Shown here piece by piece: positions 1-64,000 of a stretch of DNA of 64,000 bases. The notes beneath the pieces were generated by a model. It ran no database searches. It worked only from the letters and a program-made list of their open reading frames with translations, and was not told the origin of the DNA. This DNA comes from a bacterium. Lineage in GTDB: Bacteria; Oederibacteriota; Muellerivitia; Muellerivitales; Muellerivitaceae. Position 1 is the first letter of the stretch; every line of letters begins with the position of its first letter. The stretch spans positions 1-64,000 of the forward strand of contig DASZRK010000015.1 of the NCBI GenBank assembly GCA_035549195.1. The letters run 5' to 3'. The translations under genes and the position numbers were made by a program.

Positions 1-2
1 AA

Positions 3-359
3 AGCCCGGGACGGTCCTTCATTCCCTTCACCTATTTGGATGTTCGCTTGGATCCGGGGGCGATCTTTTCCCAACCCGTCCCGAAGGATCAGAACGGTTT
101 CATCTATGTCATTGAAGGAAAAGCAAAGACCGGAAACACCATGGAACCTTCTTATGTAAAGGCGGGTTATTTGGGGGTGTTGGGGGAAGGTGATTCGATC
201 GAAGTGCGGAACAATGAAAAAGACCCGCTTCACTTCCTTTTTGCCGCGGCCCAAAAGATCAATGAGCCGGTGGCCCGGGGCGGGCCTTTCGTGATGAACA
301 CCGTCGGAGAGCTCAAACAGGCCTTCTACGATTACCAGACCGGGAACCTGGGGAAATAA
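3..359 (+). CDS. Pirin family protein, C-terminal part (5' end outside window)
   Basis: The reading frame is open from base 3, so the gene begins before the window; only the last 118 residues are seen. The fragment is the C-terminal cupin domain of a pirin: it opens with a Phe-Thr-Tyr-Leu-Asp-Val-Arg strand, has a FIYVIEGKA strand, and ends with the family tail GPFVMNT...AFYDYQTGNLG. Pirins are non-haem iron cupins; some bacterial members act as quercetinases or as cofactors of regulators, and the metal-binding N-terminal cupin needed to judge activity is not visible. It converges on the Crp/Fnr gene with 9 bp between stops. Family is clear, function is not. Confidence 0.85.
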   Translation, partial: SPGRSFIPFTYLDVRLDPGAIFSQPVPKDQNGFIYVIEGKAKTGNTMEPSYVKAGYLGVLGEGDSIEVRNNEKDPLHFLFAAAQKINEPVARGGPFVMNTVGELKQAFYDYQTGNLGK

Positions 360-368
360 GGGCCGCTC

Positions 369-1067
369 TCAGGCCTTCTCCAACCGGCGCGCCAAGGCTT
401 GAGGATCACGGACGGTGATCTTGCCGCGGGCCCCGGCGACCAGCCCCTCTTTTTCCAGGGCCGAGAAGGTCCGGATGCAGGTCTCCACCGTCGTGCCCGT
501 CATCTCCGCGATCTCCCGCCGGGTCAGGGGGATCGTATTGCCGAATTCCGACACCAAGTCCGCCAGGACATGGAGGATCCTCTTCTCCACGCTTTCCTGG
601 TCGAACGTATGCATGTCCTTGGAATGCCGCAACCGCTTGGAAAGTTCCATCACCACCGCCTTGGCCATCTCGGGGAACCGTCCCATGAGGTCCTGGAAAT
701 CCTTCATGGGGAAGGAGACCACCGTCAGGTCCGTTTCCGCCACCGCGTGGCAGGGGTATTCCCCTCCCCCGAAACAACAACAGGTCCCGAAGAGACTATG
801 GGGGCCCATCATGCAGAGCGCCAGGTCCCGTCCCGTCGCGGTGTGGACCAGCGCCTTGGCATGGCCCTCCTTGACGAACCAGACGTTCTGCGCCGGATCC
901 CCCTCCAGGAAGATGGAATCACCTTTCGCGAACCTGCGTTCCACCATTTTTCGTTCGATCTCGGGAAGGATCCCCTGGGGGACCTGCTTGAAAATGTCCA
1001 AGGTCGCGAGGAATGCCCGCGGTGTCCCGAACGGCCTGCCCGGAATGGATGGCTTGATGGGTTGCAT
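369..1067 (-). CDS. Crp/Fnr family transcriptional regulator with Cys-rich sensor loop
   Basis: 232 aa. An N-terminal cyclic-nucleotide-binding-type beta-roll (about residues 20-130) is followed by a long dimerisation helix and a C-terminal Crp-type winged helix (TRREIAEMTGTTVETCIRTF). I start at the ATG at 1067 because AAGGAG (1073-1078) lies 5 nt upstream; the in-frame ATG at 1088 has no such site. The roll carries five cysteines: C85, the triplet C96-C97-C98 and C106. The N-terminal FNR iron-sulphur cysteine set is absent, so if an Fe-S, haem or thiol sensor exists it is of another type. The recognition helix keeps the FNR Glu and Arg (VETxxR) but has Ile where FNR has Ser. A palindrome upstream suggests autoregulation. 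The effector is unknown. Confidence 0.9.
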   Translation of the reverse strand: MQPIKPSIPGRPFGTPRAFLATLDIFKQVPQGILPEIERKMVERRFAKGDSIFLEGDPAQNVWFVKEGHAKALVHTATGRDLALCMMGPHSLFGTCCCFGGGEYPCHAVAETDLTVVSFPMKDFQDLMGRFPEMAKAVVMELSKRLRHSKDMHTFDQESVEKRILHVLADLVSEFGNTIPLTRREIAEMTGTTVETCIRTFSALEKEGLVAGARGKITVRDPQALARRLEKA

Positions 1068-1108
1068 GGGCGCTCCTTGCCGGTCCATTGGAAGGGACCG
1101 GCACCGTT

Positions 1109-1151
1109 ACCTTAGGCAAAGGAAGGGTCCCGGAATATGACGAAGCTCATA
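1109..1151 (-). promoter_or_regulatory. Candidate Crp/Fnr-type operator and -10 box before the Crp/Fnr gene
   Basis: Perfect palindrome TATGACGAAGCTCATA at 1136-1151 (centre 1143.5). On the minus strand TAAGGT at 1114-1109 is placed as a -10 element, its first T 29.5 bp from the centre, which matches FNR class II geometry (site at -41.5). The predicted transcript starts near 1102, 35 nt before the chosen ATG. The regulator probably controls its own gene. Confidence 0.7.
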
Positions 1152-1286
1152 GGGAAAAAACCGGCGGTCGGGAAAGGCCTTTTCCGTGGACCTGACGGGT
1201 GTAAATTTGGGCGAAATTCGGCTTCACTGCCCGGGCTCATGGAGGATCGGCCATTAGAATGCGAGGATATCTTTTAGGGGACGGAT

Positions 1287-1478
1287 ATGTCCAAGTCCGA
1301 ACTTATGAAAAATTTTTTCAGCGAACAACACCGCAAGTGGAAAAGCCACGCCTATGCCTTGATCCACTTCACCTGTAAAAATGCGCCTTTTGTTTCACCC
1401 TACGGGAAATGGACGGGAACCGGCACGAAACGGAAGGACCAGGTCCCCGCCCCACCCTACCGGCCCAAGCGCGACTAG
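1287..1478 (+). CDS. Doubtful small ORF, 63 aa
   Basis: An ATG with AGGGGA six bases upstream and a TAGAAT-like -10 at 1255-1260 opens a 63-codon frame. The product is basic (SKSELMKNFFSEQHRKWKSH...), ends in a Pro/Lys/Arg-rich tail and resembles no family I know. It lies in the otherwise empty 1068-1493 gap between two leftward genes. The second half reads over GC-rich sequence and looks less coding. It could be a small real gene or chance. Confidence 0.25.
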   Translation: MSKSELMKNFFSEQHRKWKSHAYALIHFTCKNAPFVSPYGKWTGTGTKRKDQVPAPPYRPKRD

Positions 1479-1493
1479 GTCCAAAGTATTCCC

Positions 1494-2333
1494 TTAACCC
1501 GGCCCTAACCAAAATAAAAGTCCTGCCTGCGGCCAGAAGGCCGCCGCCAGGGTCCCCGCGCAAAGGAAAGGCCCGAAGGCAAAGGCCGACTTCAAGGTGA
1601 GGCGGCCCCTGGACAAAAGGATCATCACCGCCAGGGAGCTCAAAAGGGATCCCAAGAAAAGACCGTCGATCGCCCTCTCCCAACCCAGGACCGAACCAAA
1701 GACGGCCATCAACTTCACATCCCCGCCCCCCAGGTTCTCCCGTTTGAAAAAAAGGTATCCGATCACGCTCAAGCCCCACAGGACGCCACCTCCGACCAGG
1801 AATCCCCAAAGGGATCCCCGGTACTGAGCCCCGACCGTCCCTTCAAAAGCCGGGTTGAACGGGGCCAAGAGGAGGCAAAGGGCCCCAAAAGGAAGGAGGA
1901 TCCTGTCCGGGAGGGTGAGGGTCCTCAGGTCGATGACCGAAAGGAGGACCGAGACCAGCAGCAGGGCCAGCATCCAAGCAAGACGGACCGGTTCGTTCCC
2001 GAACCGCCAGAGGGCCGACACGAAAAGGAAAGCGGTCAGGAGTTCCACGGCCGGATATTGCCACGAGATCCCCTTCCCGCAATGGCGGCATTTTCCGCCG
2101 AGCAAAAGATAGCTCAGGACCGGGATATTATCGTACCAAGCGATGGCCCTCTTGCAGCGTGGGCAGTGGGAGGGGGGATGGACGATGGATCTTCCGGCGG
2201 GGATCCGGAGGATGCAGACGTTCAGGAAGCTCCCGAAAGCGGACCCCAGGATGAAGAACGCGGGTATCGACACGAGCGAGTCCGAATGCGGCAAGGAAGG
2301 ATCCCTTAGGTTCGATGACGACGAAGGAATCAT
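1494..2333 (-). CDS. Prepilin peptidase (A24 family leader peptidase / N-methyltransferase)
   Basis: 279 aa, multi-pass inner-membrane aspartyl protease that cleaves and N-methylates type IV pilin-like prepilins. The N-terminal domain FGSFLN is followed by the zinc-binding pair HCPRCKRAIAWYDNIPVLSY / GKCRHCGKGIS (CxxC...CxxC), as in full-length bifunctional PilD/PulO enzymes. Both catalytic aspartates are visible, one in VIDLRTLTLPDR and one in the GGGDVKLM motif. The frame stays open further upstream inside the kinase-like gene; I start at ATG 2333, 17 bp after that gene's stop, although no good Shine-Dalgarno site is seen, so a slightly later TTG or GTG is possible. No pilin or secretion genes are nearby. 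Confidence 0.9.
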   Translation of the reverse strand: MIPSSSSNLRDPSLPHSDSLVSIPAFFILGSAFGSFLNVCILRIPAGRSIVHPPSHCPRCKRAIAWYDNIPVLSYLLLGGKCRHCGKGISWQYPAVELLTAFLFVSALWRFGNEPVRLAWMLALLLVSVLLSVIDLRTLTLPDRILLPFGALCLLLAPFNPAFEGTVGAQYRGSLWGFLVGGGVLWGLSVIGYLFFKRENLGGGDVKLMAVFGSVLGWERAIDGLFLGSLLSSLAVMILLSRGRLTLKSAFAFGPFLCAGTLAAAFWPQAGLLFWLGPG

Positions 2334-2349
2334 AACACAGGGAAGGACC

Positions 2350-3696
2350 CTAGGCTTTGATCTCCAGAAGAAGGGGCCACCAGGTCTCCACCCGGGTCCC
2401 TTCTTGGGGGCCGCTGGACATGACCACCCGCCCCCCATGGTTCTCCAGGGCCTGCCGGACGATGGAAAGCCCAAGCCCCGTCCCGAATTTTTCGACCGCT
2501 TTGGCGTTGGTGGCGCGGAAGAATTGTTGGAAAAGCTTTTTTTGTTGCTTGGCGGGGACGCCGATCCCTTCATCCTGGACGCTGAGGACCAGCCAATCCC
2601 CTTCCGGTTTGAACTCGACGACAACATGGCTCTTCCCTTCCGGCGTATATTTCACCGCGTTGGAAAGGAGGTTATCGAGCACCTTTCCGAAGGCCTCCGG
2701 GTCGGCCAACAACCGGGTCCCCGGGTCGCCATGCAATTGGAACTCGATCCCCTTGGGGCGTGCCAGCGGTTCCAGGGCCTGGACTTTCCGGAGGGCCGCC
2801 TCATAGACATCGATCCATTCTTTGCGGAGCGGGACCTCGGCGGCCTCGGTCCGGGTCAACCAGGCCAGGTCCTCGATCAGTTGTAAAAGGACCCATACCC
2901 TTTTTTTCGCGGACTGGATGGCGGCCTGGGCGCCTTCGGCCTCCGCGGGCAAGGCGGTCTCGACCGAGGTCAGGTCGAAATCCATCTCGACCACCGGGTT
3001 CTTCAGCTGGGCGACCACTTGTTTCAGGAATTGGGATTTGAAGTTGTTCATCTGACGCAAGGCCTCGTTGGCGGTCTTCAATTTTTCCCCCGTGGTTTCC
3101 AGTTCGGTTTGCTTCAAGGCCAGGTCCCCTGAAAGCCGGGACAAAAAATACCAAAGACCCATGACCGCCAGGGAATAGGCGGCTAGGACCGCCGGACGGC
3201 CATGGAGGGGAAGGACCGGTCCTTCCGACCAAAGACCGGGCTCCGGACCGTGGATCGTCTCCAAAAGGAAAAGGAGCCAAGGGAGGGCCAGGGCGGCCGA
3301 GGCATAGGCCAGGCTCTCCCACTGGCTGAAAAGGATGGCGCTGATGGCCAAATGGAACAGGTAAAGGAAGAAGAGGGGGTTCCCTGTGCCGCCGCTCAAA
3401 GCCAACATCACCGTTAAAAGGACAAGGTCCCCGGCCATTTGCCCGTGGAGCAAGTGCCACGCGGCCTCCACCTCCGTGCCGGGCGCCTTCCTCCAACGCT
3501 CCACCATCCAGAGGTAGAGGCCGTTCAAGGCCCCTAAAAGCAGGAGACAGATTCCCAGTTGGCCATAAGGAATGTTCAAGGACAGGAAGCCGGGCGCCAC
3601 CAAAAGGAGCACGGACCCGCCAGCCACCGCCCCCCAGCGTAGGCGAATGAGCCAGGGAAGGCGGACCTGGAAAAGTTCATGGTCGAAAGGGATCAA
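2350..3696 (-). CDS. Membrane histidine-kinase-like protein lacking the phospho-acceptor His
   Basis: 448 aa starting with TTG (GGAG six bases upstream). About six hydrophobic segments span residues 15-190, then a coiled stretch, a HisKA-like helix and a complete HATPase_c domain: N box LLSNAVKYTP, G1 DEGIG, F box LFQQFF, G2 FGTGLGLSIV. The H box that normally reads SHELRTP is AQLKNP: Ala229 replaces the phosphorylated His and Gln230 the neighbouring Glu. So the protein should bind ATP but cannot autophosphorylate at the usual site. It may be a pseudokinase, an allosteric partner of another kinase, or phosphorylated elsewhere. No response regulator is adjacent. A Crp/Fnr-type site precedes it. 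Confidence 0.85.
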   Translation of the reverse strand: MIPFDHELFQVRLPWLIRLRWGAVAGGSVLLLVAPGFLSLNIPYGQLGICLLLLGALNGLYLWMVERWRKAPGTEVEAAWHLLHGQMAGDLVLLTVMLALSGGTGNPLFFLYLFHLAISAILFSQWESLAYASAALALPWLLFLLETIHGPEPGLWSEGPVLPLHGRPAVLAAYSLAVMGLWYFLSRLSGDLALKQTELETTGEKLKTANEALRQMNNFKSQFLKQVVAQLKNPVVEMDFDLTSVETALPAEAEGAQAAIQSAKKRVWVLLQLIEDLAWLTRTEAAEVPLRKEWIDVYEAALRKVQALEPLARPKGIEFQLHGDPGTRLLADPEAFGKVLDNLLSNAVKYTPEGKSHVVVEFKPEGDWLVLSVQDEGIGVPAKQQKKLFQQFFRATNAKAVEKFGTGLGLSIVRQALENHGGRVVMSSGPQEGTRVETWWPLLLEIKA

Positions 3697-3722
3697 GGGA
3701 CACTCCGGGATTTGGTCCCCAA

Positions 3723-3765
3723 ATCATCGCCCGGCCCCACCTCCGAAATTATGACCCAAGTCATC
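3723..3765 (-). promoter_or_regulatory. Candidate Crp/Fnr-type operator before the kinase-like gene
   Basis: TATGACCCAAGTCATC at 3750-3765; its core ATGAC-N4-GTCAT (3751-3764) is a perfect inverted repeat. On the minus strand GATGAT at 3728-3723 sits at the class II distance and is a weaker -10 (4 of 6 consensus bases). The predicted start near 3716 gives a 20-nt leader to the TTG start. Confidence 0.55.
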
Positions 3766-3832
3766 GAAGATGACCCCTTGGAAAAGAACCGACCCACCCC
3801 GACTTTGATGGGTTGACCCGGCGGCCGGGCTT

Positions 3833-3875
3833 TATGGGCTCCCTCATGGAAATCAGGGAGGGACTTTCCTAATCT
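3833..3875 (+). promoter_or_regulatory. Candidate Crp/Fnr-type operator and -10 box before hsp20
   Basis: TATGGGCTCCCTCATG at 3833-3848, one mismatch from the repeat seen at the other sites (ATGGG/CTCAT). TAATCT at 3870-3875 is a good -10 whose first T is 29.5 bp from the centre. Predicted start about 3882, ahead of the AGGAGG of hsp20. The divergent intergenic region thus carries one site per gene. Confidence 0.55.
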
Positions 3876-3910
3876 TGGGACAGGAAGAAAAAAATATCAG
3901 GAGGTGCCCT

Positions 3911-4375
3911 ATGGCGCTGATCAAATACGACCCGGCGGAAGGAAGGACCCTATGGCGGCCTTTTGCCCTGGATAAGAACATCCAGCAGATGTTCGACCGA
4001 TTCTTGGATCTCCCCAAGGACTGGGAGTTCCCGTTGAAAGGCGGCGAGCAATTCCCGACCGTGGATATTTCGGAGACCCCCCAGGAATACACCCTGCGGG
4101 CCGAGATCCCGGGAATGCAGAAGGAGGACACCAGGATCTCGGTGAACAACAATGTGCTGACGATCTCGGGCGAAAAACGGTCCGAGGCAAAGCACGAGGA
4201 CAAGAAATACCACCGCGTGGAAAGCTACTACGGTTCCTTCCAGCGCAGCTTCGTCCTACCCGACTCGATCAAGGCCGACAAGGTCGCCGCCGCCTATAAG
4301 GATGGCATTTTGACCGTGACAGTGCCCAAATCCGAGGCGGCCAAGGAAAGGACGGTGGAGATCAAGGTAACTTGA
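3911..4375 (+). CDS. hsp20: Small heat shock protein, Hsp20/alpha-crystallin family
   Basis: 154 aa cytoplasmic ATP-independent chaperone that holds unfolding proteins. ATG 3911 is chosen because AGGAGGTG lies 6 nt upstream; the frame extends further 5' but without a better start. The alpha-crystallin domain runs from about residue 45 (FPTVDISETPQEYTLRAEIP) to 140, includes the hallmark AAYKDGILTVTVPK near its end, and is followed by an IKV tail of the C-terminal I-x-I type. It is monocistronic, closed by a strong terminator. The Crp/Fnr-type site suggests induction under the same stress as hemerythrin and katG rather than, or besides, heat. Confidence 0.95.
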   Translation: MALIKYDPAEGRTLWRPFALDKNIQQMFDRFLDLPKDWEFPLKGGEQFPTVDISETPQEYTLRAEIPGMQKEDTRISVNNNVLTISGEKRSEAKHEDKKYHRVESYYGSFQRSFVLPDSIKADKVAAAYKDGILTVTVPKSEAAKERTVEIKVT

Positions 4376-4420
4376 ACCGCCGGACTTGTGTTGGGACCTT
4401 TGGGTCCCGTAAACTTTTGT

Positions 4421-4449
4421 GGCCCCGGGTGCTTCCCGGGGCCTTTTTT
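4421..4449 (+). terminator. Rho-independent terminator after hsp20
   Basis: Perfect 9-bp stem GGCCCCGGG (4421-4429), loop TGCTT, CCCGGGGCC (4435-4443), then six T. It shows that the frame of the next gene, although open back to 4419, does not start there. Confidence 0.95.
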
Positions 4450-4472
4450 ATTGTCCGGCAAAGGAACTCGGC

Positions 4473-5177
4473 TTGCCCATCACCATTCCCCACCATCATG
4501 AGAGACATTCCCTTTCCCTTCTGGCCTTAAGGGATTTCGTCGTGGGCATGTCGGACGGCTTGACCGTACCCTTCGCCCTTTCCGCCGGACTTTCCGGGGC
4601 GGTCTCCAACAACTCCATCATTTTGGTGGCGGGGTTGGCCGAGATCATCGCCGGGACCATCTCCATGGGACTGGGGGGCTACCTGGCTGGCCAGACCGAG
4701 ATCGAACATTACGAAGGCGAACAACGTCGTGAGGAACTGGAGGTCAAGCGCATCCCCCAGGAGGAAAAGGACGAGATCAAGAACATCCTGGAAACCTATG
4801 GCATCAGCCCATCCACCCAGGAAGCGGTCACCGAGGACCTGGCCCGGGACCATCAAAAATGGGTCGATTTCATGATGCGTTTCGAGCTGGGCCTGGAAAA
4901 ACCCGATCCAAGGCAGGCCTTCCTGAGCGCCTTACGAATCGGACTTTCCTATGCCGTCGGCGGGCTTATTCCTCTTTCCGCCTATTTCTTTTGCCACACC
5001 CCGGACTCGGGGCTCCGTTACTCCACTTTGATCACCGTGGCCTGCCTTATGGTCTTCGGCTTTTATAAAGCCCGTTTCACCGGACAGAATCCTTGGAAAG
5101 GCGCCCTGATGGTGACCCTGATCGGGCTGCTCGCCGCCGGGGCCGCTTATGGGATCGCGAGAATGATCACTTCATGA
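4473..5177 (+). CDS. VIT1/CCC1-type transporter (iron/manganese family)
   Basis: 234 aa integral membrane protein. TTG at 4473 is preferred because AAAGGA lies 7 nt upstream and the earlier part of the frame overlaps the hsp20 terminator. TM1 (ALRDFVVGMSDGLTVPFALSAGL) and TM2 (AGLAEIIAGTISMGLGGYLAG) carry the conserved Asp, Glu and Met of the VIT family. A Glu-rich cytosolic segment of about 75 residues follows, then three TM helices. Known VIT/CCC1 proteins move Fe2+ or Mn2+ out of the cytosol by proton antiport; direction here is inferred. The stop overlaps the start of the MFS gene (ATGA), so both are co-translated. A short N-terminal His cluster (PHHHERH) is present. Confidence 0.85.
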   Translation: MPITIPHHHERHSLSLLALRDFVVGMSDGLTVPFALSAGLSGAVSNNSIILVAGLAEIIAGTISMGLGGYLAGQTEIEHYEGEQRREELEVKRIPQEEKDEIKNILETYGISPSTQEAVTEDLARDHQKWVDFMMRFELGLEKPDPRQAFLSALRIGLSYAVGGLIPLSAYFFCHTPDSGLRYSTLITVACLMVFGFYKARFTGQNPWKGALMVTLIGLLAAGAAYGIARMITS

Positions 5178-6346
5178 AACTCCCCAAGAACATCCCAAAG
5201 ACCGTCCTTTTGTTGGGCGCGGCCAGTTTTTTTACCGACGTTTCCAGCGAGGGCATTTATTCGATCCTGCCCCTTTTCCTGACCCAGGTCCTCGGGGCGG
5301 GCCCCTTGGCTTTGGGCGTCATTGAGGGTGTGGCCGAGACCACCTCCTCCCTTCTCAAGGTCTTCTCGGGTATCTGGACCGACCGGCTACGCCAACGAAA
5401 ACCCCTGATCCTCTGGGGATACGGCCTTTCGACCTTCGCACGGCCCTTCATCGGAGCGGCCCTTTCCTGGCCCTGGGTCCTCTTCCTGAGGTTCCTGGAC
5501 CGGATGGGAAAAGGCGTCCGCTCCTCGCCGCGGGACGCGCTCATCACCGATGTCACGACGGACAGGAACCGGGGCACCGCCTTTGGGCTTCATGGTTCCA
5601 TGGACCATGCCGGCGCCCTTTTGGGGCCGCTCTTGGTCAGCCTCATCCTGACCCTGGGACATCTTTCCCTGAGAACGATCATTTATCTTTCCATCGTCCC
5701 GGGTTTGATCGCCTGGCTGACCCTTTGGGTGGTCCCCGAGAAGAAGAAAAAGAGCGGGACCAAATCCGTTGAAAGACCCGATCTCCTCAAGGGTTGGTCC
5801 CTGATGGACCCCCGCTTCAAGACCCTGTTGCTGGCCATGTTCTTTTTCGGATTGGGCAACTCCACCGATGCCTTCCTGATCATCCAGCTCTCCAAACTCG
5901 GCGTTCCCATGAACTTGAACCCCCTGATCTGGGGACTTTTCAGCGGCGTCATGATGGTGACCTCTTATTGGGGCGGGAAACTTTCCGACCGCTTCGGGCG
6001 AAAACCCCTGATCCTGGCGGGGTGGGCCTTCTACGCCTTGGTCTATTTCGCCTTCGCCCATGTCCAGGATCCTTGGTGGTTCACCTTCATCTTTCTGGCA
6101 TACGGGACCTTCTACGGACTGTGCGAACCTTCCCAAAAGGCCTTTGTGGGCGACATGGCGAAAAAGACCCTCCGGGGCACCGCCTTCGGGCTTTTCAACC
6201 TGACTGCGGGACTGGCCGCCCTTCCGGCCAGCCTGATCTTCGGTTTCGTGGGCCAAAAATGGGGATATTCCACCGCCTTCACACTGGGGGCCTGCTTCGC
6301 CTTGGCCGCTTCCCTGATCCTTCTCTGGATCCCATCCCGGAAATGA
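5174..6346 (+). CDS. MFS transporter
   Basis: 390 aa with about 12 hydrophobic helices. It opens FFTDVSSEGIYSILPLFLTQVLGAG, like the MFS subgroup whose first helix carries a DxxSE motif and which is often annotated as multidrug-type. The loop 2-3 motif appears as GIWTDRLRQRKP and again in the second half as GGKLSDRFGRKP. ATG 5174 overlaps the preceding stop by 4 nt, so it is coupled to the VIT1-like gene and may serve metal or metal-chelate export. The substrate cannot be told from sequence. Confidence 0.8.
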   Translation: MKLPKNIPKTVLLLGAASFFTDVSSEGIYSILPLFLTQVLGAGPLALGVIEGVAETTSSLLKVFSGIWTDRLRQRKPLILWGYGLSTFARPFIGAALSWPWVLFLRFLDRMGKGVRSSPRDALITDVTTDRNRGTAFGLHGSMDHAGALLGPLLVSLILTLGHLSLRTIIYLSIVPGLIAWLTLWVVPEKKKKSGTKSVERPDLLKGWSLMDPRFKTLLLAMFFFGLGNSTDAFLIIQLSKLGVPMNLNPLIWGLFSGVMMVTSYWGGKLSDRFGRKPLILAGWAFYALVYFAFAHVQDPWWFTFIFLAYGTFYGLCEPSQKAFVGDMAKKTLRGTAFGLFNLTAGLAALPASLIFGFVGQKWGYSTAFTLGACFALAASLILLWIPSRK

Positions 6347-6384
6347 TCCTCTGCCGCTTTCCTTGAATATCCTGCCCACGGGTT

Positions 6385-6427
6385 TATGAGTCCTATCATG
6401 TCGGTGTCCGCTGGCGCTCCCTAGGAT
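6385..6427 (+). promoter_or_regulatory. Candidate Crp/Fnr-type operator and -10 box before the hemerythrin gene
   Basis: TATGAGTCCTATCATG at 6385-6400 (ATGAG-N4-ATCAT, centre 6392.5). TAGGAT at 6422-6427 is the -10, 29.5 bp from the centre. The predicted start near 6434 leaves a 29-nt leader with GGAGG before ATG 6463. Confidence 0.65.
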
Positions 6428-6462
6428 GGTCGTGGGCCCCGAACCAGGGCAGGGAGGAAAAC

Positions 6463-6960
6463 ATGGACCCGATCTCTTCTTTTACCTTATTGGACCTGAA
6501 CCAGGTCCACCGGGAATTCGAGGCCCTGTTCTTCCAGCACCAATCCGCGCTTCTCGAAAGGAACCCCCAGGAAGCCCAGCGGCTGATCCTGGAATACGAA
6601 CGGGTCCTATTGCTCCACACCCAGGAGGAAGAGGAGATCCTCCTCCCCGTCTACCGGGAAAAGGGCGATCTTCTTCGGGGTGGGGATCCGGACCTTTTCC
6701 TGGCCGAACACAAAAAATTAAGGGAATGGTTGAGCCGCCTGAAGATAAGGGTCCACCGGCTTTGCAACTTCGACCCGGGAACGAAAGCCCTTCTCGCCCT
6801 TCTGGACGATGAAGCCTATTTCAAGAAGTATATGGAACACCACACCTTGCGGGAGGACAGGATCCTTTATCCCGAGCTGGAACGGGTCGTTCCCGAGGGG
6901 CAAAAACCGCACCTGTTGAGGTTATTATCGGTCTCATTGAGGGACATGGCCGACCCCTGA
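6463..6960 (+). CDS. Hemerythrin-like HHE domain protein
   Basis: 165 aa, single hemerythrin-type four-helix bundle that normally holds a non-haem diiron centre and binds O2 or NO, or protects or repairs iron centres. Candidate ligands are visible: H16 and E20 in VHREFE, H52 and E56 in LLHTQEEEE, H81 in AEHKKL, and H115-H116 with E120 in MEHHTLRED. GGAGG lies 5-6 nt before the ATG. It stands alone between the MFS gene and the diguanylate cyclase gene. The Crp/Fnr-type site in front fits a role in oxygen or nitric-oxide stress, as hemerythrin-like proteins elsewhere are often FNR/DNR-regulated. It is not an RIC/YtfE protein: the N-terminal ScdA domain is missing. Confidence 0.85.
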   Translation: MDPISSFTLLDLNQVHREFEALFFQHQSALLERNPQEAQRLILEYERVLLLHTQEEEEILLPVYREKGDLLRGGDPDLFLAEHKKLREWLSRLKIRVHRLCNFDPGTKALLALLDDEAYFKKYMEHHTLREDRILYPELERVVPEGQKPHLLRLLSVSLRDMADP

Positions 6961-7024
6961 CCACGACGAACTGGACCCACGACGCCAGGGACGGGACCCC
7001 CTACAATGGAGCGGGAGGAACCCC

Positions 7025-7843
7025 GTGACTGACCATGGTTCGGACACCCTCAAGACCATTCCCCGTTCCGCGGCCTATGCCCTGATCGGCACGGTCATGG
7101 GGATCGGATCGCCTGCCGGCGCCATCCTATTGCGTTGGGCCTTCGGCCATGAGGGCCACGACCTTCTCCCCTTCTTCGTCCAGGAATGGGCCGATCACGG
7201 GTTCTTCTTTTACTACATGCTGGCGGGGACCTGTCTGGCCTTCGGGCTCTTCGGGTACTTCCTTGGGAAAAGAACGGACCTGCTCCTTTCCCGGAACATC
7301 ACCCTGTCCAACGAGGTCCTGACCGATTCGCTGACCGGACTGGGCAATCATCGTTTTCTTCACGATGTTTTCAAGATCGAGTTCCGCCGCCACTTGGCCA
7401 CGCGCCAGCCTATTTCCTGCATCATGATGGACCTGGACCATTTCAAGCGGATCAACGACACCTATGGTCATCCTTTCGGCGATTACGTTTTGAAGCATTT
7501 CGCCGGCTTGGTAAGGCGGTCGATACGCCAGGGGGACACGGCCAGCCGTTACGGCGGAGAGGAATTCCTCTGCATCCTTCCCAATTGCGACATGGAGGAA
7601 GCCCGGGCAGTGGCCGAAAGGATCCGAAAAGAGACCGAGAACTTCCCTTTTCTCCACAACAAGAGACCCGTTCGGGTCACCGTCAGCGCCGGGACCGTGA
7701 CCGGTTACCGCCGGTCGGGGGCTAATTATCGCAACCTGATCGTCCTGGCCGATCAGGCCCTTTATAAGGCGAAACACCGGGGTCGTAACAAGGTGGTCCA
7801 GATATCCCTCAGCGGGACCAAGTCCAGGCCCAGATCGAAGTGA
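7025..7843 (+). CDS. Membrane diguanylate cyclase (GGDEF)
   Basis: 272 aa, GTG start with GGGAGGA upstream. Two TM helices (about residues 18-40 and 60-82) anchor a GGDEF domain (100-265) that makes c-di-GMP from two GTP. The active-site loop is RYGGEEF (177-181), with DLDHFKRINDTYGH before it. The allosteric I-site R168-Q-G-D171 lies exactly five residues before GGEEF, so product inhibition is expected. No separate sensory domain exists beyond the short periplasmic loop. The last 35 bp overlap the convergent YwiC-like gene. Confidence 0.92.
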   Translation: MTDHGSDTLKTIPRSAAYALIGTVMGIGSPAGAILLRWAFGHEGHDLLPFFVQEWADHGFFFYYMLAGTCLAFGLFGYFLGKRTDLLLSRNITLSNEVLTDSLTGLGNHRFLHDVFKIEFRRHLATRQPISCIMMDLDHFKRINDTYGHPFGDYVLKHFAGLVRRSIRQGDTASRYGGEEFLCILPNCDMEEARAVAERIRKETENFPFLHNKRPVRVTVSAGTVTGYRRSGANYRNLIVLADQALYKAKHRGRNKVVQISLSGTKSRPRSK

Positions 7844-8597
7844 AAAGGATCGAGTGGACCATTTCCAGGATCCCGAGGCGCATCATGGGGGTGTCGGGCT
7901 TTCCCCAGGCCAGGCCGGCTAAGGCCCTGAGGGCGGCGTAAAGAGGGGCCGCCATGAGGATGAGTTTCCCGCCACAGGTGTCCCCTAAGGCTTCCACCCA
8001 AAGGGCATACAACAGGATCACCCACCATCCTTGCGAAAGGCGGTCCGCTGGAAGGGATCGGCGGCCCCTGCGGGAATCTTCCAGCCACTTCTGGCGGATC
8101 TTCACGCCGGCCAGGCTCAGCAGGAAATAACCGCCGAAAAATCCCCAAAGCCAGAAGGCCCAAAAAAGATCGTGGGAAGGACCGCAAAGATAAAGCACGG
8201 GTGTGGCCAAGGTCAAAGCTGAAAAGCCGAGGACTTCAGCCAACGGGAAACGAAGGTTCCGGTTCCAGGCGATCAGGAGCGTCAGCACCAAGCCTAAGGG
8301 AACACCGAACCGACCGGCCATCCGAAGGGAAAGGGCCGGGGCCCAGGCCACGAACCCCCAGATCCCGGCCAAGGCGGACAACCCCAACAGGGCCAGAAAA
8401 ATCCGCGCCCGATAAGTCCGGGCGGGATCCACATTCCGGTATTGTCGGTAGATGTTCCAAGGACCCCGGAGGGAAAAAGCGGTCAACCAAAGGATCGAAA
8501 CGGCCAAGGCCGCCCAGGAGAAGCGCCCCAGGCCGATCCAACCCGCGGCCAAGCCGATGAAAAGCCCGTTCCACGCACCATGTTCTTTGGGAAGCAT
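7809..8597 (-). CDS. YwiC-like membrane protein
   Basis: 262 aa with about eight hydrophobic helices. The N-terminus PKEHGAWNGLFIGLAAGW is the hallmark of the YwiC-like family (PREHGAW); a central loop has a conserved YRARIF...LLGLSAL stretch and the end contains LGILEMVHSILFTSIW. The family has no established biochemical role, though relatives are found near anaerobic respiration genes in some Firmicutes. Here it stands alone, convergent with and overlapping the diguanylate cyclase gene by 35 bp. The start is ATG 8597; the Shine-Dalgarno is weak, so a nearby alternative is possible. Confidence 0.75.
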   Translation of the reverse strand: MLPKEHGAWNGLFIGLAAGWIGLGRFSWAALAVSILWLTAFSLRGPWNIYRQYRNVDPARTYRARIFLALLGLSALAGIWGFVAWAPALSLRMAGRFGVPLGLVLTLLIAWNRNLRFPLAEVLGFSALTLATPVLYLCGPSHDLFWAFWLWGFFGGYFLLSLAGVKIRQKWLEDSRRGRRSLPADRLSQGWWVILLYALWVEALGDTCGGKLILMAAPLYAALRALAGLAWGKPDTPMMRLGILEMVHSILFTSIWAWTWSR

Positions 8598-8661
8598 GGG
8601 CCATTTTACCCGGAAATCGTGGCTGAGCCCCAGACGGAACCATCCAGTACGGTCCGGCGTC

Positions 8662-8667
8662 TATAAT
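8662..8667 (+). promoter_or_regulatory. Consensus -10 box (TATAAT) before the lipoprotein gene
   Basis: Exact TATAAT 33 nt before ATG 8700 with GGAGGA just ahead of the start. No good -35 is seen at 17 bp, and no Crp/Fnr palindrome is present at the class II position. Confidence 0.45.
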
Positions 8668-8699
8668 AGGGCGCGGTTAAATCCTGTCCGGAGGATCCA

Positions 8700-9521
8700 A
8701 TGATCAAACGGTCCATCGCATCGTGGAGCCTGGCCTTAGCCGGTTTTTTGGTCCTGGCGTTCTGGGAAGGTTGTGGCCCTCCCCCCAAACCCATCCCACC
8801 CGCCTTCAGCCTTTATGGTTACAAGGGCATGGCGGTGGTCCCTTTCATCAATCAAAGTTCCGATCCGGAGCTGGCCTCCGCCCTCGCGGAGGAAATGACC
8901 GACGAAGTGGCGGGACTGAACGCCCTTCCGATCGTCCAGGCCTCCCAGGTCGCGGCCTTCTTGCGCTCCCAAAAAGCCACGCCCTCGGATCTCTTGACCA
9001 ACGACGGCCTGCGCAGGGCCCTCCAGACCCGCTTCAAATGTGACCTGTTGATGATGGGGACCGCCCTGGCTTACTCGGAAGTCCTTAAGGACGAGGCGCC
9101 GGTCCGTAAATCCCTGGATAACGGACGGGCCGAATGGGGGTTCACGACCCGCCGGAAGGCCATCGTGGACGCCTCCTTCAAGATCTTGGACCCGGCCACG
9201 GGGAACCTGCTCTGGTCCCAGAAAAACCAGGGTTACAGCTGGCGCAACACCTGGAACCCCCTGCCCATCCCCGGGGAGATCGCCATCCCCTCGGAGATCG
9301 ATCGATTCATCCATCTGGCCGATCTGGTCCGGCACCGGGTCACGAAGGACGGGGACGAGGAACCCCTGGCCGTGACCGAGAACGACCACAACACCCTCAT
9401 TTATCCGAAAAGCCAGGCTTTCCGGGACCTCCGGCAGAACGCCGTCCATCAGACCGTTTACGATATCGCGGAGGATTTTCGCGGCCACCGGGGATGGGTC
9501 CCGAACGGTTCCAATCCCTAA
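8700..9521 (+). CDS. Putative lipoprotein with CsgG/GNA1162-like nucleoside-fold
   Basis: 273 aa. A hydrophobic signal (residues 5-22) ends in FWEGC25, a usable but non-canonical lipobox (Trp-Glu-Gly before Cys). The mature part begins with a Pro-rich linker and then YKGMAVVPFINQSSDPELASALAEEMTDEVAGL, the opening strand and helix of the periplasmic fold shared by CsgG, LpoB and GNA1162-type lipoproteins. A later segment, DASFKILDPATGNLLWSQ, also recurs in such proteins. The family often serves envelope assembly or regulates cell-wall enzymes; the role here is unknown. A bidirectional terminator follows. Confidence 0.7.
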   Translation: MIKRSIASWSLALAGFLVLAFWEGCGPPPKPIPPAFSLYGYKGMAVVPFINQSSDPELASALAEEMTDEVAGLNALPIVQASQVAAFLRSQKATPSDLLTNDGLRRALQTRFKCDLLMMGTALAYSEVLKDEAPVRKSLDNGRAEWGFTTRRKAIVDASFKILDPATGNLLWSQKNQGYSWRNTWNPLPIPGEIAIPSEIDRFIHLADLVRHRVTKDGDEEPLAVTENDHNTLIYPKSQAFRDLRQNAVHQTVYDIAEDFRGHRGWVPNGSNP

Positions 9522-9532
9522 AGCACAAAAAC

Positions 9533-9568
9533 AAAAAAGGCCCGCCCCATGAAGGGCGGGCCTTTTTT
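9533..9568. terminator. Bidirectional terminator between the lipoprotein and HPr genes
   Basis: Stem GGCCCGCCC (9539-9547) and GGGCGGGCC (9554-9562), loop CATGAA, flanked by A6 on the left and T6 on the right. It serves both convergent genes. Confidence 0.95.
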
Positions 9569-9582
9569 GTCTCGCTCCTGGC

Positions 9583-9855
9583 CTAATCCTGTTCGCCGAA
9601 CTTCGTCTGGAATAGTTGCTGGATCTCGGCGCAGGCGTCCTTTGCGTCGTCCCCCTTGAAGACGATGGTCAACTCGGCCCCGTAGCTGGCGGCCAGGGTC
9701 ATCAGGTTCAACAGACTTTTCCCATCCACTTCCCCCACCGGCCCCTTGACCAGGATACGGCACTTGAATTTACAGGAAGTCTTCACCAACTGGGCGGCGG
9801 CCCGCAAATGCAGCCCCAGCCGATTCAGGATCTTGACCTTCTTCGTGATCTCCAT
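9583..9855 (-). CDS. HPr-like phosphocarrier protein
   Basis: 90 aa. ATG 9855 is chosen because GGAGGAGG lies 5 nt upstream and this gives normal HPr length; the frame continues 26 codons further 5'. The active histidine is H16 in LGLHLRAAA with Arg18 next to it (canonical H15/R17), and S47 in GKSLLNLM matches the regulatory Ser46. It would relay phosphate from PEP in the PTS or act only in regulation. No enzyme I, EII or HPr kinase gene lies in the window, so the pathway is not shown. In the motif GLHLRAAA, Leu and Ala replace the usual Ala and Pro of GLHARPA, a pattern common in HPr of regulatory (incomplete) PTS systems. Confidence 0.92.
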   Translation of the reverse strand: MEITKKVKILNRLGLHLRAAAQLVKTSCKFKCRILVKGPVGEVDGKSLLNLMTLAASYGAELTIVFKGDDAKDACAEIQQLFQTKFGEQD

Positions 9856-10063
9856 CAAAACCTCCTCCAACCCAACGGATATCGTGCGAAAAGGGAAATC
9901 TTGGCCGACCCTGAAAGGATCCAGCCGCCCCAAGCGTTGATATTTCGTGTGGGCTTATTTTATCGCCAAGGAGGAAGTGGCCTTTTGTTAAATCTTCATG
10001 ACGGGAAGCCGGGATTCCCATGGGTTAAACGGGCCCAAACGCCTTGGCCTGAAAAATGCGTGG

Positions 10064-10885
10064 TCAGGACCGCGGAAGGAATTCCCGACAGGTCGGGTTC
10101 CGGAGGAACTTTTCGCTGAACTCTTCCAATTCATTCATCTTGGCGAAAGCCCTTCGGATGATGACCTCGGGGTCGAAACCGACCTGATCCCCATAGGGCT
10201 TCAACTTTCGGATCTCGGAGACCGCCAGCTTCACGAAGACCCTCCACCAGATCTTGAGGAACCAGGTCTTCAAGGGGCCGCTACGCGCCAGGAGGGTCTG
10301 GACCCCCAATTTGGTCCCGGCGATGTGGCGGGATTCATCCTTGAGCTGCAACCGGATCACTTCTTTTCCGACCGGATCGATGGCGGGTATTTCCAAGGTC
10401 CTCTGGAAGATGGCCCCGGCCAGGGTTTCGGTGAAGAAGGTCCCCAGGATCCACCGTTCCACCGGCAAGGGCCCGGAGGTGGCCAGCCAGACCAACGGGT
10501 CGAAGGCCTTTTGTTTGGACGGCGGCGAATCGAGTTTGTTCAGGTAGCGGCGGAAAACGAAAAGGTGCTTGGCTTCATCACTGCATTGGGTCGAATAATA
10601 GGTGACCATCTCCGGGTTCTTGAACATGTGCGCGGCCCGGTTCATGAGCCGCTGGATGATCTCCAGGCCCTGCCACTCCCCCTCATAGAAATAATGCAGG
10701 ATATTGACCCATCCATCCTTGACCTGCCCCAATTCGATGGGTTTGTCCCACTGGATGGCGGTCTCGGGGTCCCAATTGGCGGCGAAAGCCATTCGGGAAA
10801 GGCCGTCCCAATTCTTCGCCGACGGCTTGTCAAAGGCTTTGAGATCCTCGGGAACGTTCATTTCAGGGGCCACGGTTGCGTCCAT
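10064..10885 (-). CDS. Ferritin-like diiron carboxylate protein (R2/AurF-like)
   Basis: 273 aa, mostly helical. Two ExxH pairs, E104-A-K-H107 and E184-S-R-H187, with additional acids at E68/E70 and E153, make the ligand pattern of a dimetal four-helix bundle as in ribonucleotide reductase R2 and AurF-type N-oxygenases. It is not a normal R2: there is no R1 partner and the radical-Tyr context is absent. It is the last gene of the leftward cox operon, with AGGAGA 5-6 nt before the ATG and 25 bp after coxD2. A role in oxidase maturation, O2 chemistry or lipid oxidation is possible; none is proven. Confidence 0.75.
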   Translation of the reverse strand: MDATVAPEMNVPEDLKAFDKPSAKNWDGLSRMAFAANWDPETAIQWDKPIELGQVKDGWVNILHYFYEGEWQGLEIIQRLMNRAAHMFKNPEMVTYYSTQCSDEAKHLFVFRRYLNKLDSPPSKQKAFDPLVWLATSGPLPVERWILGTFFTETLAGAIFQRTLEIPAIDPVGKEVIRLQLKDESRHIAGTKLGVQTLLARSGPLKTWFLKIWWRVFVKLAVSEIRKLKPYGDQVGFDPEVIIRRAFAKMNELEEFSEKFLRNPTCREFLPRS

Positions 10886-10910
10886 GATTTCTCCTAGGGT
10901 CGCCTTGCGG

Positions 10911-11213
10911 TCAAGGAATGAGCTTCTTCAGGAATTCCACCCGAACGTGGCCGATATCGGGCATCAACAAGAGGGTCAGGATCACGAAAAGGACGACCGG
11001 AATGATGAAGGCCCAGACCACCAATGGGCCTTCCAGGCGCAGGCCCATGTATTGGGCCAGGACCAGGGCCGCCATGACCGTCGCGATACCGAAGAGGATG
11101 AGGTTGTGCCATAGGACGGGCAGGACCAGGAACTTCGTGCCGACCGATAACAGGACCAGAACGACCAAAGAACCGAAAATGACGCCATGGGATACGGCAG
11201 GTTTGGAGCTCAT
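10911..11213 (-). CDS. Cytochrome c oxidase subunit IV-like, second copy
   Basis: 100 aa, three TM helices, matching the bacterial subunit IV family (COX4_pro). It is a clear paralogue of the copy at 12118-12420: both share the SLVVLVL opening, QYMGL(R/K)(L/M)EG in the middle and FLKK at the end. Of two adjacent ATGs (11216, 11213) the second has the better spacing to GAGGGGGG and gives the same length as the paralogue. Unlike that copy it has its own Crp/Fnr-type promoter, so it may be swapped in under a specific oxygen or stress regime. The diiron gene follows. Confidence 0.85.
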   Translation of the reverse strand: MSSKPAVSHGVIFGSLVVLVLLSVGTKFLVLPVLWHNLILFGIATVMAALVLAQYMGLRLEGPLVVWAFIIPVVLFVILTLLLMPDIGHVRVEFLKKLIP

Positions 11214-11255
11214 CATCCCCCCTCAAGGTCCAAGAATGATCTGCAGGACAGGGGG

Positions 11256-11299
11256 AGCATAGGGAAAAGGAGTGGGGCGGCTATATGACGAACATCATA
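11256..11299 (-). promoter_or_regulatory. Candidate Crp/Fnr-type operator and -10 box before the second coxIV gene
   Basis: TATGACGAACATCATA at 11284-11299, inside the perfect inverted repeat ATATGA-N6-TCATAT (11283-11300). On the minus strand TATGCT (11261-11256) is a good -10, 30.5 bp from the centre, one base off the other sites. It lies inside the cox operon and would start a short transcript for coxD2 and the diiron protein. Confidence 0.65.
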
Positions 11300-11313
11300 T
11301 TGCCGGGGACGGA

Positions 11314-11517
11314 TCAGTCCTGGGAGGACTTCCGGATCCAGAGATAAAGGGCCGAACCCAGGATCGCGGGCAAGGGCAGGATGACCCAGACAGCCAGAAG
11401 GAGGCTCCGGCCGTAGGGGGTGGCATCCACGCAACGGGGGCAGGCCCATAGGGTCCAAGGGGTCAGGTAAAAAAGGACCCCGAGGACCAGGGGCAGGATC
11501 CCGCGGAACCTGATCAT
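11314..11517 (-). CDS. Small membrane protein with CPRC motif, cox operon
   Basis: 67 aa. ATG 11517 overlaps the preceding subunit III stop (ATGA), so translation is coupled. There is one TM helix at residues 5-20, the sequence ACPRCVDATPYGRS, then a second TM helix and a basic tail (LWIRKSSQD). The CxxC could bind copper or haem, or act as a thiol pair, which would suit oxidase assembly; that is inference. I do not recognise a named family. Confidence 0.65.
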   Translation of the reverse strand: MIRFRGILPLVLGVLFYLTPWTLWACPRCVDATPYGRSLLLAVWVILPLPAILGSALYLWIRKSSQD

Positions 11518-12116
11518 AGGTACACCAGGACGAAAAGAATGGGCCACAAGGCCACCACGAAGAACCAGTAGATGCGGCAAAGTTCCACTCCCAGGGAACG
11601 CTGGGCGTCATAACGGCCCCGCTGGGCCCGCGCCCAGACCCACACAAGGGCGACCAACCCGCCTAGCACATGGACCGCATGGGTCCCTACCAGGCAATAA
11701 AAGAACCCGCCGAAGATGCTGCCATGCACCGTCAACCCGAAGCGGAGCAACTTGACCCATTCCATCCCTTGGATGCCGAGGAAGAGCGTTCCCAGGACCA
11801 TGGTCCAGGTGAGCAGCTTCTTGAATTGGTTTTGGTCGGAGGACCTCAGGGCGGGCAACGCCAGGAAAAAAGTGAGGCCGCTCACCAAAAGGACCAGGGT
11901 GTTCAGGGCCGTGATGGGAATGGGCAACCGGGGTTGGTCGGGGGGAGGCCAGGCAACGGGACCGAAACGGAAGACCGAGAAAGAACTGATGAGTCCGCCG
12001 AAGAACATGATCTCCATGGCGATGAAGAGCATCAACGCGACACGGCCCGGTTCCAACCGGTGCATCGGCGAAGCTCCGGCCGCCGGGGTGGCCGGGCCGG
12101 TCATCGGCCCGCCCAT
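11514..12116 (-). CDS. Cytochrome c oxidase subunit III, second copy
   Basis: 200 aa. Five TM helices of the short bacterial subunit III type: MLFIAMEIMFFGGLISSF, a Pro-rich loop, then GTHAVHVLGGLVALVW and a final Trp-rich helix. It is paralogous to the copy at 12438-13046 (GTHAVHVLGG versus GIHATHIVGG) and follows the first coxD by 1 bp. Subunit III stabilises the core oxidase and its proton uptake path. The N-terminus is extended by about 20 polar residues. Confidence 0.88.
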   Translation of the reverse strand: MGGPMTGPATPAAGASPMHRLEPGRVALMLFIAMEIMFFGGLISSFSVFRFGPVAWPPPDQPRLPIPITALNTLVLLVSGLTFFLALPALRSSDQNQFKKLLTWTMVLGTLFLGIQGMEWVKLLRFGLTVHGSIFGGFFYCLVGTHAVHVLGGLVALVWVWARAQRGRYDAQRSLGVELCRIYWFFVVALWPILFVLVYL

Positions 12117-12117
12117 C

Positions 12118-12420
12118 TCAAAAGACCTTTTTCAGGAAATCGATGGAATAGTGGCAGACGTCGGGGGTGAAAAGGACCACGAGGATGCCGAAAAGCACGC
12201 AAGGGATCACCAGGGTCCAGTAAATGAGCTTTCCTTCCATCTTCAGGCCCATGTATTGGAAAAAAACCAGGGACGCCATCACGACGGCCACGGCGAAAAT
12301 GGCCAAGTTGTTCATCATGATCGGCAAGTGAAGGAAGAAGATCCCGACCGAACAAAGGACCAGGACCACCAAGGAGGTGAAGATCGCCGAATGATTGGCG
12401 CTCGCTGTATTGCTTTGCAT
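12118..12420 (-). CDS. ctaF: Cytochrome c oxidase subunit IV, first copy
   Basis: 100 aa with three TM helices (TSLVVLVLCSVGIFFLHLP; FAVAVVMASLVFFQYMGL; TLVIPCVLFGILVVLF). ATG 12420 is chosen for GGAGGAGTT just upstream; the longer frame runs back into coxC. The small subunit IV caps the aa3 oxidase. It sits 17 bp after coxC and 1 bp before the second coxC. Confidence 0.87.
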   Translation of the reverse strand: MQSNTASANHSAIFTSLVVLVLCSVGIFFLHLPIMMNNLAIFAVAVVMASLVFFQYMGLKMEGKLIYWTLVIPCVLFGILVVLFTPDVCHYSIDFLKKVF

Positions 12421-12437
12421 GGAACTCCTCCGTTTTC

Positions 12438-13046
12438 TCAGGCTAAAAGGTAAAGCATCGGGAACAGGAATATCCAGACCACCTCGACGAAAGACCAATA
12501 GATCCCCGTGATGGCCACCCGGCCCTGGTAGGGCCCCAGGGTCCCCTTCAAGGCACGGGCAAAAAGCAACCAGAGGGCCACGAGCCCACCCACGATGTGG
12601 GTGGCGTGGATGCCCGTCATCAGGAAATAAAAGGACCAGAACCCATGGCTCCAGGGGAATTCGCCTTCGGCGAATTCGTGGGTGTACTCATAGGCCTTGA
12701 CGCCCAGGAAGGCCACACCCATCAGCATGGTCAGGGCCAGGAACTTCTTGACCGCCTCCGGTTTGCTTTCAGAGACGGCCGTCGCCGCCTTCATCATGAA
12801 AAAATTGCTGATAAGAAGAAGGATGGAATTGAGGGTGCCTGCGTAAAGGTTCAAATGCCGGGCTTCCTCGGCCCACTCCGGATGGATCATCCGCATCAGG
12901 ATGAAGGACCCGAAAAGACCGGCGAACAGCACGATCTCGGAGGAGATCAGGGCCCAAATACCCAGTCGGCCGGCGGTCAACCCCTCAGGGGCCGAGTTGT
13001 TGCCGCAAGGGCCCTCGTTCAAGGCCATGGTCGCGCTCTTGTCCAT
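12438..13046 (-). CDS. ctaE: Cytochrome c oxidase subunit III, first copy
   Basis: 202 aa, five TM helices. Family features are LISSEIVLFAGLFGSFILMR (helix with the conserved Glu), GIHATHIVGGLVALW and a closing VEVVWIFLFPMLYL. ATG 13046 has GGAG 8 nt upstream and lies 2 bp after the coxA stop. It belongs to the terminal oxidase that reduces O2 to water in the inner membrane. Confidence 0.92.
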   Translation of the reverse strand: MDKSATMALNEGPCGNNSAPEGLTAGRLGIWALISSEIVLFAGLFGSFILMRMIHPEWAEEARHLNLYAGTLNSILLLISNFFMMKAATAVSESKPEAVKKFLALTMLMGVAFLGVKAYEYTHEFAEGEFPWSHGFWSFYFLMTGIHATHIVGGLVALWLLFARALKGTLGPYQGRVAITGIYWSFVEVVWIFLFPMLYLLA

Positions 13047-13048
13047 TG

Positions 13049-14752
13049 TCAGGCTCCTTCCAGGGGAATATTGCTCGCCTGGGGTTTCCAATCCTTCGAC
13101 TCACCCGGCTTGCTGTATTCATAAGGGTCGCTGGTCACGATCGGCAACGCCGGCCCCCAGTTACCGTGGGGAGGCGGTGATTCGGCCAACCATTCCAGGG
13201 TGTTCGACTCCCAAGGGTTACGTTCGGCTTTTTTCCCGTGGACGATACTGGTGACCAGGTTCCAGAGGAAGATCACCTGGGTGGCGATCAAGCAGGTCGC
13301 TGAAACAGTGGCGAATATGTTCCAACCGTCGAATTGGTGGTATTGCGGATAGAAGGAGGGATCGGCGATACGGCGGATCATTCCGCCGATGCCGACGCGG
13401 AAAAGGGGCCAGAAGGTCCCGTTGAAGAACAGGAAGGTCCCCGCCAAGTGAAGGAGGCCCAACTTCTCGTTCAATTTACGGCCATAGATCTTGGGGAACC
13501 AATAGTAGGTCCCCGCGAAACCGCCGAAAAAGACCGACGGGAAAAGGGTGTAATGGAAGTGGGCCACTACGAAGTAGGTACCATGCAGGTAAATGTCGGC
13601 CGCGGCGGACCCCAGGAAGATCCCGGTAAGACCGCCGATCAGGAAGGTCGCCAGAAACCCCAACATCCAAAGCATGGGTAGTTCCAAACGGATGGAACCA
13701 TGCCGGAGCGTCGCCAACATGCAGAAGATGATGATGGCGAAGGGAATAGAAATGAGGATCGTCGTGATCGAAAAAGGTGTGGCCAAGAGCGGGTTCAGGC
13801 CCGACATGAACATATGGTGGGCCCAAACGATGAAAGAGAGGAGGATGGCCGCCACGGTGGACTGGAGGATCAACTTATAACCAAAGATCGGCTTCCGGGT
13901 GAAGGTGGCCAGGATATCCAGCCCCATCCCCAACGCTGGGAAGAAAAGGACGTAGACCTCCGGGTGCCCGAAGAACCAGAAAAGGTGCTCCCAGAGCATG
14001 GGCTCGCCCCCTTGGGCCGGAAGGAAGAACCCGGTGTCGAACGTATTGTCCATCAGGAGCATGAAGGCACCGGCAATGAGCGGCCCGGCCGAGAAGAAGA
14101 AGGTGATGGCCGCGGCCAAGAGGAACCAGACCGTCATGGGAAGCCGGTTGTAGGTCATGCCCGGCGCCCGCAACGTGATGACCGTGACCAGGTAGTTCAA
14201 GCCGCCCAAGCTGGAGGAGAACAAGGCCAGGGCCAAGGACAAAAGCCAAAGAATGGCGCCCATGTGCACTCCGGCGAATTCCGAGCTGGCCGACAAGGGA
14301 GGATAACCGACCCAACCACCCGCCACAGGCCCTCCCGGCACGAAGAGGGAGGCGATCAAAAGAACCGCGCCCGCGAAAGTGAGCCAGAAAGAAGCCATGT
14401 TGAGCTTGGGAAAAGCCATGTCCCGCGCCCCGATCATGAGGGGAATGAGGAAGTTGGAGGGGAACGCCCCCAGGAACGGCATCCCCACAAAGAAGATCAT
14501 GATGGTCCCGTGCAGGGTGATGATGGCGTTGAATTTATCGGCCGAGACCAATCCGAAGAAAGGGGCGGGAACGTTGGGAAAAGCCACTTCCCAACGGATC
14601 AGGAAGGCCATGGCCCCGCCAAAGAGCGCCATGATGATGGAGAGAAGGAGGAACTGTTTCCCGATCATCTTGTGATCGGTGGAGAAGATGTAATGACTCA
14701 GGAAACTTTCCTTGTGGTGCTCTTGTCCCTGTTCGTGGGAATCGTGGCTCAT
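13049..14752 (-). CDS. ctaD: Cytochrome c oxidase subunit I (aa3-type, A1 family)
   Basis: 567 aa, 12 TM helices. Metal and haem ligands are all present: H81 (haem a), H263-P-E265-V-Y267 (CuB His, D-channel Glu and cross-linked Tyr), H312-H313 (CuB), H398 (haem a3) and H400 (haem a). D111 in GARDMAFPKLN matches the D-channel entry Asp. With Glu265 this is a proton-pumping A1-type oxidase. The ATG overlaps the coxB stop by 4 nt. The His-rich N-terminus (MSHDSHEQGQEHH) is a minor oddity. Confidence 0.97.
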   Translation of the reverse strand: MSHDSHEQGQEHHKESFLSHYIFSTDHKMIGKQFLLLSIIMALFGGAMAFLIRWEVAFPNVPAPFFGLVSADKFNAIITLHGTIMIFFVGMPFLGAFPSNFLIPLMIGARDMAFPKLNMASFWLTFAGAVLLIASLFVPGGPVAGGWVGYPPLSASSEFAGVHMGAILWLLSLALALFSSSLGGLNYLVTVITLRAPGMTYNRLPMTVWFLLAAAITFFFSAGPLIAGAFMLLMDNTFDTGFFLPAQGGEPMLWEHLFWFFGHPEVYVLFFPALGMGLDILATFTRKPIFGYKLILQSTVAAILLSFIVWAHHMFMSGLNPLLATPFSITTILISIPFAIIIFCMLATLRHGSIRLELPMLWMLGFLATFLIGGLTGIFLGSAAADIYLHGTYFVVAHFHYTLFPSVFFGGFAGTYYWFPKIYGRKLNEKLGLLHLAGTFLFFNGTFWPLFRVGIGGMIRRIADPSFYPQYHQFDGWNIFATVSATCLIATQVIFLWNLVTSIVHGKKAERNPWESNTLEWLAESPPPHGNWGPALPIVTSDPYEYSKPGESKDWKPQASNIPLEGA

Positions 14753-15435
14753 TTAGCCCCTCCATGCTGTTCTTTATCTTTCGCCGACAACCAATCCTCG
14801 AAGGTCTTTTGATCATCCACCTGCAGGACCCCGGTCATCCGCGTATGCCCGATGCCGCACAATTCATCGCAGACGATATGGAAGGTCCCGGCTTGGGTCG
14901 TATCGAACCAGGCCTTGATGTGCCGTTGGGGCATGACGTCCTGTTTCAAACGGACCTCGGGAAGAAAAAAGTCGTGGATGACGTCGAGTGAGGTCAGGTC
15001 GATCCCGATCTTCTTGCCGACCGGGATATGGAGTTCACGATAGGAAGAGATATCGTCGGCGGTCCCCAGTTGACCGTCCGCGCCAGGATAAAAGAAGGTC
15101 CAGTCGAACTGCTTGGCCTGGACTCGGATGTTCATATCGGTGACGGGCATGTCGACCTTGACCAGATCCCAGGTCTTGGCTCCCAGGAAATCGAGGGTCA
15201 GGTCCAAAGCCAGGATGACCACGGAAAAGATCAAGATCCATTGGATCTGGACCAAGGTGCTCCCCGTCTCGTACTTGGCCGCTACGCCTTTGCGTTGGCG
15301 GTAACGGACGACCAGATAAACAAGATAACCCTCCATACCGATGAAGAAGGCTCCCGTGATCCAATAAATGAGCCGAAGCATATGGTCGATGTCCGGGGCG
15401 AAGGACGAGATGGCTTGGGGCAGGGCGTCAAGCAT
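14749..15435 (-). CDS. ctaC: Cytochrome c oxidase subunit II
   Basis: 228 aa. Two N-terminal TM helices (about 20-45 and 62-85) lead into a periplasmic cupredoxin domain with the full CuA site: H154, C189, E191, C193, H197 and M200 (CDELCGIGHTRM). There is no fused cytochrome c, so an external cytochrome c is the donor. I use ATG 15435, which gives a normal N-terminus; its Shine-Dalgarno is poor, and the frame stays open to a GTG at 15558, so a longer precursor cannot be excluded. First gene of the leftward oxidase operon. Confidence 0.93.
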   Translation of the reverse strand: MLDALPQAISSFAPDIDHMLRLIYWITGAFFIGMEGYLVYLVVRYRQRKGVAAKYETGSTLVQIQWILIFSVVILALDLTLDFLGAKTWDLVKVDMPVTDMNIRVQAKQFDWTFFYPGADGQLGTADDISSYRELHIPVGKKIGIDLTSLDVIHDFFLPEVRLKQDVMPQRHIKAWFDTTQAGTFHIVCDELCGIGHTRMTGVLQVDDQKTFEDWLSAKDKEQHGGAK

Positions 15436-15559
15436 GAAGGAGTTTCCTTTCGATGTTTTGGCCAAAAGGGCCGTGCCTTGGGCTCGCAGACATGTCGGAA
15501 CGTTTTGGGAACCGGGAAAGGCAGGGCGAAAACCGGCATATTTTAGGAGAAGGTTCACT

Positions 15560-15597
15560 AAAGAGCCACCCCAAAAATGGGGTTTTCCAAGCTCTTT
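15560..15597 (-). other. Stable hairpin in the leader of the cox operon
   Basis: Nested inverted repeats: outer AAAGAGC (15560-15566) with GCTCTTT (15591-15597), inner ACCCCA (15568-15573) with TGGGGT (15578-15583). It lies 125-162 nt upstream of the coxB ATG and has no T-run in the leftward direction, so it is more likely an mRNA leader structure or a protein site than a terminator. Function unknown. Confidence 0.5.
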
Positions 15598-15646
15598 AGC
15601 GTCCTTCTTCAGGCTTCGACCGGTCCGTTCCAGAAAAAGCCAGGGT

Positions 15647-15689
15647 TATGAGTTTTCTCATAGTTCCCCTTTGGTTTCACGGATAAATC
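15647..15689 (+). promoter_or_regulatory. Candidate Crp/Fnr-type operator and -10 box before the desaturase gene
   Basis: TATGAGTTTTCTCATA at 15647-15662 is a perfect inverted repeat (centre 15654.5). The -10 region is ATAAAT/TAAATC at 15683-15689. The predicted start near 15696 precedes GGAGG (15706-15710) and the TTG start. It could also act leftward on the cox operon, but that start would be 178 nt from coxB. Confidence 0.65.
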
Positions 15690-15716
15690 TTTCCGTGACT
15701 CGATCGGAGGATTCCT

Positions 15717-16766
15717 TTGGACCAAACCTCTCTCCAATTCCCCATGGCCGAAGCAAAAAGGGTCACCCAGGACCTCTTTGAACCACACGCTTGGATCTAT
15801 TGGATCGACTTCCTGTTCTTCGACCTGCTCGGATGGGTCGCTTTCGTCCGGGCCGCACGGTTCCCTTTTTTCTCGTTGGCCCAGATAAGCGCCTTTCTTT
15901 TGGCGGGATTCTCCCTCTACCGGGCGGTCATCTTTGTCCACGAATTGACCCATTTGAAAAAGGGGACATTCCGTCTTTTCCATGGGATCTGGAATGTCCT
16001 TTGCGGGTTCCCGCTGATGGTCCCTCCCTTCCTTTATATGGGCGTCCACATCGACCACCACAAGCAGAAATTCTATGGGACCCGGAACGATCACGAGTAT
16101 TTCGATTTTGGCCTGGAGCGGCCCTATCGTATCCCGCTTTTCCTCCTGACCATGCTGCTGGCCCCCGCCATTTTTCTGGTCCGCTTCCTTTTTTTGACGC
16201 CCCTTTCCTACCTGGTCCAACCCCTTCGCAAACCCCTCTGGGAGTTGGCCTCTTCCTTGGCGGTCGGTTCCGGTTTCAAGCGTCCTTGGCCGGACCGTCA
16301 CGAACAAAGGATCTGGTGGGTCCAGGAATTCATGACCTTTGCCTATGCCGCCACCGTTGTCTTCCTGATGGCGCGGGATATCCTTCCCTGGAAAGTCCTC
16401 GGCCTTTGGTATGCGGTGGCGGTCTTCATCCTTTTTACCAATGGCTTGCGCACCCTGGTGGCCCACTGCTACCTCAACCCTCCCGATCGGGAGATGACCT
16501 TCACCGAACAGTTCCTCGACTCCATCGACATTCCAGGCAACAACCTGATCACGCCGCTCTGGGCGCCGGTCGGCCTGCGTTTCCACGCGACCCATCATCT
16601 TTTCCCTGGAATGCCTTATCACTCCTTGGGAGAAGCGCATCGCCGTCTGATGCGGGACTTGCCGCTCGGCAATCCCTATCCTTGGGCCATGCGGAAAAGT
16701 TTATGGGCCGCTTTAAAGCGGCTTTGGAAGGAAGCTTCGAAGAATTCGAAGGCCCAAAGGATTTAG
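15717..16766 (+). CDS. Membrane fatty acid desaturase
   Basis: 349 aa, TTG start with GGAGG 6 nt upstream. All three histidine boxes of the membrane diiron desaturase/hydroxylase family are present: H75-E-L-T-H79, H111-I-D-H114-H115 and H290-A-T-H293-H294, plus His250 in LVAHCYLNPP. Four hydrophobic blocks hold the active site at the cytosolic face. The enzyme would insert a double bond or hydroxyl into a lipid acyl chain using O2, with electrons from a ferredoxin- or cytochrome-type donor. The oxygen requirement fits the Crp/Fnr-type site upstream. Substrate unknown. Confidence 0.88.
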   Translation: MDQTSLQFPMAEAKRVTQDLFEPHAWIYWIDFLFFDLLGWVAFVRAARFPFFSLAQISAFLLAGFSLYRAVIFVHELTHLKKGTFRLFHGIWNVLCGFPLMVPPFLYMGVHIDHHKQKFYGTRNDHEYFDFGLERPYRIPLFLLTMLLAPAIFLVRFLFLTPLSYLVQPLRKPLWELASSLAVGSGFKRPWPDRHEQRIWWVQEFMTFAYAATVVFLMARDILPWKVLGLWYAVAVFILFTNGLRTLVAHCYLNPPDREMTFTEQFLDSIDIPGNNLITPLWAPVGLRFHATHHLFPGMPYHSLGEAHRRLMRDLPLGNPYPWAMRKSLWAALKRLWKEASKNSKAQRI

Positions 16767-16776
16767 GCCCGAAAGG

Positions 16777-17523
16777 CTATTCGAGGACCTTCACCAAGTA
16801 CATCAATCCAACTCCCGCCAGGATGGCCAGGAGTTGGGATAAAGCCTTGAGGGACCTCACATCCTTGTGCAGTTGGGGCACAAGGTCGGAACCGGCGATG
16901 TAAATGAACCCACCCGCCGTGAGCGGGATCAGGATCTGGATGAAGTTTCCTGACCGTTCCCCGACCCACCACGCCAAAAGGCCGCCCAAAAGGGCCGCCA
17001 AGGCCGTAAGAAAATTGAGGAAGAGGGCCCGCCAACGGCTGAACCCGGAACGGACCAGGATCCCGAAATTACTGAACTCATGGGGGATCTCGTGGAGGAC
17101 CACCGCCAGGGTAGTGGCCAGCCCCATCTTCGTCCCGACCAGGTAGGATGCCCCGATGAGGAGGCCGTCGATGAGATTATGGGCCACATCCGCGAGGATA
17201 TTGAGGTAACCATAGGGTTCAATGGCATGGTCCTCGTCCGAATGCTGATGCCGCCATTGGAGGAAATTCTCCAGTCCAAAGAACAAAAGGATCCCCAAAA
17301 GGACGCAAAAGGATGAGACGGTGGATCGCGATGGATCCTGGAAGGAATCCGGGATCAAATGCAGGAAACTGTCCCCAAAAAGGGCGCCTACCGCCAAGGC
17401 CACCAAGAAGAACACCAATCGATGGAAGGTCCGATGGCTCAAGGCCAATAGCGATATGCCGATCAGGGACAAAAGGCTCACGACCGTCACGCTGAGCAAC
17501 ATATAAAGGAAAGAAGATGACAT
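16777..17523 (-). CDS. ZIP family divalent metal transporter
   Basis: 248 aa, eight TM helices. The binuclear metal site shows as H115-N116-L-I-D119 in TM4 and H144-E145-I-P-H148-E149 in TM5, with a His/Asp loop (HQHSDEDH, about 92-99) before TM4 typical of ZIP regulatory loops. ZIP proteins import Zn2+, Fe2+ or Mn2+ into the cytosol. The ATG has no clear Shine-Dalgarno. Two palindromes lie just upstream and may hold a metal regulator. It converges on the desaturase gene (10 bp gap). Confidence 0.9.
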   Translation of the reverse strand: MSSSFLYMLLSVTVVSLLSLIGISLLALSHRTFHRLVFFLVALAVGALFGDSFLHLIPDSFQDPSRSTVSSFCVLLGILLFFGLENFLQWRHQHSDEDHAIEPYGYLNILADVAHNLIDGLLIGASYLVGTKMGLATTLAVVLHEIPHEFSNFGILVRSGFSRWRALFLNFLTALAALLGGLLAWWVGERSGNFIQILIPLTAGGFIYIAGSDLVPQLHKDVRSLKALSQLLAILAGVGLMYLVKVLE

Positions 17524-17525
17524 GG

Positions 17526-17570
17526 GGTTACGGTAACCGTCGGCCCCGGGGGATTCAACTTAAAGTTGAA
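17526..17570 (-). promoter_or_regulatory. Two palindromes upstream of the ZIP gene, possible metal-regulator sites
   Basis: GGTTACGGTAACC (17526-17538) is a perfect 13-bp palindrome 3 bp before the ZIP ATG and could block translation or transcription. TTCAACTTAAAGTTGAA (17554-17570) is a perfect 17-bp palindrome resembling MerR-type operators. The factor is unknown. Confidence 0.4.
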
Positions 17571-17606
17571 CGCGGGGCCAGGTTCCCTATCCGAAAATAG
17601 GGAAGG

Positions 17607-18038
17607 TCAAGACCGCATCCAGGTCTTCCGGGCGTATTCCAGGTAGGTCCCATAGATCGAGAAGACCAGGGCATATCCGATGAGGAACCCCATCCGGAAC
17701 CAACTCTGGGCTAGCCCGGTTTGGGGGACAAGGAATGGCCCCAGGAGGAAGAACAAATAGACCCACACCGACCGGAAACCAAGCCTTTCCCTATCTTCCA
17801 CTTCCTTCTTTCCGGCGATCCAGGGGGCGATCTTGAGATAAAAGATGGAATGCAGGGCACCCGCGTAGATCAGTCCCAAAAGAGCGGCCTTCGGCTCCCA
17901 AAATTCCAATGGGGTGTGGGTCAATTCAAAAACAGCGAAAGCCGTAAGCCCAAAGAGAAGGACCCGGAAAAGGGTCTTTCGTTTTTGGATCCTTTCATCC
18001 AAGGCTTTTAGACCGTCGGTCTCTTTCCGCTTCACCAT
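17607..18038 (-). CDS. Hypothetical membrane protein, 143 aa
   Basis: ATG 18038 with TGGAGA directly upstream gives 143 aa; the longer open frame would run through glnK. The N-terminal 20 residues are charged (VKRKETDGLKALDERIQKRK) and may form a coiled coil. Four hydrophobic segments follow, interrupted by a loop with KKEVEDRERLGF, and the protein ends in YLEYARKTWMRS. No known family recognised. It lies alone between the ZIP gene and the divergent PII gene. Confidence 0.6.
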   Translation of the reverse strand: MVKRKETDGLKALDERIQKRKTLFRVLLFGLTAFAVFELTHTPLEFWEPKAALLGLIYAGALHSIFYLKIAPWIAGKKEVEDRERLGFRSVWVYLFFLLGPFLVPQTGLAQSWFRMGFLIGYALVFSIYGTYLEYARKTWMRS

Positions 18039-18212
18039 TCTCCACGCTCCTTGCAATGGGTCCCGGTCCATCCCGGGTACGTCTCGGCCAAAGGCAAAAT
18101 AGGGCAATCCACACTTTTGTAGTTTTCGATCCCGATTCCTGGAAGCCGGTTGAGTTCGATCCCGTTCGCTTCTAGGATAACATCGTACGACACTTCGAAA
18201 GGATCCTTCGAA

Positions 18213-18554
18213 ATGAAAAAGATCGAACTCATCATCCGTCCCGAGAAATTCCTGGACGTGAAAAAAGCATTGGACGAGGTCGGCTATTCGGGAATGACCG
18301 TCACCGAGGTCCAAGGGCACGGCATGCAGAAGGGGCTCACCCAGAAATGGCGGGGGATGACCTTCAAGTACGCGCTCCTTCCCAAGATGAAGATCGAGAT
18401 CGTCGCCAAGGACAAGGCCGTCACCAACATCGTCAAGGTCATCATGGATACCGCCGGCACCGGCCGCGAAGGTGACGGAAAGATCTTCATCAGCAAGGTC
18501 GAGATGGCCTACCGGGTACGGACCCGGGAATCGGGGGAAAAGGCGATCACCTAA
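18213..18554 (+). CDS. PII signalling protein (GlnB/GlnK family) with Phe51
   Basis: 113 aa. The PII fold is evident: MKKIELIIRPEKFLDVKKAL, the T-loop start EVQGHGMQKG, the ATP-site segment [12 protein letters not shown] and the end VRTRESGEKAI. ATG 18213 gives standard length. PII trimers sense 2-oxoglutarate and ADP/ATP and bind AmtB, GlnD or NtrB. Position 51, the Tyr uridylylated by GlnD in enterobacteria, is Phe, and position 46 is Trp, so this copy cannot be modified there. It is a single gene with its own terminator, not next to an amt gene. Confidence 0.93.
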   Translation: MKKIELIIRPEKFLDVKKALDEVGYSGMTVTEVQGHGMQKGLTQKWRGMTFKYALLPKMKIEIVAKDKAVTNIVKVIMDTAGTGREGDGKIFISKVEMAYRVRTRESGEKAIT

Positions 18555-18584
18555 GGTCCCTCCCCCTTCTTGCTTCTTATCCAA

Positions 18585-18607
18585 GGCCCCTTTCCGGGGC
18601 CTTTTTT
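18585..18607 (+). terminator. Rho-independent terminator after the PII gene
   Basis: GGCCCC (18585-18590), loop TTTCC, GGGGCC (18596-18601), then six T. Confidence 0.9.
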
Positions 18608-18621
18608 ATTTCCCCCGCCCT

Positions 18622-20007
18622 TCACCCGAAGAAAACGAAGGTCACCAGGATGAAGACCGGCACCAGTACGGAAAGGGACCAGAGCAGGTAGCCCCCAAAG
18701 GACGGCATTTTGACCCCCATATATTCGGCGATGGCCTTCACCATGAAATTCGGCCCGTTACCGATGTAACTGTTGGCGCCCATCAGGACCGACCCACAGG
18801 AGATCGCTGCCAAAAGATGGGGGAATTTTTCAGCCAGTGTCCCCAAATGGTCGGCCGTCAGCCCGTTCTGGCCCGCCGCCAAGGTAGCGAAACTGAGATA
18901 GGTCGGCGCATTGTCCAGGAAACTGCTCAGGAACCCCGAGAACCAGAAATATTGCCAAGGATGGGCCAAGGCCAAGCTCTGGCCCTTGGCTTCCAAAAGG
19001 GCCAGGGTCGGGATCATGGACCCGAAGATCCCCAGGAAAAGGACCGCCACCTCCTGGATCGGCGCGAAGGAGAATTGGTTGTCGTAATGGATCTTGGGCG
19101 ATGTCATGCGGTGCGAAAAGATCCCGATCCCCGTCATCATGAAGATCTGGAAGATCTTCGATATCTCCTGGGCCGCTTTCTCTCCTTGGCTCTCCCTCAA
19201 ACCCGGATAGATCAGGTCCCCCGAGACGAGGATGGTCGCCAGGATGGCGAAAAGGAAGAACACGTTGGGCCATCCCTGGATATGGATCGTCCTTTCCGCG
19301 CCCTCGATCTCCCGGATCAGGTTGACCCGCATGTTCTTCTCTTCCTCATCGAAGATGCGGTCATCCAGGATATGGAAGATAAAAAGAAGGATCAGCAAGA
19401 TGAGGGCCCAGACCGGGATCAACCGAAAGGTCCAGAAAAAAGGGACCCCGCGCAGGAATCCAAGGTAGAGGGGCGGATCGCCCAGGGGGGTCAGGACCCC
19501 CCCACAGTTGGAAACAATGAAAATGAAAAAGACCACGATATGGGTCTTGTGCTTGCGCAGGCGATTGGCCCGCAGTAAAGGCCGGATCAGGATCATGCTG
19601 GCCCCGGTGGTCCCCAGGAAACTGGCCAGGAACCCGCCCAAACCCAGGAACAACGTGTTGATATAAGGAAGACCGGCGAAGGCCCCCGAAATATGGATGC
19701 CACCCGAGACCGTGAAAAGGGCTCCGAGGAGGGAAAGAAAAGCGGCATATTCCAGGAAGGTCTCCCAGATCTTACCGTGGTCGCCCGTGGGGGCGACGTA
19801 GAGCCAGATGCCCGCCAGGGCACAAAGACCCGATAGGATCAGCTTGTTCCCAAGCTTCTCCCACCATTCATTGACCTTGGGGACGAAGGGAAGAACGGCG
19901 ATGAAGAAAAGAAGGAGAAAAAAGGGCGAGCAATTGAGACCCGCCTTCCACTGCTCCATGCTTTGCCAGTAGCTCTGATTTTCCACCTTGGGGATTTCCT
20001 CGAACAA
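18622..20007 (-). CDS. Na+/H+ antiporter-like membrane protein (ion transporter superfamily)
   Basis: 461 aa with about 11-12 hydrophobic helices. Conserved patches typical of the IT/NhaD-like superfamily are visible: GTTGASMILIRPLL, SNCGGVLTPLGDPP (the re-entrant GDPP element) and SSFLDNAPTYLSF in the second half, with ANSYIGNGPN later. Such proteins exchange Na+ for H+ or move organic or oxyanion substrates. Start: TTG 20007 lacks a clear Shine-Dalgarno; a GTG seven codons in is an alternative. An 8-bp perfect inverted repeat CGCATCCG-GT-CGGATGCG at 20060-20077 lies in its leader. Confidence 0.8.
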   Translation of the reverse strand: MFEEIPKVENQSYWQSMEQWKAGLNCSPFFLLLFFIAVLPFVPKVNEWWEKLGNKLILSGLCALAGIWLYVAPTGDHGKIWETFLEYAAFLSLLGALFTVSGGIHISGAFAGLPYINTLFLGLGGFLASFLGTTGASMILIRPLLRANRLRKHKTHIVVFFIFIVSNCGGVLTPLGDPPLYLGFLRGVPFFWTFRLIPVWALILLILLFIFHILDDRIFDEEEKNMRVNLIREIEGAERTIHIQGWPNVFFLFAILATILVSGDLIYPGLRESQGEKAAQEISKIFQIFMMTGIGIFSHRMTSPKIHYDNQFSFAPIQEVAVLFLGIFGSMIPTLALLEAKGQSLALAHPWQYFWFSGFLSSFLDNAPTYLSFATLAAGQNGLTADHLGTLAEKFPHLLAAISCGSVLMGANSYIGNGPNFMVKAIAEYMGVKMPSFGGYLLWSLSVLVPVFILVTFVFFG

Positions 20008-20138
20008 GGATTAATTGGGAAGGATTATGCGGCACGGAACGACGCTTCGACAACCTTCGCGCATCCGGTCGGATGCGGTTCGATACGAAATGAAAAAGGG
20101 CTAACCTCGCCGGGTTAACCCTGCCGATCAAAATAAGG

Positions 20139-20170
20139 AAAGGACCGGCCCTCTCAGGCCGGTCCTTTTT
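20139..20170 (-). terminator. Terminator after amt1
   Basis: A 12-bp perfect stem (AAAGGACCGGCC, 20139-20150, with GGCCGGTCCTTT, 20157-20168) and a six-base loop. On the minus strand it follows the amt1 stop by 17 nt and leads into TTTCCTTATTTT. Confidence 0.8.
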
Positions 20171-20186
20171 CCCTTGTCCGAACTCC

Positions 20187-21644
20187 TCAGCCCTTCTTCA
20201 ACATCATCTCAGGATAAGCCAACTCACCGTGCTCCCCGATATCCAGACCTTCGGTCTCTTCATCGGCCGACACACGCAACCCCATGACCATCTTGATGAG
20301 GAACCAGGAGACACAGCTGATGGCGAAGACGAACACGGCGACAGCCACGATCCCTTCCAATTGGACCATCAAGAGACCAGACCCGCCTCCCAGGAACAAC
20401 CCGTAACCAGGAGAACCAGCCAGGACCAGGTCCTTGGCGCCGAAGAGGCCCACCGAAAGGGTGCCCCACACGCCGTTGACCATGTGGACGGAGACCGCAC
20501 CGACCGGATCATCGATCTTGATCTTATCGAAGAAGATGACCGCAAGGACCACTAGGACCCCGGCGATCAGTCCGATGATGGCGGAGCTTCCAACGCTCAC
20601 GAAAGCGCAGGGGGCCGTGATGGCCACCAAACCGGCCAAGCAACCGTTGATGGTCATGCCCAGCGAGGGCTTACCCATCAGGAGGGCCGTCATGAAGGTG
20701 GCGGCCAAAGCGCCCATGGCGGCGGCGGTGTTGGTCGTCACGCAAATGCGGGCCATGGCGGTCGGATCGGCGGCCATGGTGGACCCGGGGTTGAACCCGA
20801 ACCAGCCCAGCCAGAGGATCAGGCAGCCCAAAGTGGCCGTCGACATGTTGTGGGCGGGGAGGGTATTGGCCGACCCGTCCTTGTTGTACTTCCCGATGCG
20901 GGGCCCGAGGATCAGGGCGCCGGCCAAAGCGGCCCAACCGCCGACCGAGTGCACGACCGTGGAGCCGGCGAAGTCATGGAAGAGCTTCCCGCCCAACCAG
21001 CCGCCGCCCCAGATCCAGTGCCCGGTGATGGGATAGATGATCCCGACCAGGATGAAGGAGAACACGATGAAGGAGAAGTACTTGATGCGCTCCGCCACGG
21101 CCCCCGAAACGATGGTGGCCGCCGTTCCGGCGAACACCAATTGGAAGAAGAACTTGGCCCAGAGCGGGGTCGAGGTCCAATTGATGGAACTATAGTCCCC
21201 TTGATAGGCCGCGCCCGTGGCAGGGCTGTTATCGGCGCCGCCCACGAGCCAGAGGCCGCTGGTCCCGATGAATCCGTTACCGTTTCCGAACATCAGCCCC
21301 CATCCCAGCACCCAGAAGGAGATACTGGAGACGGCGAAAACGATGAAGTTCTTGGACAGGATGTTGACCGTATTCTTGGTGCGGCACATCCCCGATTCGA
21401 CCAAGGCGAAACCGGCGTTCATCCAGAACACCAGCATGGCGGTGATCAGGGTCCAGATGGTATCCGCGGCCACCTTCAGGCTGGTGGCTTGGTCTCCCAA
21501 GGCCTTGACCGTGTCCGCCATCGAAGGCGTCGGCGCGGGGGTCGCTGCCGCGGCCTGTGCATGCACGAGCACAGGGACGGCGAGCGTCATGAGGCCCAAA
21601 AGAAGAAGACCCATGACCCCCCCTTTTTTAATTTTGGAAAACAT
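20187..21644 (-). CDS. amt: Ammonium transporter Amt1
   Basis: 485 aa. A signal peptide (MGLLLLGLMTLAVPVLVHA) is followed by a short periplasmic lead and 11 TM helices of the Amt/Rh family. Typical blocks are FWMNAGFALVESGMCRTKN, GHWIWGGGWLGG, DFAGSTVVHSVGGWAALAGA and GFNPGSTMA. The trimeric channel conducts NH3/NH4+ into the cell and is closed by PII proteins. ATG 21644 has GGAGGAG 7 nt upstream. A near-perfect sigma-54 promoter lies about 130 nt upstream, so expression under nitrogen limitation is likely. The short tail (ETEGLDIGEHGELAYPE) matches the cytosolic end of cyanobacterial-type Amts. Confidence 0.95.
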   Translation of the reverse strand: MFSKIKKGGVMGLLLLGLMTLAVPVLVHAQAAAATPAPTPSMADTVKALGDQATSLKVAADTIWTLITAMLVFWMNAGFALVESGMCRTKNTVNILSKNFIVFAVSSISFWVLGWGLMFGNGNGFIGTSGLWLVGGADNSPATGAAYQGDYSSINWTSTPLWAKFFFQLVFAGTAATIVSGAVAERIKYFSFIVFSFILVGIIYPITGHWIWGGGWLGGKLFHDFAGSTVVHSVGGWAALAGALILGPRIGKYNKDGSANTLPAHNMSTATLGCLILWLGWFGFNPGSTMAADPTAMARICVTTNTAAAMGALAATFMTALLMGKPSLGMTINGCLAGLVAITAPCAFVSVGSSAIIGLIAGVLVVLAVIFFDKIKIDDPVGAVSVHMVNGVWGTLSVGLFGAKDLVLAGSPGYGLFLGGGSGLLMVQLEGIVAVAVFVFAISCVSWFLIKMVMGLRVSADEETEGLDIGEHGELAYPEMMLKKG

Positions 21645-21770
21645 AACTCGCTCCTCCTTGCTTGATTTAAAGCGATCGGCAACCTTCACCGGTAAGACGA
21701 CCCCGCAAGTGAAGGCAAACTTCCCGAACAAATGCGAAACATAAAAAGACCCAACGGTTCACCCCTTAAA

Positions 21771-21786
21771 AGCAAACCTTGTGCCA
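21771..21786 (-). promoter_or_regulatory. Sigma-54 promoter of amt1
   Basis: On the minus strand TGGCACAAGGTTTGCT matches the -24/-12 consensus TGGCACG-N4-TTGCT at all but one defined position. The rest of the 425-bp gap 21645-22069 holds only an AT-rich stretch (about 21855-21925) and a GAAAC/GTTTC inverted repeat near 21820; I see no gene in it. Confidence 0.85.
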
Positions 21787-22069
21787 CCCGTAAACAGAAC
21801 GTAAAGACCCGCCGGAGCTCGAAACTAAGCTGGTTTCGGGCGAAAAAACGGAAGCCCAAGCTTTCAAACAAATCTACATATTTGTACCCAATACAAAATT
21901 GATGTGTTGAAAACGGATTTTGTCCTCCTATCCCCTTTTGGTGGGATGAAAAGAGGCCGTCCATCCCTTTCCGGGCGGTTGGGCCCATCCTTCGGCCCCA
22001 AGTCCCTCCCCTGGTCCTTCTCGCGGCCCAAAACCTTGCCCTGTTCCCATTTCCCTCAATAATGGGACC

Positions 22070-24184
22070 ATGAACGAATCGTTCCTCTTCCTCCAAGACT
22101 TGGCCCTGGTGCTTTGCGTGGGCGCGGTCACCACCCTTCTTTTCCACTGGCTCAAACAACCCACCGTATTGGGTTACCTTTTAGCCGGACTCTTGGTCGG
22201 CCCCCATGTCCCCCTTCCCCTCCTCGCGCACGAAGGGACCGTTCGGACCCTGTCCGAACTCGGGGTCATCCTGGTCATGTTCTCGATCGGCCTGGAATTC
22301 AGCATTCCCCGCTTCCTCAAGGTGCTGCCGACCGCCGGCCTTACCGCGGTCATCGAGATCTCGCTGATGGCTTGGCTGGGCTATATGGCCGCCCGTCTCT
22401 TGGGTTGGAGCCCAATGGAATCCCTTTTCGCCGGCGCGATCGTTTCCCTTCCCAGCACCATGGTGGCCACCAAAGCGCTCGCCGACCGGTATCCCAATCC
22501 CCAATTGGACCGGGTCATCGTCGGGATCCTGGTGGTCCAGGACTTCGTTTCGGTCCTTCTCCTGGCCGTCCTGACCCCTTTGGCCGAAGGGGCCAAACTT
22601 TCCCTGAGCGGTCTTTTGATGACCTGCGGTAGCCTCATCGGGTTCCTGGGCCTTCTCTTCGGCCTGGGTTACCTCATCATCCCCCGATTCATCCGGGCCA
22701 TGGTGGCCCAGCGCAACTCGGAAACATTGCTGGTGGCCACCGTCGGCCTTTGCTTCGCCATGGCGCTCCTCGCCCGGGAAGGCGGCTATTCGGTCGCCTT
22801 GGGGGCTTTCCTGGCCGGGATGCTGGTGGCTGAGTCGGGTGCCATCCATACCATCGGCCGCCTGATCCACCCTTTGAGGGACATGTTCGCGGCCGTCTTC
22901 TTCGTTTCCGTCGGGATGCTGGTGGATCCGGCGGTGCTGCGGGAGCACTGGGGCTCGGTCCTTCTCTTTTCCGGACTGGTGGTCGGGGGACAGATCCTGA
23001 CGGTCTCGGTGGGGACCTTCCTGAGCGGCAAACCGCTGAAGACGGCCCTGCAGGCGGCCATGGCGCTCACCCAGATCGGAGAGTTCTCCTTCATCATCGC
23101 CCAGATCGGCGTCTCCCACGGCGTGGTCCGCGGATTCCTCTATGACGTGACCGTAGCGGTCGCGGTGGTCACGGCTTTCACCACGCCGCTCCTGCTCCGG
23201 GCCGCCGAACCTTTTTCCCGGTTCGTGGACAGCCACCTGCCCAAGCCCTTGCAGACCTTCACCGCCCTTTACGGTTCCTGGCTGGACGAGATCCGGAACG
23301 AAGGGGAGGGGGGCAAAACGGTCTGGCGTCGCACCCGGCGCATGGCCTGGAGGCTGGTCCTGGACACCTTCATCCTGGCGGTCGTCATCATCACCACCTC
23401 GGCCACCATCCAGCACTGGATCCCCTGGCTGGTCTCCCATTGGGGCTTTCCGGGCCAATGGGCCAAGATGATCCTGGCGACCACCGGCCTGGTCCTGAGC
23501 CTCCCCTTCTTCCTCGGCGTGGTCCGGACGGCCCGGACCATGGGCGGGCTCATCGCCGCGGCGGCGGTGCGGCCTTCCCACGAAGGGGAACTGGACCTGG
23601 GCCTGGCCCCCCGCCGGGCCCTGACGCTCGCCTTGCAATTGGGGATCGTTTTCGCGGTGGGATTCCCCCTCCTGGCCCTCACCCAGCCCTTCCTGCCCTT
23701 CGGTTATAGTCCGTTGATCTTCTTCATCCTGTTGACCGTCCTGGGGGTCGTCTTCTGGAAGAGCGCCGTCAACCTGCAGGATCACCTGCGGGCCGGCGCC
23801 CAGATGGTGGCCGAGGCCCTGTCCCACCGGGCCCCCATCAACCAGGAAGTCCTTTTGGAGGAGATCAACACCATGGCGCCCGGGATCGGGGCACCGACCT
23901 CCATGCGGATGGAACCGGGTTGTCCCTCCATCGGGAAAAGGCTGGGGGACCTGAACCTCAGGCTCCTGACCGGGGCCAGCATCATCGCCATCAACCGGGG
24001 GGAAGAGCGCATCCTGATGCCATCCGGCAAGGAGACCCTTCAAGTGGGGGACAATCTGGTCCTGGTGGGAAGCCAGGAGGCGGTCTTCCTGGCCAAGGGC
24101 CTGCTCCGCAATCCCACCGGCTCCGTCGCCGTTAAAGCGTCCGGGGGCCCTCCCCCTTCTTCCGATAGACCTTCCGGCCAATAA
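22070..24184 (+). CDS. CPA2 cation:proton antiporter with C-terminal RCK_C domain (KefB/YbaL-like)
   Basis: 704 aa. Residues 5-400 form the CPA2 Na+(K+)/H+ exchanger core: KQPTVLGYLLAGLLVGP, ELGVILVMFSIGLEFS, GILVVQDFVSVLLL (exchanger QD pair) and MFAAVFFVSVGMLVDP. Residues 440-590 add further hydrophobic helices, and the C-terminus (620-690) is a TrkA_C/RCK_C ligand-binding domain (GKRLGDLNLRLLTGASIIAINRGEER...LQVGDNLVLVGS). No NAD-binding TrkA_N domain is seen between them. Likely K+ or Na+ efflux in the inner membrane, possibly gated by a nucleotide such as c-di-AMP via RCK_C, which is an inference. A broken copy of the tail lies at 27308-27432. Confidence 0.9.
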   Translation: MNESFLFLQDLALVLCVGAVTTLLFHWLKQPTVLGYLLAGLLVGPHVPLPLLAHEGTVRTLSELGVILVMFSIGLEFSIPRFLKVLPTAGLTAVIEISLMAWLGYMAARLLGWSPMESLFAGAIVSLPSTMVATKALADRYPNPQLDRVIVGILVVQDFVSVLLLAVLTPLAEGAKLSLSGLLMTCGSLIGFLGLLFGLGYLIIPRFIRAMVAQRNSETLLVATVGLCFAMALLAREGGYSVALGAFLAGMLVAESGAIHTIGRLIHPLRDMFAAVFFVSVGMLVDPAVLREHWGSVLLFSGLVVGGQILTVSVGTFLSGKPLKTALQAAMALTQIGEFSFIIAQIGVSHGVVRGFLYDVTVAVAVVTAFTTPLLLRAAEPFSRFVDSHLPKPLQTFTALYGSWLDEIRNEGEGGKTVWRRTRRMAWRLVLDTFILAVVIITTSATIQHWIPWLVSHWGFPGQWAKMILATTGLVLSLPFFLGVVRTARTMGGLIAAAAVRPSHEGELDLGLAPRRALTLALQLGIVFAVGFPLLALTQPFLPFGYSPLIFFILLTVLGVVFWKSAVNLQDHLRAGAQMVAEALSHRAPINQEVLLEEINTMAPGIGAPTSMRMEPGCPSIGKRLGDLNLRLLTGASIIAINRGEERILMPSGKETLQVGDNLVLVGSQEAVFLAKGLLRNPTGSVAVKASGGPPPSSDRPSGQ

Positions 24185-24203
24185 GGATGTGGGCGGCCAA
24201 GAG
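24155..24203. repeat. Diverged 49-bp repeat, copy at the antiporter end
   Basis: By eye 35 of 49 bases match 27259-27307 in the same orientation. This copy overlaps the antiporter stop codon. On the minus strand both copies encode a peptide of the form LLAxHILxGRKxxxKK, so they may be the end of a vanished leftward gene. Confidence 0.5.
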
Positions 24204-24303
24204 GACAGCCCGGGCCAGGCCCAGGACCCGACGGGAAACACCGGCAAGGGCCCGCTACGGTTCATCGCGGAGGTCCACCCCAGACCGACCCGTGCAGGGA
24301 CTT

Positions 24304-24807
24304 TTATTTGCTTCCCCGGCTCACCATGAGTTGAAGGTCCTCCAAGAGGCTCTGCAGGTCCTCCTCGTGCTCCACCTCCTGCTCGAGGATGGTCAGGGCG
24401 ATGTTGTAGGTCACCATGTCCTTGTCCTTGGTGAAATCCATTAAGCCTTTGTAGATGCTGATGGCGCATTGCTCCCCGCGGATGTTCTGGTCCAGGAGTT
24501 GGGCCACGTAGGGGTCCTCTGGGGCGTCGTACTTACAAGGACTCAGGTCGAGCCAGCCCTTGGGAGAGAGGATCGGCGTGCCGCCCAATTGGAGGATCCG
24601 TCCCGATACCAGGGTCGCGTGATTGAGCTCCTCGGTGGCATGGAGGTTCAGTTCGGCCGCGACGGCGTCCTTCATGGGCCCCTTGATGACCTTGGCCCCG
24701 ACCCAGTATTGATAGTAGGCCAGCCATTCACTGGCGTAGGCCTGGTTCAACAGCTTGAGGATCTGGTCCACCTCGACCCCGACGATCTCACGGCCACGTG
24801 TTCCCAT
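24304..24807 (-). CDS. Ferritin-like Dps-like protein (DPSL/thioferritin type)
   Basis: 167 aa four-helix-bundle ferritin. Ligand-like residues occur in order: E (ASEWLAYYQYW), E and H (ATEELNHA), E (RGEQC) and ExxxH (LEQEVEHEEDL). ATG 24807 is chosen for AAAGGAG 6 nt upstream. A cysteine pair (SPCKYDAPEDP...GEQC, 23 residues apart) resembles the paired Cys of archaeal/bacterial DPSL thioferritins, which oxidise iron with peroxide and protect DNA. The divergent katG 219 bp away fits a peroxide-defence pair. A short tail follows the last helix. Confidence 0.82.
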   Translation of the reverse strand: MGTRGREIVGVEVDQILKLLNQAYASEWLAYYQYWVGAKVIKGPMKDAVAAELNLHATEELNHATLVSGRILQLGGTPILSPKGWLDLSPCKYDAPEDPYVAQLLDQNIRGEQCAISIYKGLMDFTKDKDMVTYNIALTILEQEVEHEEDLQSLLEDLQLMVSRGSK

Positions 24808-24842
24808 TTTCGGCTCCTTTTTGGTCCTTCTGGTCCTTTTAG

Positions 24843-27203
<2,361 letters not shown>

Positions 27204-27258
27204 GGAAAGGGACGCCCAAGCCCCGAAAGGGGCCGGGGTTGAACCTTCCCCGACCCCG

Positions 27259-27307
27259 CCTTCTTCTTGATGGCCTTTCGGCCCAGGAGGATATGGACCG
27301 CCAGGAG
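27259..27307. repeat. Diverged 49-bp repeat, copy after katG
   Basis: Partner of the repeat at 24155-24203 (35 of 49 positions identical by eye). Here it lies directly before the antiporter-tail fragment, whereas in the first copy it follows the antiporter end. Confidence 0.5.
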
Positions 27308-27432
27308 CGGGGGATATCGTGGTATTGGTGGGGACCTACGAGTTGGTCTTCCTGGCCAAGGGCCTGCTCCGCAACCCCAGCGGGTCCGTGGCCGCCAAAG
27401 CGGCCAGCTTGTCTCCGCCGAAAGTTCCTTAG
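27308..27432 (+). pseudogene. Remnant of a second CPA2 antiporter gene (C-terminal tail only)
   Basis: This frame reads GDIVVLVGTYELVFLAKGLL and then RNPSGSVAAKAA, ending in TAG at 27430. It is a close match to the last ~40 residues of the antiporter ending at 24184 (GDNLVLVGSQEAVFLAKGLL, RNPTGSVAVKAS). There is no start codon or upstream domain, so it is a truncated duplicate. Its stop overlaps the end of the convergent PepSY gene by 4 bp. Confidence 0.8.
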
Positions 27433-28568
27433 GAAGAACGCCAACGCCGCCAGGCCATGGCCAGTCCGGTCCAGACCATCCAGACCGTCCCTAAGGCCGC
27501 GAAAGCTGTCAGGGTCTGTCCGGGAAAACCGAGAGCCTCCCCGATGTGGAGGGGTTTCATCAAACCCCTCAGCTTCCGGCCCGCCTTTTGTTCGGCGTAA
27601 GGTTCCCACTTGGCCACTGCGGCCGTATCCGGTTCCAGGCTCAGGACCGAACGGCGGTAGGGGGAATCGCCCTCCTGGATGAAGGACATGACCTTATCGC
27701 CTTCCTTGCGCGGCAGGCGCAGGCTAATGGCCCGCCAACCCGGGGACTGGATCTTTGCCGCGGTCGCCCAGGCGTCCCATCCGGCGGCTTGGGCCCCTTT
27801 GTCCCGCCGGATCCGCGATGGACGATGGTCTTCTTTGCGGACTTCCGCTCCCGGCCCTTTCCCTTCCGTCGTCGGCAGCATCGCTTGACGATGGGGCGGA
27901 GGGGCGTCCCCTGTCAGGCGGTAAAGCAGGTCATTGGCCCAGTCATAGGACATCACCACGCCGGTACCGGTAATGACGACCAGGATCCAGGAGATCCAGA
28001 ACCCCAAGACGTTATGTTGGTTCCAGTCCCGGGCCTTGGCCGTGAGGCCCGGCTTGAACTTCAGGACCGCTTTGCCCGATCGGGGCCACCAAAGATAAAG
28101 CCCGCTCAGGACCATGAAAAGGAAGACCAGGTTGACGGCCGCCTTGAACTGGTGGGCCCTCTCCTTGGCCGGACCCTCGGTCATCCCGAACCACCGGTGC
28201 AGTCCTTCCACGGTCCGGAAGAACGAACGGACGACCGGCGCACCAGGCCCCAACACCTTTCCCGTATAGGGATCGACATAAACGACCTCATCCTTTCCCA
28301 GGTTGAAGAGAACAGCCGACCGTGAGTCGCTCGAAAGGGTCAACCCCGACACATTGGCCTCTTTTCCTTCCGTGGCCTTAGCGGCCAATAGGTCGAGGGA
28401 CAAGCGGGCGACCCCTGGCAGGGTCTCGACCCGCGACTGGCCCCGTTCCGTGAAGTCCGTCACCTGTTGCCGGAAAGTCAATAAGAACCCGGTGGCGGCG
28501 ATCCAGGCGACCAACAACCCGGCCGTCACCCCCAAGGACAAATGGACCCAGAACAGGATCGGTCTCAT
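27429..28568 (-). CDS. PepSY-associated TM protein (siderophore/iron reductase type)
   Basis: 379 aa, four TM helices. TM1 is [22 protein letters not shown]; the conserved His/Arg motifs include [10 protein letters not shown] before TM2, [12 protein letters not shown] before TM3 and [14 protein letters not shown] before TM4, as in PepSY_TM/PiuB proteins. A PepSY-like periplasmic stretch follows TM1 ([15 protein letters not shown]). Relatives accompany siderophore receptors and are thought to reduce ferric siderophores using haem. ATG 28568 overlaps the piuC stop (ATGA), ending the iron operon. Confidence 0.88.
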
Positions 28569-29245
28569 AACTCGGCCCACTTGCGCACCAGATTGTGGTA
28601 AACGCCCGTCAATTGAATGGCCCCGGCACTCCCAGGATTTTCCCGGTGGACGCCCTGGATAGCCCGGTCCAAGTCGAACAAGAGGGTCCTCTCCCCATCA
28701 TCCTTCACCATGCTTTGGACCCAAAAGAAAGAGGCGATCCGGGCTCCCCGCGTCACGGGCTTGACCTGGTGCAGGCTGGTGGCTGGATAGAGGATCAAGT
28801 GCCCTGCCGGAAGCTTGATGGCATGGGCCCCATAAGTATCTTCCACCAGAAGTTCACCCCCGTCGTAATCGCCTGGTTCGCTCAGGAAAAGCGTACAGGA
28901 GACATCGGTACGCAGCCGATGTGGGGTCCCCGGGACCTGACGAATGGCGTTGTCTACATGGATCCCGAAGGACTGCCCACCCTCGTAGCGGTTGAAAAGC
29001 GGCGGGAAAACGTGCCGGGGCAGGGCCGCCGAAGTGAAGAGCGGATTCTGCGCCAAAGCCTTCAGGATGATCTCTCCGGCCTCCTGGACCGCCGGATTGT
29101 CTTGGAGCGCCTGTTGGTTGTCCTTGGCCAAGGCCGACTGATACCCGGCGGTCACCTTGCCGTCGGCCCATTCGGCCTTGTCCAGCAGGCCACGGACTTT
29201 CGCCAGTTCTTCCGCGTCCAAAACACCCTGAATTTGGAGCAACAT
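28565..29245 (-). CDS. piuC: PKHD-type Fe(II)/2-oxoglutarate hydroxylase PiuC/YbiX
   Basis: 226 aa. The 2OG-dioxygenase triad is H96-x-D98 and H159 ([12 protein letters not shown]), with R167 as the 2-oxoglutarate anchor. Length and sequence ([38 protein letters not shown]) match YbiX/PiuC, regularly found beside Fiu/PiuA receptors and Fur-regulated. Its true substrate is unsettled in the family. GGGAGG precedes the ATG, 10 bp after the receptor stop. Confidence 0.94.
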
Positions 29246-29255
29246 GCTTGCCTCC

Positions 29256-31766
29256 CTAGAACCTGTAACTCGTGGTCAGGACACCCGAGCGCCGGGTTCC
29301 CTCCACCCAGAAACCACCCTGGGTCCAATAGAGCGTGTCGCCCAGATTGTAGAGGTTCAACTGGACGTCCATTTCCTTCGTCAGGGGATAGGACAGCATC
29401 CCGTTGAACACCAGGTAAGAGGGCAGCATGACCGGGACCGCGTCGGTGCGGATCGGCCATCCGCTGGAATAAGCCGCTCCCAACCCGACCTGGAGATGGA
29501 AGGGAAGTTCATAGGTTCCCCATAAGTTGACCGAATCCTCGGCCACCCCGCCTAATTTCCATCCAGCCTGGTTGGTGACGGACCCGCTGGCTGTACCTGT
29601 CCCGCTTAAAACCTGTCCGTTGAGGTACGTGTAACCGGCATAAAGGTTGAGGTATTCCACCGGAGACCCTTGGAAACCCACGCTGGCGCCATCCACCCGC
29701 TGGTTGCCGCCGTTGACCTGGGGCCCCGAGGGGTCATCGGGATTCGTCTCCAAGGCGTTCAGCATGTCGGTGCGGAAGACAGCCGCCGTGGCCGTCAGCT
29801 TCCCCGAGAACAGGTTCCACTTGGTCCCCATCTCATAGGAAAGGCTTTCCTGGGCCTGCGCGTTGGCTACCCGATTGATCGTGCTATAGGCCCCTCCCAC
29901 GGCGGCCAGGCCTTGCGTGCTGGGCAGGTAGGAATCCCCTACCGAGGCGTAAAGGGTCCCGTTCTCCTCGGGCTTGTAGATCACCCCGGCGTGCCAACTC
30001 CACATCCCCTGGGAGGCGATGGGCACCACTGGGTTGTATTGCCACCCACCGGCGGTCGTGACCGCCCCGTCCAGGATGTTGTTCGGCTCGTAATAATCGT
30101 AACGGACGCCTCCCGTCACCTGCCACTGCTTGTCCAACTTGATGGTATCCAGGGCGTAAGCCGCCAGGTCGTCAGCTTCCATTCGGACGGTATTGGGTGA
30201 AAGGGTCACTGGCCCCGCGTAGGCATCGTTGGGATCCGGGCTACCGGTGATGGGCACGACCGGATCGACGAACTTCCAGTTGGGGCCCCCTCCTGCGTAA
30301 TGGCCGAAGCTGGAGTACTGGTGGGCGTATTCAACGCCCCCGACCGCCGTATGCCCCAGTCCGGCCGTGTCGAATTTGGCCGTCAAGTCCAGTTGTTCAT
30401 CCAGGGTCTGGTCGTCGGTCAGGTGGGTCTTGGTGCTTCGCACACCGTTGATGGGCGTATAGACCTCCACATCGGTGACGATGCGGTCCACGTAGGCATC
30501 CACATAGGACAACTGGTCCCTGAGGTCCAGCGCTGGCGATAATTTCTGCTCCCAGCGCACCCAGCCGCTGTTGACCGTCACCCGTTCGTGGTCCAGCCCC
30601 AAAAGACCATAATAAAGGGACGGATCCTCGGGCCCCGGGGGCGCGAACCGATTGGTTCCGCCGAAACTGGGCACACCGTAGTCGGGGGTATTGTCCTGCC
30701 GCAGGCTGTAGTAGTCGAAGGTCAGCTTGGTGTCCTGGCCCAACTTGAAGGAAAGGGAGGGCGCTAAGCCCCAGGCCTTGTTCTCGATATATTGGCGGCC
30801 GGCCACACCCGAGTCCTGCTGCATGACGTTCAACCGCAAGCCCGCCTCCTCTAACCCCGCCACATTCAAGGGCTGGTTGACGTCTGCGGTTCCACGTTTG
30901 ACGCCCGTCAAGACCCCGCCGTTGGCGGTCCCCGCGCTCAAGGAAACACTCGCGAAGGGTTTGGAGGCGTCAGGGTCCTTGCTGACGACGTTGATGGTCC
31001 CACCGGTGGAGCCCCGGCCCGAATAGGACGAACTCGGACCCTGACTTACCTCCACATGGTCCACATCGAAGGTATCTCGGGTATAGTTCCCCGTGTCCCG
31101 GGTACCGTCGATGTACATGTCATCCTTCGCGCTGAAACCCCGGATATTGAAGCTGTCACCCGCCGGGGTCCCGCCTTCCCCGGCGTTCAAGGTAATGCCC
31201 GGAACATTCTGGAGGGCCTGGGCCAAGTTGGAACTTCCTTGGTCGCTCAGGAGGGCCTGGGGAACGATGGAAAGGGTCTGGGGAACGTCGATCAGCGGTC
31301 CCCCGTATTTGGGGGACGAAGCGGACTTGACCTGGTAATCCTTCTCCGAGCGCCCGATGACGGTGACCAAGGGCATGGAAGCGGCATCGCCGTCCATTTC
31401 GCCTCCCTCGCCCGCTGCCAGGGTCGTAGCCTCGACCGTGTTCGCCCTCGCCTCAACCACCGGTGTAGCCGCGCCTTTCTTCGAAGAAGCGGCCATGGCC
31501 TTGAGGGGTACCACCGTCAGGTAGCCCACCATGAAAGACCGCAAAACCCAGCGCTTCAAGAGGATCGCCGTTCGGGAAGCGTCAGCCAGGACCCGGACCA
31601 CCTTTCGGAATGCCTCGGCCAAGTCCGCGGGGGCCGACAAGGCCGTCGTGGGTGCACCCATCCGGGACTCGCCTTCCAAAAGGGCCATCCGCAAGGAAAA
31701 AGGCGGCCTTTCCGGCACGTTCCATCCCCCGCTCATCTCGTTCTTGCTCCCCAATATCGTTTCCAT
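29256..31766 (-). CDS. TonB-dependent catecholate siderophore receptor (Fiu/PiuA-like)
   Basis: 836 aa outer-membrane receptor. ATG 31766 has GGGAGA upstream. The plug domain contains the TonB-box region ([20 protein letters not shown]), the family stretch [18 protein letters not shown] and [18 protein letters not shown]; the 22-strand barrel ends with the canonical C-terminal Phe (TTSYRF). It would import a ferric catecholate using ExbBD-TonB. The N-terminus is odd: about 75 polar residues precede the hydrophobic signal-like segment ([17 protein letters not shown]), far longer than a normal signal peptide; possibly an extended signal or a wrong start (in-frame Mets lie nearer). Confidence 0.93.
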
Positions 31767-31855
31767 GTTCTCTCCCGAGCTAAATGAATTGATGTTCAGC
31801 TGGGTCATTTGTTTCGCCCATCCCTAGCTCCATCAAGGGCGTCCATCCACCGGCC

Positions 31856-32101
31856 TCAACAAGTTGGTTTGAAATCTTCCCAGGATTTTTCACCGGTCAG
31901 TCTTCCCAATATCTCGGTAAGGGCAGGACGTCCTGCCGCACGGTCTTCGGGTACTGACCGGAATATCTTTTGCAGATCGGCCAGGTCCCGTGAGGAAAGC
32001 AGGAGCACTTTGTCCCGTACCCGCAGGGCCGAGCGACCGCACGTACAACGGGCCAACCCACACCCTCCCGCTTGGAGTTCCATGTCCGTTCGATGACCCA
32101 T
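31856..32101 (-). CDS. Small Cys-rich protein in the iron operon, 81 aa
   Basis: 81 aa, ATG 32101 with GGGGG about 7 nt upstream. The N-terminus has GGCGLARCTCGRS (Cx4CxC) and the last residue is also Cys; the rest is a charged helical region (DLADLQKIFRSVPEDR... ILGRLTGEKSWEDF). The cysteines could hold an Fe-S cluster or Zn. It lies 28 bp after tonB and 89 bp before the receptor, in the same direction, so it belongs to the operon. I recognise no family. Confidence 0.6.
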   Translation of the reverse strand: MGHRTDMELQAGGCGLARCTCGRSALRVRDKVLLLSSRDLADLQKIFRSVPEDRAAGRPALTEILGRLTGEKSWEDFKPTC

Positions 32102-32129
32102 TTCGTTCCCCCTCGACCTTGAATTCGCC

Positions 32130-32717
32130 CTAGCGGGCGTCCTGCAACCGGAAAAGGACCGGCACCCTTACCGTATTGGCCACCGCCATGCCCATCATCC
32201 TGGCCGGTTTGAATTCCCATCCCGATACCGTCCTTTGGGCTGAGTCATCCAGCAAGGGAAACCCCGAACTCCGGAGCACCGCCACCGACAACACTTTCCC
32301 ATCCGCCCCCACCTCGACCCGAAGGAGGACTTTCCCCTCTTGTTTCCGCTCCCGGGCCTCCTGTGGATAGGGCGGCGGGGGATTCCGGTAATAGGACGGA
32401 ACCTCCAGTGCGCCGCCCGAAGCCGTACCGCCTGTACCGGGCGGAACTACCGGGGTCGGGACCGGTTTCAATTTTTTCACGGCTTCCGCGGGGGCTTCCG
32501 GATCGTCCTCAAGATCCACCATCTCTTCCTGGGGCGGTTGGACCCTGGGTTTCCCCCCGGTCATGGCCATCGCGCCCGCCATCCCGTACTCGGCCTGGGT
32601 GGCCATGACCATCCCACCCCCAAGGAAGATCAACGCGTGCAGACCGAAGGCCAAAAGGGCGCTGACCTTCCAGCGCCAGGGGCTCGCCATCCTGTTCAAG
32701 TATTCGCGCAAACCCAT
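32130..32717 (-). CDS. tonB: TonB energy transducer
   Basis: 195 aa. One N-terminal TM anchor (VSALLAFGLHALIFLGGGMV) with a His in it as in TonB, a Pro-rich periplasmic spacer (KPVPTPVVPPGTGG), and the TonB C-terminal domain with YPQEARERKQEGKVLLRVEV and GWEFKPAR...V. GAGG is placed before ATG 32717, 7 bp after exbD. It carries proton-motive-force energy from ExbBD to the receptor encoded downstream. The spacer is short, so the protein may need to approach the outer membrane closely. Confidence 0.93.
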   Translation of the reverse strand: MGLREYLNRMASPWRWKVSALLAFGLHALIFLGGGMVMATQAEYGMAGAMAMTGGKPRVQPPQEEMVDLEDDPEAPAEAVKKLKPVPTPVVPPGTGGTASGGALEVPSYYRNPPPPYPQEARERKQEGKVLLRVEVGADGKVLSVAVLRSSGFPLLDDSAQRTVSGWEFKPARMMGMAVANTVRVPVLFRLQDAR

Positions 32718-32724
32718 GGATGCC

Positions 32725-33135
32725 TCACTTCCCGGCCTGGGTGGTCCGAAGAGCGGTGTGCTTGAGCCCCGCCCGCCGGGCCGCGTCCAAGACCTGGACC
32801 ACCAGGCCGAAGTCGGCCTTCTTGTCCCCGTGGATGATGACCTTGGCCTCGCTGTCAAGGGCCGCCAAATCCTTGAATTTGGGAGGAAGGGCCTCGGGGG
32901 AAATCTCCTGCTTGTCCCAATAGATCTTTCCATCCGTGGTGACGGAAACGGCCGCCTTGGGTTTTCCCTGATCCGTCTTGGACGAATGCGCCGCAGGGAG
33001 GTTCACCGGGATCGAGAGGTTCTTGATCATGGAAAGAGAGACCATGATGAAGGTGGCCAGGAGGAAGAACATGATGTCGATCAAAGGGATGATCTCGATG
33101 CGGGGCTTGGGGCGGGCCGGGGCAATGATGCGCAT
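32725..33135 (-). CDS. exbD: Biopolymer transport protein ExbD
   Basis: 136 aa. A short cytosolic N-terminus leads to a single TM helix with the essential Asp (IPLIDIMFFLLATFIMVSL), then a periplasmic domain with FGLVVQVLDAARRAGLKHTALRT at the end. It starts 1 bp after exbB. With ExbB it forms the proton channel that drives TonB. Confidence 0.95.
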   Translation of the reverse strand: MRIIAPARPKPRIEIIPLIDIMFFLLATFIMVSLSMIKNLSIPVNLPAAHSSKTDQGKPKAAVSVTTDGKIYWDKQEISPEALPPKFKDLAALDSEAKVIIHGDKKADFGLVVQVLDAARRAGLKHTALRTTQAGK

Positions 33136-33136
33136 T

Positions 33137-33739
33137 TCAGTCCCTAACCTGGCGCAACAGAAGCTCCATCTGGGTACCTGTATCTTCCAGTTCCTTACGG
33201 GCCGATTCGGACCGTGCGTTCAGGTAATTGAAGGGGATCAGGGCCGTCACCGCGATGATCAATCCGAAAGCGGTGGCGATGAGGGCTTCGGCGATGCCAC
33301 CCGTGAGGGCGGTCGGAGCTTGGAGTTCCTGGTCCCCCAAAAGACCGAAGGAATGGATGAGGCCTGTCACCGTCCCCAGGAGACCCAACAAAGGGGCCAG
33401 GGTGATGACCGTATCCAACACGGGCAGTCCCCTGCTGAAACGGGACAATTCCCGGTTGGCGGCCTGCAGGAAAGCATTGGAAAGGGAAACTTCCCGGTGC
33501 TCCAAGGCATACGCCATGGTCCTTGCGGTAAAATCACTGGAACGGCTCCCTACTTCGATGGCCTCCTTGACCTTTTTCTTCTCCAGATGGACGAAAAGGG
33601 CTTCGATATCGGCCGGCCTACGAAGACCTCCCTCCCGGAAGATGAACCAGAACCGCTCGATCACCACCGTTAAAGTGACCATCGAGACGAGGAACAGGGG
33701 CCACATCAAGGGCCCGCCTTTCATGAACAATTGGAACAT
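33137..33739 (-). CDS. exbB: Biopolymer transport protein ExbB (MotA/TolQ/ExbB)
   Basis: 200 aa. Three TM helices: LMWPLFLVSMVTLTVVIERF near the N-terminus, then the paired helices APLLGLLGTVTGLIHSF and AEALIATAFGLIIAVTALIPFN that face the ExbD Asp. ATG 33739 has AAAGGAG about 7 nt upstream; the frame is open further 5' across a terminator-like hairpin and is not used. Third ORF of the iron operon after the hemP gene and hairpin. Confidence 0.95.
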   Translation of the reverse strand: MFQLFMKGGPLMWPLFLVSMVTLTVVIERFWFIFREGGLRRPADIEALFVHLEKKKVKEAIEVGSRSSDFTARTMAYALEHREVSLSNAFLQAANRELSRFSRGLPVLDTVITLAPLLGLLGTVTGLIHSFGLLGDQELQAPTALTGGIAEALIATAFGLIIAVTALIPFNYLNARSESARKELEDTGTQMELLLRQVRD

Positions 33740-33817
33740 CTCTTTCTCCTTTGCCCATTCCAGGGGAAGGCGCAAGGGTCCCCGAAACCCTTTCCCTTCC
33801 CCTGGCGGACTGGAAAT

Positions 33818-33859
33818 AAAAAAAGCCAGGGCGGCACCTTTCGGCGCCTCGTCCTGGCT
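33818..33859 (-). terminator. Terminator/attenuator between hemP and exbB
   Basis: Minus-strand stem AGCCAGG...CCTGGCT (33853-33859 with 33824-33830) enclosing a GC-rich arm, followed by seven T. Located inside the operon, it may give high hemP and lower exbB-tonB expression rather than ending transcription fully. Confidence 0.75.
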
Positions 33860-33891
33860 CGCTGCCTTTTTGAAAGGTGGCTGGCTGGGAA

Positions 33892-34059
33892 TTACTTGGT
33901 CAGGATCAACTTTCCGCTCTTGGTCAACTGCAGGCGGTAACGTTCCGTTCCATGCACGATCCAAAGTTCCGTCTCGCCGGGAGGGATGAGCTCTTCGCTC
34001 TTCACTTCGCGGCGTGAACGCCCCGAAGGGATCGGTTCCAATGGTTCCTGGGGCGGCAT
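33892..34059 (-). CDS. hemP: HemP/HmuP-like small protein
   Basis: 55 aa. The C-terminal half matches the HemP family: SRREVKSEELI...ELWIVHGTERYRLQLTKSGKLILTK, ending in the hallmark GKLILTK. ATG 34059 has AGGAAG 5 nt upstream and gives the family's size; the longer frame is open but crosses the Fur box. HemP proteins are small cytosolic factors of haem/iron uptake loci; in some bacteria HmuP activates the receptor gene. First gene under the Fur box. Confidence 0.85.
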   Translation of the reverse strand: MPPQEPLEPIPSGRSRREVKSEELIPPGETELWIVHGTERYRLQLTKSGKLILTK

Positions 34060-34079
34060 GGGACTTCCTGTTAGTTGAT

Positions 34080-34098
34080 ATTGATAATCATTATCAAT
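34080..34098 (-). promoter_or_regulatory. Fur box upstream of the hemP-exbB-exbD-tonB iron operon
   Basis: ATTGATAATCATTATCAAT is a perfect 19-bp inverted repeat, very close to the Fur consensus GATAATGATAATCATTATC read as hexamers. It lies 21-39 bp before the hemP ATG, where bound Fur-Fe would block transcription. The rightward gene starts 130 bp away and may or may not share it. Confidence 0.9.
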
Positions 34099-34227
34099 AC
34101 TCCCCTTCCTGTCAAGCTTCTTTCCCGGAAAATAACCGGGGGCGAACGACCCCTTTTCGGAGGAAAATGGATTCCCGCGGCCCCGGAGGAGGCCTATCCT
34201 AGGGGCGATCCCCATCAGGAGATACTT

Positions 34228-35019
34228 TTGAGGCCTTCCCGAACCTCCCGGCGTTCCTTGGACGTTTCCTTCCTGGTCCCCGCCCACGGGTGCCCCGAAC
34301 AGTTGGAGGGCAATGTCCCCAGGATCCGTAGATTCTTATCGGACCATTTCCCCAAGTCCTTCGAGATCATCCTGGTCCCCAATCCCGTCCCGGGCGACGG
34401 GGCGACCCTCCGGGCGGCGGAAACCCTGGCCCGTCGTTTCCCCGAGGTCCGGGTCTGCCGGAACGCCGGATCGGCCGGCAAAGGACTGGCCTTGAAGGAA
34501 GGCTTCGCCCTCTCCCGCGGGCGCTGGATCTTCACCACCGACGCCGACCTTCCCTTCGACCTGGACTTTTTCCTTCAGGCCTCCCGTCTCCTGCGGCTCG
34601 GTTTCCACCTGGTCACGGGCAACCGCCGTCTTCCGGCCAGCCGGTTCCGGGTGCCGACCCGGGTGCTCCACATGGTCTATCAGCGGGTGCTCATGGGACT
34701 TCTCTTCAACGCCTTCGTCCGGCTCCTCTTCCCCATCCACACCTCCGACACCCAGGCCGGCATCAAGGCCATGACCCGCGGGACCGCCGTCGAGGTCTTC
34801 CGCCGTCAGGTCTGTCCCCGCTATTCTTACGACATCGAAATGTTCCTCACCGCCCAGGGGACCGGCCGGCGGATCGCCGAATTGCCGGTCGTGCTGAGCC
34901 TGCCCAGTGAAAAATCGACCATCCGCATTTTCCGGTCCGCGGCCGTGGCCCTCTATTGGATATCGCGGATCTGGTTCCTGCATGGGAGGGGACACTATTC
35001 CAGCCTCAAGACGGCCTAA
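34228..35019 (+). CDS. Glycosyltransferase family 2 (dolichyl-phosphate mannose synthase-like)
   Basis: 263 aa, TTG start with AGGAG 6 nt upstream (the open frame extends to 34075 but would read through the Fur box). The fold starts VSFLVPAHGCPEQLEGNVPRI, has the metal-binding DAD motif (D105-A-D107 in FTTDADLPFDLDFF), then VTGNRRLP and the acceptor-side SDTQAGIKAMTRG with YSYDIEMF. This is the DPM1-like GT2 group that transfers sugars to polyprenyl phosphates, at the cytosolic face. Neighbours (methyltransferase, deacetylase fusion, GT-C proteins) suggest envelope-glycan or glycolipid synthesis. It is the active relative of the GT domain at 36207. Confidence 0.85.
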   Translation: MRPSRTSRRSLDVSFLVPAHGCPEQLEGNVPRIRRFLSDHFPKSFEIILVPNPVPGDGATLRAAETLARRFPEVRVCRNAGSAGKGLALKEGFALSRGRWIFTTDADLPFDLDFFLQASRLLRLGFHLVTGNRRLPASRFRVPTRVLHMVYQRVLMGLLFNAFVRLLFPIHTSDTQAGIKAMTRGTAVEVFRRQVCPRYSYDIEMFLTAQGTGRRIAELPVVLSLPSEKSTIRIFRSAAVALYWISRIWFLHGRGHYSSLKTA

Positions 35020-35038
35020 AGGACCGGTCCCAGCCCCC

Positions 35039-35668
35039 ATGGAAGGTCTCCTGCGCCGTTACGCCCACCTTCCCATGGGAACTCGCCTGTTCCTTTGGCT
35101 CCGCTGGCTTTGGACACCCTACGACCGCATGGCGTCCCTGCTGCCCGATCGGGGCCTGGTCCTGGACGGCGGATGCGGCCACGGCCTGCTTTCCCTGACC
35201 TTGGCCCTTGGGTCCTCCCGGCGCCGGGTGGAAGGGCTCGATCATTCGGTCGAAAGGGTCGCCATCGCCCGCCAGGCGGGCCGGGACCTGCCGAACCTTT
35301 CCGTTTCAAAAGGGGACTTCCGAAAGATCCCCCGCCGCGCCTATCAAGGCATCGCCCTGGTGGACGTCCTGCATTACCTTCCTTATGAGGAACAGGAAGC
35401 CTTGATGAAGGACGCTTTCCGTCGCTTGGCGCGGGGCGGCGTATTTTTGTTCCGGGATGTGGACCGACGCCCCGGTTTCTCCTCCCTCTGGAACCGCCTG
35501 CATGAGGGCCTCATGACCGGCCTGGGCTTCACCAAGGCCGGGGGCCTCCACTTCCGTTCAAGGGTCCAATGGGACCAACTGGCCCGCCGGGTGGGGTTCC
35601 AGGTTCGCTCCGAAGCAACGGGGCGTTTCCCTTTCGCGGACGTGCTTTTTTGGTGCCGAAAGCCCTAG
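35039..35668 (+). CDS. SAM-dependent methyltransferase (class I)
   Basis: 209 aa. Motif I is LVLDGGCGHGLLSLTLAL, followed by the acidic loop VEGLDHS, motif IV-like IALVDVLHYLPYEEQEAL and GGVFLFRDVDRRPG. Such enzymes methylate small molecules or lipids. The start is uncertain: ATG 35039 lacks a clear Shine-Dalgarno, and an in-frame ATG at 34982 would overlap the preceding gene. It follows the GT2 gene by 19 bp and is likely co-transcribed; the acceptor is unknown. Confidence 0.8.
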   Translation: MEGLLRRYAHLPMGTRLFLWLRWLWTPYDRMASLLPDRGLVLDGGCGHGLLSLTLALGSSRRRVEGLDHSVERVAIARQAGRDLPNLSVSKGDFRKIPRRAYQGIALVDVLHYLPYEEQEALMKDAFRRLARGGVFLFRDVDRRPGFSSLWNRLHEGLMTGLGFTKAGGLHFRSRVQWDQLARRVGFQVRSEATGRFPFADVLFWCRKP

Positions 35669-35748
35669 TTCCGAACGTCCCGCCTTAAAATGTTTTCCGG
35701 AGTCCTTGTCGGGTCCATAATAGTTCCGTTCCATTCCAGGAAGGTGGC

Positions 35749-36090
35749 ATGCGGCCGACCCAAAGGATTTTGACAACCATCCTATTGTGGATTTTCGCGA
35801 TGGCTTTGCCTTTGCGGCCCATCGCGGTCATCCTCCACAATTGTTATGTTCACGCTGCCCTTCACCCGCATTCATCCCTTCACAGCGTCCCCAAGGGCCG
35901 GACCCCGACATCCTCCTTCGTCAAAAAGGTCCAAAGCCTCAAGAAGATCGCTAAGCGGACCAACCGTTCCCATTACCTGATTCCACCCTCGCAACGGGCA
36001 TTCGTCCGGTCGTTCTTCCGCTCCGGCCCCACCCTTCCCAAGGACCGTCGCCTCCCATCCCAGGAGCTTTTTTCTCCCCTACGCATTTAG
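35749..36090 (+). CDS. Hypothetical exported or membrane protein, 113 aa
   Basis: ATG 35749 with AGGAAGG 6 nt upstream. A hydrophobic N-terminus (ILTTILLWIFAMALPLRPIAVIL) could be a signal anchor; the rest is strongly basic (SFVKKVQSLKKIAKRTNRSH... FFRSGPTLPKDRR) with a His cluster (HAALHPHSSLHS). A terminator follows directly. No family recognised; the positive charge might allow binding to nucleic acid or the envelope. Confidence 0.5.
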   Translation: MRPTQRILTTILLWIFAMALPLRPIAVILHNCYVHAALHPHSSLHSVPKGRTPTSSFVKKVQSLKKIAKRTNRSHYLIPPSQRAFVRSFFRSGPTLPKDRRLPSQELFSPLRI

Positions 36091-36119
36091 TCCTTCCTTC
36101 ATGCCGAAAAGGCCCCCGT

Positions 36120-36149
36120 GGGCCTATCCCTTGAAGGAGCCCTTTTTTT
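36120..36149 (+). terminator. Terminator after the small basic ORF
   Basis: GGGC...GCCC stem with inner CCTT/AAGG pairing (36120-36143, imperfect) followed by seven T. Confidence 0.7.
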
Positions 36150-36206
36150 GTCATCTTTTCCGGCGATAAAAACCCAAGAACCACCCATCGGGTGGAAGGA
36201 CCGTCC

Positions 36207-37805
36207 ATGATCCTTCCTTCCCGCCCGCTGGATCCATGGACCGGTCCCCTTCCATCCGCCCAAGGCCGACTGGGCGCTTCCTTGATCCTCCCGGTCCCCC
36301 TGGACCGCTTCGCCCCGATCAATGTGGAGGAAGCTTTACGGTACGTGGCATCCTTGCAACGCTTCCTGACGGAACGCTTCGGCCGATCCCATGAGATCCT
36401 CTTGGTCCCCTTTGGGGAAAAGAACCCCGCCTATGGGGCGCGGCTCGACCGTCTTTCCCGCACCACCCTGGACCGCAAACCCTTCCGTTGGATCGGAGGT
36501 TCCCATTCCGGGCCCGGTTCGGCCGTACGGGAAGGCATCTTCCTCTCCCAAGGCCGGACCCTCCTGGTCGGGAATTTGGAATGCCATTACGGTCCTTCTT
36601 TTTTTAAGGCGGCCCTGGCCCGTCTGGGTCCGAAGGTCCGGGCGGTGATGGCCAATCGCCGCCTGCCCGATTCCGAGTTCACCGTCCCCGTGACCGCTCT
36701 TTCCCTTCTCTATCGGCGCCATCTGCTGGGCGTCCTTCTGGGCCACCTCTGGTCGCTTCTCTTCAAATTGCCCCTGACGGACAACCTCGCCGGGGCCTAT
36801 GTGTTGGAACGGACCTTCGCGCTCCGGGTCTTCAACCGCCTGACCTGCCCCGGCTTCCTTTATGAAGCCGAGCTGGCCCTGGTGGCCAAGGCCAATGGCT
36901 ATCGCCTGACCGACCTCCCCGCCTCCTTCTTCCTGGAGCGGGAGAAACCCCGCCTGCGGGTCTATCGGGAGATCGGCAGCGTCCTCCGCTGGACCTGGCG
37001 TTTCCTGAAGGGCCTGCGCCAGGGGGACTACTCCTTCCTGCGCCTGAACCGCAACCGGCTCACCGCCGATGACTGGGGCCTCTCGCCCGCGATCAACGAC
37101 GCCATCCTGGAGATGGCGCGCCTGGGGCACCTGCGCCGGGTCTCGGTCCTGGCCGGCGGCAAGTTCATGGGCTACCGCCTCGCCGAACTGAAGCGGGTCC
37201 CCGGGATCGAGTTCGGCCTCCACTTCAACCTCACCAGTCCCGAGAGCGGCGGTCTCTACCGATCCGTCGGCGGGTTCCTGGACGACTGGTTCCGGAGCCT
37301 GGCCGGAGGACGGGCCCAGTTGGCGGGGAAGATACGCGCCGAACTCATCGGACAATTGGCCCTGTTGCGAAAAATGGGCATCCGGCCCAGGCGCCTGGAA
37401 AGCCACCACCATGTGCACGCCGTCCCCGGAGTGCTGGAGGCCCTTTCGAAGACCCTCCATGCCCAAGGCATCCGCCAGGTCCGGGTCCCTTACCATCCCT
37501 CCCTCTGGTGGGGAAAAAGGGCCCTGGTGGCCTGGTTCGGCCGTTCCTTGAAGGACCGGGTGCGGTGGTTGGGTTTCCGCACCGAACCCTTCTATTACCC
37601 GCTTCCCGGGGATCTCTCGAACTTCAACCGTCTGGTCCGTTGCCTGAACCGGGTGGCGGACTCGGAAGTGCTCATCCACCCGGCCATTCATAACGATATT
37701 CCCCAAGCCGCCCCCTCGGACGGTTACCGGGAGGGACGCGTCAACGAGTTCAACCTCCTGCGCCTACTCGCCCTCGAACTCACGGCGCAGGACAAGGGAG
37801 CCTGA
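36207..37805 (+). CDS. Fusion: degenerate GT2-like domain + YdjC/ChbG-type carbohydrate deacetylase
   Basis: 532 aa, ATG 36207 (GGAAGG 7 nt upstream). Residues about 20-275 align along their whole length with the GT2 protein at 34228: ANRRLPDSEFTVP versus GNRRLPASRFRVP, and matching later segments. The catalytic DAD, however, is N-L-E (123-125), so transferase activity is probably lost. Residues about 283-528 are a YdjC/HpnK-type deacetylase with intact metal and catalytic residues: ADD (287-289), H339 in LHFNLT, HHHVH (400-404) and HPAIHND near the end. Together they suggest a lipid-linked sugar deacetylase with a substrate-binding GT domain. It precedes the GT-C gene by 3 bp. Confidence 0.85.
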   Translation: MILPSRPLDPWTGPLPSAQGRLGASLILPVPLDRFAPINVEEALRYVASLQRFLTERFGRSHEILLVPFGEKNPAYGARLDRLSRTTLDRKPFRWIGGSHSGPGSAVREGIFLSQGRTLLVGNLECHYGPSFFKAALARLGPKVRAVMANRRLPDSEFTVPVTALSLLYRRHLLGVLLGHLWSLLFKLPLTDNLAGAYVLERTFALRVFNRLTCPGFLYEAELALVAKANGYRLTDLPASFFLEREKPRLRVYREIGSVLRWTWRFLKGLRQGDYSFLRLNRNRLTADDWGLSPAINDAILEMARLGHLRRVSVLAGGKFMGYRLAELKRVPGIEFGLHFNLTSPESGGLYRSVGGFLDDWFRSLAGGRAQLAGKIRAELIGQLALLRKMGIRPRRLESHHHVHAVPGVLEALSKTLHAQGIRQVRVPYHPSLWWGKRALVAWFGRSLKDRVRWLGFRTEPFYYPLPGDLSNFNRLVRCLNRVADSEVLIHPAIHNDIPQAAPSDGYREGRVNEFNLLRLLALELTAQDKGA

Positions 37806-37808
37806 TCC

Positions 37809-40256
37809 ATGGCCCGTCCCAAAAAACGAGTGAAAAGGATGAAGACCCAGGGCCGGCCCTGGGTCTCCCGGACCACCTGGCCCCCCATCGCCTGCGGCTG
37901 GGCACTGGCTTTTTTCGCGGTCCTGCTCCTGCTCAGCTTCCAGGTGGTGGTCAAGACGGCCTGGGCCCCCGGTGCGCCTGCGGGACTGATCGGGACCCTC
38001 TTCCTCCTGGGGATCACCCTTTTGTCCTTGGGTTATCGGCGTCTCCCGAAGGAGAGGACCCCCGACCTGGGCCGAAAGGCCGCTTGGGCCATCCTGGCCC
38101 TCCTGATGGCGGCCGGGACCTTCCTGCGGCTTTATCGGCTGGACCATCCCCCGGGGACCTTCTGGGACGACTGGGCCACCATCCTGGTCTGGGTCCACGG
38201 CATCCTGGACAAGGACCATTTCTATTGGATGCTTCCCACCGATGGGATCGAACCCTTCGTGCCTTACGTGCAGGCGCTCTTCCTCGCCCTGCTTCCCGAG
38301 TCCGTGCCGGATTTCATGATCCCCCGCCTGACCGCCGCCCTCATCGACCTGGCGGCCCTCTGGGTCCTTTACCTTTGCGGGAAGGAGTTGGGCTCCCGGC
38401 GGGCCGGCCTGGCCGCCGCGGGCCTGGCCGCCTTGGGACGGCCCATGATCCAACTGAGCCTGACGGGCATGCGGGCCTTTTCCCTTTCGCTGGCGGTGTC
38501 CTTCCTGATCCTCGCTTCCCTGAAATTGTTCCGCAAACCCTCCCTGGGCCATTTCCTGCTTTGGGGTTTCGCCATGGCCTTCGGCATCCACACCTATTCG
38601 TCGTTCCGGGTCTTCATGATCGGCCTTCCCCTCCTTCTCCTCCCCTGGGTCCTGCGGAACGTCCCCCAACCCCGCCTGCCGGCGGCGGTGGGGGCCCTTG
38701 GGTCGCTCCTGCTCCTCACCGGGATCTACTCCGGGACCTTCAACGGGATGTTGGCTTTGTTCCAGCCTTGGACCCAGCGCTGGGGCCTTTGGGTCGCCCA
38801 TAGTCCCCAAGTGATCGCGGCTTTCTTCGTCATGACCCTGGCTTCCTCGGCCCTGGCCGCCGGTATCTCGATCCGAAAGGGCCCCCTTTCCCGGCTGGCC
38901 GGCTGGGGTCTGGGGCTCGGCTTGGCCTGCCTGCTCGTCTATCCCCTGACCCTCTCCCCCCAATTCGACGACCGCATCGCCAACCTATCCCCTTTCCGAA
39001 GCGGCGACGGCGCGTCCCATCCCTGGGCCTTCCTGGCCTCCCAGACCATCCAGACCTTCCGCTCCCTTTTCTTCGCCTGTGCGGACCGCAATGACCTGGC
39101 CATCGCCCTGGACCCCTTCTTCGATGTCTTTTCCCAAGGGGCCCTCATCCTGGGATTGGCCTTCCTCATCGTTGAACCCGATTGGCGCAAGGCCTTCCTG
39201 GTGGGAATGGGGGGATTGGGGGTCGCCGTCTACGTGATCTCCATCGACCCCGCCTCCACCAAACTGCTGGGTTGTGCCCCCCCTGCGTACCTCTTGGCGG
39301 GTTGGGCCTTATCCCGGCTTTGGGACGGACTGCCGGGGCAAAAAAGCGACTTTCGCTGGGGCCGGGTTTTCCTGGCCCTTTTCCTTTCCCTTTATGCGGC
39401 CGGCGGCGCTTGGATCCAATTCCATAAGCTTTTCGGTTCCTGGGCCCGGAACCCGGGACCGGACACTGTCCTGGCCGAACACGTCCGGCAGGATGGGAAG
39501 GACCACCGCATTTACCTCGCCCCGGCCCCTTGGTTCTTTGGACTGAACACCCAGTTCGTACTGAACGACGGCCAGCGCTACTACATCCTCAAAAAGACCA
39601 ACCGGATCCCCCTGGCCGAAGGGGACTCTCCCGAGGACATCGTCCTCTATGTTTACGGCTCCGCCGCCAAGCTCATCGATGAACTGCACCGCACCTATCC
39701 ATCGGCCCAATGGGAGAAGATCTGGGTCTTCAAACACGAGGAGGGGGACCCGAACCCGGAACTCTATATGTGGCGGGTCGCCCTTCCCGGCCCGGTCGTC
39801 GCCTCCGTGGCCTCGCCCTTGCTCCTGCCGGGCACGGAAAAAGGGGCCTGGTTGAGGCGTTATTTCACCAATAGCTATGGTTGGGGACTGGGCGGGATCT
39901 TCTATGAGGAAAGGACCCCGGACCTGGGTTCGCCCCTGCCGGCGGACCTGCTACGGTCGGACCTTTTCAAGGATTTCGGGTCGCCCGGCCTGGTCCGCAC
40001 CGTGGGGTCCCTCCCCATCGCCCAGGAAGGCGATTACGAATGGAGCATCGGGACCCCCAACCCGGTCTGGCTCCGGATCGACGGAAGGACCTTGTGGAAG
40101 CAGGATGCGCCTTCCGTGGCCACGAAAGCCAAAGGGAAGATCCACCTGACCATGGGGATCCATTGGATCGAACTGCGTTTCCGCAACCCCAATGGTTTCG
40201 TGATCCCCGACATCTTCCTGCGGCCGGTGGGCACCGCCCCTTGGACCAAGCTTTAG
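37809..40256 (+). CDS. GT-C membrane glycosyltransferase (ArnT/PMT-like), 815 aa
   Basis: About 12 TM helices in residues 25-540, with the loop-1 acidic motif typical of GT-C enzymes (HPPGTFWDDWATILVW, residues about 117-132), then a C-terminal periplasmic part of about 270 residues. Near the end YEWSIGTPNPVWLRIDGRTL...IHWIELRF looks like a PA14-type carbohydrate-binding module. It would transfer a sugar from a polyprenyl-phosphate donor, which the upstream DPM-like GT2 could make. It follows the fusion gene with GGGAG before the ATG. Confidence 0.8.
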   Translation: MARPKKRVKRMKTQGRPWVSRTTWPPIACGWALAFFAVLLLLSFQVVVKTAWAPGAPAGLIGTLFLLGITLLSLGYRRLPKERTPDLGRKAAWAILALLMAAGTFLRLYRLDHPPGTFWDDWATILVWVHGILDKDHFYWMLPTDGIEPFVPYVQALFLALLPESVPDFMIPRLTAALIDLAALWVLYLCGKELGSRRAGLAAAGLAALGRPMIQLSLTGMRAFSLSLAVSFLILASLKLFRKPSLGHFLLWGFAMAFGIHTYSSFRVFMIGLPLLLLPWVLRNVPQPRLPAAVGALGSLLLLTGIYSGTFNGMLALFQPWTQRWGLWVAHSPQVIAAFFVMTLASSALAAGISIRKGPLSRLAGWGLGLGLACLLVYPLTLSPQFDDRIANLSPFRSGDGASHPWAFLASQTIQTFRSLFFACADRNDLAIALDPFFDVFSQGALILGLAFLIVEPDWRKAFLVGMGGLGVAVYVISIDPASTKLLGCAPPAYLLAGWALSRLWDGLPGQKSDFRWGRVFLALFLSLYAAGGAWIQFHKLFGSWARNPGPDTVLAEHVRQDGKDHRIYLAPAPWFFGLNTQFVLNDGQRYYILKKTNRIPLAEGDSPEDIVLYVYGSAAKLIDELHRTYPSAQWEKIWVFKHEEGDPNPELYMWRVALPGPVVASVASPLLLPGTEKGAWLRRYFTNSYGWGLGGIFYEERTPDLGSPLPADLLRSDLFKDFGSPGLVRTVGSLPIAQEGDYEWSIGTPNPVWLRIDGRTLWKQDAPSVATKAKGKIHLTMGIHWIELRFRNPNGFVIPDIFLRPVGTAPWTKL

Positions 40257-40278
40257 GGGAAAGGTCCGCCTGTATCCC

Positions 40279-42069
40279 TCAACGGACGATGACCTGGTCC
40301 GAATGCCGCTTCAACAACACCATCCCGAAGAACTGCGTGACATAGGGGAAGGGCCCCCATTGCTGGATGGGGGAATAGTGGGCGAAAACGTAACCCATGA
40401 TGTCCTTGGCGTAATCCCGCCCGAAGGAAGCGGGGCCGTATTCGCCCGTATCCCGCTGGAGAAGCACCACATAGGTCACCTTGTTCGCCTCCAATTGGTC
40501 GATGACCCTTTTCGGGGCCCCGGAAGGCATGAGGTCCACCGGATTGCAGACGTAATCGGTCAGCGGGTTGGGGAGCCCGGAGAGGAAGTTCAAGGCCGCT
40601 CCTTCGGGGAAGACTGCCAGACTGTCGCCCGCCTGGGAATCTTCGCGCAGGAACTGCAGCAGCTTCGCGCAGCCGGGGGCGGGTTCGGTCGGGAAGCACA
40701 TCAAGGTCCCGCGGGGCGTCTCCACCGGGAAGGTGCACTTGGCGTACCAGCCCGATGCGATGCCGACGTGGCCGGCCAGGAAAAGGCCCGACACCAACAG
40801 GAACCCGCCCTTCACGAAAAGCCTGATCCTCCCCTCCGGGAACCTGCCCGGAAGGTCCTTCAGGAAGAACCCGTAATAGACCAAAAGACCCGGGACCAGC
40901 AGGGTGAACCCATATTGCTCCGGACTGGCCTTGAGCAGGATGCGCCCTAAGGACAGGAAGGCGAACAGGGACGTGGCCAGCCAGAGGTTATCCTTCGGGT
41001 CCGGCCGTCCCCTTTTCAGCGTGCCCCAGGCCAAGTAAAGGCAGATCAGCGGTACGCAACGGAACTGGGCTTGGGGGCCGAAAAGGTTCTCGAGGATCAG
41101 CGCCACCGGCACCGCCACCACCGCCGCGATCACCAGGACCGGGCCCCAGGAACGAGCCTGGCCGGTTTCGATGCGGAGCCCCGCCGCCGCCCGGCCACCG
41201 GCGAAAAAGAAAAGGGCGAAGACGGCGTAAAGCCCCAAGGTCACCGCCAGGCCCAGGAGGTTGTCCCTCAAAAGGTCCAGTCCCATCAGGGAACGGGCGA
41301 AGGGGCTGGTGGGGGAAAGATGCGTCCGGATGGCCTCCCAGGTCCAGCCCTGGCCCCGGACCAACAGCACGAAGAAAAGGACATAGAGGATCACCGTGAT
41401 CCCCAGTGACGGGAGCAGGAAGGAAAGGGCCGACCGGAACCGGTTGGGCCCCTTGCCCCGTTGGGCCGGGTCCCAGGCGGCCAAAAGGATGGAAAAAGCC
41501 AAGGCCGCGGCCAGTTCCCACCGCGTCAAGGCGGTCAAGGTCAGGGCCAGGATGGCCCAAGGCCCGTCCTGTTCCCCTTCCAGGATACGGGCGAAGAAAA
41601 GAAGGGTCCAAAGGGCGAAGGCCATTCCATAGGTGGCCGCATAGGTATAGGGAAGGATGTAATCGTAGTTATGGGGGGAGATGTAAAAACCGAAGGCCAG
41701 CACGCAAAGGAAAGTCGCGACCGTGAGCCCGGCCAAGCCCTCCCCCAGCAACCGGCGACCCAGGAAATGGAGGGGGAGGACGGTCAACACGATGGAAAGG
41801 ATCCCGCTGGCCACCAGGCTATGCAGGTGGACGCCGCCCACCCACAGGAGCAGGGCGTTCCAATAGGGAACGAAGGGTCCATAGAGCCAGGCCAGATCCC
41901 GGTAGAGCACCCGTCCCCGGAGGATCTGCTCGGGCAAGTACCATTCCTTGCCCGAATCGATGATGAGGTCCCCCCATCTCATCCAGGACATTTTGAGGAA
42001 GACCAGGAGAATAAAGAGATAAAGAACGAACGGAATGATCCGAAAGTCAGTTTTATTCATATCCTTCAT
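40279..42069 (-). CDS. GT-C-like membrane glycosyltransferase, 596 aa
   Basis: About 10-12 TM helices. The first periplasmic loop has DLIIDSGKEWYLPEQILRGRVLYRD, the acidic GT-C signature seen in PMT/ArnT relatives. The C-terminal 150 residues are soluble (FPTEPAPGCAKLLQFLREDSQAGDSLAVFPEGAALNFLSG). ATG 42069 is chosen for GGAAGAG just upstream; a second Met lies three codons later. It converges on the 815-aa GT-C gene with 22 bp between stops. The two are not close paralogues. Confidence 0.78.
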   Translation of the reverse strand: MKDMNKTDFRIIPFVLYLFILLVFLKMSWMRWGDLIIDSGKEWYLPEQILRGRVLYRDLAWLYGPFVPYWNALLLWVGGVHLHSLVASGILSIVLTVLPLHFLGRRLLGEGLAGLTVATFLCVLAFGFYISPHNYDYILPYTYAATYGMAFALWTLLFFARILEGEQDGPWAILALTLTALTRWELAAALAFSILLAAWDPAQRGKGPNRFRSALSFLLPSLGITVILYVLFFVLLVRGQGWTWEAIRTHLSPTSPFARSLMGLDLLRDNLLGLAVTLGLYAVFALFFFAGGRAAAGLRIETGQARSWGPVLVIAAVVAVPVALILENLFGPQAQFRCVPLICLYLAWGTLKRGRPDPKDNLWLATSLFAFLSLGRILLKASPEQYGFTLLVPGLLVYYGFFLKDLPGRFPEGRIRLFVKGGFLLVSGLFLAGHVGIASGWYAKCTFPVETPRGTLMCFPTEPAPGCAKLLQFLREDSQAGDSLAVFPEGAALNFLSGLPNPLTDYVCNPVDLMPSGAPKRVIDQLEANKVTYVVLLQRDTGEYGPASFGRDYAKDIMGYVFAHYSPIQQWGPFPYVTQFFGMVLLKRHSDQVIVR

Positions 42070-42504
42070 TTCTCTTCCACCTTGGGCCAAAAACCGATCA
42101 TCCAGACGAAAATTTAAGCCCATCCGCCGACCCCACCTAACTGTTCACTCAAACAGAAGCCCTACTACTATGGGACCTGAAAGGAGAAGAAGTGGCAAGA
42201 ACTCTTCGGACAAATTTCTAACCGAACAATGATCTCCAATCGTACGGCAAAACACCACTCCGCAGCCCCCACCTTAATAACGTGGGTTTATAGCGCACAG
42301 AAAAGTCTCGAGCCGCGAAGATCCTGATATGCATTCCGAACCCGGACCAAGAACAGCCTTAGACCATTCTTCGGCTTCCGGTGAAACCAAGATGAAAAAA
42401 TACCAAAATCCAAAAACAGCATCGAGGGCGTCCGCAGAATATCAAACATAAAAATACAGTCCTCTATAAAATATTCCGAACTACCAAGAATCGAGAGGAA
42501 CATC
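42070..42504. other. Gene-poor, AT-richer intergenic region
   Basis: 435 bp between divergent genes, visibly less GC-rich than the flanks. No convincing coding frame, repeat or RNA motif; a 74-codon leftward frame here has no Shine-Dalgarno or protein-like character. It probably carries the promoters of both flanking genes. Confidence 0.5.
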
Positions 42505-42960
42505 ATGGCCAAATGCCCGAATTGCGGTGCGAAAGAAATTAAAAAACTTCAGTTGGTTTACGAGGAAGGTACTTCCGATTTTGACGGGATCACTTATGGC
42601 GTTTCAGCCCGAGGAGAAAATGGCGTGGGGGTAACGGTCGGTTCTTCTCAAACCTTGCTCGCTGAAGAAGTTTCCCCACCCTCCAAAAAGACGGTCGCCG
42701 CCTGGGCCATTTGGTTCTTCGTTTCTTTGCTCTTGGCGCTAAACCGTTTTTTACCCCAGAACGAGTTCTTTCCCCAAGGTGGGTTGTTCGACAAAAATTC
42801 ACAGGGATTCACGATTTTCGGGATATTCGGAATGATTATTTTCTCCGGCTTCGCTTATACCGCCTGGCAATTCAATACGGAAGAATGGCCAGGCTTGTAC
42901 AAAGAATGGTCAAAAAGATGGATCTGTCTAAAGTGTGGAAAAATTTTCAAAAACGATTGA
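42505..42960 (+). CDS. Zinc-ribbon membrane protein, 151 aa
   Basis: ATG 42505 with GAGAGG about 7 nt upstream. An N-terminal zinc-ribbon half (CPNCGAKEIKKL) and a C-terminal CxxC (WICLKCGKIF) could pair into one zinc site; between them are two TM helices (about 67-85 and 100-120). The protein is richer in Lys, Asn and Phe and its gene is less GC-rich than its neighbours, which hints at transfer. The architecture recalls small inner-membrane proteins of mobile islands. No function is assigned. Confidence 0.65.
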   Translation: MAKCPNCGAKEIKKLQLVYEEGTSDFDGITYGVSARGENGVGVTVGSSQTLLAEEVSPPSKKTVAAWAIWFFVSLLLALNRFLPQNEFFPQGGLFDKNSQGFTIFGIFGMIIFSGFAYTAWQFNTEEWPGLYKEWSKRWICLKCGKIFKND

Positions 42961-43041
42961 TTCTTATCGATTTTTTCCCGGGTCTTAATTCCTGATTTCC
43001 GGCAGCGACCCGCCTTACGGAAAACCAACTTCCGTTCATAG

Positions 43042-44208
43042 TTAAAGCCCCATCATCAGGCCCGTGGAGAGGGGGACATCCCGTCCAGTGCCGTTGGAGG
43101 AAAGGATGAGGTTATAGCCCCCCTCGACAAAGGCATAGGCGTCCTTGGCCATCTCGAACTGGAACCCGGCCGCGACCCTCACATCCGGGTCCAGCGAAAC
43201 GGCCTCACCCGCGTCCGAGTAGGCGACCCCCAGGTCCAGTCCCCCCTCGGCCGAAAGATAAGGGCGGACCCCTTTCGGCAGGAGACAAAGCCGCAGAACG
43301 GGGAGGAAGGCCAACCCGGTCTCCGAGAGGAACCCCGAATCATTGATCGTCGAGAAGTCGGTCTTTTGGAATTCCAGACCCAGCGAAAGGCCGTCGAACC
43401 ACTCGAAACCGAAGCCCACCGATCCGGCCGGGCCCCAGGAATAGGTGGAACGGCCCGACAGGGGAAGGTCCAGGCCCGCCGCGCAGGTCAGGAACCATTG
43501 GCCGTTCGGGGGCGCGGAGGGCTTTGCCGGAAGGGACGCCCTGCTCTCCTGGACGGCCAGGGCCTGGGGCTGGAACTCCAACATCGGGGCGGGAAGGCTT
43601 TCCCAGCCATGGCGGTCCGTGGAGGTCAGCAGGAAGCGGTAGAGCTTGTCCTTCTTCAGGTTCTTGAGGTCGATCCGGCTTTCGGTGACGGGTCCGTCGT
43701 TGAGTTTTCGGACCGGGTTCCCATCCTCGTCGGCGAGATAAAGGTTATAGCCCGCGATCGTGGACAGGTCCCTTTCGTCCCAACGGAGGGTCGCCTGACC
43801 CGCCGACCACTCCACTTGGAAACCTTCCGGGACCGGAAGCGTTGGGTCCTTGGGCACCACCTTCAGCCGGGCCTGGGGACTTTCCACGCCCTTCGCGTCC
43901 ACCGACGAGACGCCCACTTCATAGGTCTTCCCGATCTCGAAATGGCCGAGGATGATCTCCGTGTCCCGGATGGGTTGGGGGGTGAGGCAGGTGGCCCGGT
44001 CCGCGCCCGGGCGTTTCCAATAGACCCGGTAGCCCTGGAGGCCCTGGGTCTTGGGCGCGGTCCATTGAAGGACCAATTTCCCCTGGGACTGACCGGCCTT
44101 CAAATGGGCCGGGGCCGGGACCTCGGCGCCGCAAAGGGTCCCGGCCATCCAGAGCATCGCCGCCCATAAAAGGGTCCGCTGGTCCTTGGTCTTTTCTTTA
44201 TTTTCCAA
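43042..44208 (-). CDS. Exported protein: two fibronectin type III domains + outer-membrane beta-barrel-like domain
   Basis: 388 aa if started at TTG 44208 (AAGGG 8 nt upstream), which gives a signal peptide (TLLWAAMLWMAGTLCGAEV). Residues about 30-125 and 125-225 are FN3 domains (GYRVYWKRPG...YEVGVSSVDAKGVES; GYNLYLADEDGNPV...YRFLLTSTDRHGWES). After a Pro linker the last 140 residues look like an eight-stranded OmpA-type barrel with alternating aromatic strands (YSWGPAGSVGFGFEWFDGLSLGLEF... YAFVEGGYNLILSS). The domain mix suggests a surface protein with binding repeats. The longer frame (from 44313) is an alternative. Confidence 0.7.
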   Translation of the reverse strand: MENKEKTKDQRTLLWAAMLWMAGTLCGAEVPAPAHLKAGQSQGKLVLQWTAPKTQGLQGYRVYWKRPGADRATCLTPQPIRDTEIILGHFEIGKTYEVGVSSVDAKGVESPQARLKVVPKDPTLPVPEGFQVEWSAGQATLRWDERDLSTIAGYNLYLADEDGNPVRKLNDGPVTESRIDLKNLKKDKLYRFLLTSTDRHGWESLPAPMLEFQPQALAVQESRASLPAKPSAPPNGQWFLTCAAGLDLPLSGRSTYSWGPAGSVGFGFEWFDGLSLGLEFQKTDFSTINDSGFLSETGLAFLPVLRLCLLPKGVRPYLSAEGGLDLGVAYSDAGEAVSLDPDVRVAAGFQFEMAKDAYAFVEGGYNLILSSNGTGRDVPLSTGLMMGL

Positions 44209-44355
44209 ATGGCACCCTTTTGCCCAGAGTGAGCTCCGCCCTTCCTGCCGCCTTGTCGGCCATTCTAGCCTCCAGACCCCGGATTCCCGGCAATGGAAAA
44301 AGCCCACTTTCATTGCTCCAAGGGCCTTTCCGGAAGGCCCCGGGCCGGAGGGCCC

Positions 44356-44383
44356 TTGAATTAAAATATTAAGAAAGTATAAA
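44356..44383 (+). promoter_or_regulatory. Sigma-70-type promoter of the riboswitch/KimA-like transcript
   Basis: TTGAAT (44356-44361), 16-bp spacer, TATAAA (44378-44383). The expected start is near 44390, just before the riboswitch. Confidence 0.8.
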
Positions 44384-44393
44384 GATGCACCTT

Positions 44394-44531
44394 AATGCCG
44401 AGTCGGACAAGCCTTTTGGCCTGTCCGAACGGGGGACCCAAGTTCTTGGGGCGAATCCTTATCCGAAAAGAAAGACCGGACGAGGAAGGCGAGCCGTTCC
44501 CGCCGAGCCCGACAGCTAACCTCGTAGGCTT
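44394..44531 (+). promoter_or_regulatory. c-di-AMP riboswitch (ydaO-yuaA type)
   Basis: Key conserved elements in order: GGGGGACCCA (from 44431), a short loop, TTGGGGCGAATCC (from 44445), a variable arm, and the highly conserved 3' end CCGAGCCCGACAGCTAACCT then CGTAGGC (ending 44529). GCCGAG at 44397-44402 can pair with CTCG..GGC at 44521-44529 to close P1. This matches the known ydaO c-di-AMP aptamer. AGGAGG (44533-44538) begins a few bases after P1 and no terminator intervenes, so control is probably translational, shutting the downstream transporter off when c-di-AMP is high. Confidence 0.92.
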
Positions 44532-44548
44532 CAGGAGGCGTCACCCCT

Positions 44549-46384
44549 ATGTCCGATCCCAAATCATCCATCAAGGTCCATCAGCTCGGTTGGGTCCTGG
44601 TCTTCGCCATCGTTTACGCGGATATCGGGACCTCGGTCTTTTACGTTCCCAGCATTCTTTATGATTCCATCGGCTACCTGGCCACCCTGGCCCAGTTCAT
44701 CTGCACCGGGGTCTTCATCACCATCGCCTTGAAATACGTCGAGATCTGCGACCGCTGTCCCGACGGCGGCGGCGTGGTTTCCATCGTGCGCGAGGCCTTT
44801 TCCGCGTTGGAATTCCTTCCTTTGGTGGGCGGCTCCTTCATCACCGTCGATTACTTCCTGACCTCGGCCATTTCCGGCGTTTCGGGCCTCTATTACCTCT
44901 CCAGCCTGATGCCCAGTACCAAGGACCTGGTCCTCCCCGCCTCCATGATCCTTTTCTTGGTCCTCATCCTGGTCAACATCATCGGGATCAAGGAATCGGC
45001 TTCGGTCAATTCCACCTTCGCCACCGTGGAGATCGCCGTCATCCTCCTGCTGCTGGGAGTCTCCTTTTTCCACATCGCCGTCACCCCTTCGCTGTCCTTC
45101 GCCGGCCTCTGGCACAGCATCATCCACCCCGGGGTCCCCTTGACCGTCAGTTCCCTTGCCATCGGCTACGCCACCACCTGGCTGGCCTATTCGGGGCTGG
45201 AATCGGTGGCCCAGATCTCAGGCTCCATGCGCCTCCCGGTGAAGTCCACCGCCAACAAGGCCATGTGGTGGGTCATCGGCATGATCGTGGTGGTCTCCTC
45301 CCCCATGACCTCCGTCATCCTTTACATCCTCCCCGACGAGGTCAAACGGGCCCAGGCCGATTCCTTTCTTTCGGCGCTTGGCTTCACCGTGGGCGGCCCG
45401 CTCCTGGGGCTGGCGGTGGTCCTGACCGCCTCCACCCTCCTTTTCATGGCTTGCAACACCGCCATCGTGGGCAACTACCACGTGAACGTCCGGCTCTCGG
45501 ACCTGGGCTTCCTCCCTTCTTTCTTGCGGAAGCGCCACCCGACCCTGGGGACCCCTTACCTCTCCATCCTCATCTCCGGGCTCGTCCCCATGGCCATCAT
45601 CCTCATCACCCGGGCCAACGTGGATGCCTTGGGCGATCTCTATAACTTCGGCCTTTTGGGCACCTTGTCCCTTTCTTCCCTGGCCATCGACCGGCTCCGT
45701 TGGCGCGACGGGGATCGGGGTTTCAAGTTCTGGACCGGCGCCTTCACCACCCTGGCCCTCCTGGCGGCCTGGTTCATCAACATGTTCCATAAGCCCGATG
45801 CCCTGTTCTTCGGCGGGACCCTGGCGGTCATTCTCGTGGGGGTGGGGGTCTGGCACCGGATCGGCGCCGCCCGCAAGGCTTCTTCCCAGTTCGCGGCGGC
45901 GGAAGCGACCGTCGCCGATCTTCCGGAGGCCTCCAATATCCTGACCCTGGAGGAGGCCTTGGAGGCTTCGGCCTTCGAATCCTCCCCCATCATCGTGGCC
46001 CTGCGTTTCGTGAACGAAAAACTCCTGGAGGACGCGGCGGTCTTCGCCCGCGGCATGAAAAAAGGGAATGTTTATGTGATCTATATCGATGAGATGCCCG
46101 GGCTTTTCCTGCCCCAGGAGATCAAGCCCAGCGAGAACGCCGTGAATGTTTTGGTCGGATCATGCGCTTACCTTCAAAAGATCGGGATCAATGCCATCCC
46201 CGTCTGGCGCATGGCCGAGGACGCGGGCACTTCCCTGGCGGAGGCCGCCACCGAATTGAAGGTCGCCAAGGTCTTCGTGGGTTCGTCCAAGCGGACCTTC
46301 TTCTGGCGGATGGTGAGGGGACGGATGCTCAAAAAACTCGCCCAGAACCTGCCCGAGTCGGCCGAACTGGTCATCGTCGGATAG
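44549..46384 (+). CDS. KimA-like APC potassium transporter with C-terminal USP-like domain
   Basis: 611 aa. Twelve TM helices of the APC fold: helix 1 contains FAIVYADIGTSVFYVPSI, followed by DGGGVVSIVREAFSALEFLPLVGGSFITVDYFLTSAISG, the pattern of KimA/YdaO-type carriers. Residues about 460-611 form a cytosolic UspA-like domain (PIIVALRFVNEKLLEDAAVFARGMKKGNVYVIYID... ELVIVG). B. subtilis KimA is a 607-aa K+/H+ symporter of this layout and is also preceded by a ydaO riboswitch, so K+ import is likely. The kdp operon lies next door. AGGAGG is 10 nt before the ATG. Confidence 0.88.
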   Translation: MSDPKSSIKVHQLGWVLVFAIVYADIGTSVFYVPSILYDSIGYLATLAQFICTGVFITIALKYVEICDRCPDGGGVVSIVREAFSALEFLPLVGGSFITVDYFLTSAISGVSGLYYLSSLMPSTKDLVLPASMILFLVLILVNIIGIKESASVNSTFATVEIAVILLLLGVSFFHIAVTPSLSFAGLWHSIIHPGVPLTVSSLAIGYATTWLAYSGLESVAQISGSMRLPVKSTANKAMWWVIGMIVVVSSPMTSVILYILPDEVKRAQADSFLSALGFTVGGPLLGLAVVLTASTLLFMACNTAIVGNYHVNVRLSDLGFLPSFLRKRHPTLGTPYLSILISGLVPMAIILITRANVDALGDLYNFGLLGTLSLSSLAIDRLRWRDGDRGFKFWTGAFTTLALLAAWFINMFHKPDALFFGGTLAVILVGVGVWHRIGAARKASSQFAAAEATVADLPEASNILTLEEALEASAFESSPIIVALRFVNEKLLEDAAVFARGMKKGNVYVIYIDEMPGLFLPQEIKPSENAVNVLVGSCAYLQKIGINAIPVWRMAEDAGTSLAEAATELKVAKVFVGSSKRTFFWRMVRGRMLKKLAQNLPESAELVIVG

Positions 46385-46628
46385 GCTTCTTTTTCCCGCC
46401 GCGTTCCCTAAGACCGGGCCTGATCAGCCACCAACGCCCCACCGCCACCAAGGACCAGATCCCCTCCACTAGCCCGAAGGGCCAGGCCCCTTGGAGGAAT
46501 CCATAGGCCGAACCCAGCAGGCAACTGCCCGCGAAAGCCAGGATGAACCACCGGCTTTTGTCCTCCAGCGCGTAGGTGACCAGCATGGCGGTGACGGCGA
46601 ACAAGCCGAAAAGCGTCAATGGATCCAT
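46371..46628 (-). CDS. Small membrane protein, 85 aa
   Basis: Three short TM helices: TLFGLFAVTAMLVTYAL, WFILAFAGSCLLGSAYGFL and FGLVEGIWSLVAVGRWW, ending in a basic tail (RERGGKKKPIRR). The GAWPFGLVEGIW motif is found in a widespread small uncharacterised membrane family. Weak Shine-Dalgarno. It overlaps the end of the KimA-like gene by 14 bp, convergent. Confidence 0.65.
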   Translation of the reverse strand: MDPLTLFGLFAVTAMLVTYALEDKSRWFILAFAGSCLLGSAYGFLQGAWPFGLVEGIWSLVAVGRWWLIRPGLRERGGKKKPIRR

Positions 46629-46743
46629 GAAAAGGCACTTTCCCGTTCCGGGCCTTCCGGATAGCCTTCAAAGGCACGGAAGAAGGCCCAGCGAATGACG
46701 GACCGGAGCCATTCTACACTTTGGACGTGGACTTATATTCTTC

Positions 46744-47067
46744 TCAGGAAACTGGATCCAGGTACCAGGGGCTCCCGGGTTCGGATCCGGGTCCCATCCG
46801 ATAAAGGCCCAATTTTTTCAGATAAGCGGGTGTTTCGTAGAACGAGCGGAGGAATTCGAAACATTCTTCCTTCTTGAAAGCCCGGTATTCTTCACCCCAC
46901 CGAGCACCTAGGAACCCGCCATAGACGTGATAACATTTTTCGACGCAATAAAAAGGTTCCAGCCAAGCCTTGAATCCCCCGACCTTCGCCGGGAAAAAAG
47001 CGAACCGGCGCCGGATCCGCAGGTCCCCCAGGCGTTGTTTGAGATCGACCTTGATCCTCCAACGCAT
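46744..47067 (-). CDS. Hypothetical protein, last gene of the kdp operon, 107 aa
   Basis: GGGAGG about 7 nt before ATG 47067 and an 11-bp gap after kdpC support expression with kdp. The soluble, basic and aromatic-rich protein (RIRRRFAFFPAKVGG... VEKCYHVYGGFLGARWGEEYRAFKKEECFEFL) has no TM segment. Two cysteines near the centre are followed by another in KEECFEF. No family recognised. It may be an accessory of K+ homeostasis or simply downstream. Confidence 0.6.
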   Translation of the reverse strand: MRWRIKVDLKQRLGDLRIRRRFAFFPAKVGGFKAWLEPFYCVEKCYHVYGGFLGARWGEEYRAFKKEECFEFLRSFYETPAYLKKLGLYRMGPGSEPGSPWYLDPVS

Positions 47068-47078
47068 GTGCCACCTCC

Positions 47079-47681
47079 CTACTTAGAAGCCGCCGGGACC
47101 AAAGCGTCCAAGGCCAGGTTCAACTTCAGCACATTCACGCCGGGGTCCCCGATGAAACCCAACCAACGGCCTTGGGTGTTCTGGGCGATCAGCTCCTTCA
47201 CCTTTTCCAAGGGAAGTTTTCGGGTTTTGGCCACGCGGGAAGCCTGGTACTCGGCGGCGGCCGGACTGATATGGGGATCCAACCCGGACCCCGAGGCGGT
47301 CACCAGATCCATAGGGATCGGCTTGCCGGCCATGTCAGGGTCGGCCTTCTTCAACGCGTCGATGCGTCCTTGGACCGTGTCCAAGAACCCGGGGTTCGTT
47401 GGTCCCAAATTCGAGCCCGTCGAGGAAGAGGCGTTATAGCCATAAGGCCCCGTGGCCGAGGGCCTGCTCCAGAAATACTTGGGATCGTCGAAGGACTGGC
47501 CGATCAATTCCGACCCCACCCTCTTCCCATTCACTTCGATCAAGCTTCCGTCCGCTTGGCGGGGAAATAGGGCCTTCCCCAAAAGGGTCGTCAGGCCCGG
47601 ATAGACTAGGCCCAGGAGGACCGTGAAGACCGCCACGAAGATCAGCGAATGTTTGGTTTGAACCATAATGTCTTTAAGCAT
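47079..47681 (-). CDS. kdpC: Potassium-transporting ATPase subunit KdpC
   Basis: 200 aa. One N-terminal TM helix ([23 protein letters not shown]) and a periplasmic domain with the family blocks [31 protein letters not shown] and [19 protein letters not shown]. KdpC stabilises the KdpFABC complex. GGAGG is 6 nt before the ATG, after a hairpin in the spacer to kdpB. Confidence 0.96.
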
Positions 47682-47700
47682 TTAAGCCTCCGAATTTCTG

Positions 47701-47730
47701 GCTGGCAGCGGGTAGCTGACAGCCGCCAGC
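47701..47730 (-). other. Intercistronic hairpin kdpB-kdpC
   Basis: GCTGGC (47701-47706) can pair with GCCAGC (47725-47730), with further partial pairing inside. It could stabilise or process the mRNA, or adjust kdpC translation. There is no T-run on the leftward side. Confidence 0.45.
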
Positions 47731-47737
47731 TGTCTTT

Positions 47738-49813
47738 TTAAACCAGACCTAAGGCCACCAGGATCACGTCGATCAACTTGATGCCCACGAAGGGCACGAT
47801 CAGCCCACCCACCCCATAGATGAGGAAGTTGTCCTGCAGCAGTTTCGAGGCCGAGGAAGGACGGTATTTCACGCCCCGTAAGGCCAACGGCACCAGGAAC
47901 ACGATGATGACCGCGTTGAAGATGACCGCCGACAGGATGGCCGACTGGGGCGTGGCCAAATGCATGATGTTCAAGGCGTTCAACTCCGGATAGGTGAGGG
48001 CGAAGGCCGCCGGGATGATGGCGAAGTATTTCGCCACGTCGTTGGCGATGGAGAAGGTCGTCAAGGAACCCCGGGTCATCAAGAGCTGTTTCCCGATCTT
48101 GACCACCTCGATCAACTTGGTGGGGTTCGAATCCAGGTCCACCATGTTCCCCGCCTCCTTGGCGGCTTGGGTGCCCGTGTTCATAGCGACCGCCACGTCG
48201 GCCTGGGCCAAGGCCGGCGCGTCATTGGTGCCGTCACCCGCCATGGCCACCAGGCGGCCTCCGGCTTGGGATTCCCGGATGAGCTTGAGCTTCGCTTCGG
48301 GCGTCGCTTGGGCCAAAAAGTCGTCCACACCGGCCTCCGCCGCGATGGCCGCGGCCGTCAGTGGATTGTCCCCCGTGATCATGACAGTCTTGATGCCCAT
48401 GCGGCGAAGCTCCGCGAACCGTTCCTGGATGCCCCCTTTCACGATGTCCTTCAAGTGGATGACGCCCAGCACTTCCTTACCTTCGGCCACCACCAGGGGG
48501 GTGCCTCCCCGGCGGGCGATGGCCTCCACCCCCGTGCGCACATCCTCCGGGTACTTCCCGCCCTCTTTCTTCACGTAAGCCTCGATGGCCTCGGCCGCTC
48601 CCTTACGAATGGAGCGTTTCCCGATATCCACCCCGCTCATGCGGGTCTGGGCGGTGAAGGGTACGAAGGTGGCCTTCAATTCATGGATCTCCTGGCCCCG
48701 GAGGCCGTATTTCTCCTTGGCCAGGACCACGATGCTGCGCCCTTCCGGCGTCTCGTCGGCCAGCGAGGATAGCTGGGCGGCCTCCGCCAGTTCCCGGACC
48801 AGAACACCGTCCGCCGGGATGAACTCGGCGGCTTGGCGATTGCCCAGGGTGATGGTCCCTGTCTTATCGAGCAGGAGCATATCCACGTCACCCGCCGCCT
48901 CCACCGCCCGGCCCGACATGGCGATGACGTTGGCTTGGATCATACGGTCCATACCGGCGATCCCGATGGCGGACAAAAGTCCGCCGATGGTGGTGGGGGC
49001 TAGGCAGACGAAGAGGGCCACCAACACCGTCACGGTCACGACCTTGCCCGCGCCCGAGGCCGCCACGCTATAAAAGGAAAAAGGCAGGAGGGTCGCGCAG
49101 ACGATGAGGAACACGATGGTGAGGGCCGCCAACAGGATGTTCAAGGCGATCTCGTTGGGGGTTTTCTGGCGCTTGGCGCCCTCGACCATGGAGATCATGC
49201 GATCCAGGAAGGATTCGCCCGGATTGGAGGAGACCTTCACGATGAGCCAGTCGGAGATGACCCGCGTTCCCCCCGTGACGGCGCTTCGGTCCCCGCCCGA
49301 TTCGCGCACCACAGGCGCTGACTCGCCCGTGATGGCGCTCTCATCCACCATGGCGATCCCGATCACCGCTTCGCCGTCGGCGGGGATGAAATCCCCCGCC
49401 TCCACCAACACTAGGTCGCCCTTACGCAGGTCGCCCGAAAGGACCTCGGTCCGCTTGGAATCCTTGTCGGCCTTGGCCATCTTCTTGGCCTTCACTTCCT
49501 GGCGGCTCTTGCGAAGGGTGTCCGCCTGGGCCTTGCCCCGCCCTTCCGCCATGGCCTCGGCGAAATTGGCGAAGACCACCGTGAACCACAACCAAAGGGA
49601 TACGGCAAAAATGAAGCCCGAGGCGGCTTCACCATGGCCCCCCAAGGATTGCAGCCACAACCCCGTGGTCAGGATGCTTCCCACATAGACCGTGAACATG
49701 ACCGGGTTCTTGATCATGTGGACCGGGTTCAGCTTCTTGAAGGATTCCAGGATCGCCTTGCGGGTGATCTCCCCTTCGAATAATTTGCGTTCTTTCACGT
49801 GTTCGGTCGTCAT
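47738..49813 (-). CDS. kdpB: Potassium-transporting P-type ATPase subunit KdpB
   Basis: 691 aa, IA-type P-type ATPase. The phosphorylation site is [18 protein letters not shown]; the actuator TGESAPV and the hinge [12 protein letters not shown] with [17 protein letters not shown] are all intact. It hydrolyses ATP to drive K+ uptake through KdpA. ATG 49813 has GGAG just upstream; a longer frame extending 41 codons into the kdpA spacer is basic and unlike KdpB, and is rejected. Confidence 0.97.
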
Positions 49814-49874
49814 TTTTTTCTCCGTTCCTTTGGGTTCAGTCCCTTGGGCCATTCGGCCCTTTTTCTCGCCTTTC

Positions 49875-49897
49875 GTGCGGGTCCTAGGGACCCGCAC
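49875..49897 (-). other. Strong intercistronic hairpin kdpA-kdpB
   Basis: Perfect 10-bp inverted repeat GTGCGGGTCC-TAG-GGACCCGCAC. On the leftward mRNA it is followed by purines, not T, so it is not a classic terminator. Likely mRNA processing or stability element. The 126-bp spacer is unusually long for kdpA-kdpB. Confidence 0.6.
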
Positions 49898-49940
49898 GCG
49901 TTTTGGCCGCGCCTTCCGGCGCCCTTTCCTTTTCATGCCC

Positions 49941-51731
49941 TTACATATGGATCATCTTCAGGTGTTCCACGATGGGCCCCAGGGCCAGGGCCGGGAAGAA
50001 GGTCAGGGCCCCCACGATGATGACCGTGCAAAAAAGCATCACGACGAACAGGAGCGTATGGGTCGGGAGCGTCCCCGCGCTCTCCGGCACCACTTTCTTC
50101 CTGGCCAGGCTCCCGGCGAGCGCCAGCACCGGCACGGCCAACCAGAAACGACCGAACCACATGGCGGCTCCTCCCATCAGGTCATAAAGGGTGTTCCCCG
50201 AAAGACCCGCGAAGGCACTGCCGTTGTTATTGGACTGGGAATCGAAAGCGTAAAGGAGCTCGGAGAAACCATGGGCGCCCGGGTTGTTGGTGCCTGCCCC
50301 GCCGGTCGCCACCGCCACCGCCGTGCAGATAAGGACCAGCAGGGGCGGGATGAGGATCATGATCGAGGCCATCTTCATCTCGTAGGCCTGGATCTTCTTG
50401 CCCAGGTATTCGGGCGTGCGGCCCACCATGAGCCCCGCCACGAAGACCGCCAGGATGACGAAGGCCAGCATGCCGTAAAGGCCCGATCCGACCCCGCCGA
50501 AGGAGACCTCGCCCAGCATGATCATCCACATGGGGACCATCCCCCCGAGGGGAGTATAGGAATCGTGCATGGAATTGACGGACCCGTTGGAAGCCGCCGT
50601 GGTCACGGAAGCCCACAGGGCCGAATTCACGATGCCAAAGCGCACTTCCTTGCCTTCCATGTTGCCGTTGGCCAGGACTTCCCCACCGGCCCCCGCCGTG
50701 AGCTTGTTCAAAAGAGGGTTCCCGCTTTGTTCCTGTTGGGCGCAGAGATAAAGCATGGGTGCCAACAGAAGGAACATGGCGGCTAGGATGGCCCATCCTT
50801 GGCGCATATCCTTCACCATGGCGCCCAGGGTGAAACAGAGGGCGGTCGGGATGAGAAGGATGGCCAAAAGTTCGAGGAGATCCGTAAAGGGCGTCGGGTT
50901 CTCATAGGGGTGGGCCGAGTTCACGTTGAAATAACCGCCCCCATTGGTCCCCAGCATCTTGATGGCCTCCTGGGAAGCCACGGGCCCCAAAGCGATGGAC
51001 TGTTCATTGACCACCACGTGGTCCATTTTTGGTTTCCCGGCGATGGTCACGGGGTTCCCCTTGTCGTCGACCGCTGGCTTGTCATAAGACGTCGGTTGGA
51101 CCAGGGAAGCCGTCGCCGTATTGGCGAAGGTCTGGGGCGATCCTTGCTGGATCAAGATCAGGGCCAAGATCAGGCTCAGAGGCAGGAGGATGTAAAGGGT
51201 CCCCCGGGTCATATCGACCCAGAAATTCCCGAGTTTGGTGGTCTCTTTCCGCACCAAACCCCGGATGAGGGCGACCAGGGTGGCCATGCCGGAGGCGGCG
51301 CAAAGGAAGTTATGGACCGCCAACCCCATCATCTGGGTCAGGTAGCTCATGGTGGTCTCGCCGCCATAGAACTGCCAATTGGTATTGGAGATGAAGCTGA
51401 TAGCCGTGTTGAAGGCCAGGTCCGGCGGGACCGGCGATTGACCGGCCGGGTTCAAAGGCAAAGAAGCCTGGAGCCTTTCGATCCCATAGAGCAGAATTCC
51501 TCCCACGATGTTGAAGAGGAGCATGGCCAGGGCATAACCCTTCCAGTCCATCTCCTCCTTCGGCTTGATGCCGCCGAGCTTATAAAGAAGACCTTCCAGC
51601 CAACCGAACAGCTTCCCTAAAAAGAAAGGTTTGTCCCCATAGACCTTGGCCATATAGGTCCCCAGGGGCCTCGCCAGGACCAGGAGCACCCCGAAATAAA
51701 ACAGGATCTGGATCCATTGATTCGTCGTCAT
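49941..51731 (-). CDS. kdpA: Potassium-transporting ATPase subunit KdpA
   Basis: 596 aa, about ten TM helices, homologous to K+ channels. The four selectivity-filter regions are visible: [49 protein letters not shown] and [19 protein letters not shown], with EMK near the end of a helix (VMSF-like QAYEMKMA). It selects K+ for the KdpFABC pump. It starts 21 bp after kdpF. Confidence 0.97.
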
Positions 51732-51752
51732 TTGCGTTCCCTGACCTTTCTT

Positions 51753-51842
51753 TTAGAACTTCTCGGGCTTGATCAAAGCCACGACCAAATAGACCAACAA
51801 CCCGGCCGAAACAAAACCGCTCACGACATAGATGATATTCAT
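51753..51842 (-). CDS. kdpF: KdpF, 29-aa subunit of the Kdp ATPase
   Basis: Reads MNIIYVVSGFVSAGLLVYLV then VALIKPEKF: one TM helix with the KdpF-type PEKF end. ATG 51842 overlaps the preceding 33-aa ORF by 4 nt (ATGA), so translation is coupled. KdpF packs against KdpA and stabilises the complex. Confidence 0.9.
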   Translation of the reverse strand: MNIIYVVSGFVSAGLLVYLVVALIKPEKF

Positions 51843-51940
51843 GGTTCGTCCCCCATCATCCGGTCCAGGCCCGCCACCAACCCCAGGGTGGACAAGGCGA
51901 GCCCTAAGAACAGTCCTATACAGATCAGTTCCAGCATCAT
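51839..51940 (-). CDS. Tiny single-TM protein preceding kdpF, 33 aa
   Basis: Two adjacent ATGs (51940, 51937) with AAAGGAGGAA directly upstream, an ideal site. The peptide is MMLELICIGLFLGLALSTLG plus a short tail (LVAGLDRMMGDEP): one TM helix, then an acidic end. Its start overlaps the previous ORF stop and its stop overlaps kdpF, both as ATGA. A small membrane ORF at this place occurs in other kdp operons by my recollection, but has no assigned role. Confidence 0.8.
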   Translation of the reverse strand: MMLELICIGLFLGLALSTLGLVAGLDRMMGDEP

Positions 51941-52134
51941 TTCCTCCTTTTCCCGCTTCCCTTTTTCCGGGGAATGCTTTTTTTCCGTTTTAAGGTCCGG
52001 GACCTTCCGCCCTTTTCCTTCCGGACCCCGGTTTTTTTCCGCAGGAACCAAAAATGGCTTCCCAAGGCAATGGCCAGGCAAAGGGAACAGATGGAAAGGA
52101 AGACTTCCCAAAACAGCACATGGTCTTCGTTCAT
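51937..52134 (-). CDS. Small membrane protein at the head of the kdp operon, 65 aa
   Basis: ATG 52134 with AAGGAG 7 nt upstream. A short acidic N-terminus (MNEDHVLFWEV) is followed by one TM helix (FLSICSLCLAIALGSHFWFL) and a long, strongly basic cytosolic tail (about 35 residues, KRKKSIPRKKGSGKRRK at the end). The stop overlaps the next ORF (ATGA). The basic tail could interact with membrane lipids, nucleic acid or KdpD. Unknown family. Confidence 0.7.
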   Translation of the reverse strand: MNEDHVLFWEVFLSICSLCLAIALGSHFWFLRKKTGVRKEKGGRSRTLKRKKSIPRKKGSGKRRK

Positions 52135-52326
52135 GGGACGGCTCCTTTCTTCATCCTCCGCCCGGGCTTGGAAAACACCTATGTCCTGGGTCATGGGAAA
52201 GATAGGACGGAAATGGATAAGGATGCTGTTAAGAGGGGAGGGGAAGGCATTAGGAAAAGATTAAAAACACGGCTTTCTGACCCCTCACATGGACCCCCCT
52301 TGGTCCTGGGACTTAAAATCAAGGCC

Positions 52327-55005
52327 ATGAACGACAAAAGGCCCGACCCGGACAAGCTCCTGGACCGCGTGAAGATGGAAGCGGCGCTGGAAAAACGGGG
52401 CAAATTGAAGATCTTCTTTGGCGCCTCACCCGGGGTGGGCAAGACCTTCGCCATGTTGGAGGCGGCCCGCGCGAAGAAGAACGAGGGGCTCGATGTGGTC
52501 GTGGGACTCCTCGAGACCCATGGCCGCAAGGAGACCGCCGCCCTCCTGGAAGGGCTGGAGATCCTCCCCCCGCAGGAATTGGAATACCGTGGCACCCAGC
52601 TCAAGGAATTCGACATCGACGCGGCCCTGAAGCGTCGCCCCGACGTTCTGCTCGTTGACGAACTGGCCCACACCAACGCGCCCGGCGCCCGCCACTTGAA
52701 GCGCTGGCAGGACGTGCAGGAACTGCTCGACCTGGGCGTGAACGTCTATTCCACCCTCAATGTCCAGCACCTGGAGAGCCTCAACGACATCGTGGCCCAG
52801 ATCACGGGCGTGACCGTCCGTGAGACCCTGCCGGACAAGGTGCTCCAGGAAGCCGATGAGGTGGAGCTCATCGACCTTCCGCCCGACGACCTCCTCAAGC
52901 GCCTGCAGGAGGGCAAGGTCTATATGGCCGAGGCGGCCCAGCGGGCCGTCCAGAACTTCTTCAAGAAAGGCAACCTCATCGCGCTTCGCGAGATGGCCCT
53001 TCGCACCACCGCCGACCGGGTCAACGACCAGGTGCAGGATTACCGGCGCACCATGGCCATCACCCAGACCTGGGCCACCTCCGACCGCATCCTGGTCTGC
53101 GTCTCGCCCAGCCCCTCGTCCGCGAACCTGGTGCGGGCCGCCCACCGCATGGCCAAATCCCTGCGGTCGGATTGGATCGCCCTTTACGTGGAGATCCCAT
53201 CCCGGGGGGGTGATGAGGCCCGTTCCCAGGCCATCCAGCACCTGCGACTCGCCGAACAATTGGGAGCGGAGACCGCCACCTTGACCGGCAGCGACTTCGC
53301 CGAAGAGGTGATGGACTACGCCAAGGAACGCAACGTCACCAAGATCTTCATCGGGAAGCCCCCGCGTTATTCCTGGCGGAATCTTTTACGGCCATCCCCC
53401 GTGGACCGGCTCCTTCGGGCCAGCGGTGATATCGACATCTATGCCACCCGGGGCGAATCCGCCGATCCACGGGCCCCCGAACGCCCCCGGTTCCAAGGAA
53501 AGGCGGCCGGACAAGGGGAATGGAAGGGTTACCTCTACGCCCTCCTGGGGGTCGCCGCCAGCACCCTCATCTGCTCCTTTATCTATGAATGGTTGGACCT
53601 AGCCAACCTCATCATGGTCTACCTGCTCGGGGTGCTGGCCGTTTCCTACCAGCAGAGCCGGGGGCCCTCGACCCTGGCCTCGGTCCTGAGCGTGCTGGCC
53701 TTCGACTTTTTCTTTGTGCCTCCCCGCTTCACCTTCGCGGTATCCGACACCCAATACATCGTGGTCTTCCTCGTGATGCTGGTCGTGGGTCTGTCCATCA
53801 GCAACCTCACGGTGCGGGTGCGGGACCAGGCCCGGCATTCCCGTCTACGGGAACGCCGCACCGCCGCCCTCTACGCCCTTTCCCGGGAGTTGGCCTCCAC
53901 TTGGGGCACGGCGGAACTATTGGACATCGCCGTCAAGCACATCGCCGAGGTCTTCGAGAGCTCGGTCATCGCCTTCCTGCCCGATGAGCATGGACGGCTG
54001 AAGGTCCAATGCGGGGACATGGGGGCTTTCGACCTGACCTCCAAGGAAATGGGGGTGGCCCATTGGGCCTTCGACCTGGGTCAACCGGCAGGCCGGGGCA
54101 CCGACACCCTGCCGGGGACCGATGCCCTTTACCTGCCCCTGCTCGCTTCCGGCGCCCCCGTGGGGGCGCTGGGCGTGAAACCCCGCCACCCCGAGAAGCT
54201 CTTCATCCCCGAACAGCTCCATCTCCTGGAGGCCTTCGCCCATCAGACCGCCTTGGCCGTGGCGGCCGACAAGCTCCTTCAAAAACAACAACAGACCCAG
54301 ATGGAGGTGGAATCGGAGAAGCTCCGCAGTTCCCTTTTGAGCTCCGTCTCCCATGACCTTCGCACTCCCTTGGCCGCCATCACGGGCTCCATCAGCAGCC
54401 TCCTGCAGAACGGCGAGTCCTTCCCCGCCCCCACCCGGCGGGACCTCTTGGAGAACATCCACGATGAATCGGAACGCCTGGAGCGGCTGGTGAACAACCT
54501 GCTGGAGATGACCAAGCTGGAATCGGGCTCCATCCAGCCCAACAGGGAATTGAACCACCCGGCCGAGGTCATCGGTTCCGCCCTGGCCCGCCTCGACAAG
54601 AAAGCATCGGCCCGCAAGATCACCACCCGCATCCCCCCGGACCTGCCGCTCGTCCCCATGGACAGCCTCTTGATCGAACAGGTCCTGGTGAACCTCGTGG
54701 ACAACGCCTTGAAGTACACCCCCCCCGATTCCCCGGTGGAGATCATCGCGGGGGTGGGGGAAGGTTTCCTGGAGATCGAGGTCGCCGACCGGGGGCCGGG
54801 CCTGCCCGAAGCCGACCTGCCCCGGCTCTTCGAGAAGTTCTACCGGGGTCCCGAACAGGGACGGGCGGCGGGCGCGGGGCTGGGCCTTTCCATCTGCAAG
54901 GGTTTCGTGCAGATCCACGGCGGCTCCATCGAGGCGCGCAACCGTCCGGGCGGCGGGGCGGTCTTCCGGTTCACCCTTCCCCTGGAGGCCGGACATGGCG
55001 GATAA
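52327..55005 (+). CDS. kdpD: Sensor kinase KdpD
   Basis: 892 aa. Order of domains: the KdpD N-terminal domain with a Walker A-like GASPGVGKTFAML (about 33-45) and VDELAHTNAPG, a UspA-like domain (about 250-370), four TM helices (about 400-500), a GAF-like linker and a full histidine kinase with SSVSHDLRTPLAAIT, N box LVDNALKYTP and G2 GAGLGLSICKGF. It senses low K+/ionic stress and phosphorylates KdpE. The start at ATG 52327 has only AAGG 3 nt upstream; the longer frame overlaps the divergent small ORF and is unlike KdpD. KdpE overlaps its end by 11 bp. Confidence 0.96.
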   Translation: MNDKRPDPDKLLDRVKMEAALEKRGKLKIFFGASPGVGKTFAMLEAARAKKNEGLDVVVGLLETHGRKETAALLEGLEILPPQELEYRGTQLKEFDIDAALKRRPDVLLVDELAHTNAPGARHLKRWQDVQELLDLGVNVYSTLNVQHLESLNDIVAQITGVTVRETLPDKVLQEADEVELIDLPPDDLLKRLQEGKVYMAEAAQRAVQNFFKKGNLIALREMALRTTADRVNDQVQDYRRTMAITQTWATSDRILVCVSPSPSSANLVRAAHRMAKSLRSDWIALYVEIPSRGGDEARSQAIQHLRLAEQLGAETATLTGSDFAEEVMDYAKERNVTKIFIGKPPRYSWRNLLRPSPVDRLLRASGDIDIYATRGESADPRAPERPRFQGKAAGQGEWKGYLYALLGVAASTLICSFIYEWLDLANLIMVYLLGVLAVSYQQSRGPSTLASVLSVLAFDFFFVPPRFTFAVSDTQYIVVFLVMLVVGLSISNLTVRVRDQARHSRLRERRTAALYALSRELASTWGTAELLDIAVKHIAEVFESSVIAFLPDEHGRLKVQCGDMGAFDLTSKEMGVAHWAFDLGQPAGRGTDTLPGTDALYLPLLASGAPVGALGVKPRHPEKLFIPEQLHLLEAFAHQTALAVAADKLLQKQQQTQMEVESEKLRSSLLSSVSHDLRTPLAAITGSISSLLQNGESFPAPTRRDLLENIHDESERLERLVNNLLEMTKLESGSIQPNRELNHPAEVIGSALARLDKKASARKITTRIPPDLPLVPMDSLLIEQVLVNLVDNALKYTPPDSPVEIIAGVGEGFLEIEVADRGPGLPEADLPRLFEKFYRGPEQGRAAGAGLGLSICKGFVQIHGGSIEARNRPGGGAVFRFTLPLEAGHGG

Positions 55006-55693
55006 AGGCACGGTCCTGGTGGTGGAGGACGAACTCCCCATCCGGCGCTTCCTCAAACCCTCCCTGCAAAGCCACGGCTTCAAGGTCGTCGAGGCGGAAA
55101 GGGGCGAGGAAGCGATCGCCCTGGCCTCGTCCCACAATCCCGACATCATCCTGCTGGACCTGGGACTTCCCGATCTGGACGGCCTGGAGGTCGTGAAGCG
55201 CCTTCGGGAGTGGACCGCCACCCCCATCATCATCCTGACCGCCCGGGGCAAGGAGAAGGACAAGATCGCGGGACTCGACGCGGGCGCCGACGACTACCTG
55301 ACCAAACCCTTCGACGTGGGCGAGCTCATGGCCCGCATCCGGGCGGCGCTCCGCCATTCCCAACGGCTCAAGGCCGGGGGCAAATCGGACGCCGTCTTCG
55401 AAGCCCCCGACTTCAGGGTGGACCTTTCCGCCCGGGTCGTCACCGTCCGCGGGAAGGAGACCCACCTGACCCCCAATGAGTACGATCTTTTGGCCTGCCT
55501 CATCCGGCACGCGGGCAAGGTCGTCACCCAGAAGCAGATCCTCCAGGAGGTCTGGGGCCCCGCCAGCGGCGACCAGGTCCAATACCTGCGCATCTACATC
55601 TATCAATTACGCCGTAAGCTCGAAGCCGACCCCGACCGGCCCCATTACCTGGTCACCGAGTCCGGCGTCGGCTACCGCCTCAAGACCGATTGA
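54995..55693 (+). CDS. kdpE: Response regulator KdpE
   Basis: 232 aa. The receiver has DE at the acidic pocket (VVEDELPIRRFL), phospho-acceptor Asp in ILLDLGLPD, Thr in LTARG and Lys in TKPFDVGEL. The OmpR/PhoB-type winged helix ends with LRIYIYQLRRKLEADPDRPHYLVTESGVGYRL. Activates kdpFABC. Its ATG lies within kdpD, so the pair is coupled. Confidence 0.96.
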   Translation: MADKGTVLVVEDELPIRRFLKPSLQSHGFKVVEAERGEEAIALASSHNPDIILLDLGLPDLDGLEVVKRLREWTATPIIILTARGKEKDKIAGLDAGADDYLTKPFDVGELMARIRAALRHSQRLKAGGKSDAVFEAPDFRVDLSARVVTVRGKETHLTPNEYDLLACLIRHAGKVVTQKQILQEVWGPASGDQVQYLRIYIYQLRRKLEADPDRPHYLVTESGVGYRLKTD

Positions 55694-55698
55694 CGGAA

Positions 55699-55735
55699 TA
55701 AAAAAGCCCCGGCGGACGGAATGTCCACCGGGGCT
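55699..55735 (-). terminator. Terminator of the amt2-glnK2 operon
   Basis: AGCCCCGG (55705-55712) with CCGGGGCT (55728-55735), inner GGAC/GTCC pairing, and a T-run on the minus strand (A-run at 55699-55705). It also ends rightward kdpE reading through weakly. Confidence 0.9.
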
Positions 55736-55756
55736 TGGATCGGCCGCGAAAGGGCC

Positions 55757-56107
<351 letters not shown>

Positions 56108-56168
56108 TTATCTTTCTTTCGGTTCATTCTCTCAATTCAGAATTAAGAATTCAAAAATCTTAATTGTC

Positions 56169-57533
56169 TTAAATGTGGTAACCCTCTTCCCCGTGCTGGG
56201 AAAGGTCCAGGCCCAATTCCTCTTCCTTGGCGCTGACCCGCATCCCCACCGTCTTCTCGACGAGGAAATAGAGGATGACCGTGCCGATGAAGGAGAAGAC
56301 CATGGTGGCCAGGACCGTTTTGACCTGGATCAGGAGCTGCGCCGGGTTGCCGGCGAAGAACCCGTCATGGCCGTTGACCGCCTTGACGGCCCAGAGGCCG
56401 GTGGCCAGGGCCCCGAAGGTCCCGCCGATGCCGTGCACCCCGAAGGCGTCCAGCGAATCGTCATAGCCGAGCTTGAGCTTGACCTGGATGGCCAGGTAAC
56501 AAAGGAAGCTCACCAGGAAGCCGATCCAGAGGGACCCCGCCACGTTCACGAAACCGCAGGCCGGGGTGATGGCGACCAGTCCGGCGACCGCGCCCGAGGC
56601 CGCGCCCAGGGTGGTGGCCTTGCGGTGATGGAACCATTCGATCAGGCACCAGGAGAGGGCCGCCGCGGCGGTGGCGGTATTGGTGGTCAGGAAGGCGTTG
56701 GCCGCCAGGCCGTTGGCCGCGACCGCCGAACCGGCGTTGAAACCGAACCAGCCGAACCAGAGCAGGCTGGCCCCCAACAGCACGTAGGTCATGTTGTGGG
56801 GCACCATGGATTCCTTGCCGTAGCCCTTTCGGGTCCCCAAGAGGAGCGCCAAGGCCAGGGCCGAATACCCGGCGGTCATATGCACGACCGTGCCGCCCGC
56901 GAAGTCCAGCGCGCCCATCTGGCAGAAGACGCCGTTCGGCGACCAGACCCAATGGCAGACCGGGTCATAGATGAAGGTGGCCCAGAGCAGGGAGAAGAGC
57001 ACGAAGCCGGTGAACTTCACGCGCTCCGCGAAAGCCCCGGTGATGAGGGCCGGGGTGATGATGGCGAACATGGCCTGGAACATGATGAAGGCATAGTGGG
57101 GGATGGTCCCGGCCAGGGGGCTCGTTTCCGGAAGGTTGTTCAGGAAAGCCCACTGCAGACCCCCGAAATAGGGATTGCCGTCCCCGAAGGCGATGGAGTA
57201 ACCGAAGATCACCCATTGGATGCTGATGAGGGCGATCATGAAGAAACTCTGCATGATGGTGGCCATCACGTTCTTCTTGCGCACCATGCCGGCGTAGAAA
57301 AAGGCGAGGCCGGGGGTCATCAGGAGCACCAAAGCCGCCGAGGCCAGCACCCAGGCCGTGTCACCGGCGCTGATGGCCGGAGCCGCCGGTGCCGGGGTGG
57401 CCGCAACCGCCGGGGTCGCTGCCGCCGGTGCCGTCTGCGCCATGGCGCAAGCCGTCATCACGAAGAAGAGACCCGTTGCTAAGGCCAAGAAAAAGCCCCT
57501 TCGGGTCCCTTTCCCTAAATGAGAAAATTTCAT
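56169..57533 (-). CDS. amt: Ammonium transporter Amt2
   Basis: 454 aa. Signal peptide (GFFLALATGLFFVMTACAMA) followed by an Ala/Pro-rich lead (AAATPAVAATPAPAAPA) and 11 TM helices. Amt signatures are MTPGLAFFYAGMVRKKNVM, DFAGGTVVHMTAGYSALALAL and GFNAGSAVAA, with conserved pore His in CLIEWFHHRKAT. ATG 57533 is chosen for GGAGAAGAG upstream; the longer frame reads through the sigma-54 promoter. Operon partner: glnK2. Confidence 0.95.
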   Translation of the reverse strand: MKFSHLGKGTRRGFFLALATGLFFVMTACAMAQTAPAAATPAVAATPAPAAPAISAGDTAWVLASAALVLLMTPGLAFFYAGMVRKKNVMATIMQSFFMIALISIQWVIFGYSIAFGDGNPYFGGLQWAFLNNLPETSPLAGTIPHYAFIMFQAMFAIITPALITGAFAERVKFTGFVLFSLLWATFIYDPVCHWVWSPNGVFCQMGALDFAGGTVVHMTAGYSALALALLLGTRKGYGKESMVPHNMTYVLLGASLLWFGWFGFNAGSAVAANGLAANAFLTTNTATAAAALSWCLIEWFHHRKATTLGAASGAVAGLVAITPACGFVNVAGSLWIGFLVSFLCYLAIQVKLKLGYDDSLDAFGVHGIGGTFGALATGLWAVKAVNGHDGFFAGNPAQLLIQVKTVLATMVFSFIGTVILYFLVEKTVGMRVSAKEEELGLDLSQHGEEGYHI

Positions 57534-57585
57534 CTCTCTTCTCCTTTGAATAGTGGATAAGCCCTGGAAGGGCCAGGCCTCTAAA

Positions 57586-57601
57586 AGCCAGTTCCATGCC
57601 A
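57586..57601 (-). promoter_or_regulatory. Sigma-54-like promoter of amt2-glnK2
   Basis: Minus strand TGGCATGGAACTGGCT keeps GG-N10-GC with two departures from the consensus. The rest of 57602-57856 is AT-rich with no gene; a TATAGT (57808-57813) may be the -10 of the next rightward gene. Confidence 0.6.
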
Positions 57602-57856
57602 GGCGAAACCGGTTAAAAATAAATGTTTTTGGGGGCAATGGGTAAAAATAAAAACACCATTATTGTAATATTGATACATTAACGTAGTTTCGTTTTGTGT
57701 CTTGTTCCTTATAACACCTCTTCCCGGCCCTTTCGTCCAAACCTTTGCCGGGAAAAGGGTTCCCTGGAACGCACCGCATTTCGGCCGGAACAACCAAACC
57801 CGCAAGGTATAGTGTTTTAAGAAAGCCGTTCATTCCCCGACCTCGAAGGACCCTGG

Positions 57857-58708
57857 ATGCGAAGAACCTGTTTGGGCCTTTTGCTGCTCCTCTTGCCCCT
57901 TCCCCTCCTGGCCCAGAACCTTTCCCACGTGAAGGTGGAGATGCTGACCGAGCAGACCTCCGTCCAGTCCGGCGGCAGCGTGACCTTGGGGTTCCATTTC
58001 CGCATGCAGAAGGGATGGCACCTCTATTGGCAGAACCCGGGCGACTCGGGCCAAGCCCCTTCCATCATCTGGACCCTGCCCGACGGCTTCACCGCGGGCG
58101 ACATCCTTTGGCCCGCTCCCCAGCGCCTCACCCTTCCCAACCTGGCCGATTACGGCTACACCAACGAGGTGGTCCTCATGGTCCCCATCCAGTCGCCCCC
58201 GAAGCTCAAATCCGGCCGCTTCGTGCGTTTCTCCGCCAAGGTCCGCTGGCTGGTCTGCAACGAGATCTGCATCCCCGGCGACATGAACTTCAACGCCCGG
58301 CTGGTGGTGAAGAACCACAGACCCAAGGTGAGCGGGCGCCACGAATATTATTTCCAGATGGCCCGCCGGGCCCTCCCCAAGCCCCTTCCGGAGGGCTGGA
58401 ACGCTTCGGCCTTCCTGGGCAAGAAGGACTTCTTCATCAACGTCTCCCCCGCCGGTTCCCTTTCCAAGACCGCCACGGCCGCCTTCATGCCGTTGAACCC
58501 CAACCAGATCGAGAACGCGGCCACGCCGGCCTTCCGTTGGACCGGGTCCTCCTTCCAGATCAAGCTGAAGCGGTCGGACCAGATGACGCAGGTCCCCGGG
58601 ACCCTCGACGGGGTCCTGGTGGTCAAGGACAAGAAGAACACCAAGTCCTATCAACTTTCCATGCCCCTTCAGGGGAATGGCACCTCGGAGGCGGAACATG
58701 ATCCGTAA
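57857..58708 (+). CDS. Exported protein with DsbD N-terminal-like (thiol-reductase alpha) domain
   Basis: 283 aa. Signal peptide (LGLLLLLLPLPLLAQ), then a domain like DsbD N-terminal/C2-type: HFRMQKGWHLYWQNPGDSGQAP, VRWLVCNEICIPGD and the C-terminal LDGVLVVKDKKNTKSYQL. The pair Cys-x3-Cys (VCNEIC) matches the thiol pair of the immunoglobulin-like DsbD alpha domain, which hands electrons to periplasmic partners. The DsbD membrane part is absent, so an unlinked membrane reductase (CcdA-like) would be needed. The stop overlaps the redoxin gene by 11 bp. Confidence 0.82.
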   Translation: MRRTCLGLLLLLLPLPLLAQNLSHVKVEMLTEQTSVQSGGSVTLGFHFRMQKGWHLYWQNPGDSGQAPSIIWTLPDGFTAGDILWPAPQRLTLPNLADYGYTNEVVLMVPIQSPPKLKSGRFVRFSAKVRWLVCNEICIPGDMNFNARLVVKNHRPKVSGRHEYYFQMARRALPKPLPEGWNASAFLGKKDFFINVSPAGSLSKTATAAFMPLNPNQIENAATPAFRWTGSSFQIKLKRSDQMTQVPGTLDGVLVVKDKKNTKSYQLSMPLQGNGTSEAEHDP

Positions 58709-59327
58709 GAATTTCATCCGGACCGGCCTGGCGGCAGGACTTTTGGCCGCGTGGCTGGGCGGCAGCTTGGCGGCGGCCGAACTGAACAAACCCGCGCCGG
58801 ACTTCTCGGCGGTGGACAGCAAGGGCAAGGTCCACGAGCTCAAGAAACTGAAGGGCCTCTATGTGGTCCTGGAGTGGCACAACCAGGATTGTCCCTTCGT
58901 ACGGAGCCAATACGCCAAGGGCAAGATGCAGAAGCTGCAGGAAAAATGGGTGGGCCGGGGAGTCCAATGGTTCACGGTCATCTCATCGGCCCCCGGCAAG
59001 GAAGGCTATGTCGATGCCGACGGCGCCAACCAGGACGCGAAAAAGAACAAGGCCCATGTCACCGCGACCCTGCTGGACCCGAAGGGGAAGTTGGGCCGGG
59101 CCTATGGGGCCAAGACCACGCCCCACATGTTCGTCATCGACCCCAAGGGCGACCTCATCTATGACGGCGCCATCGACAACGCGCCCCTCGAGGACGCGAT
59201 CGAAGCCAAGACCGGGGACGGGCAACCCTACGTCAATTACGTGGACAAGGCCCTCACCCAATCCAAGGCGGGCCAGAAGGTCTCCGACCCCGCCATGGCG
59301 CCCTACGGCTGCCACGTCAAATACTGA
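58698..59327 (+). CDS. Exported redoxin (AhpC/TSA-thioredoxin fold)
   Basis: 209 aa. Signal peptide (TGLAAGLLAAWLGGSLAAA), then the thioredoxin-like peroxiredoxin fold: APDFSAVDSKGKVHEL, NQDCPFVRSQY with the key Cys (no resolving CxxC beside it), and TTPHMFVIDPKGDLIYDGAIDN. This subfamily (DCPF) is widespread and poorly characterised. It forms a coupled pair with the DsbD-alpha-like gene, probably a reductant and its client in the periplasm. GGAGG precedes ATG 58698. The C-terminal Cys (YGCHVKY) is conserved in relatives. Confidence 0.85.
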   Translation: MIRKNFIRTGLAAGLLAAWLGGSLAAAELNKPAPDFSAVDSKGKVHELKKLKGLYVVLEWHNQDCPFVRSQYAKGKMQKLQEKWVGRGVQWFTVISSAPGKEGYVDADGANQDAKKNKAHVTATLLDPKGKLGRAYGAKTTPHMFVIDPKGDLIYDGAIDNAPLEDAIEAKTGDGQPYVNYVDKALTQSKAGQKVSDPAMAPYGCHVKY

Positions 59328-59330
59328 GGA

Positions 59331-59864
59331 TCAAGCCTTCCGGAGGAAGCCCCAGACCCCCGCGATGACCAACAATCCCCCCAGGGCGGGGGCGATGAAA
59401 TGGCGGGTAGCCGGTTGCAGCAACAGGTTGACCGCCCCCATGTAACCCACCGATCCCCCGATCACCGTAAGGAACCAGGCCTGTTTGCCCTCGATCCTGT
59501 CCTGGCGGAAACCCATGAGGATGGCGGCCGCCACCGCCCCCAACGCTAACAGATGCATCGGCCAGGGCAGGGGACCCGGGGTCATGCGCCAGACCAGGAC
59601 CCAGAGCCCCAGCCAGCAGAAGGACACCAGCGCCAGTCCCATACAAAGCCTTCGGATGGCCCCTTCCCCGCTCTTGAGCACCTCCGCCGAAAGCACCAGC
59701 AACGAGAACCCCACCAGCACCGGAAAACCATAGAGCAACAAAAGCGAGTTGAACTGGGAGTGGTCCCGTGCCAGGTAATCCCGGTAGGGTTCATCGAAGA
59801 AGACACCCCCGCTGAAGACCATCGTCATGGCGCCCAAACGGTAGAGAAGACCCCAACCCCGCAT
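59331..59864 (-). CDS. Hypothetical membrane protein, 177 aa
   Basis: ATG 59864 with AGGAGG 6 nt upstream. Five hydrophobic helices (LLYRLGAMTMVFSGGVFF; SLLLLYGFPVLVGFSLLVLSAE; MGLALVSFCWLGLWVLVW; MHLLALGAVAAAILM; FIAPALGGLLVIAGVWGFL). It is convergent with the redoxin gene (3 bp apart) and is followed upstream by the amt3 terminator. No family recognised. Confidence 0.6.
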   Translation of the reverse strand: MRGWGLLYRLGAMTMVFSGGVFFDEPYRDYLARDHSQFNSLLLLYGFPVLVGFSLLVLSAEVLKSGEGAIRRLCMGLALVSFCWLGLWVLVWRMTPGPLPWPMHLLALGAVAAAILMGFRQDRIEGKQAWFLTVIGGSVGYMGAVNLLLQPATRHFIAPALGGLLVIAGVWGFLRKA

Positions 59865-59877
59865 TTCCAACCTCCTG

Positions 59878-59918
59878 AAAAAAAGAGCGCCGGGCCGCCT
59901 TACGGCGGTCCGGCGCTC
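59878..59918 (-). terminator. Terminator of amt3
   Basis: A 15-bp stem (GAGCGCCGGGCCGCC, 59885-59899, with GGCGGTCCGGCGCTC, 59904-59918; one G-T pair), loop TTAC, and seven T on the minus strand. Confidence 0.95.
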
Positions 59919-59939
59919 CGATCTGTCGAAAGAACGGCT

Positions 59940-61616
59940 TTATTTGGAGCTGATGTTCTCCGACGCCTTGTCCATCTTGAAGCCATTGTAGCCGAGGACG
60001 CCCATTTCGGGGATGTCCAGGCCTTCCATCTCGACCGAAGCCTCGACCCGGTTCCCGACCGTCACCTGGATCAATCCGAAAACGATCAGGGAGAGCACGG
60101 TGAGGGTGACGAAGCAGGTCACGACCCCGATGATCTGGGCGATCAATTGGGAGGAGTCGCCGTAGAACAACCCGGTCACGCCCTTGCCCGCCACGCCCAT
60201 ATAGTTGGCGGCGCCCACGCCGTTCCAGCCCGCGCCATAGGCGCCGTCGCCGAAGAGCCCCAAGGATAGGCAGCCCCAGGCCCCGTTCACGCCGTGCACC
60301 GCGATGGCCCCGACGGGATCGTCGATGTGGATCTTATCGAAGAAATAAACGGCTTCCACCACCAGCACCCCGGAGACGGCCCCGATGATGCAGGCGCCGG
60401 GGGCGTTCACGAAGGCGCAGGGGCAGGTGATCGCCACCAAACCGGCCAGCATGCCGTTCACGATCATGCCCGGATCCGGTTTGCCCATCCGCACGAACAT
60501 GCACCACAGCATGGCGAAGACCGCGCCGGTCGCCGAAGCCAACATCGTGTTGACCGCGATGACGCTGATGCGCAGGTCCGAACCCGAGAGGGTCGAGCCG
60601 GGGTTGAACCCGAACCAGCCGAAGGCCAGGATGAAGCAACCCGCGATGGCCAGGGGCAGGTTATGGGCCGGGATGGTGTTGGCCGAGCCGTCCTTGTTGT
60701 ACTTGCCGATGCGCGGACCGATGATCCAGGCGCCGATGAGGGCGATCACGCCGCCCTGCATATGGACCACCGAGGAACCCGCGAAGTCCACGTAGCCGTG
60801 GCCCAGGCCGAAGTTGCCGCCCAATTGGGCCAGCCAGCCTCCGCCCCAGACCCAGTTCCCGAACACGGGATACATGATGGTCCCGATGGCGACGCCGTAG
60901 AGGCAGAAGGCCGACCATTTCCAGCGTTCCGCCATGGCCCCGGTGGGGATGGTGGCGGTGGTGTCCATGAACACCATCTGGAAGAGGAAGAGGGTGAACA
61001 CGCTGGAGTCATAGGCGGCCCCGGTGAGGAAGCAGCCCGTGGTCCCCAGGATCCCGAAAGACTTCCCGAAGAGCGTCCAGGTGATCTCGTGGCTCAAGCC
61101 CCCGTAGCCGCCCAGGGTCCCCAGGCTCCCCAGCCCGCCGAACATGAAGGCGAACCCGCAGACATAGAATCCCAGCATGCCGAAGGGGTAGATCATCATG
61201 TTCATGGTCATGGTGTGGGCCGCGTTCTTGGCGCGGGTGAGCCCCGTCTCCACCATGGCGAACCCGGCCTGCATGAACATCACCAGAAAGCCGGTGATGA
61301 GGGTCCACATGATGTTGATGGCCACCCGGTTGTGCCCGATGGCCAGGATCAGTTCCTGGGGCGTCGGGTTGGCCGTGTCCTTGAAGCTGTTGAAGGAGGT
61401 CAGGTCCGAGGCGGCCCCGTAGCTGGCCCCCGTCGAATCCGGACCGGCGGGAGTGGGCGCCGGAGCGGCCGGAGCCGCCGCCGGAGCCGCGGCCGGCGCC
61501 GCAGCGGGAGTGGAGGTTTGGGCTTGCGCCGCCCCCATCACCACGAAGGACATGAGCGCCGCGAACAGAAGCGCCGCGCACCCTCGCCGGAATTTCAAGA
61601 CCGCATCTCGTTTCAT
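59940..61616 (-). CDS. amt: Ammonium transporter Amt3
   Basis: 558 aa, longest of the three Amts. A signal peptide (GCAALLFAALMSFVVMGAAQA) is followed by an Ala/Pro-rich tract (AAPAAAPAAAPAAPAPTPAG), then the Amt core: MFMQAGFAMVETGLTRAKN, GNWVWGGGWLAQLGG, DFAGSSVVHMQGGVIAL and GFNPGSTLSG. Extra length comes from loops around GSLGTLGGYGG and a SQLIAQIIG region near the end. Tail: EMEGLDIPEMGVLGYNG. GGAGG is 7 nt before ATG 61616. No PII gene lies beside it; it is divergent from the KdpD-like kinase gene. Confidence 0.94.
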   Translation of the reverse strand: MKRDAVLKFRRGCAALLFAALMSFVVMGAAQAQTSTPAAAPAAAPAAAPAAPAPTPAGPDSTGASYGAASDLTSFNSFKDTANPTPQELILAIGHNRVAINIMWTLITGFLVMFMQAGFAMVETGLTRAKNAAHTMTMNMMIYPFGMLGFYVCGFAFMFGGLGSLGTLGGYGGLSHEITWTLFGKSFGILGTTGCFLTGAAYDSSVFTLFLFQMVFMDTTATIPTGAMAERWKWSAFCLYGVAIGTIMYPVFGNWVWGGGWLAQLGGNFGLGHGYVDFAGSSVVHMQGGVIALIGAWIIGPRIGKYNKDGSANTIPAHNLPLAIAGCFILAFGWFGFNPGSTLSGSDLRISVIAVNTMLASATGAVFAMLWCMFVRMGKPDPGMIVNGMLAGLVAITCPCAFVNAPGACIIGAVSGVLVVEAVYFFDKIHIDDPVGAIAVHGVNGAWGCLSLGLFGDGAYGAGWNGVGAANYMGVAGKGVTGLFYGDSSQLIAQIIGVVTCFVTLTVLSLIVFGLIQVTVGNRVEASVEMEGLDIPEMGVLGYNGFKMDKASENISSK

Positions 61617-61770
61617 TTTTTCCTCCTGGAAGTGGTACTGAATTGCACCGTCGGGCGAAGTATCCATTCGGCTTCCGGGAGCGTCCAATGGGAAATGGGT
61701 CTACAAAAAAATCTTTACGACGCCTTTACTACCAAAACTGTGGATGCGGCAATTTGATGCGGGCCGTCGT

Positions 61771-61788
61771 ACAAAAGCGTCATTTTGT
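61771..61788. promoter_or_regulatory. Palindrome between amt3 and the kinase gene
   Basis: ACAAAAGCGTCATTTTGT is a 6+6 bp perfect inverted repeat with a six-base spacer in the 269-bp divergent region. TGTGGATGCG and TGTGGATACG direct repeats flank or overlap it (61739-61748 and 61786-61795). It could bind the adjacent response regulator. No sigma-54 promoter was found here. Confidence 0.35.
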
Positions 61789-61885
61789 GGATACGCCGAA
61801 GCTCGACCGCATGGGCCCCGTGCTAGGATAAGGACCCGTCGGCGGGCCTTATCTTCCCGCGCCGGACATACGAGGACCGAATGCG

Positions 61886-63418
61886 ATGAGACCGATCCGC
61901 AAGCCCGCCTTTTCTGAATGGGCCGCCTATGTTTTTTCCCTGGCCGTCATGGCGATCTGCAACATCATCGCCCTTCTCTTCCTTTACCATCTGGCCATCA
62001 CCAATATCCTGATGATCTATCTCATTGGGATCCTCGCCGTGGTCTCCCGCACCGGCTACGGGCCTTCGGTCCTGGCCTGCGTGGTGGGCGTGCTGAGCTT
62101 CGACTTCTTCATCGTCCCGCCGCGCCTCGACTTCACGCCCGGCCATTACCAATATGTGATCACCCTGGTCGTGGTCCTGCTCTTCACCCTTTCCCTGAGC
62201 CGCATGACCGCCCGTATCCGCGCCGAGGCCCAGGCCAGCCGCCGGCGCGAGGCCCAGACCGCCGCCCTCTTCGAGCTCAGCCGCCGCCTGGCCGCCGAGG
62301 CCGAGAAGGACCCGGACTTCAACGGGGCCGTGGCCCTCATCGGGGACATCTTCGAGTGCCATTCGGTCCTCCTGGTCCCGGGACCCGATGGTTCCCTCGG
62401 ACCCCGGGCCGGAACGCAAGGACCTTCCCCCTGGAACGACCTCAAGAAGGAAGCCGCCCAGGCGGCCTTCCAAAAGGGGGACATGGTGGACCTGGGCACG
62501 CCGGACTTTCCCGGGACCGGCTGTCTTTTCGTCCCCCTCCTGGCCCCCGAAGGGCCCATGGGAGTCCTAGGGCTCCAACCCCGGGCGGGAACGCTGGGTC
62601 CCAGCCCCGACCAGCGCCACTTCCTCCAGGCCCTGGCCAACTTGATCGGGGCCATCCAGCAGAAGGCCCGATTGGAGGAGGAGAACCGGAAGAACCGCCT
62701 CAAGGCCGAAGCCGAGATGGTGCGAAACGCCCTGCTGAGTTCCGTGTCCCACGACCTCAGGACGCCCTTGGCCGTCATCACCGGGTCCGCCAGCAGCCTT
62801 TTGGACCCCGGGAGCCGGCTGAGCGACGCTTCGCGCCGCGAGCTCCTGCAGGACATCCTGGGCGAGTCCGATCGCTTGAACCGTTTCGTGGGGAACCTGC
62901 TGGAGATGACCCGGTTGGACTCGGGGGAAATGCTCCTCAAGAAGGAACTCCAACCCCTGGAGGAGGTGCTGGGGCCCGCCCTGGGACGGTTGGAGGGCAA
63001 GCTCCAGGGCCGCTCCCTCGTCACCGACCTCCCCCCCACCCTGCCCATGGTCCCCATGGACGGCCTGCTGATGGAGCAGGTCTTCGTCAACCTCATCGAG
63101 AACGCCCTGAAATACACCCCGGCGGGCTCCCCCATCCGTATCGGCGCCCGGGTCCAAGGGGACCATCTGGAGTTGGAGGTGAGCGACCAGGGGCCGGGCT
63201 TGGCGGCGGGCGATGAGGAAAAGGTCTTCGAGAAGTTCTACCGGGGCCGCGCCGGCTCCCAGAAGGAAGGCGTGGGCCTGGGATTGGCCATCTGCCGGGG
63301 GGTGGTGGAGGCCCATGGCGGGAGGATCGGCGCCGGGAACCGGCCCGAAGGCGGCGCCCGCTTTTACTTCACCCTGCCGTTGGCCGAAAGGGCCCTGACC
63401 CTGGAAAGGAAGCGTTGA
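61886..63418 (+). CDS. KdpD-like histidine kinase lacking the KdpD sensor and USP domains
   Basis: 510 aa. It begins where the membrane part of KdpD would: four TM helices (about 12-105, including NILMIYLIGILAVVSRTGYGPSVLACVVGVLSFDFF, which is also present in KdpD), a GAF-like linker, then a complete kinase: SSVSHDLRTPLAVIT, N box LIENALKYTP, DQGPGL and GVGLGLAICRG. It is a clear paralogue of KdpD at 52327 without its ATP-binding KdpD and UspA domains. It is paired with the response regulator at 63420 and next to amt3, so it may regulate nitrogen rather than potassium genes. Function inferred. Confidence 0.88.
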   Translation: MRPIRKPAFSEWAAYVFSLAVMAICNIIALLFLYHLAITNILMIYLIGILAVVSRTGYGPSVLACVVGVLSFDFFIVPPRLDFTPGHYQYVITLVVVLLFTLSLSRMTARIRAEAQASRRREAQTAALFELSRRLAAEAEKDPDFNGAVALIGDIFECHSVLLVPGPDGSLGPRAGTQGPSPWNDLKKEAAQAAFQKGDMVDLGTPDFPGTGCLFVPLLAPEGPMGVLGLQPRAGTLGPSPDQRHFLQALANLIGAIQQKARLEEENRKNRLKAEAEMVRNALLSSVSHDLRTPLAVITGSASSLLDPGSRLSDASRRELLQDILGESDRLNRFVGNLLEMTRLDSGEMLLKKELQPLEEVLGPALGRLEGKLQGRSLVTDLPPTLPMVPMDGLLMEQVFVNLIENALKYTPAGSPIRIGARVQGDHLELEVSDQGPGLAAGDEEKVFEKFYRGRAGSQKEGVGLGLAICRGVVEAHGGRIGAGNRPEGGARFYFTLPLAERALTLERKR

Positions 63419-63419
63419 T

Positions 63420-64000
63420 ATGGCCGAAGCCCTGCCGACCATCCTGATCATCGAGGACGAGGCGCCCATCCGGCGTTTCCTGCGGCTTTCACTGGAGGAC
63501 CGGGATTTCCGTCTGGTGGAATCCTCCACCGGCGAGGAAGGGCTCGCCCTGGCCTCCTCCCACAACCCCGAGGTCATCCTGCTCGACCTGGGGTTGCCCG
63601 ACATGGACGGCCTGGAAGTGATCCAAAGGACCCGGGCCTGGACCCCGGTCCCCATCATCGTGCTGTCCGCCCGGGACAAGGAACAGGACAAGATCAAGGC
63701 GCTCGAGTCGGGGGCCGACGACTACCTCACCAAACCCTTCAGCGTGGGCGAACTGACCGCCCGCATCAAGGTGGCCCTGCGCCACTCCAACCGCACCGGG
63801 GGCGCCTCCCCGAGCGGCCTTTACCAGAACGGGGTCCTGAAGGTGGACCTGGAGAACCGCCAGGTCTTTTTGGACGGCAAGGAAGTGCACCTGACGCCCA
63901 CCGAATACAAGTTGCTCGCCATCCTGGCGCGCCGACCGGGCAAACTGGTCACCCGTTGGGAATTGCTGCGGGACGTCTGGGGACCGGCGGGAGGGGACTC
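63420..64000 (+). CDS. KdpE-like response regulator (3' end outside window)
   Basis: About 193 residues before the window ends. Receiver: acidic pair in LIIEDEAPIRRFL, phospho-Asp in VILLDLGLPDMDG, LSARDKEQD and TKPFSVGEL. The OmpR/PhoB-type DNA-binding domain starts LENRQVFLDGKEVHLTPTEYKLL. It is a close relative of KdpE at 54995 and begins 1 bp after the kinase stop. Confidence 0.92.
   Translation, partial: MAEALPTILIIEDEAPIRRFLRLSLEDRDFRLVESSTGEEGLALASSHNPEVILLDLGLPDMDGLEVIQRTRAWTPVPIIVLSARDKEQDKIKALESGADDYLTKPFSVGELTARIKVALRHSNRTGGASPSGLYQNGVLKVDLENRQVFLDGKEVHLTPTEYKLLAILARRPGKLVTRWELLRDVWGPAGGD

Follow-up and report, generated by a model that had tools for sequence, protein, structure and literature searches.

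A c-di-AMP riboswitch abutting the Shine-Dalgarno sequence of a predicted K+ permease gene in the candidate phylum FCPU426

The sequence considered here is a stretch of 64 kb (the window) from an uncultured bacterium of the candidate phylum FCPU426. It carries a c-di-AMP (ydaO/yuaA) riboswitch aptamer, RF00379, at 44386-44545 on the forward strand, and directly after it, on the same strand, the gene of a permease (44549-46384). A preliminary description, made from the sequence alone, had recognised the element as a ydaO-type riboswitch and proposed a covariance-model search with RF00379. This search (cmscan, Rfam) matched the full model, positions 1-134, with 75.6 bits (E=9.4e-16), twice the gathering score of 38 bits. 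RF00379 is the sole Rfam family above its gathering threshold within the window, and a search of the whole genome (3.2 Mb, 97.9% complete) returned the window element as its one copy. The parts read by eye also lie where they had been placed: in the Rfam alignment, the P1 helix is formed by GCC at 44397-44399 (+) and GGC at 44527-44529 (+), comprising three standard pairs and one U-U, and both the GGGGGACCCA / TTGGGGCGAATCC arm and the 3' hallmark GACAGCTAACCTCGTAGGC are present. Judged by its sequence, the element is a genuine member of a known c-di-AMP riboswitch class in a little-studied host phylum. It shares with the class the full-length model match and the association with K+ uptake genes, and differs in its host, a member of FCPU426, and in a transcription start that is predicted only a few nucleotides 5' of P1.

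The downstream gene encodes a protein of 611 aa of the APC superfamily (Pfam AA_permease_2, 4e-28), which is predicted to import K+ and is a distant relative of KimA. Its sole match in the PDB is KimA (6s3k; E=1.4e-11, 47 bits, residues 51-414), to which it is about 22-27% identical. Among the residues whose roles in the K+ site of KimA have been described, the permease shares D36, Y43, D117, Y118, T121, S125, E233 and Y377 with KimA, and has Ser in place of T230, which is not essential in KimA (PMC6994465). Permease residues D25, Y32, T105, E218 and Y365, corresponding to KimA D36, Y43, T121, E233 and Y377, are invariant in our alignment A1. The retention of these residues therefore supports, by analogy with KimA, a K+/H+ symport function. 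As in Bacillus subtilis, a permease with the KimA K+-site residues thus stands behind a c-di-AMP riboswitch. The c-di-AMP pocket of KimA, formed by His579-Asn580-Gln581-Ser582 (PMC10284832; numbering checked against the KimA sequence), has no counterpart in the window permease or in its orthologue from genome G029, both of which lack the HNQ[S/T] motif, and the position of KimA R337 is occupied by Ser in the alignment. The C-terminal domain, PPAT-like in KimA, looks weakly USP-like in the window permease (Usp, 16.4 bits, E=0.014, below the cut-off). An AlphaFold2 model built from a nine-sequence alignment reached a mean pLDDT of 48.7, too low for a fold search. Of the earlier label of a KimA-like K+ transporter, the K+-type permease with the KimA K+-site residues thus stands, while close kinship with KimA does not.

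Given this distance from KimA, the permease could carry another substrate, such as an amino acid or other osmolyte, so that the switch would serve general osmolyte balance. Amino-acid permeases are indeed its best matches in Pfam and NCBIfam, although none of the NCBIfam matches reaches its cut-off. Yet the K+-site residues are kept, KimA is the only structure matched, and kdp genes lie near the permease both in the window and in the related loci L014, L028 and L029; we consider a substrate other than K+ unlikely.

In the window, the kdp genes run towards the permease. On the reverse strand lie kdpC (47079-47681), kdpB (47738-49936) and kdpA (49941-51731), each identified by an NCBIfam equivalog above its cut-off, followed by a kdpF-like ORF; all four are convergent to the permease. 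The divergent genes kdpD and kdpE-like follow on the forward strand. The kdpD ORF as listed (52054-55005) contains the Pfam domains KdpD, Usp, HisKA and HATPase_c; its true start probably lies further downstream, because the N-terminal part of the ORF overlaps the kdpF-like ORF. The response regulator gene (54995-55693) has KdpE as its best NCBIfam match, at 262.8 against an equivalog cut-off of 325. Two types of USP motif have been distinguished in KdpD proteins (PMC4686210). The window KdpD carries the E. coli type, RXXXR-X8-WXAXY, and lacks the S. aureus-type c-di-AMP motif, SXS-X20-FTAXY, for which reason it was rejected as a c-di-AMP-binding KdpD. A second KdpD/KdpE-like pair is found at 61886-64000 and continues past the window to contig position 64112; its histidine kinase has the architecture DUF4118-GAF-HisKA-HATPase, without the KdpD sensor domain, and its response regulator is 59% identical to the KdpE-like protein described above.

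The suggestion that this organism makes c-di-AMP is supported by its genome. A search for cyclases and phosphodiesterases, as had been proposed, yielded a CdaA-type diadenylate cyclase (TIGR00159, 215.4 bits against the NCBIfam equivalog cut-off of 188.8) with a DAC domain (PF02457, E=4.6e-42), and, as the only candidate phosphodiesterase, a DHH/DHHA1 protein that stands alone and has 332 aa; no HD-type phosphodiesterase (7TMR-HDED) was found in the genome. Two Omp85 matches support the view of the host as a diderm.

The leader that carries the aptamer is short. A predicted sigma-70-like promoter, TTGAAT-16-TATAAA, occupies 44356-44383 (+), its -10 element ending 13 nt before P1. It is the site that the preliminary description had named: it is present and is the top site of the leader under looser scoring, where 2% of shuffles score as high, but it was missed by a strict consensus scan, since TATAAA does not end in T. 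Similar promoter-like sites, with the -10 end 8-17 nt 5' of P1, occur in 10 of 12 leaders, and in most sister leaders this distance is 12-14 nt; several of these sites, taken singly, are no better than shuffles, and their weight lies in the shared position. On the other side of the aptamer, the Shine-Dalgarno (SD) sequence AGGAGG, also noted earlier, is located at 44533-44538 (+), 3 nt after the end of P1 (44529) and 10 nt before the ATG at 44549. All nine family leaders that were folded have GGAGG 3-4 nt 3' of P1. No terminator-like site was found in 44200-44700, and the 19 nt between P1 and the ATG hardly leave room for one; translational control, as first proposed, is therefore the natural inference. 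The leader differs in this respect from the Bacillus kdp switch, which has an intrinsic terminator where the window has an SD sequence directly after P1. The c-di-AMP riboswitch is best known for transcription termination, and the present arrangement suggests a terminator-free, translational form of the class.

We therefore regard it as likely that the riboswitch, predicted to lie at the extreme 5' end of the permease mRNA, represses translation when the ligand locks P1. Abundant c-di-AMP produced by CdaA, a sign of sufficient K+, would bind the aptamer and stabilise P1; the locked helix, ending 3 nt before the SD sequence, would block ribosome binding and keep permease translation off. When c-di-AMP falls, P1 would open and the permease would be made. 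Repression is expected because the end of P1 falls inside the footprint of an initiating ribosome. When the nine family leaders were folded with a nearest-neighbour model under three settings of P1 (forced, free or forbidden), the accessibility of the SD sequence did not change consistently, and the folds do not decide the direction of the switch; the switching step must consequently rest on steric occlusion, which lies outside such models. The shortness of P1, with its three standard pairs and one U-U, also speaks against this mechanism. The off direction is suggested by precedent: in Bacillus thuringiensis, binding of c-di-AMP to the kdp switch turns the K+ uptake operon off (PMC6488665), which by analogy would count in favour of an OFF switch here.

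Two other modes of action were considered. In one, an anti-SD sequence in the 5' flank (ACUCCG in the sisters, ACCUU in the window) would pair with the SD sequence and thereby extend the ligand-bound P1. CTCCG does occur 5' of P1 in five of six permease leaders, perfectly complementary to CGGAG at the SD. However, the predicted -10 element ends 12-14 nt before P1 in the permease leaders, which would put the transcription start at or beyond CTCCG; this sequence is more likely the stretch between the -10 element and the start site. Moreover, there is no covariation, since the five copies are identical, and the window offers only CCTT/GAGG. Lying 5' of the predicted transcription start, this helix (CTCCG/CGGAG) was not adopted, and we judge it quite unlikely. 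In the other, the switch would act as an ON switch: CCUC in the 3' strand of P2 would pair with GAGG of the SD sequence in the ligand-free RNA, and the ligand would lock CCUC in P2, leaving the SD sequence open to the ribosome. The window has a suitable CCUC at 44520-44523, and its SD sequence is mostly paired when the RNA is folded as predicted without ligand (unpaired probability 0.05), less so once P1 and P2 are imposed (0.21). Of the five sister leaders of this gene, however, three have CCCC instead and no equivalent pairing with GGAGG, the sister folds follow no consistent trend, and a rise of K+ uptake at high c-di-AMP would be the opposite of the described kdp switch. Such a mechanism is very unlikely, and occlusion of the SD sequence by a ligand-locked P1 is retained as the preferred reading.

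An RF00379 switch is present in nine of the 45 FCPU426 genomes. Seven of these belong to the window's family, which counts eight genomes in all; of the other two, one comes from the same order and one from elsewhere in the phylum. DAC domains were found in 34 of the 45, so the signal is much more widespread than the switch. Homologous elements precede orthologous permease genes in five sister genomes. For a decayed or non-binding relic no point in favour was found, and the score at twice the gathering threshold, the conserved core and the retention of the element, with differing variable arms, in front of the orthologues in five further genomes make it extremely unlikely. Relatives of the downstream gene with 76-80% identity are found at L014, L015 and L017. 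At L017, no RF00379 match precedes the permease orthologue, even at a permissive threshold, and a degenerate riboswitch there was rejected.

Four sister genomes (G024, G026, G027 and G028) encode a second permease, absent from the window's genome, which follows an RF00379 element of its own and is a far closer relative of KimA. It matches KimA with 194 bits, compared with 47 for the window permease, and the pocket motif, as HNQT, is kept in all four proteins. G027 and G028 carry both switch-gene units in tandem, approximately 2.2 kb apart. In G026 and G027, a GTG frame of about 16 codons (L028, about 3023-3072; L015, about 8282-8330) lies between the P1-side SD sequence and the second permease and overlaps the permease start, an arrangement in which translational coupling is possible.

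In two further members of the phylum, G006 and G023, an RF00379 switch lies 5' of kdpA. These recall the kdpFABC switch of B. thuringiensis, for which it was reported that the riboswitch and an effective KdpDE are mutually exclusive in the control of kdp and that switch-controlled kdp is seemingly restricted to Bacillales (PMC6488665). The switch class upstream of kdp is the same, yet both genomes lie outside Bacillales; the genome of the window differs, its switch being in front of the permease rather than kdp. The G006 leader has a terminator hairpin and T tract after the aptamer, as in Bacillus, whereas the window leader is terminator-free, so both modes appear in one phylum. The KdpD of G006 lacks kinase domains, consistent with the published exclusion (PMC6488665). 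In G023, the same-order relative, a full-length KdpD with kinase domains is divergent from the switch-led kdp operon (L024, 6512-11713). A clear KdpE was not found in this genome, where the best match reaches just 34% identity; the exclusion rule is thus challenged rather than broken.

What is new here is the host phylum and the detail of which K+ genes the switch controls; the riboswitch class and its biology are known. RNA-based c-di-AMP control of K+ is thus extended to an uncultured candidate phylum, and the distribution suggests that the controlled gene has been swapped among relatives, being a KimA-like permease, a divergent permease or kdp. Possible, though tentative and on balance doubtful, is a broader reading for FCPU426, in which the riboswitch would be the main or only c-di-AMP control of a pocketless APC/KUP-type permease, acting by occlusion through a P1 that abuts the SD sequence, while in the same-order relative a switch and a full-length KdpD would share one kdp operon, which sits uneasily with the published exclusion. 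Control at the RNA level may then stand in for control by c-di-AMP at the protein level, which makes this locus a testable case.

Two minor observations concern the relatives. The aptamers of G029 and G027 carry long insertions in their variable arms (L014, 5766-5999; L015, 5809-5998) and reach no more than about 38 bits in Rfam, although their core looks intact. In three relatives, a Na/H-exchanger-type antiporter with a TrkA_C domain is encoded 5' of the riboswitch gene (L014, 2857-4905; L025, 5263-7317; L027, 1724-3772); in some other bacteria, domains of this type act as c-di-AMP receptors.
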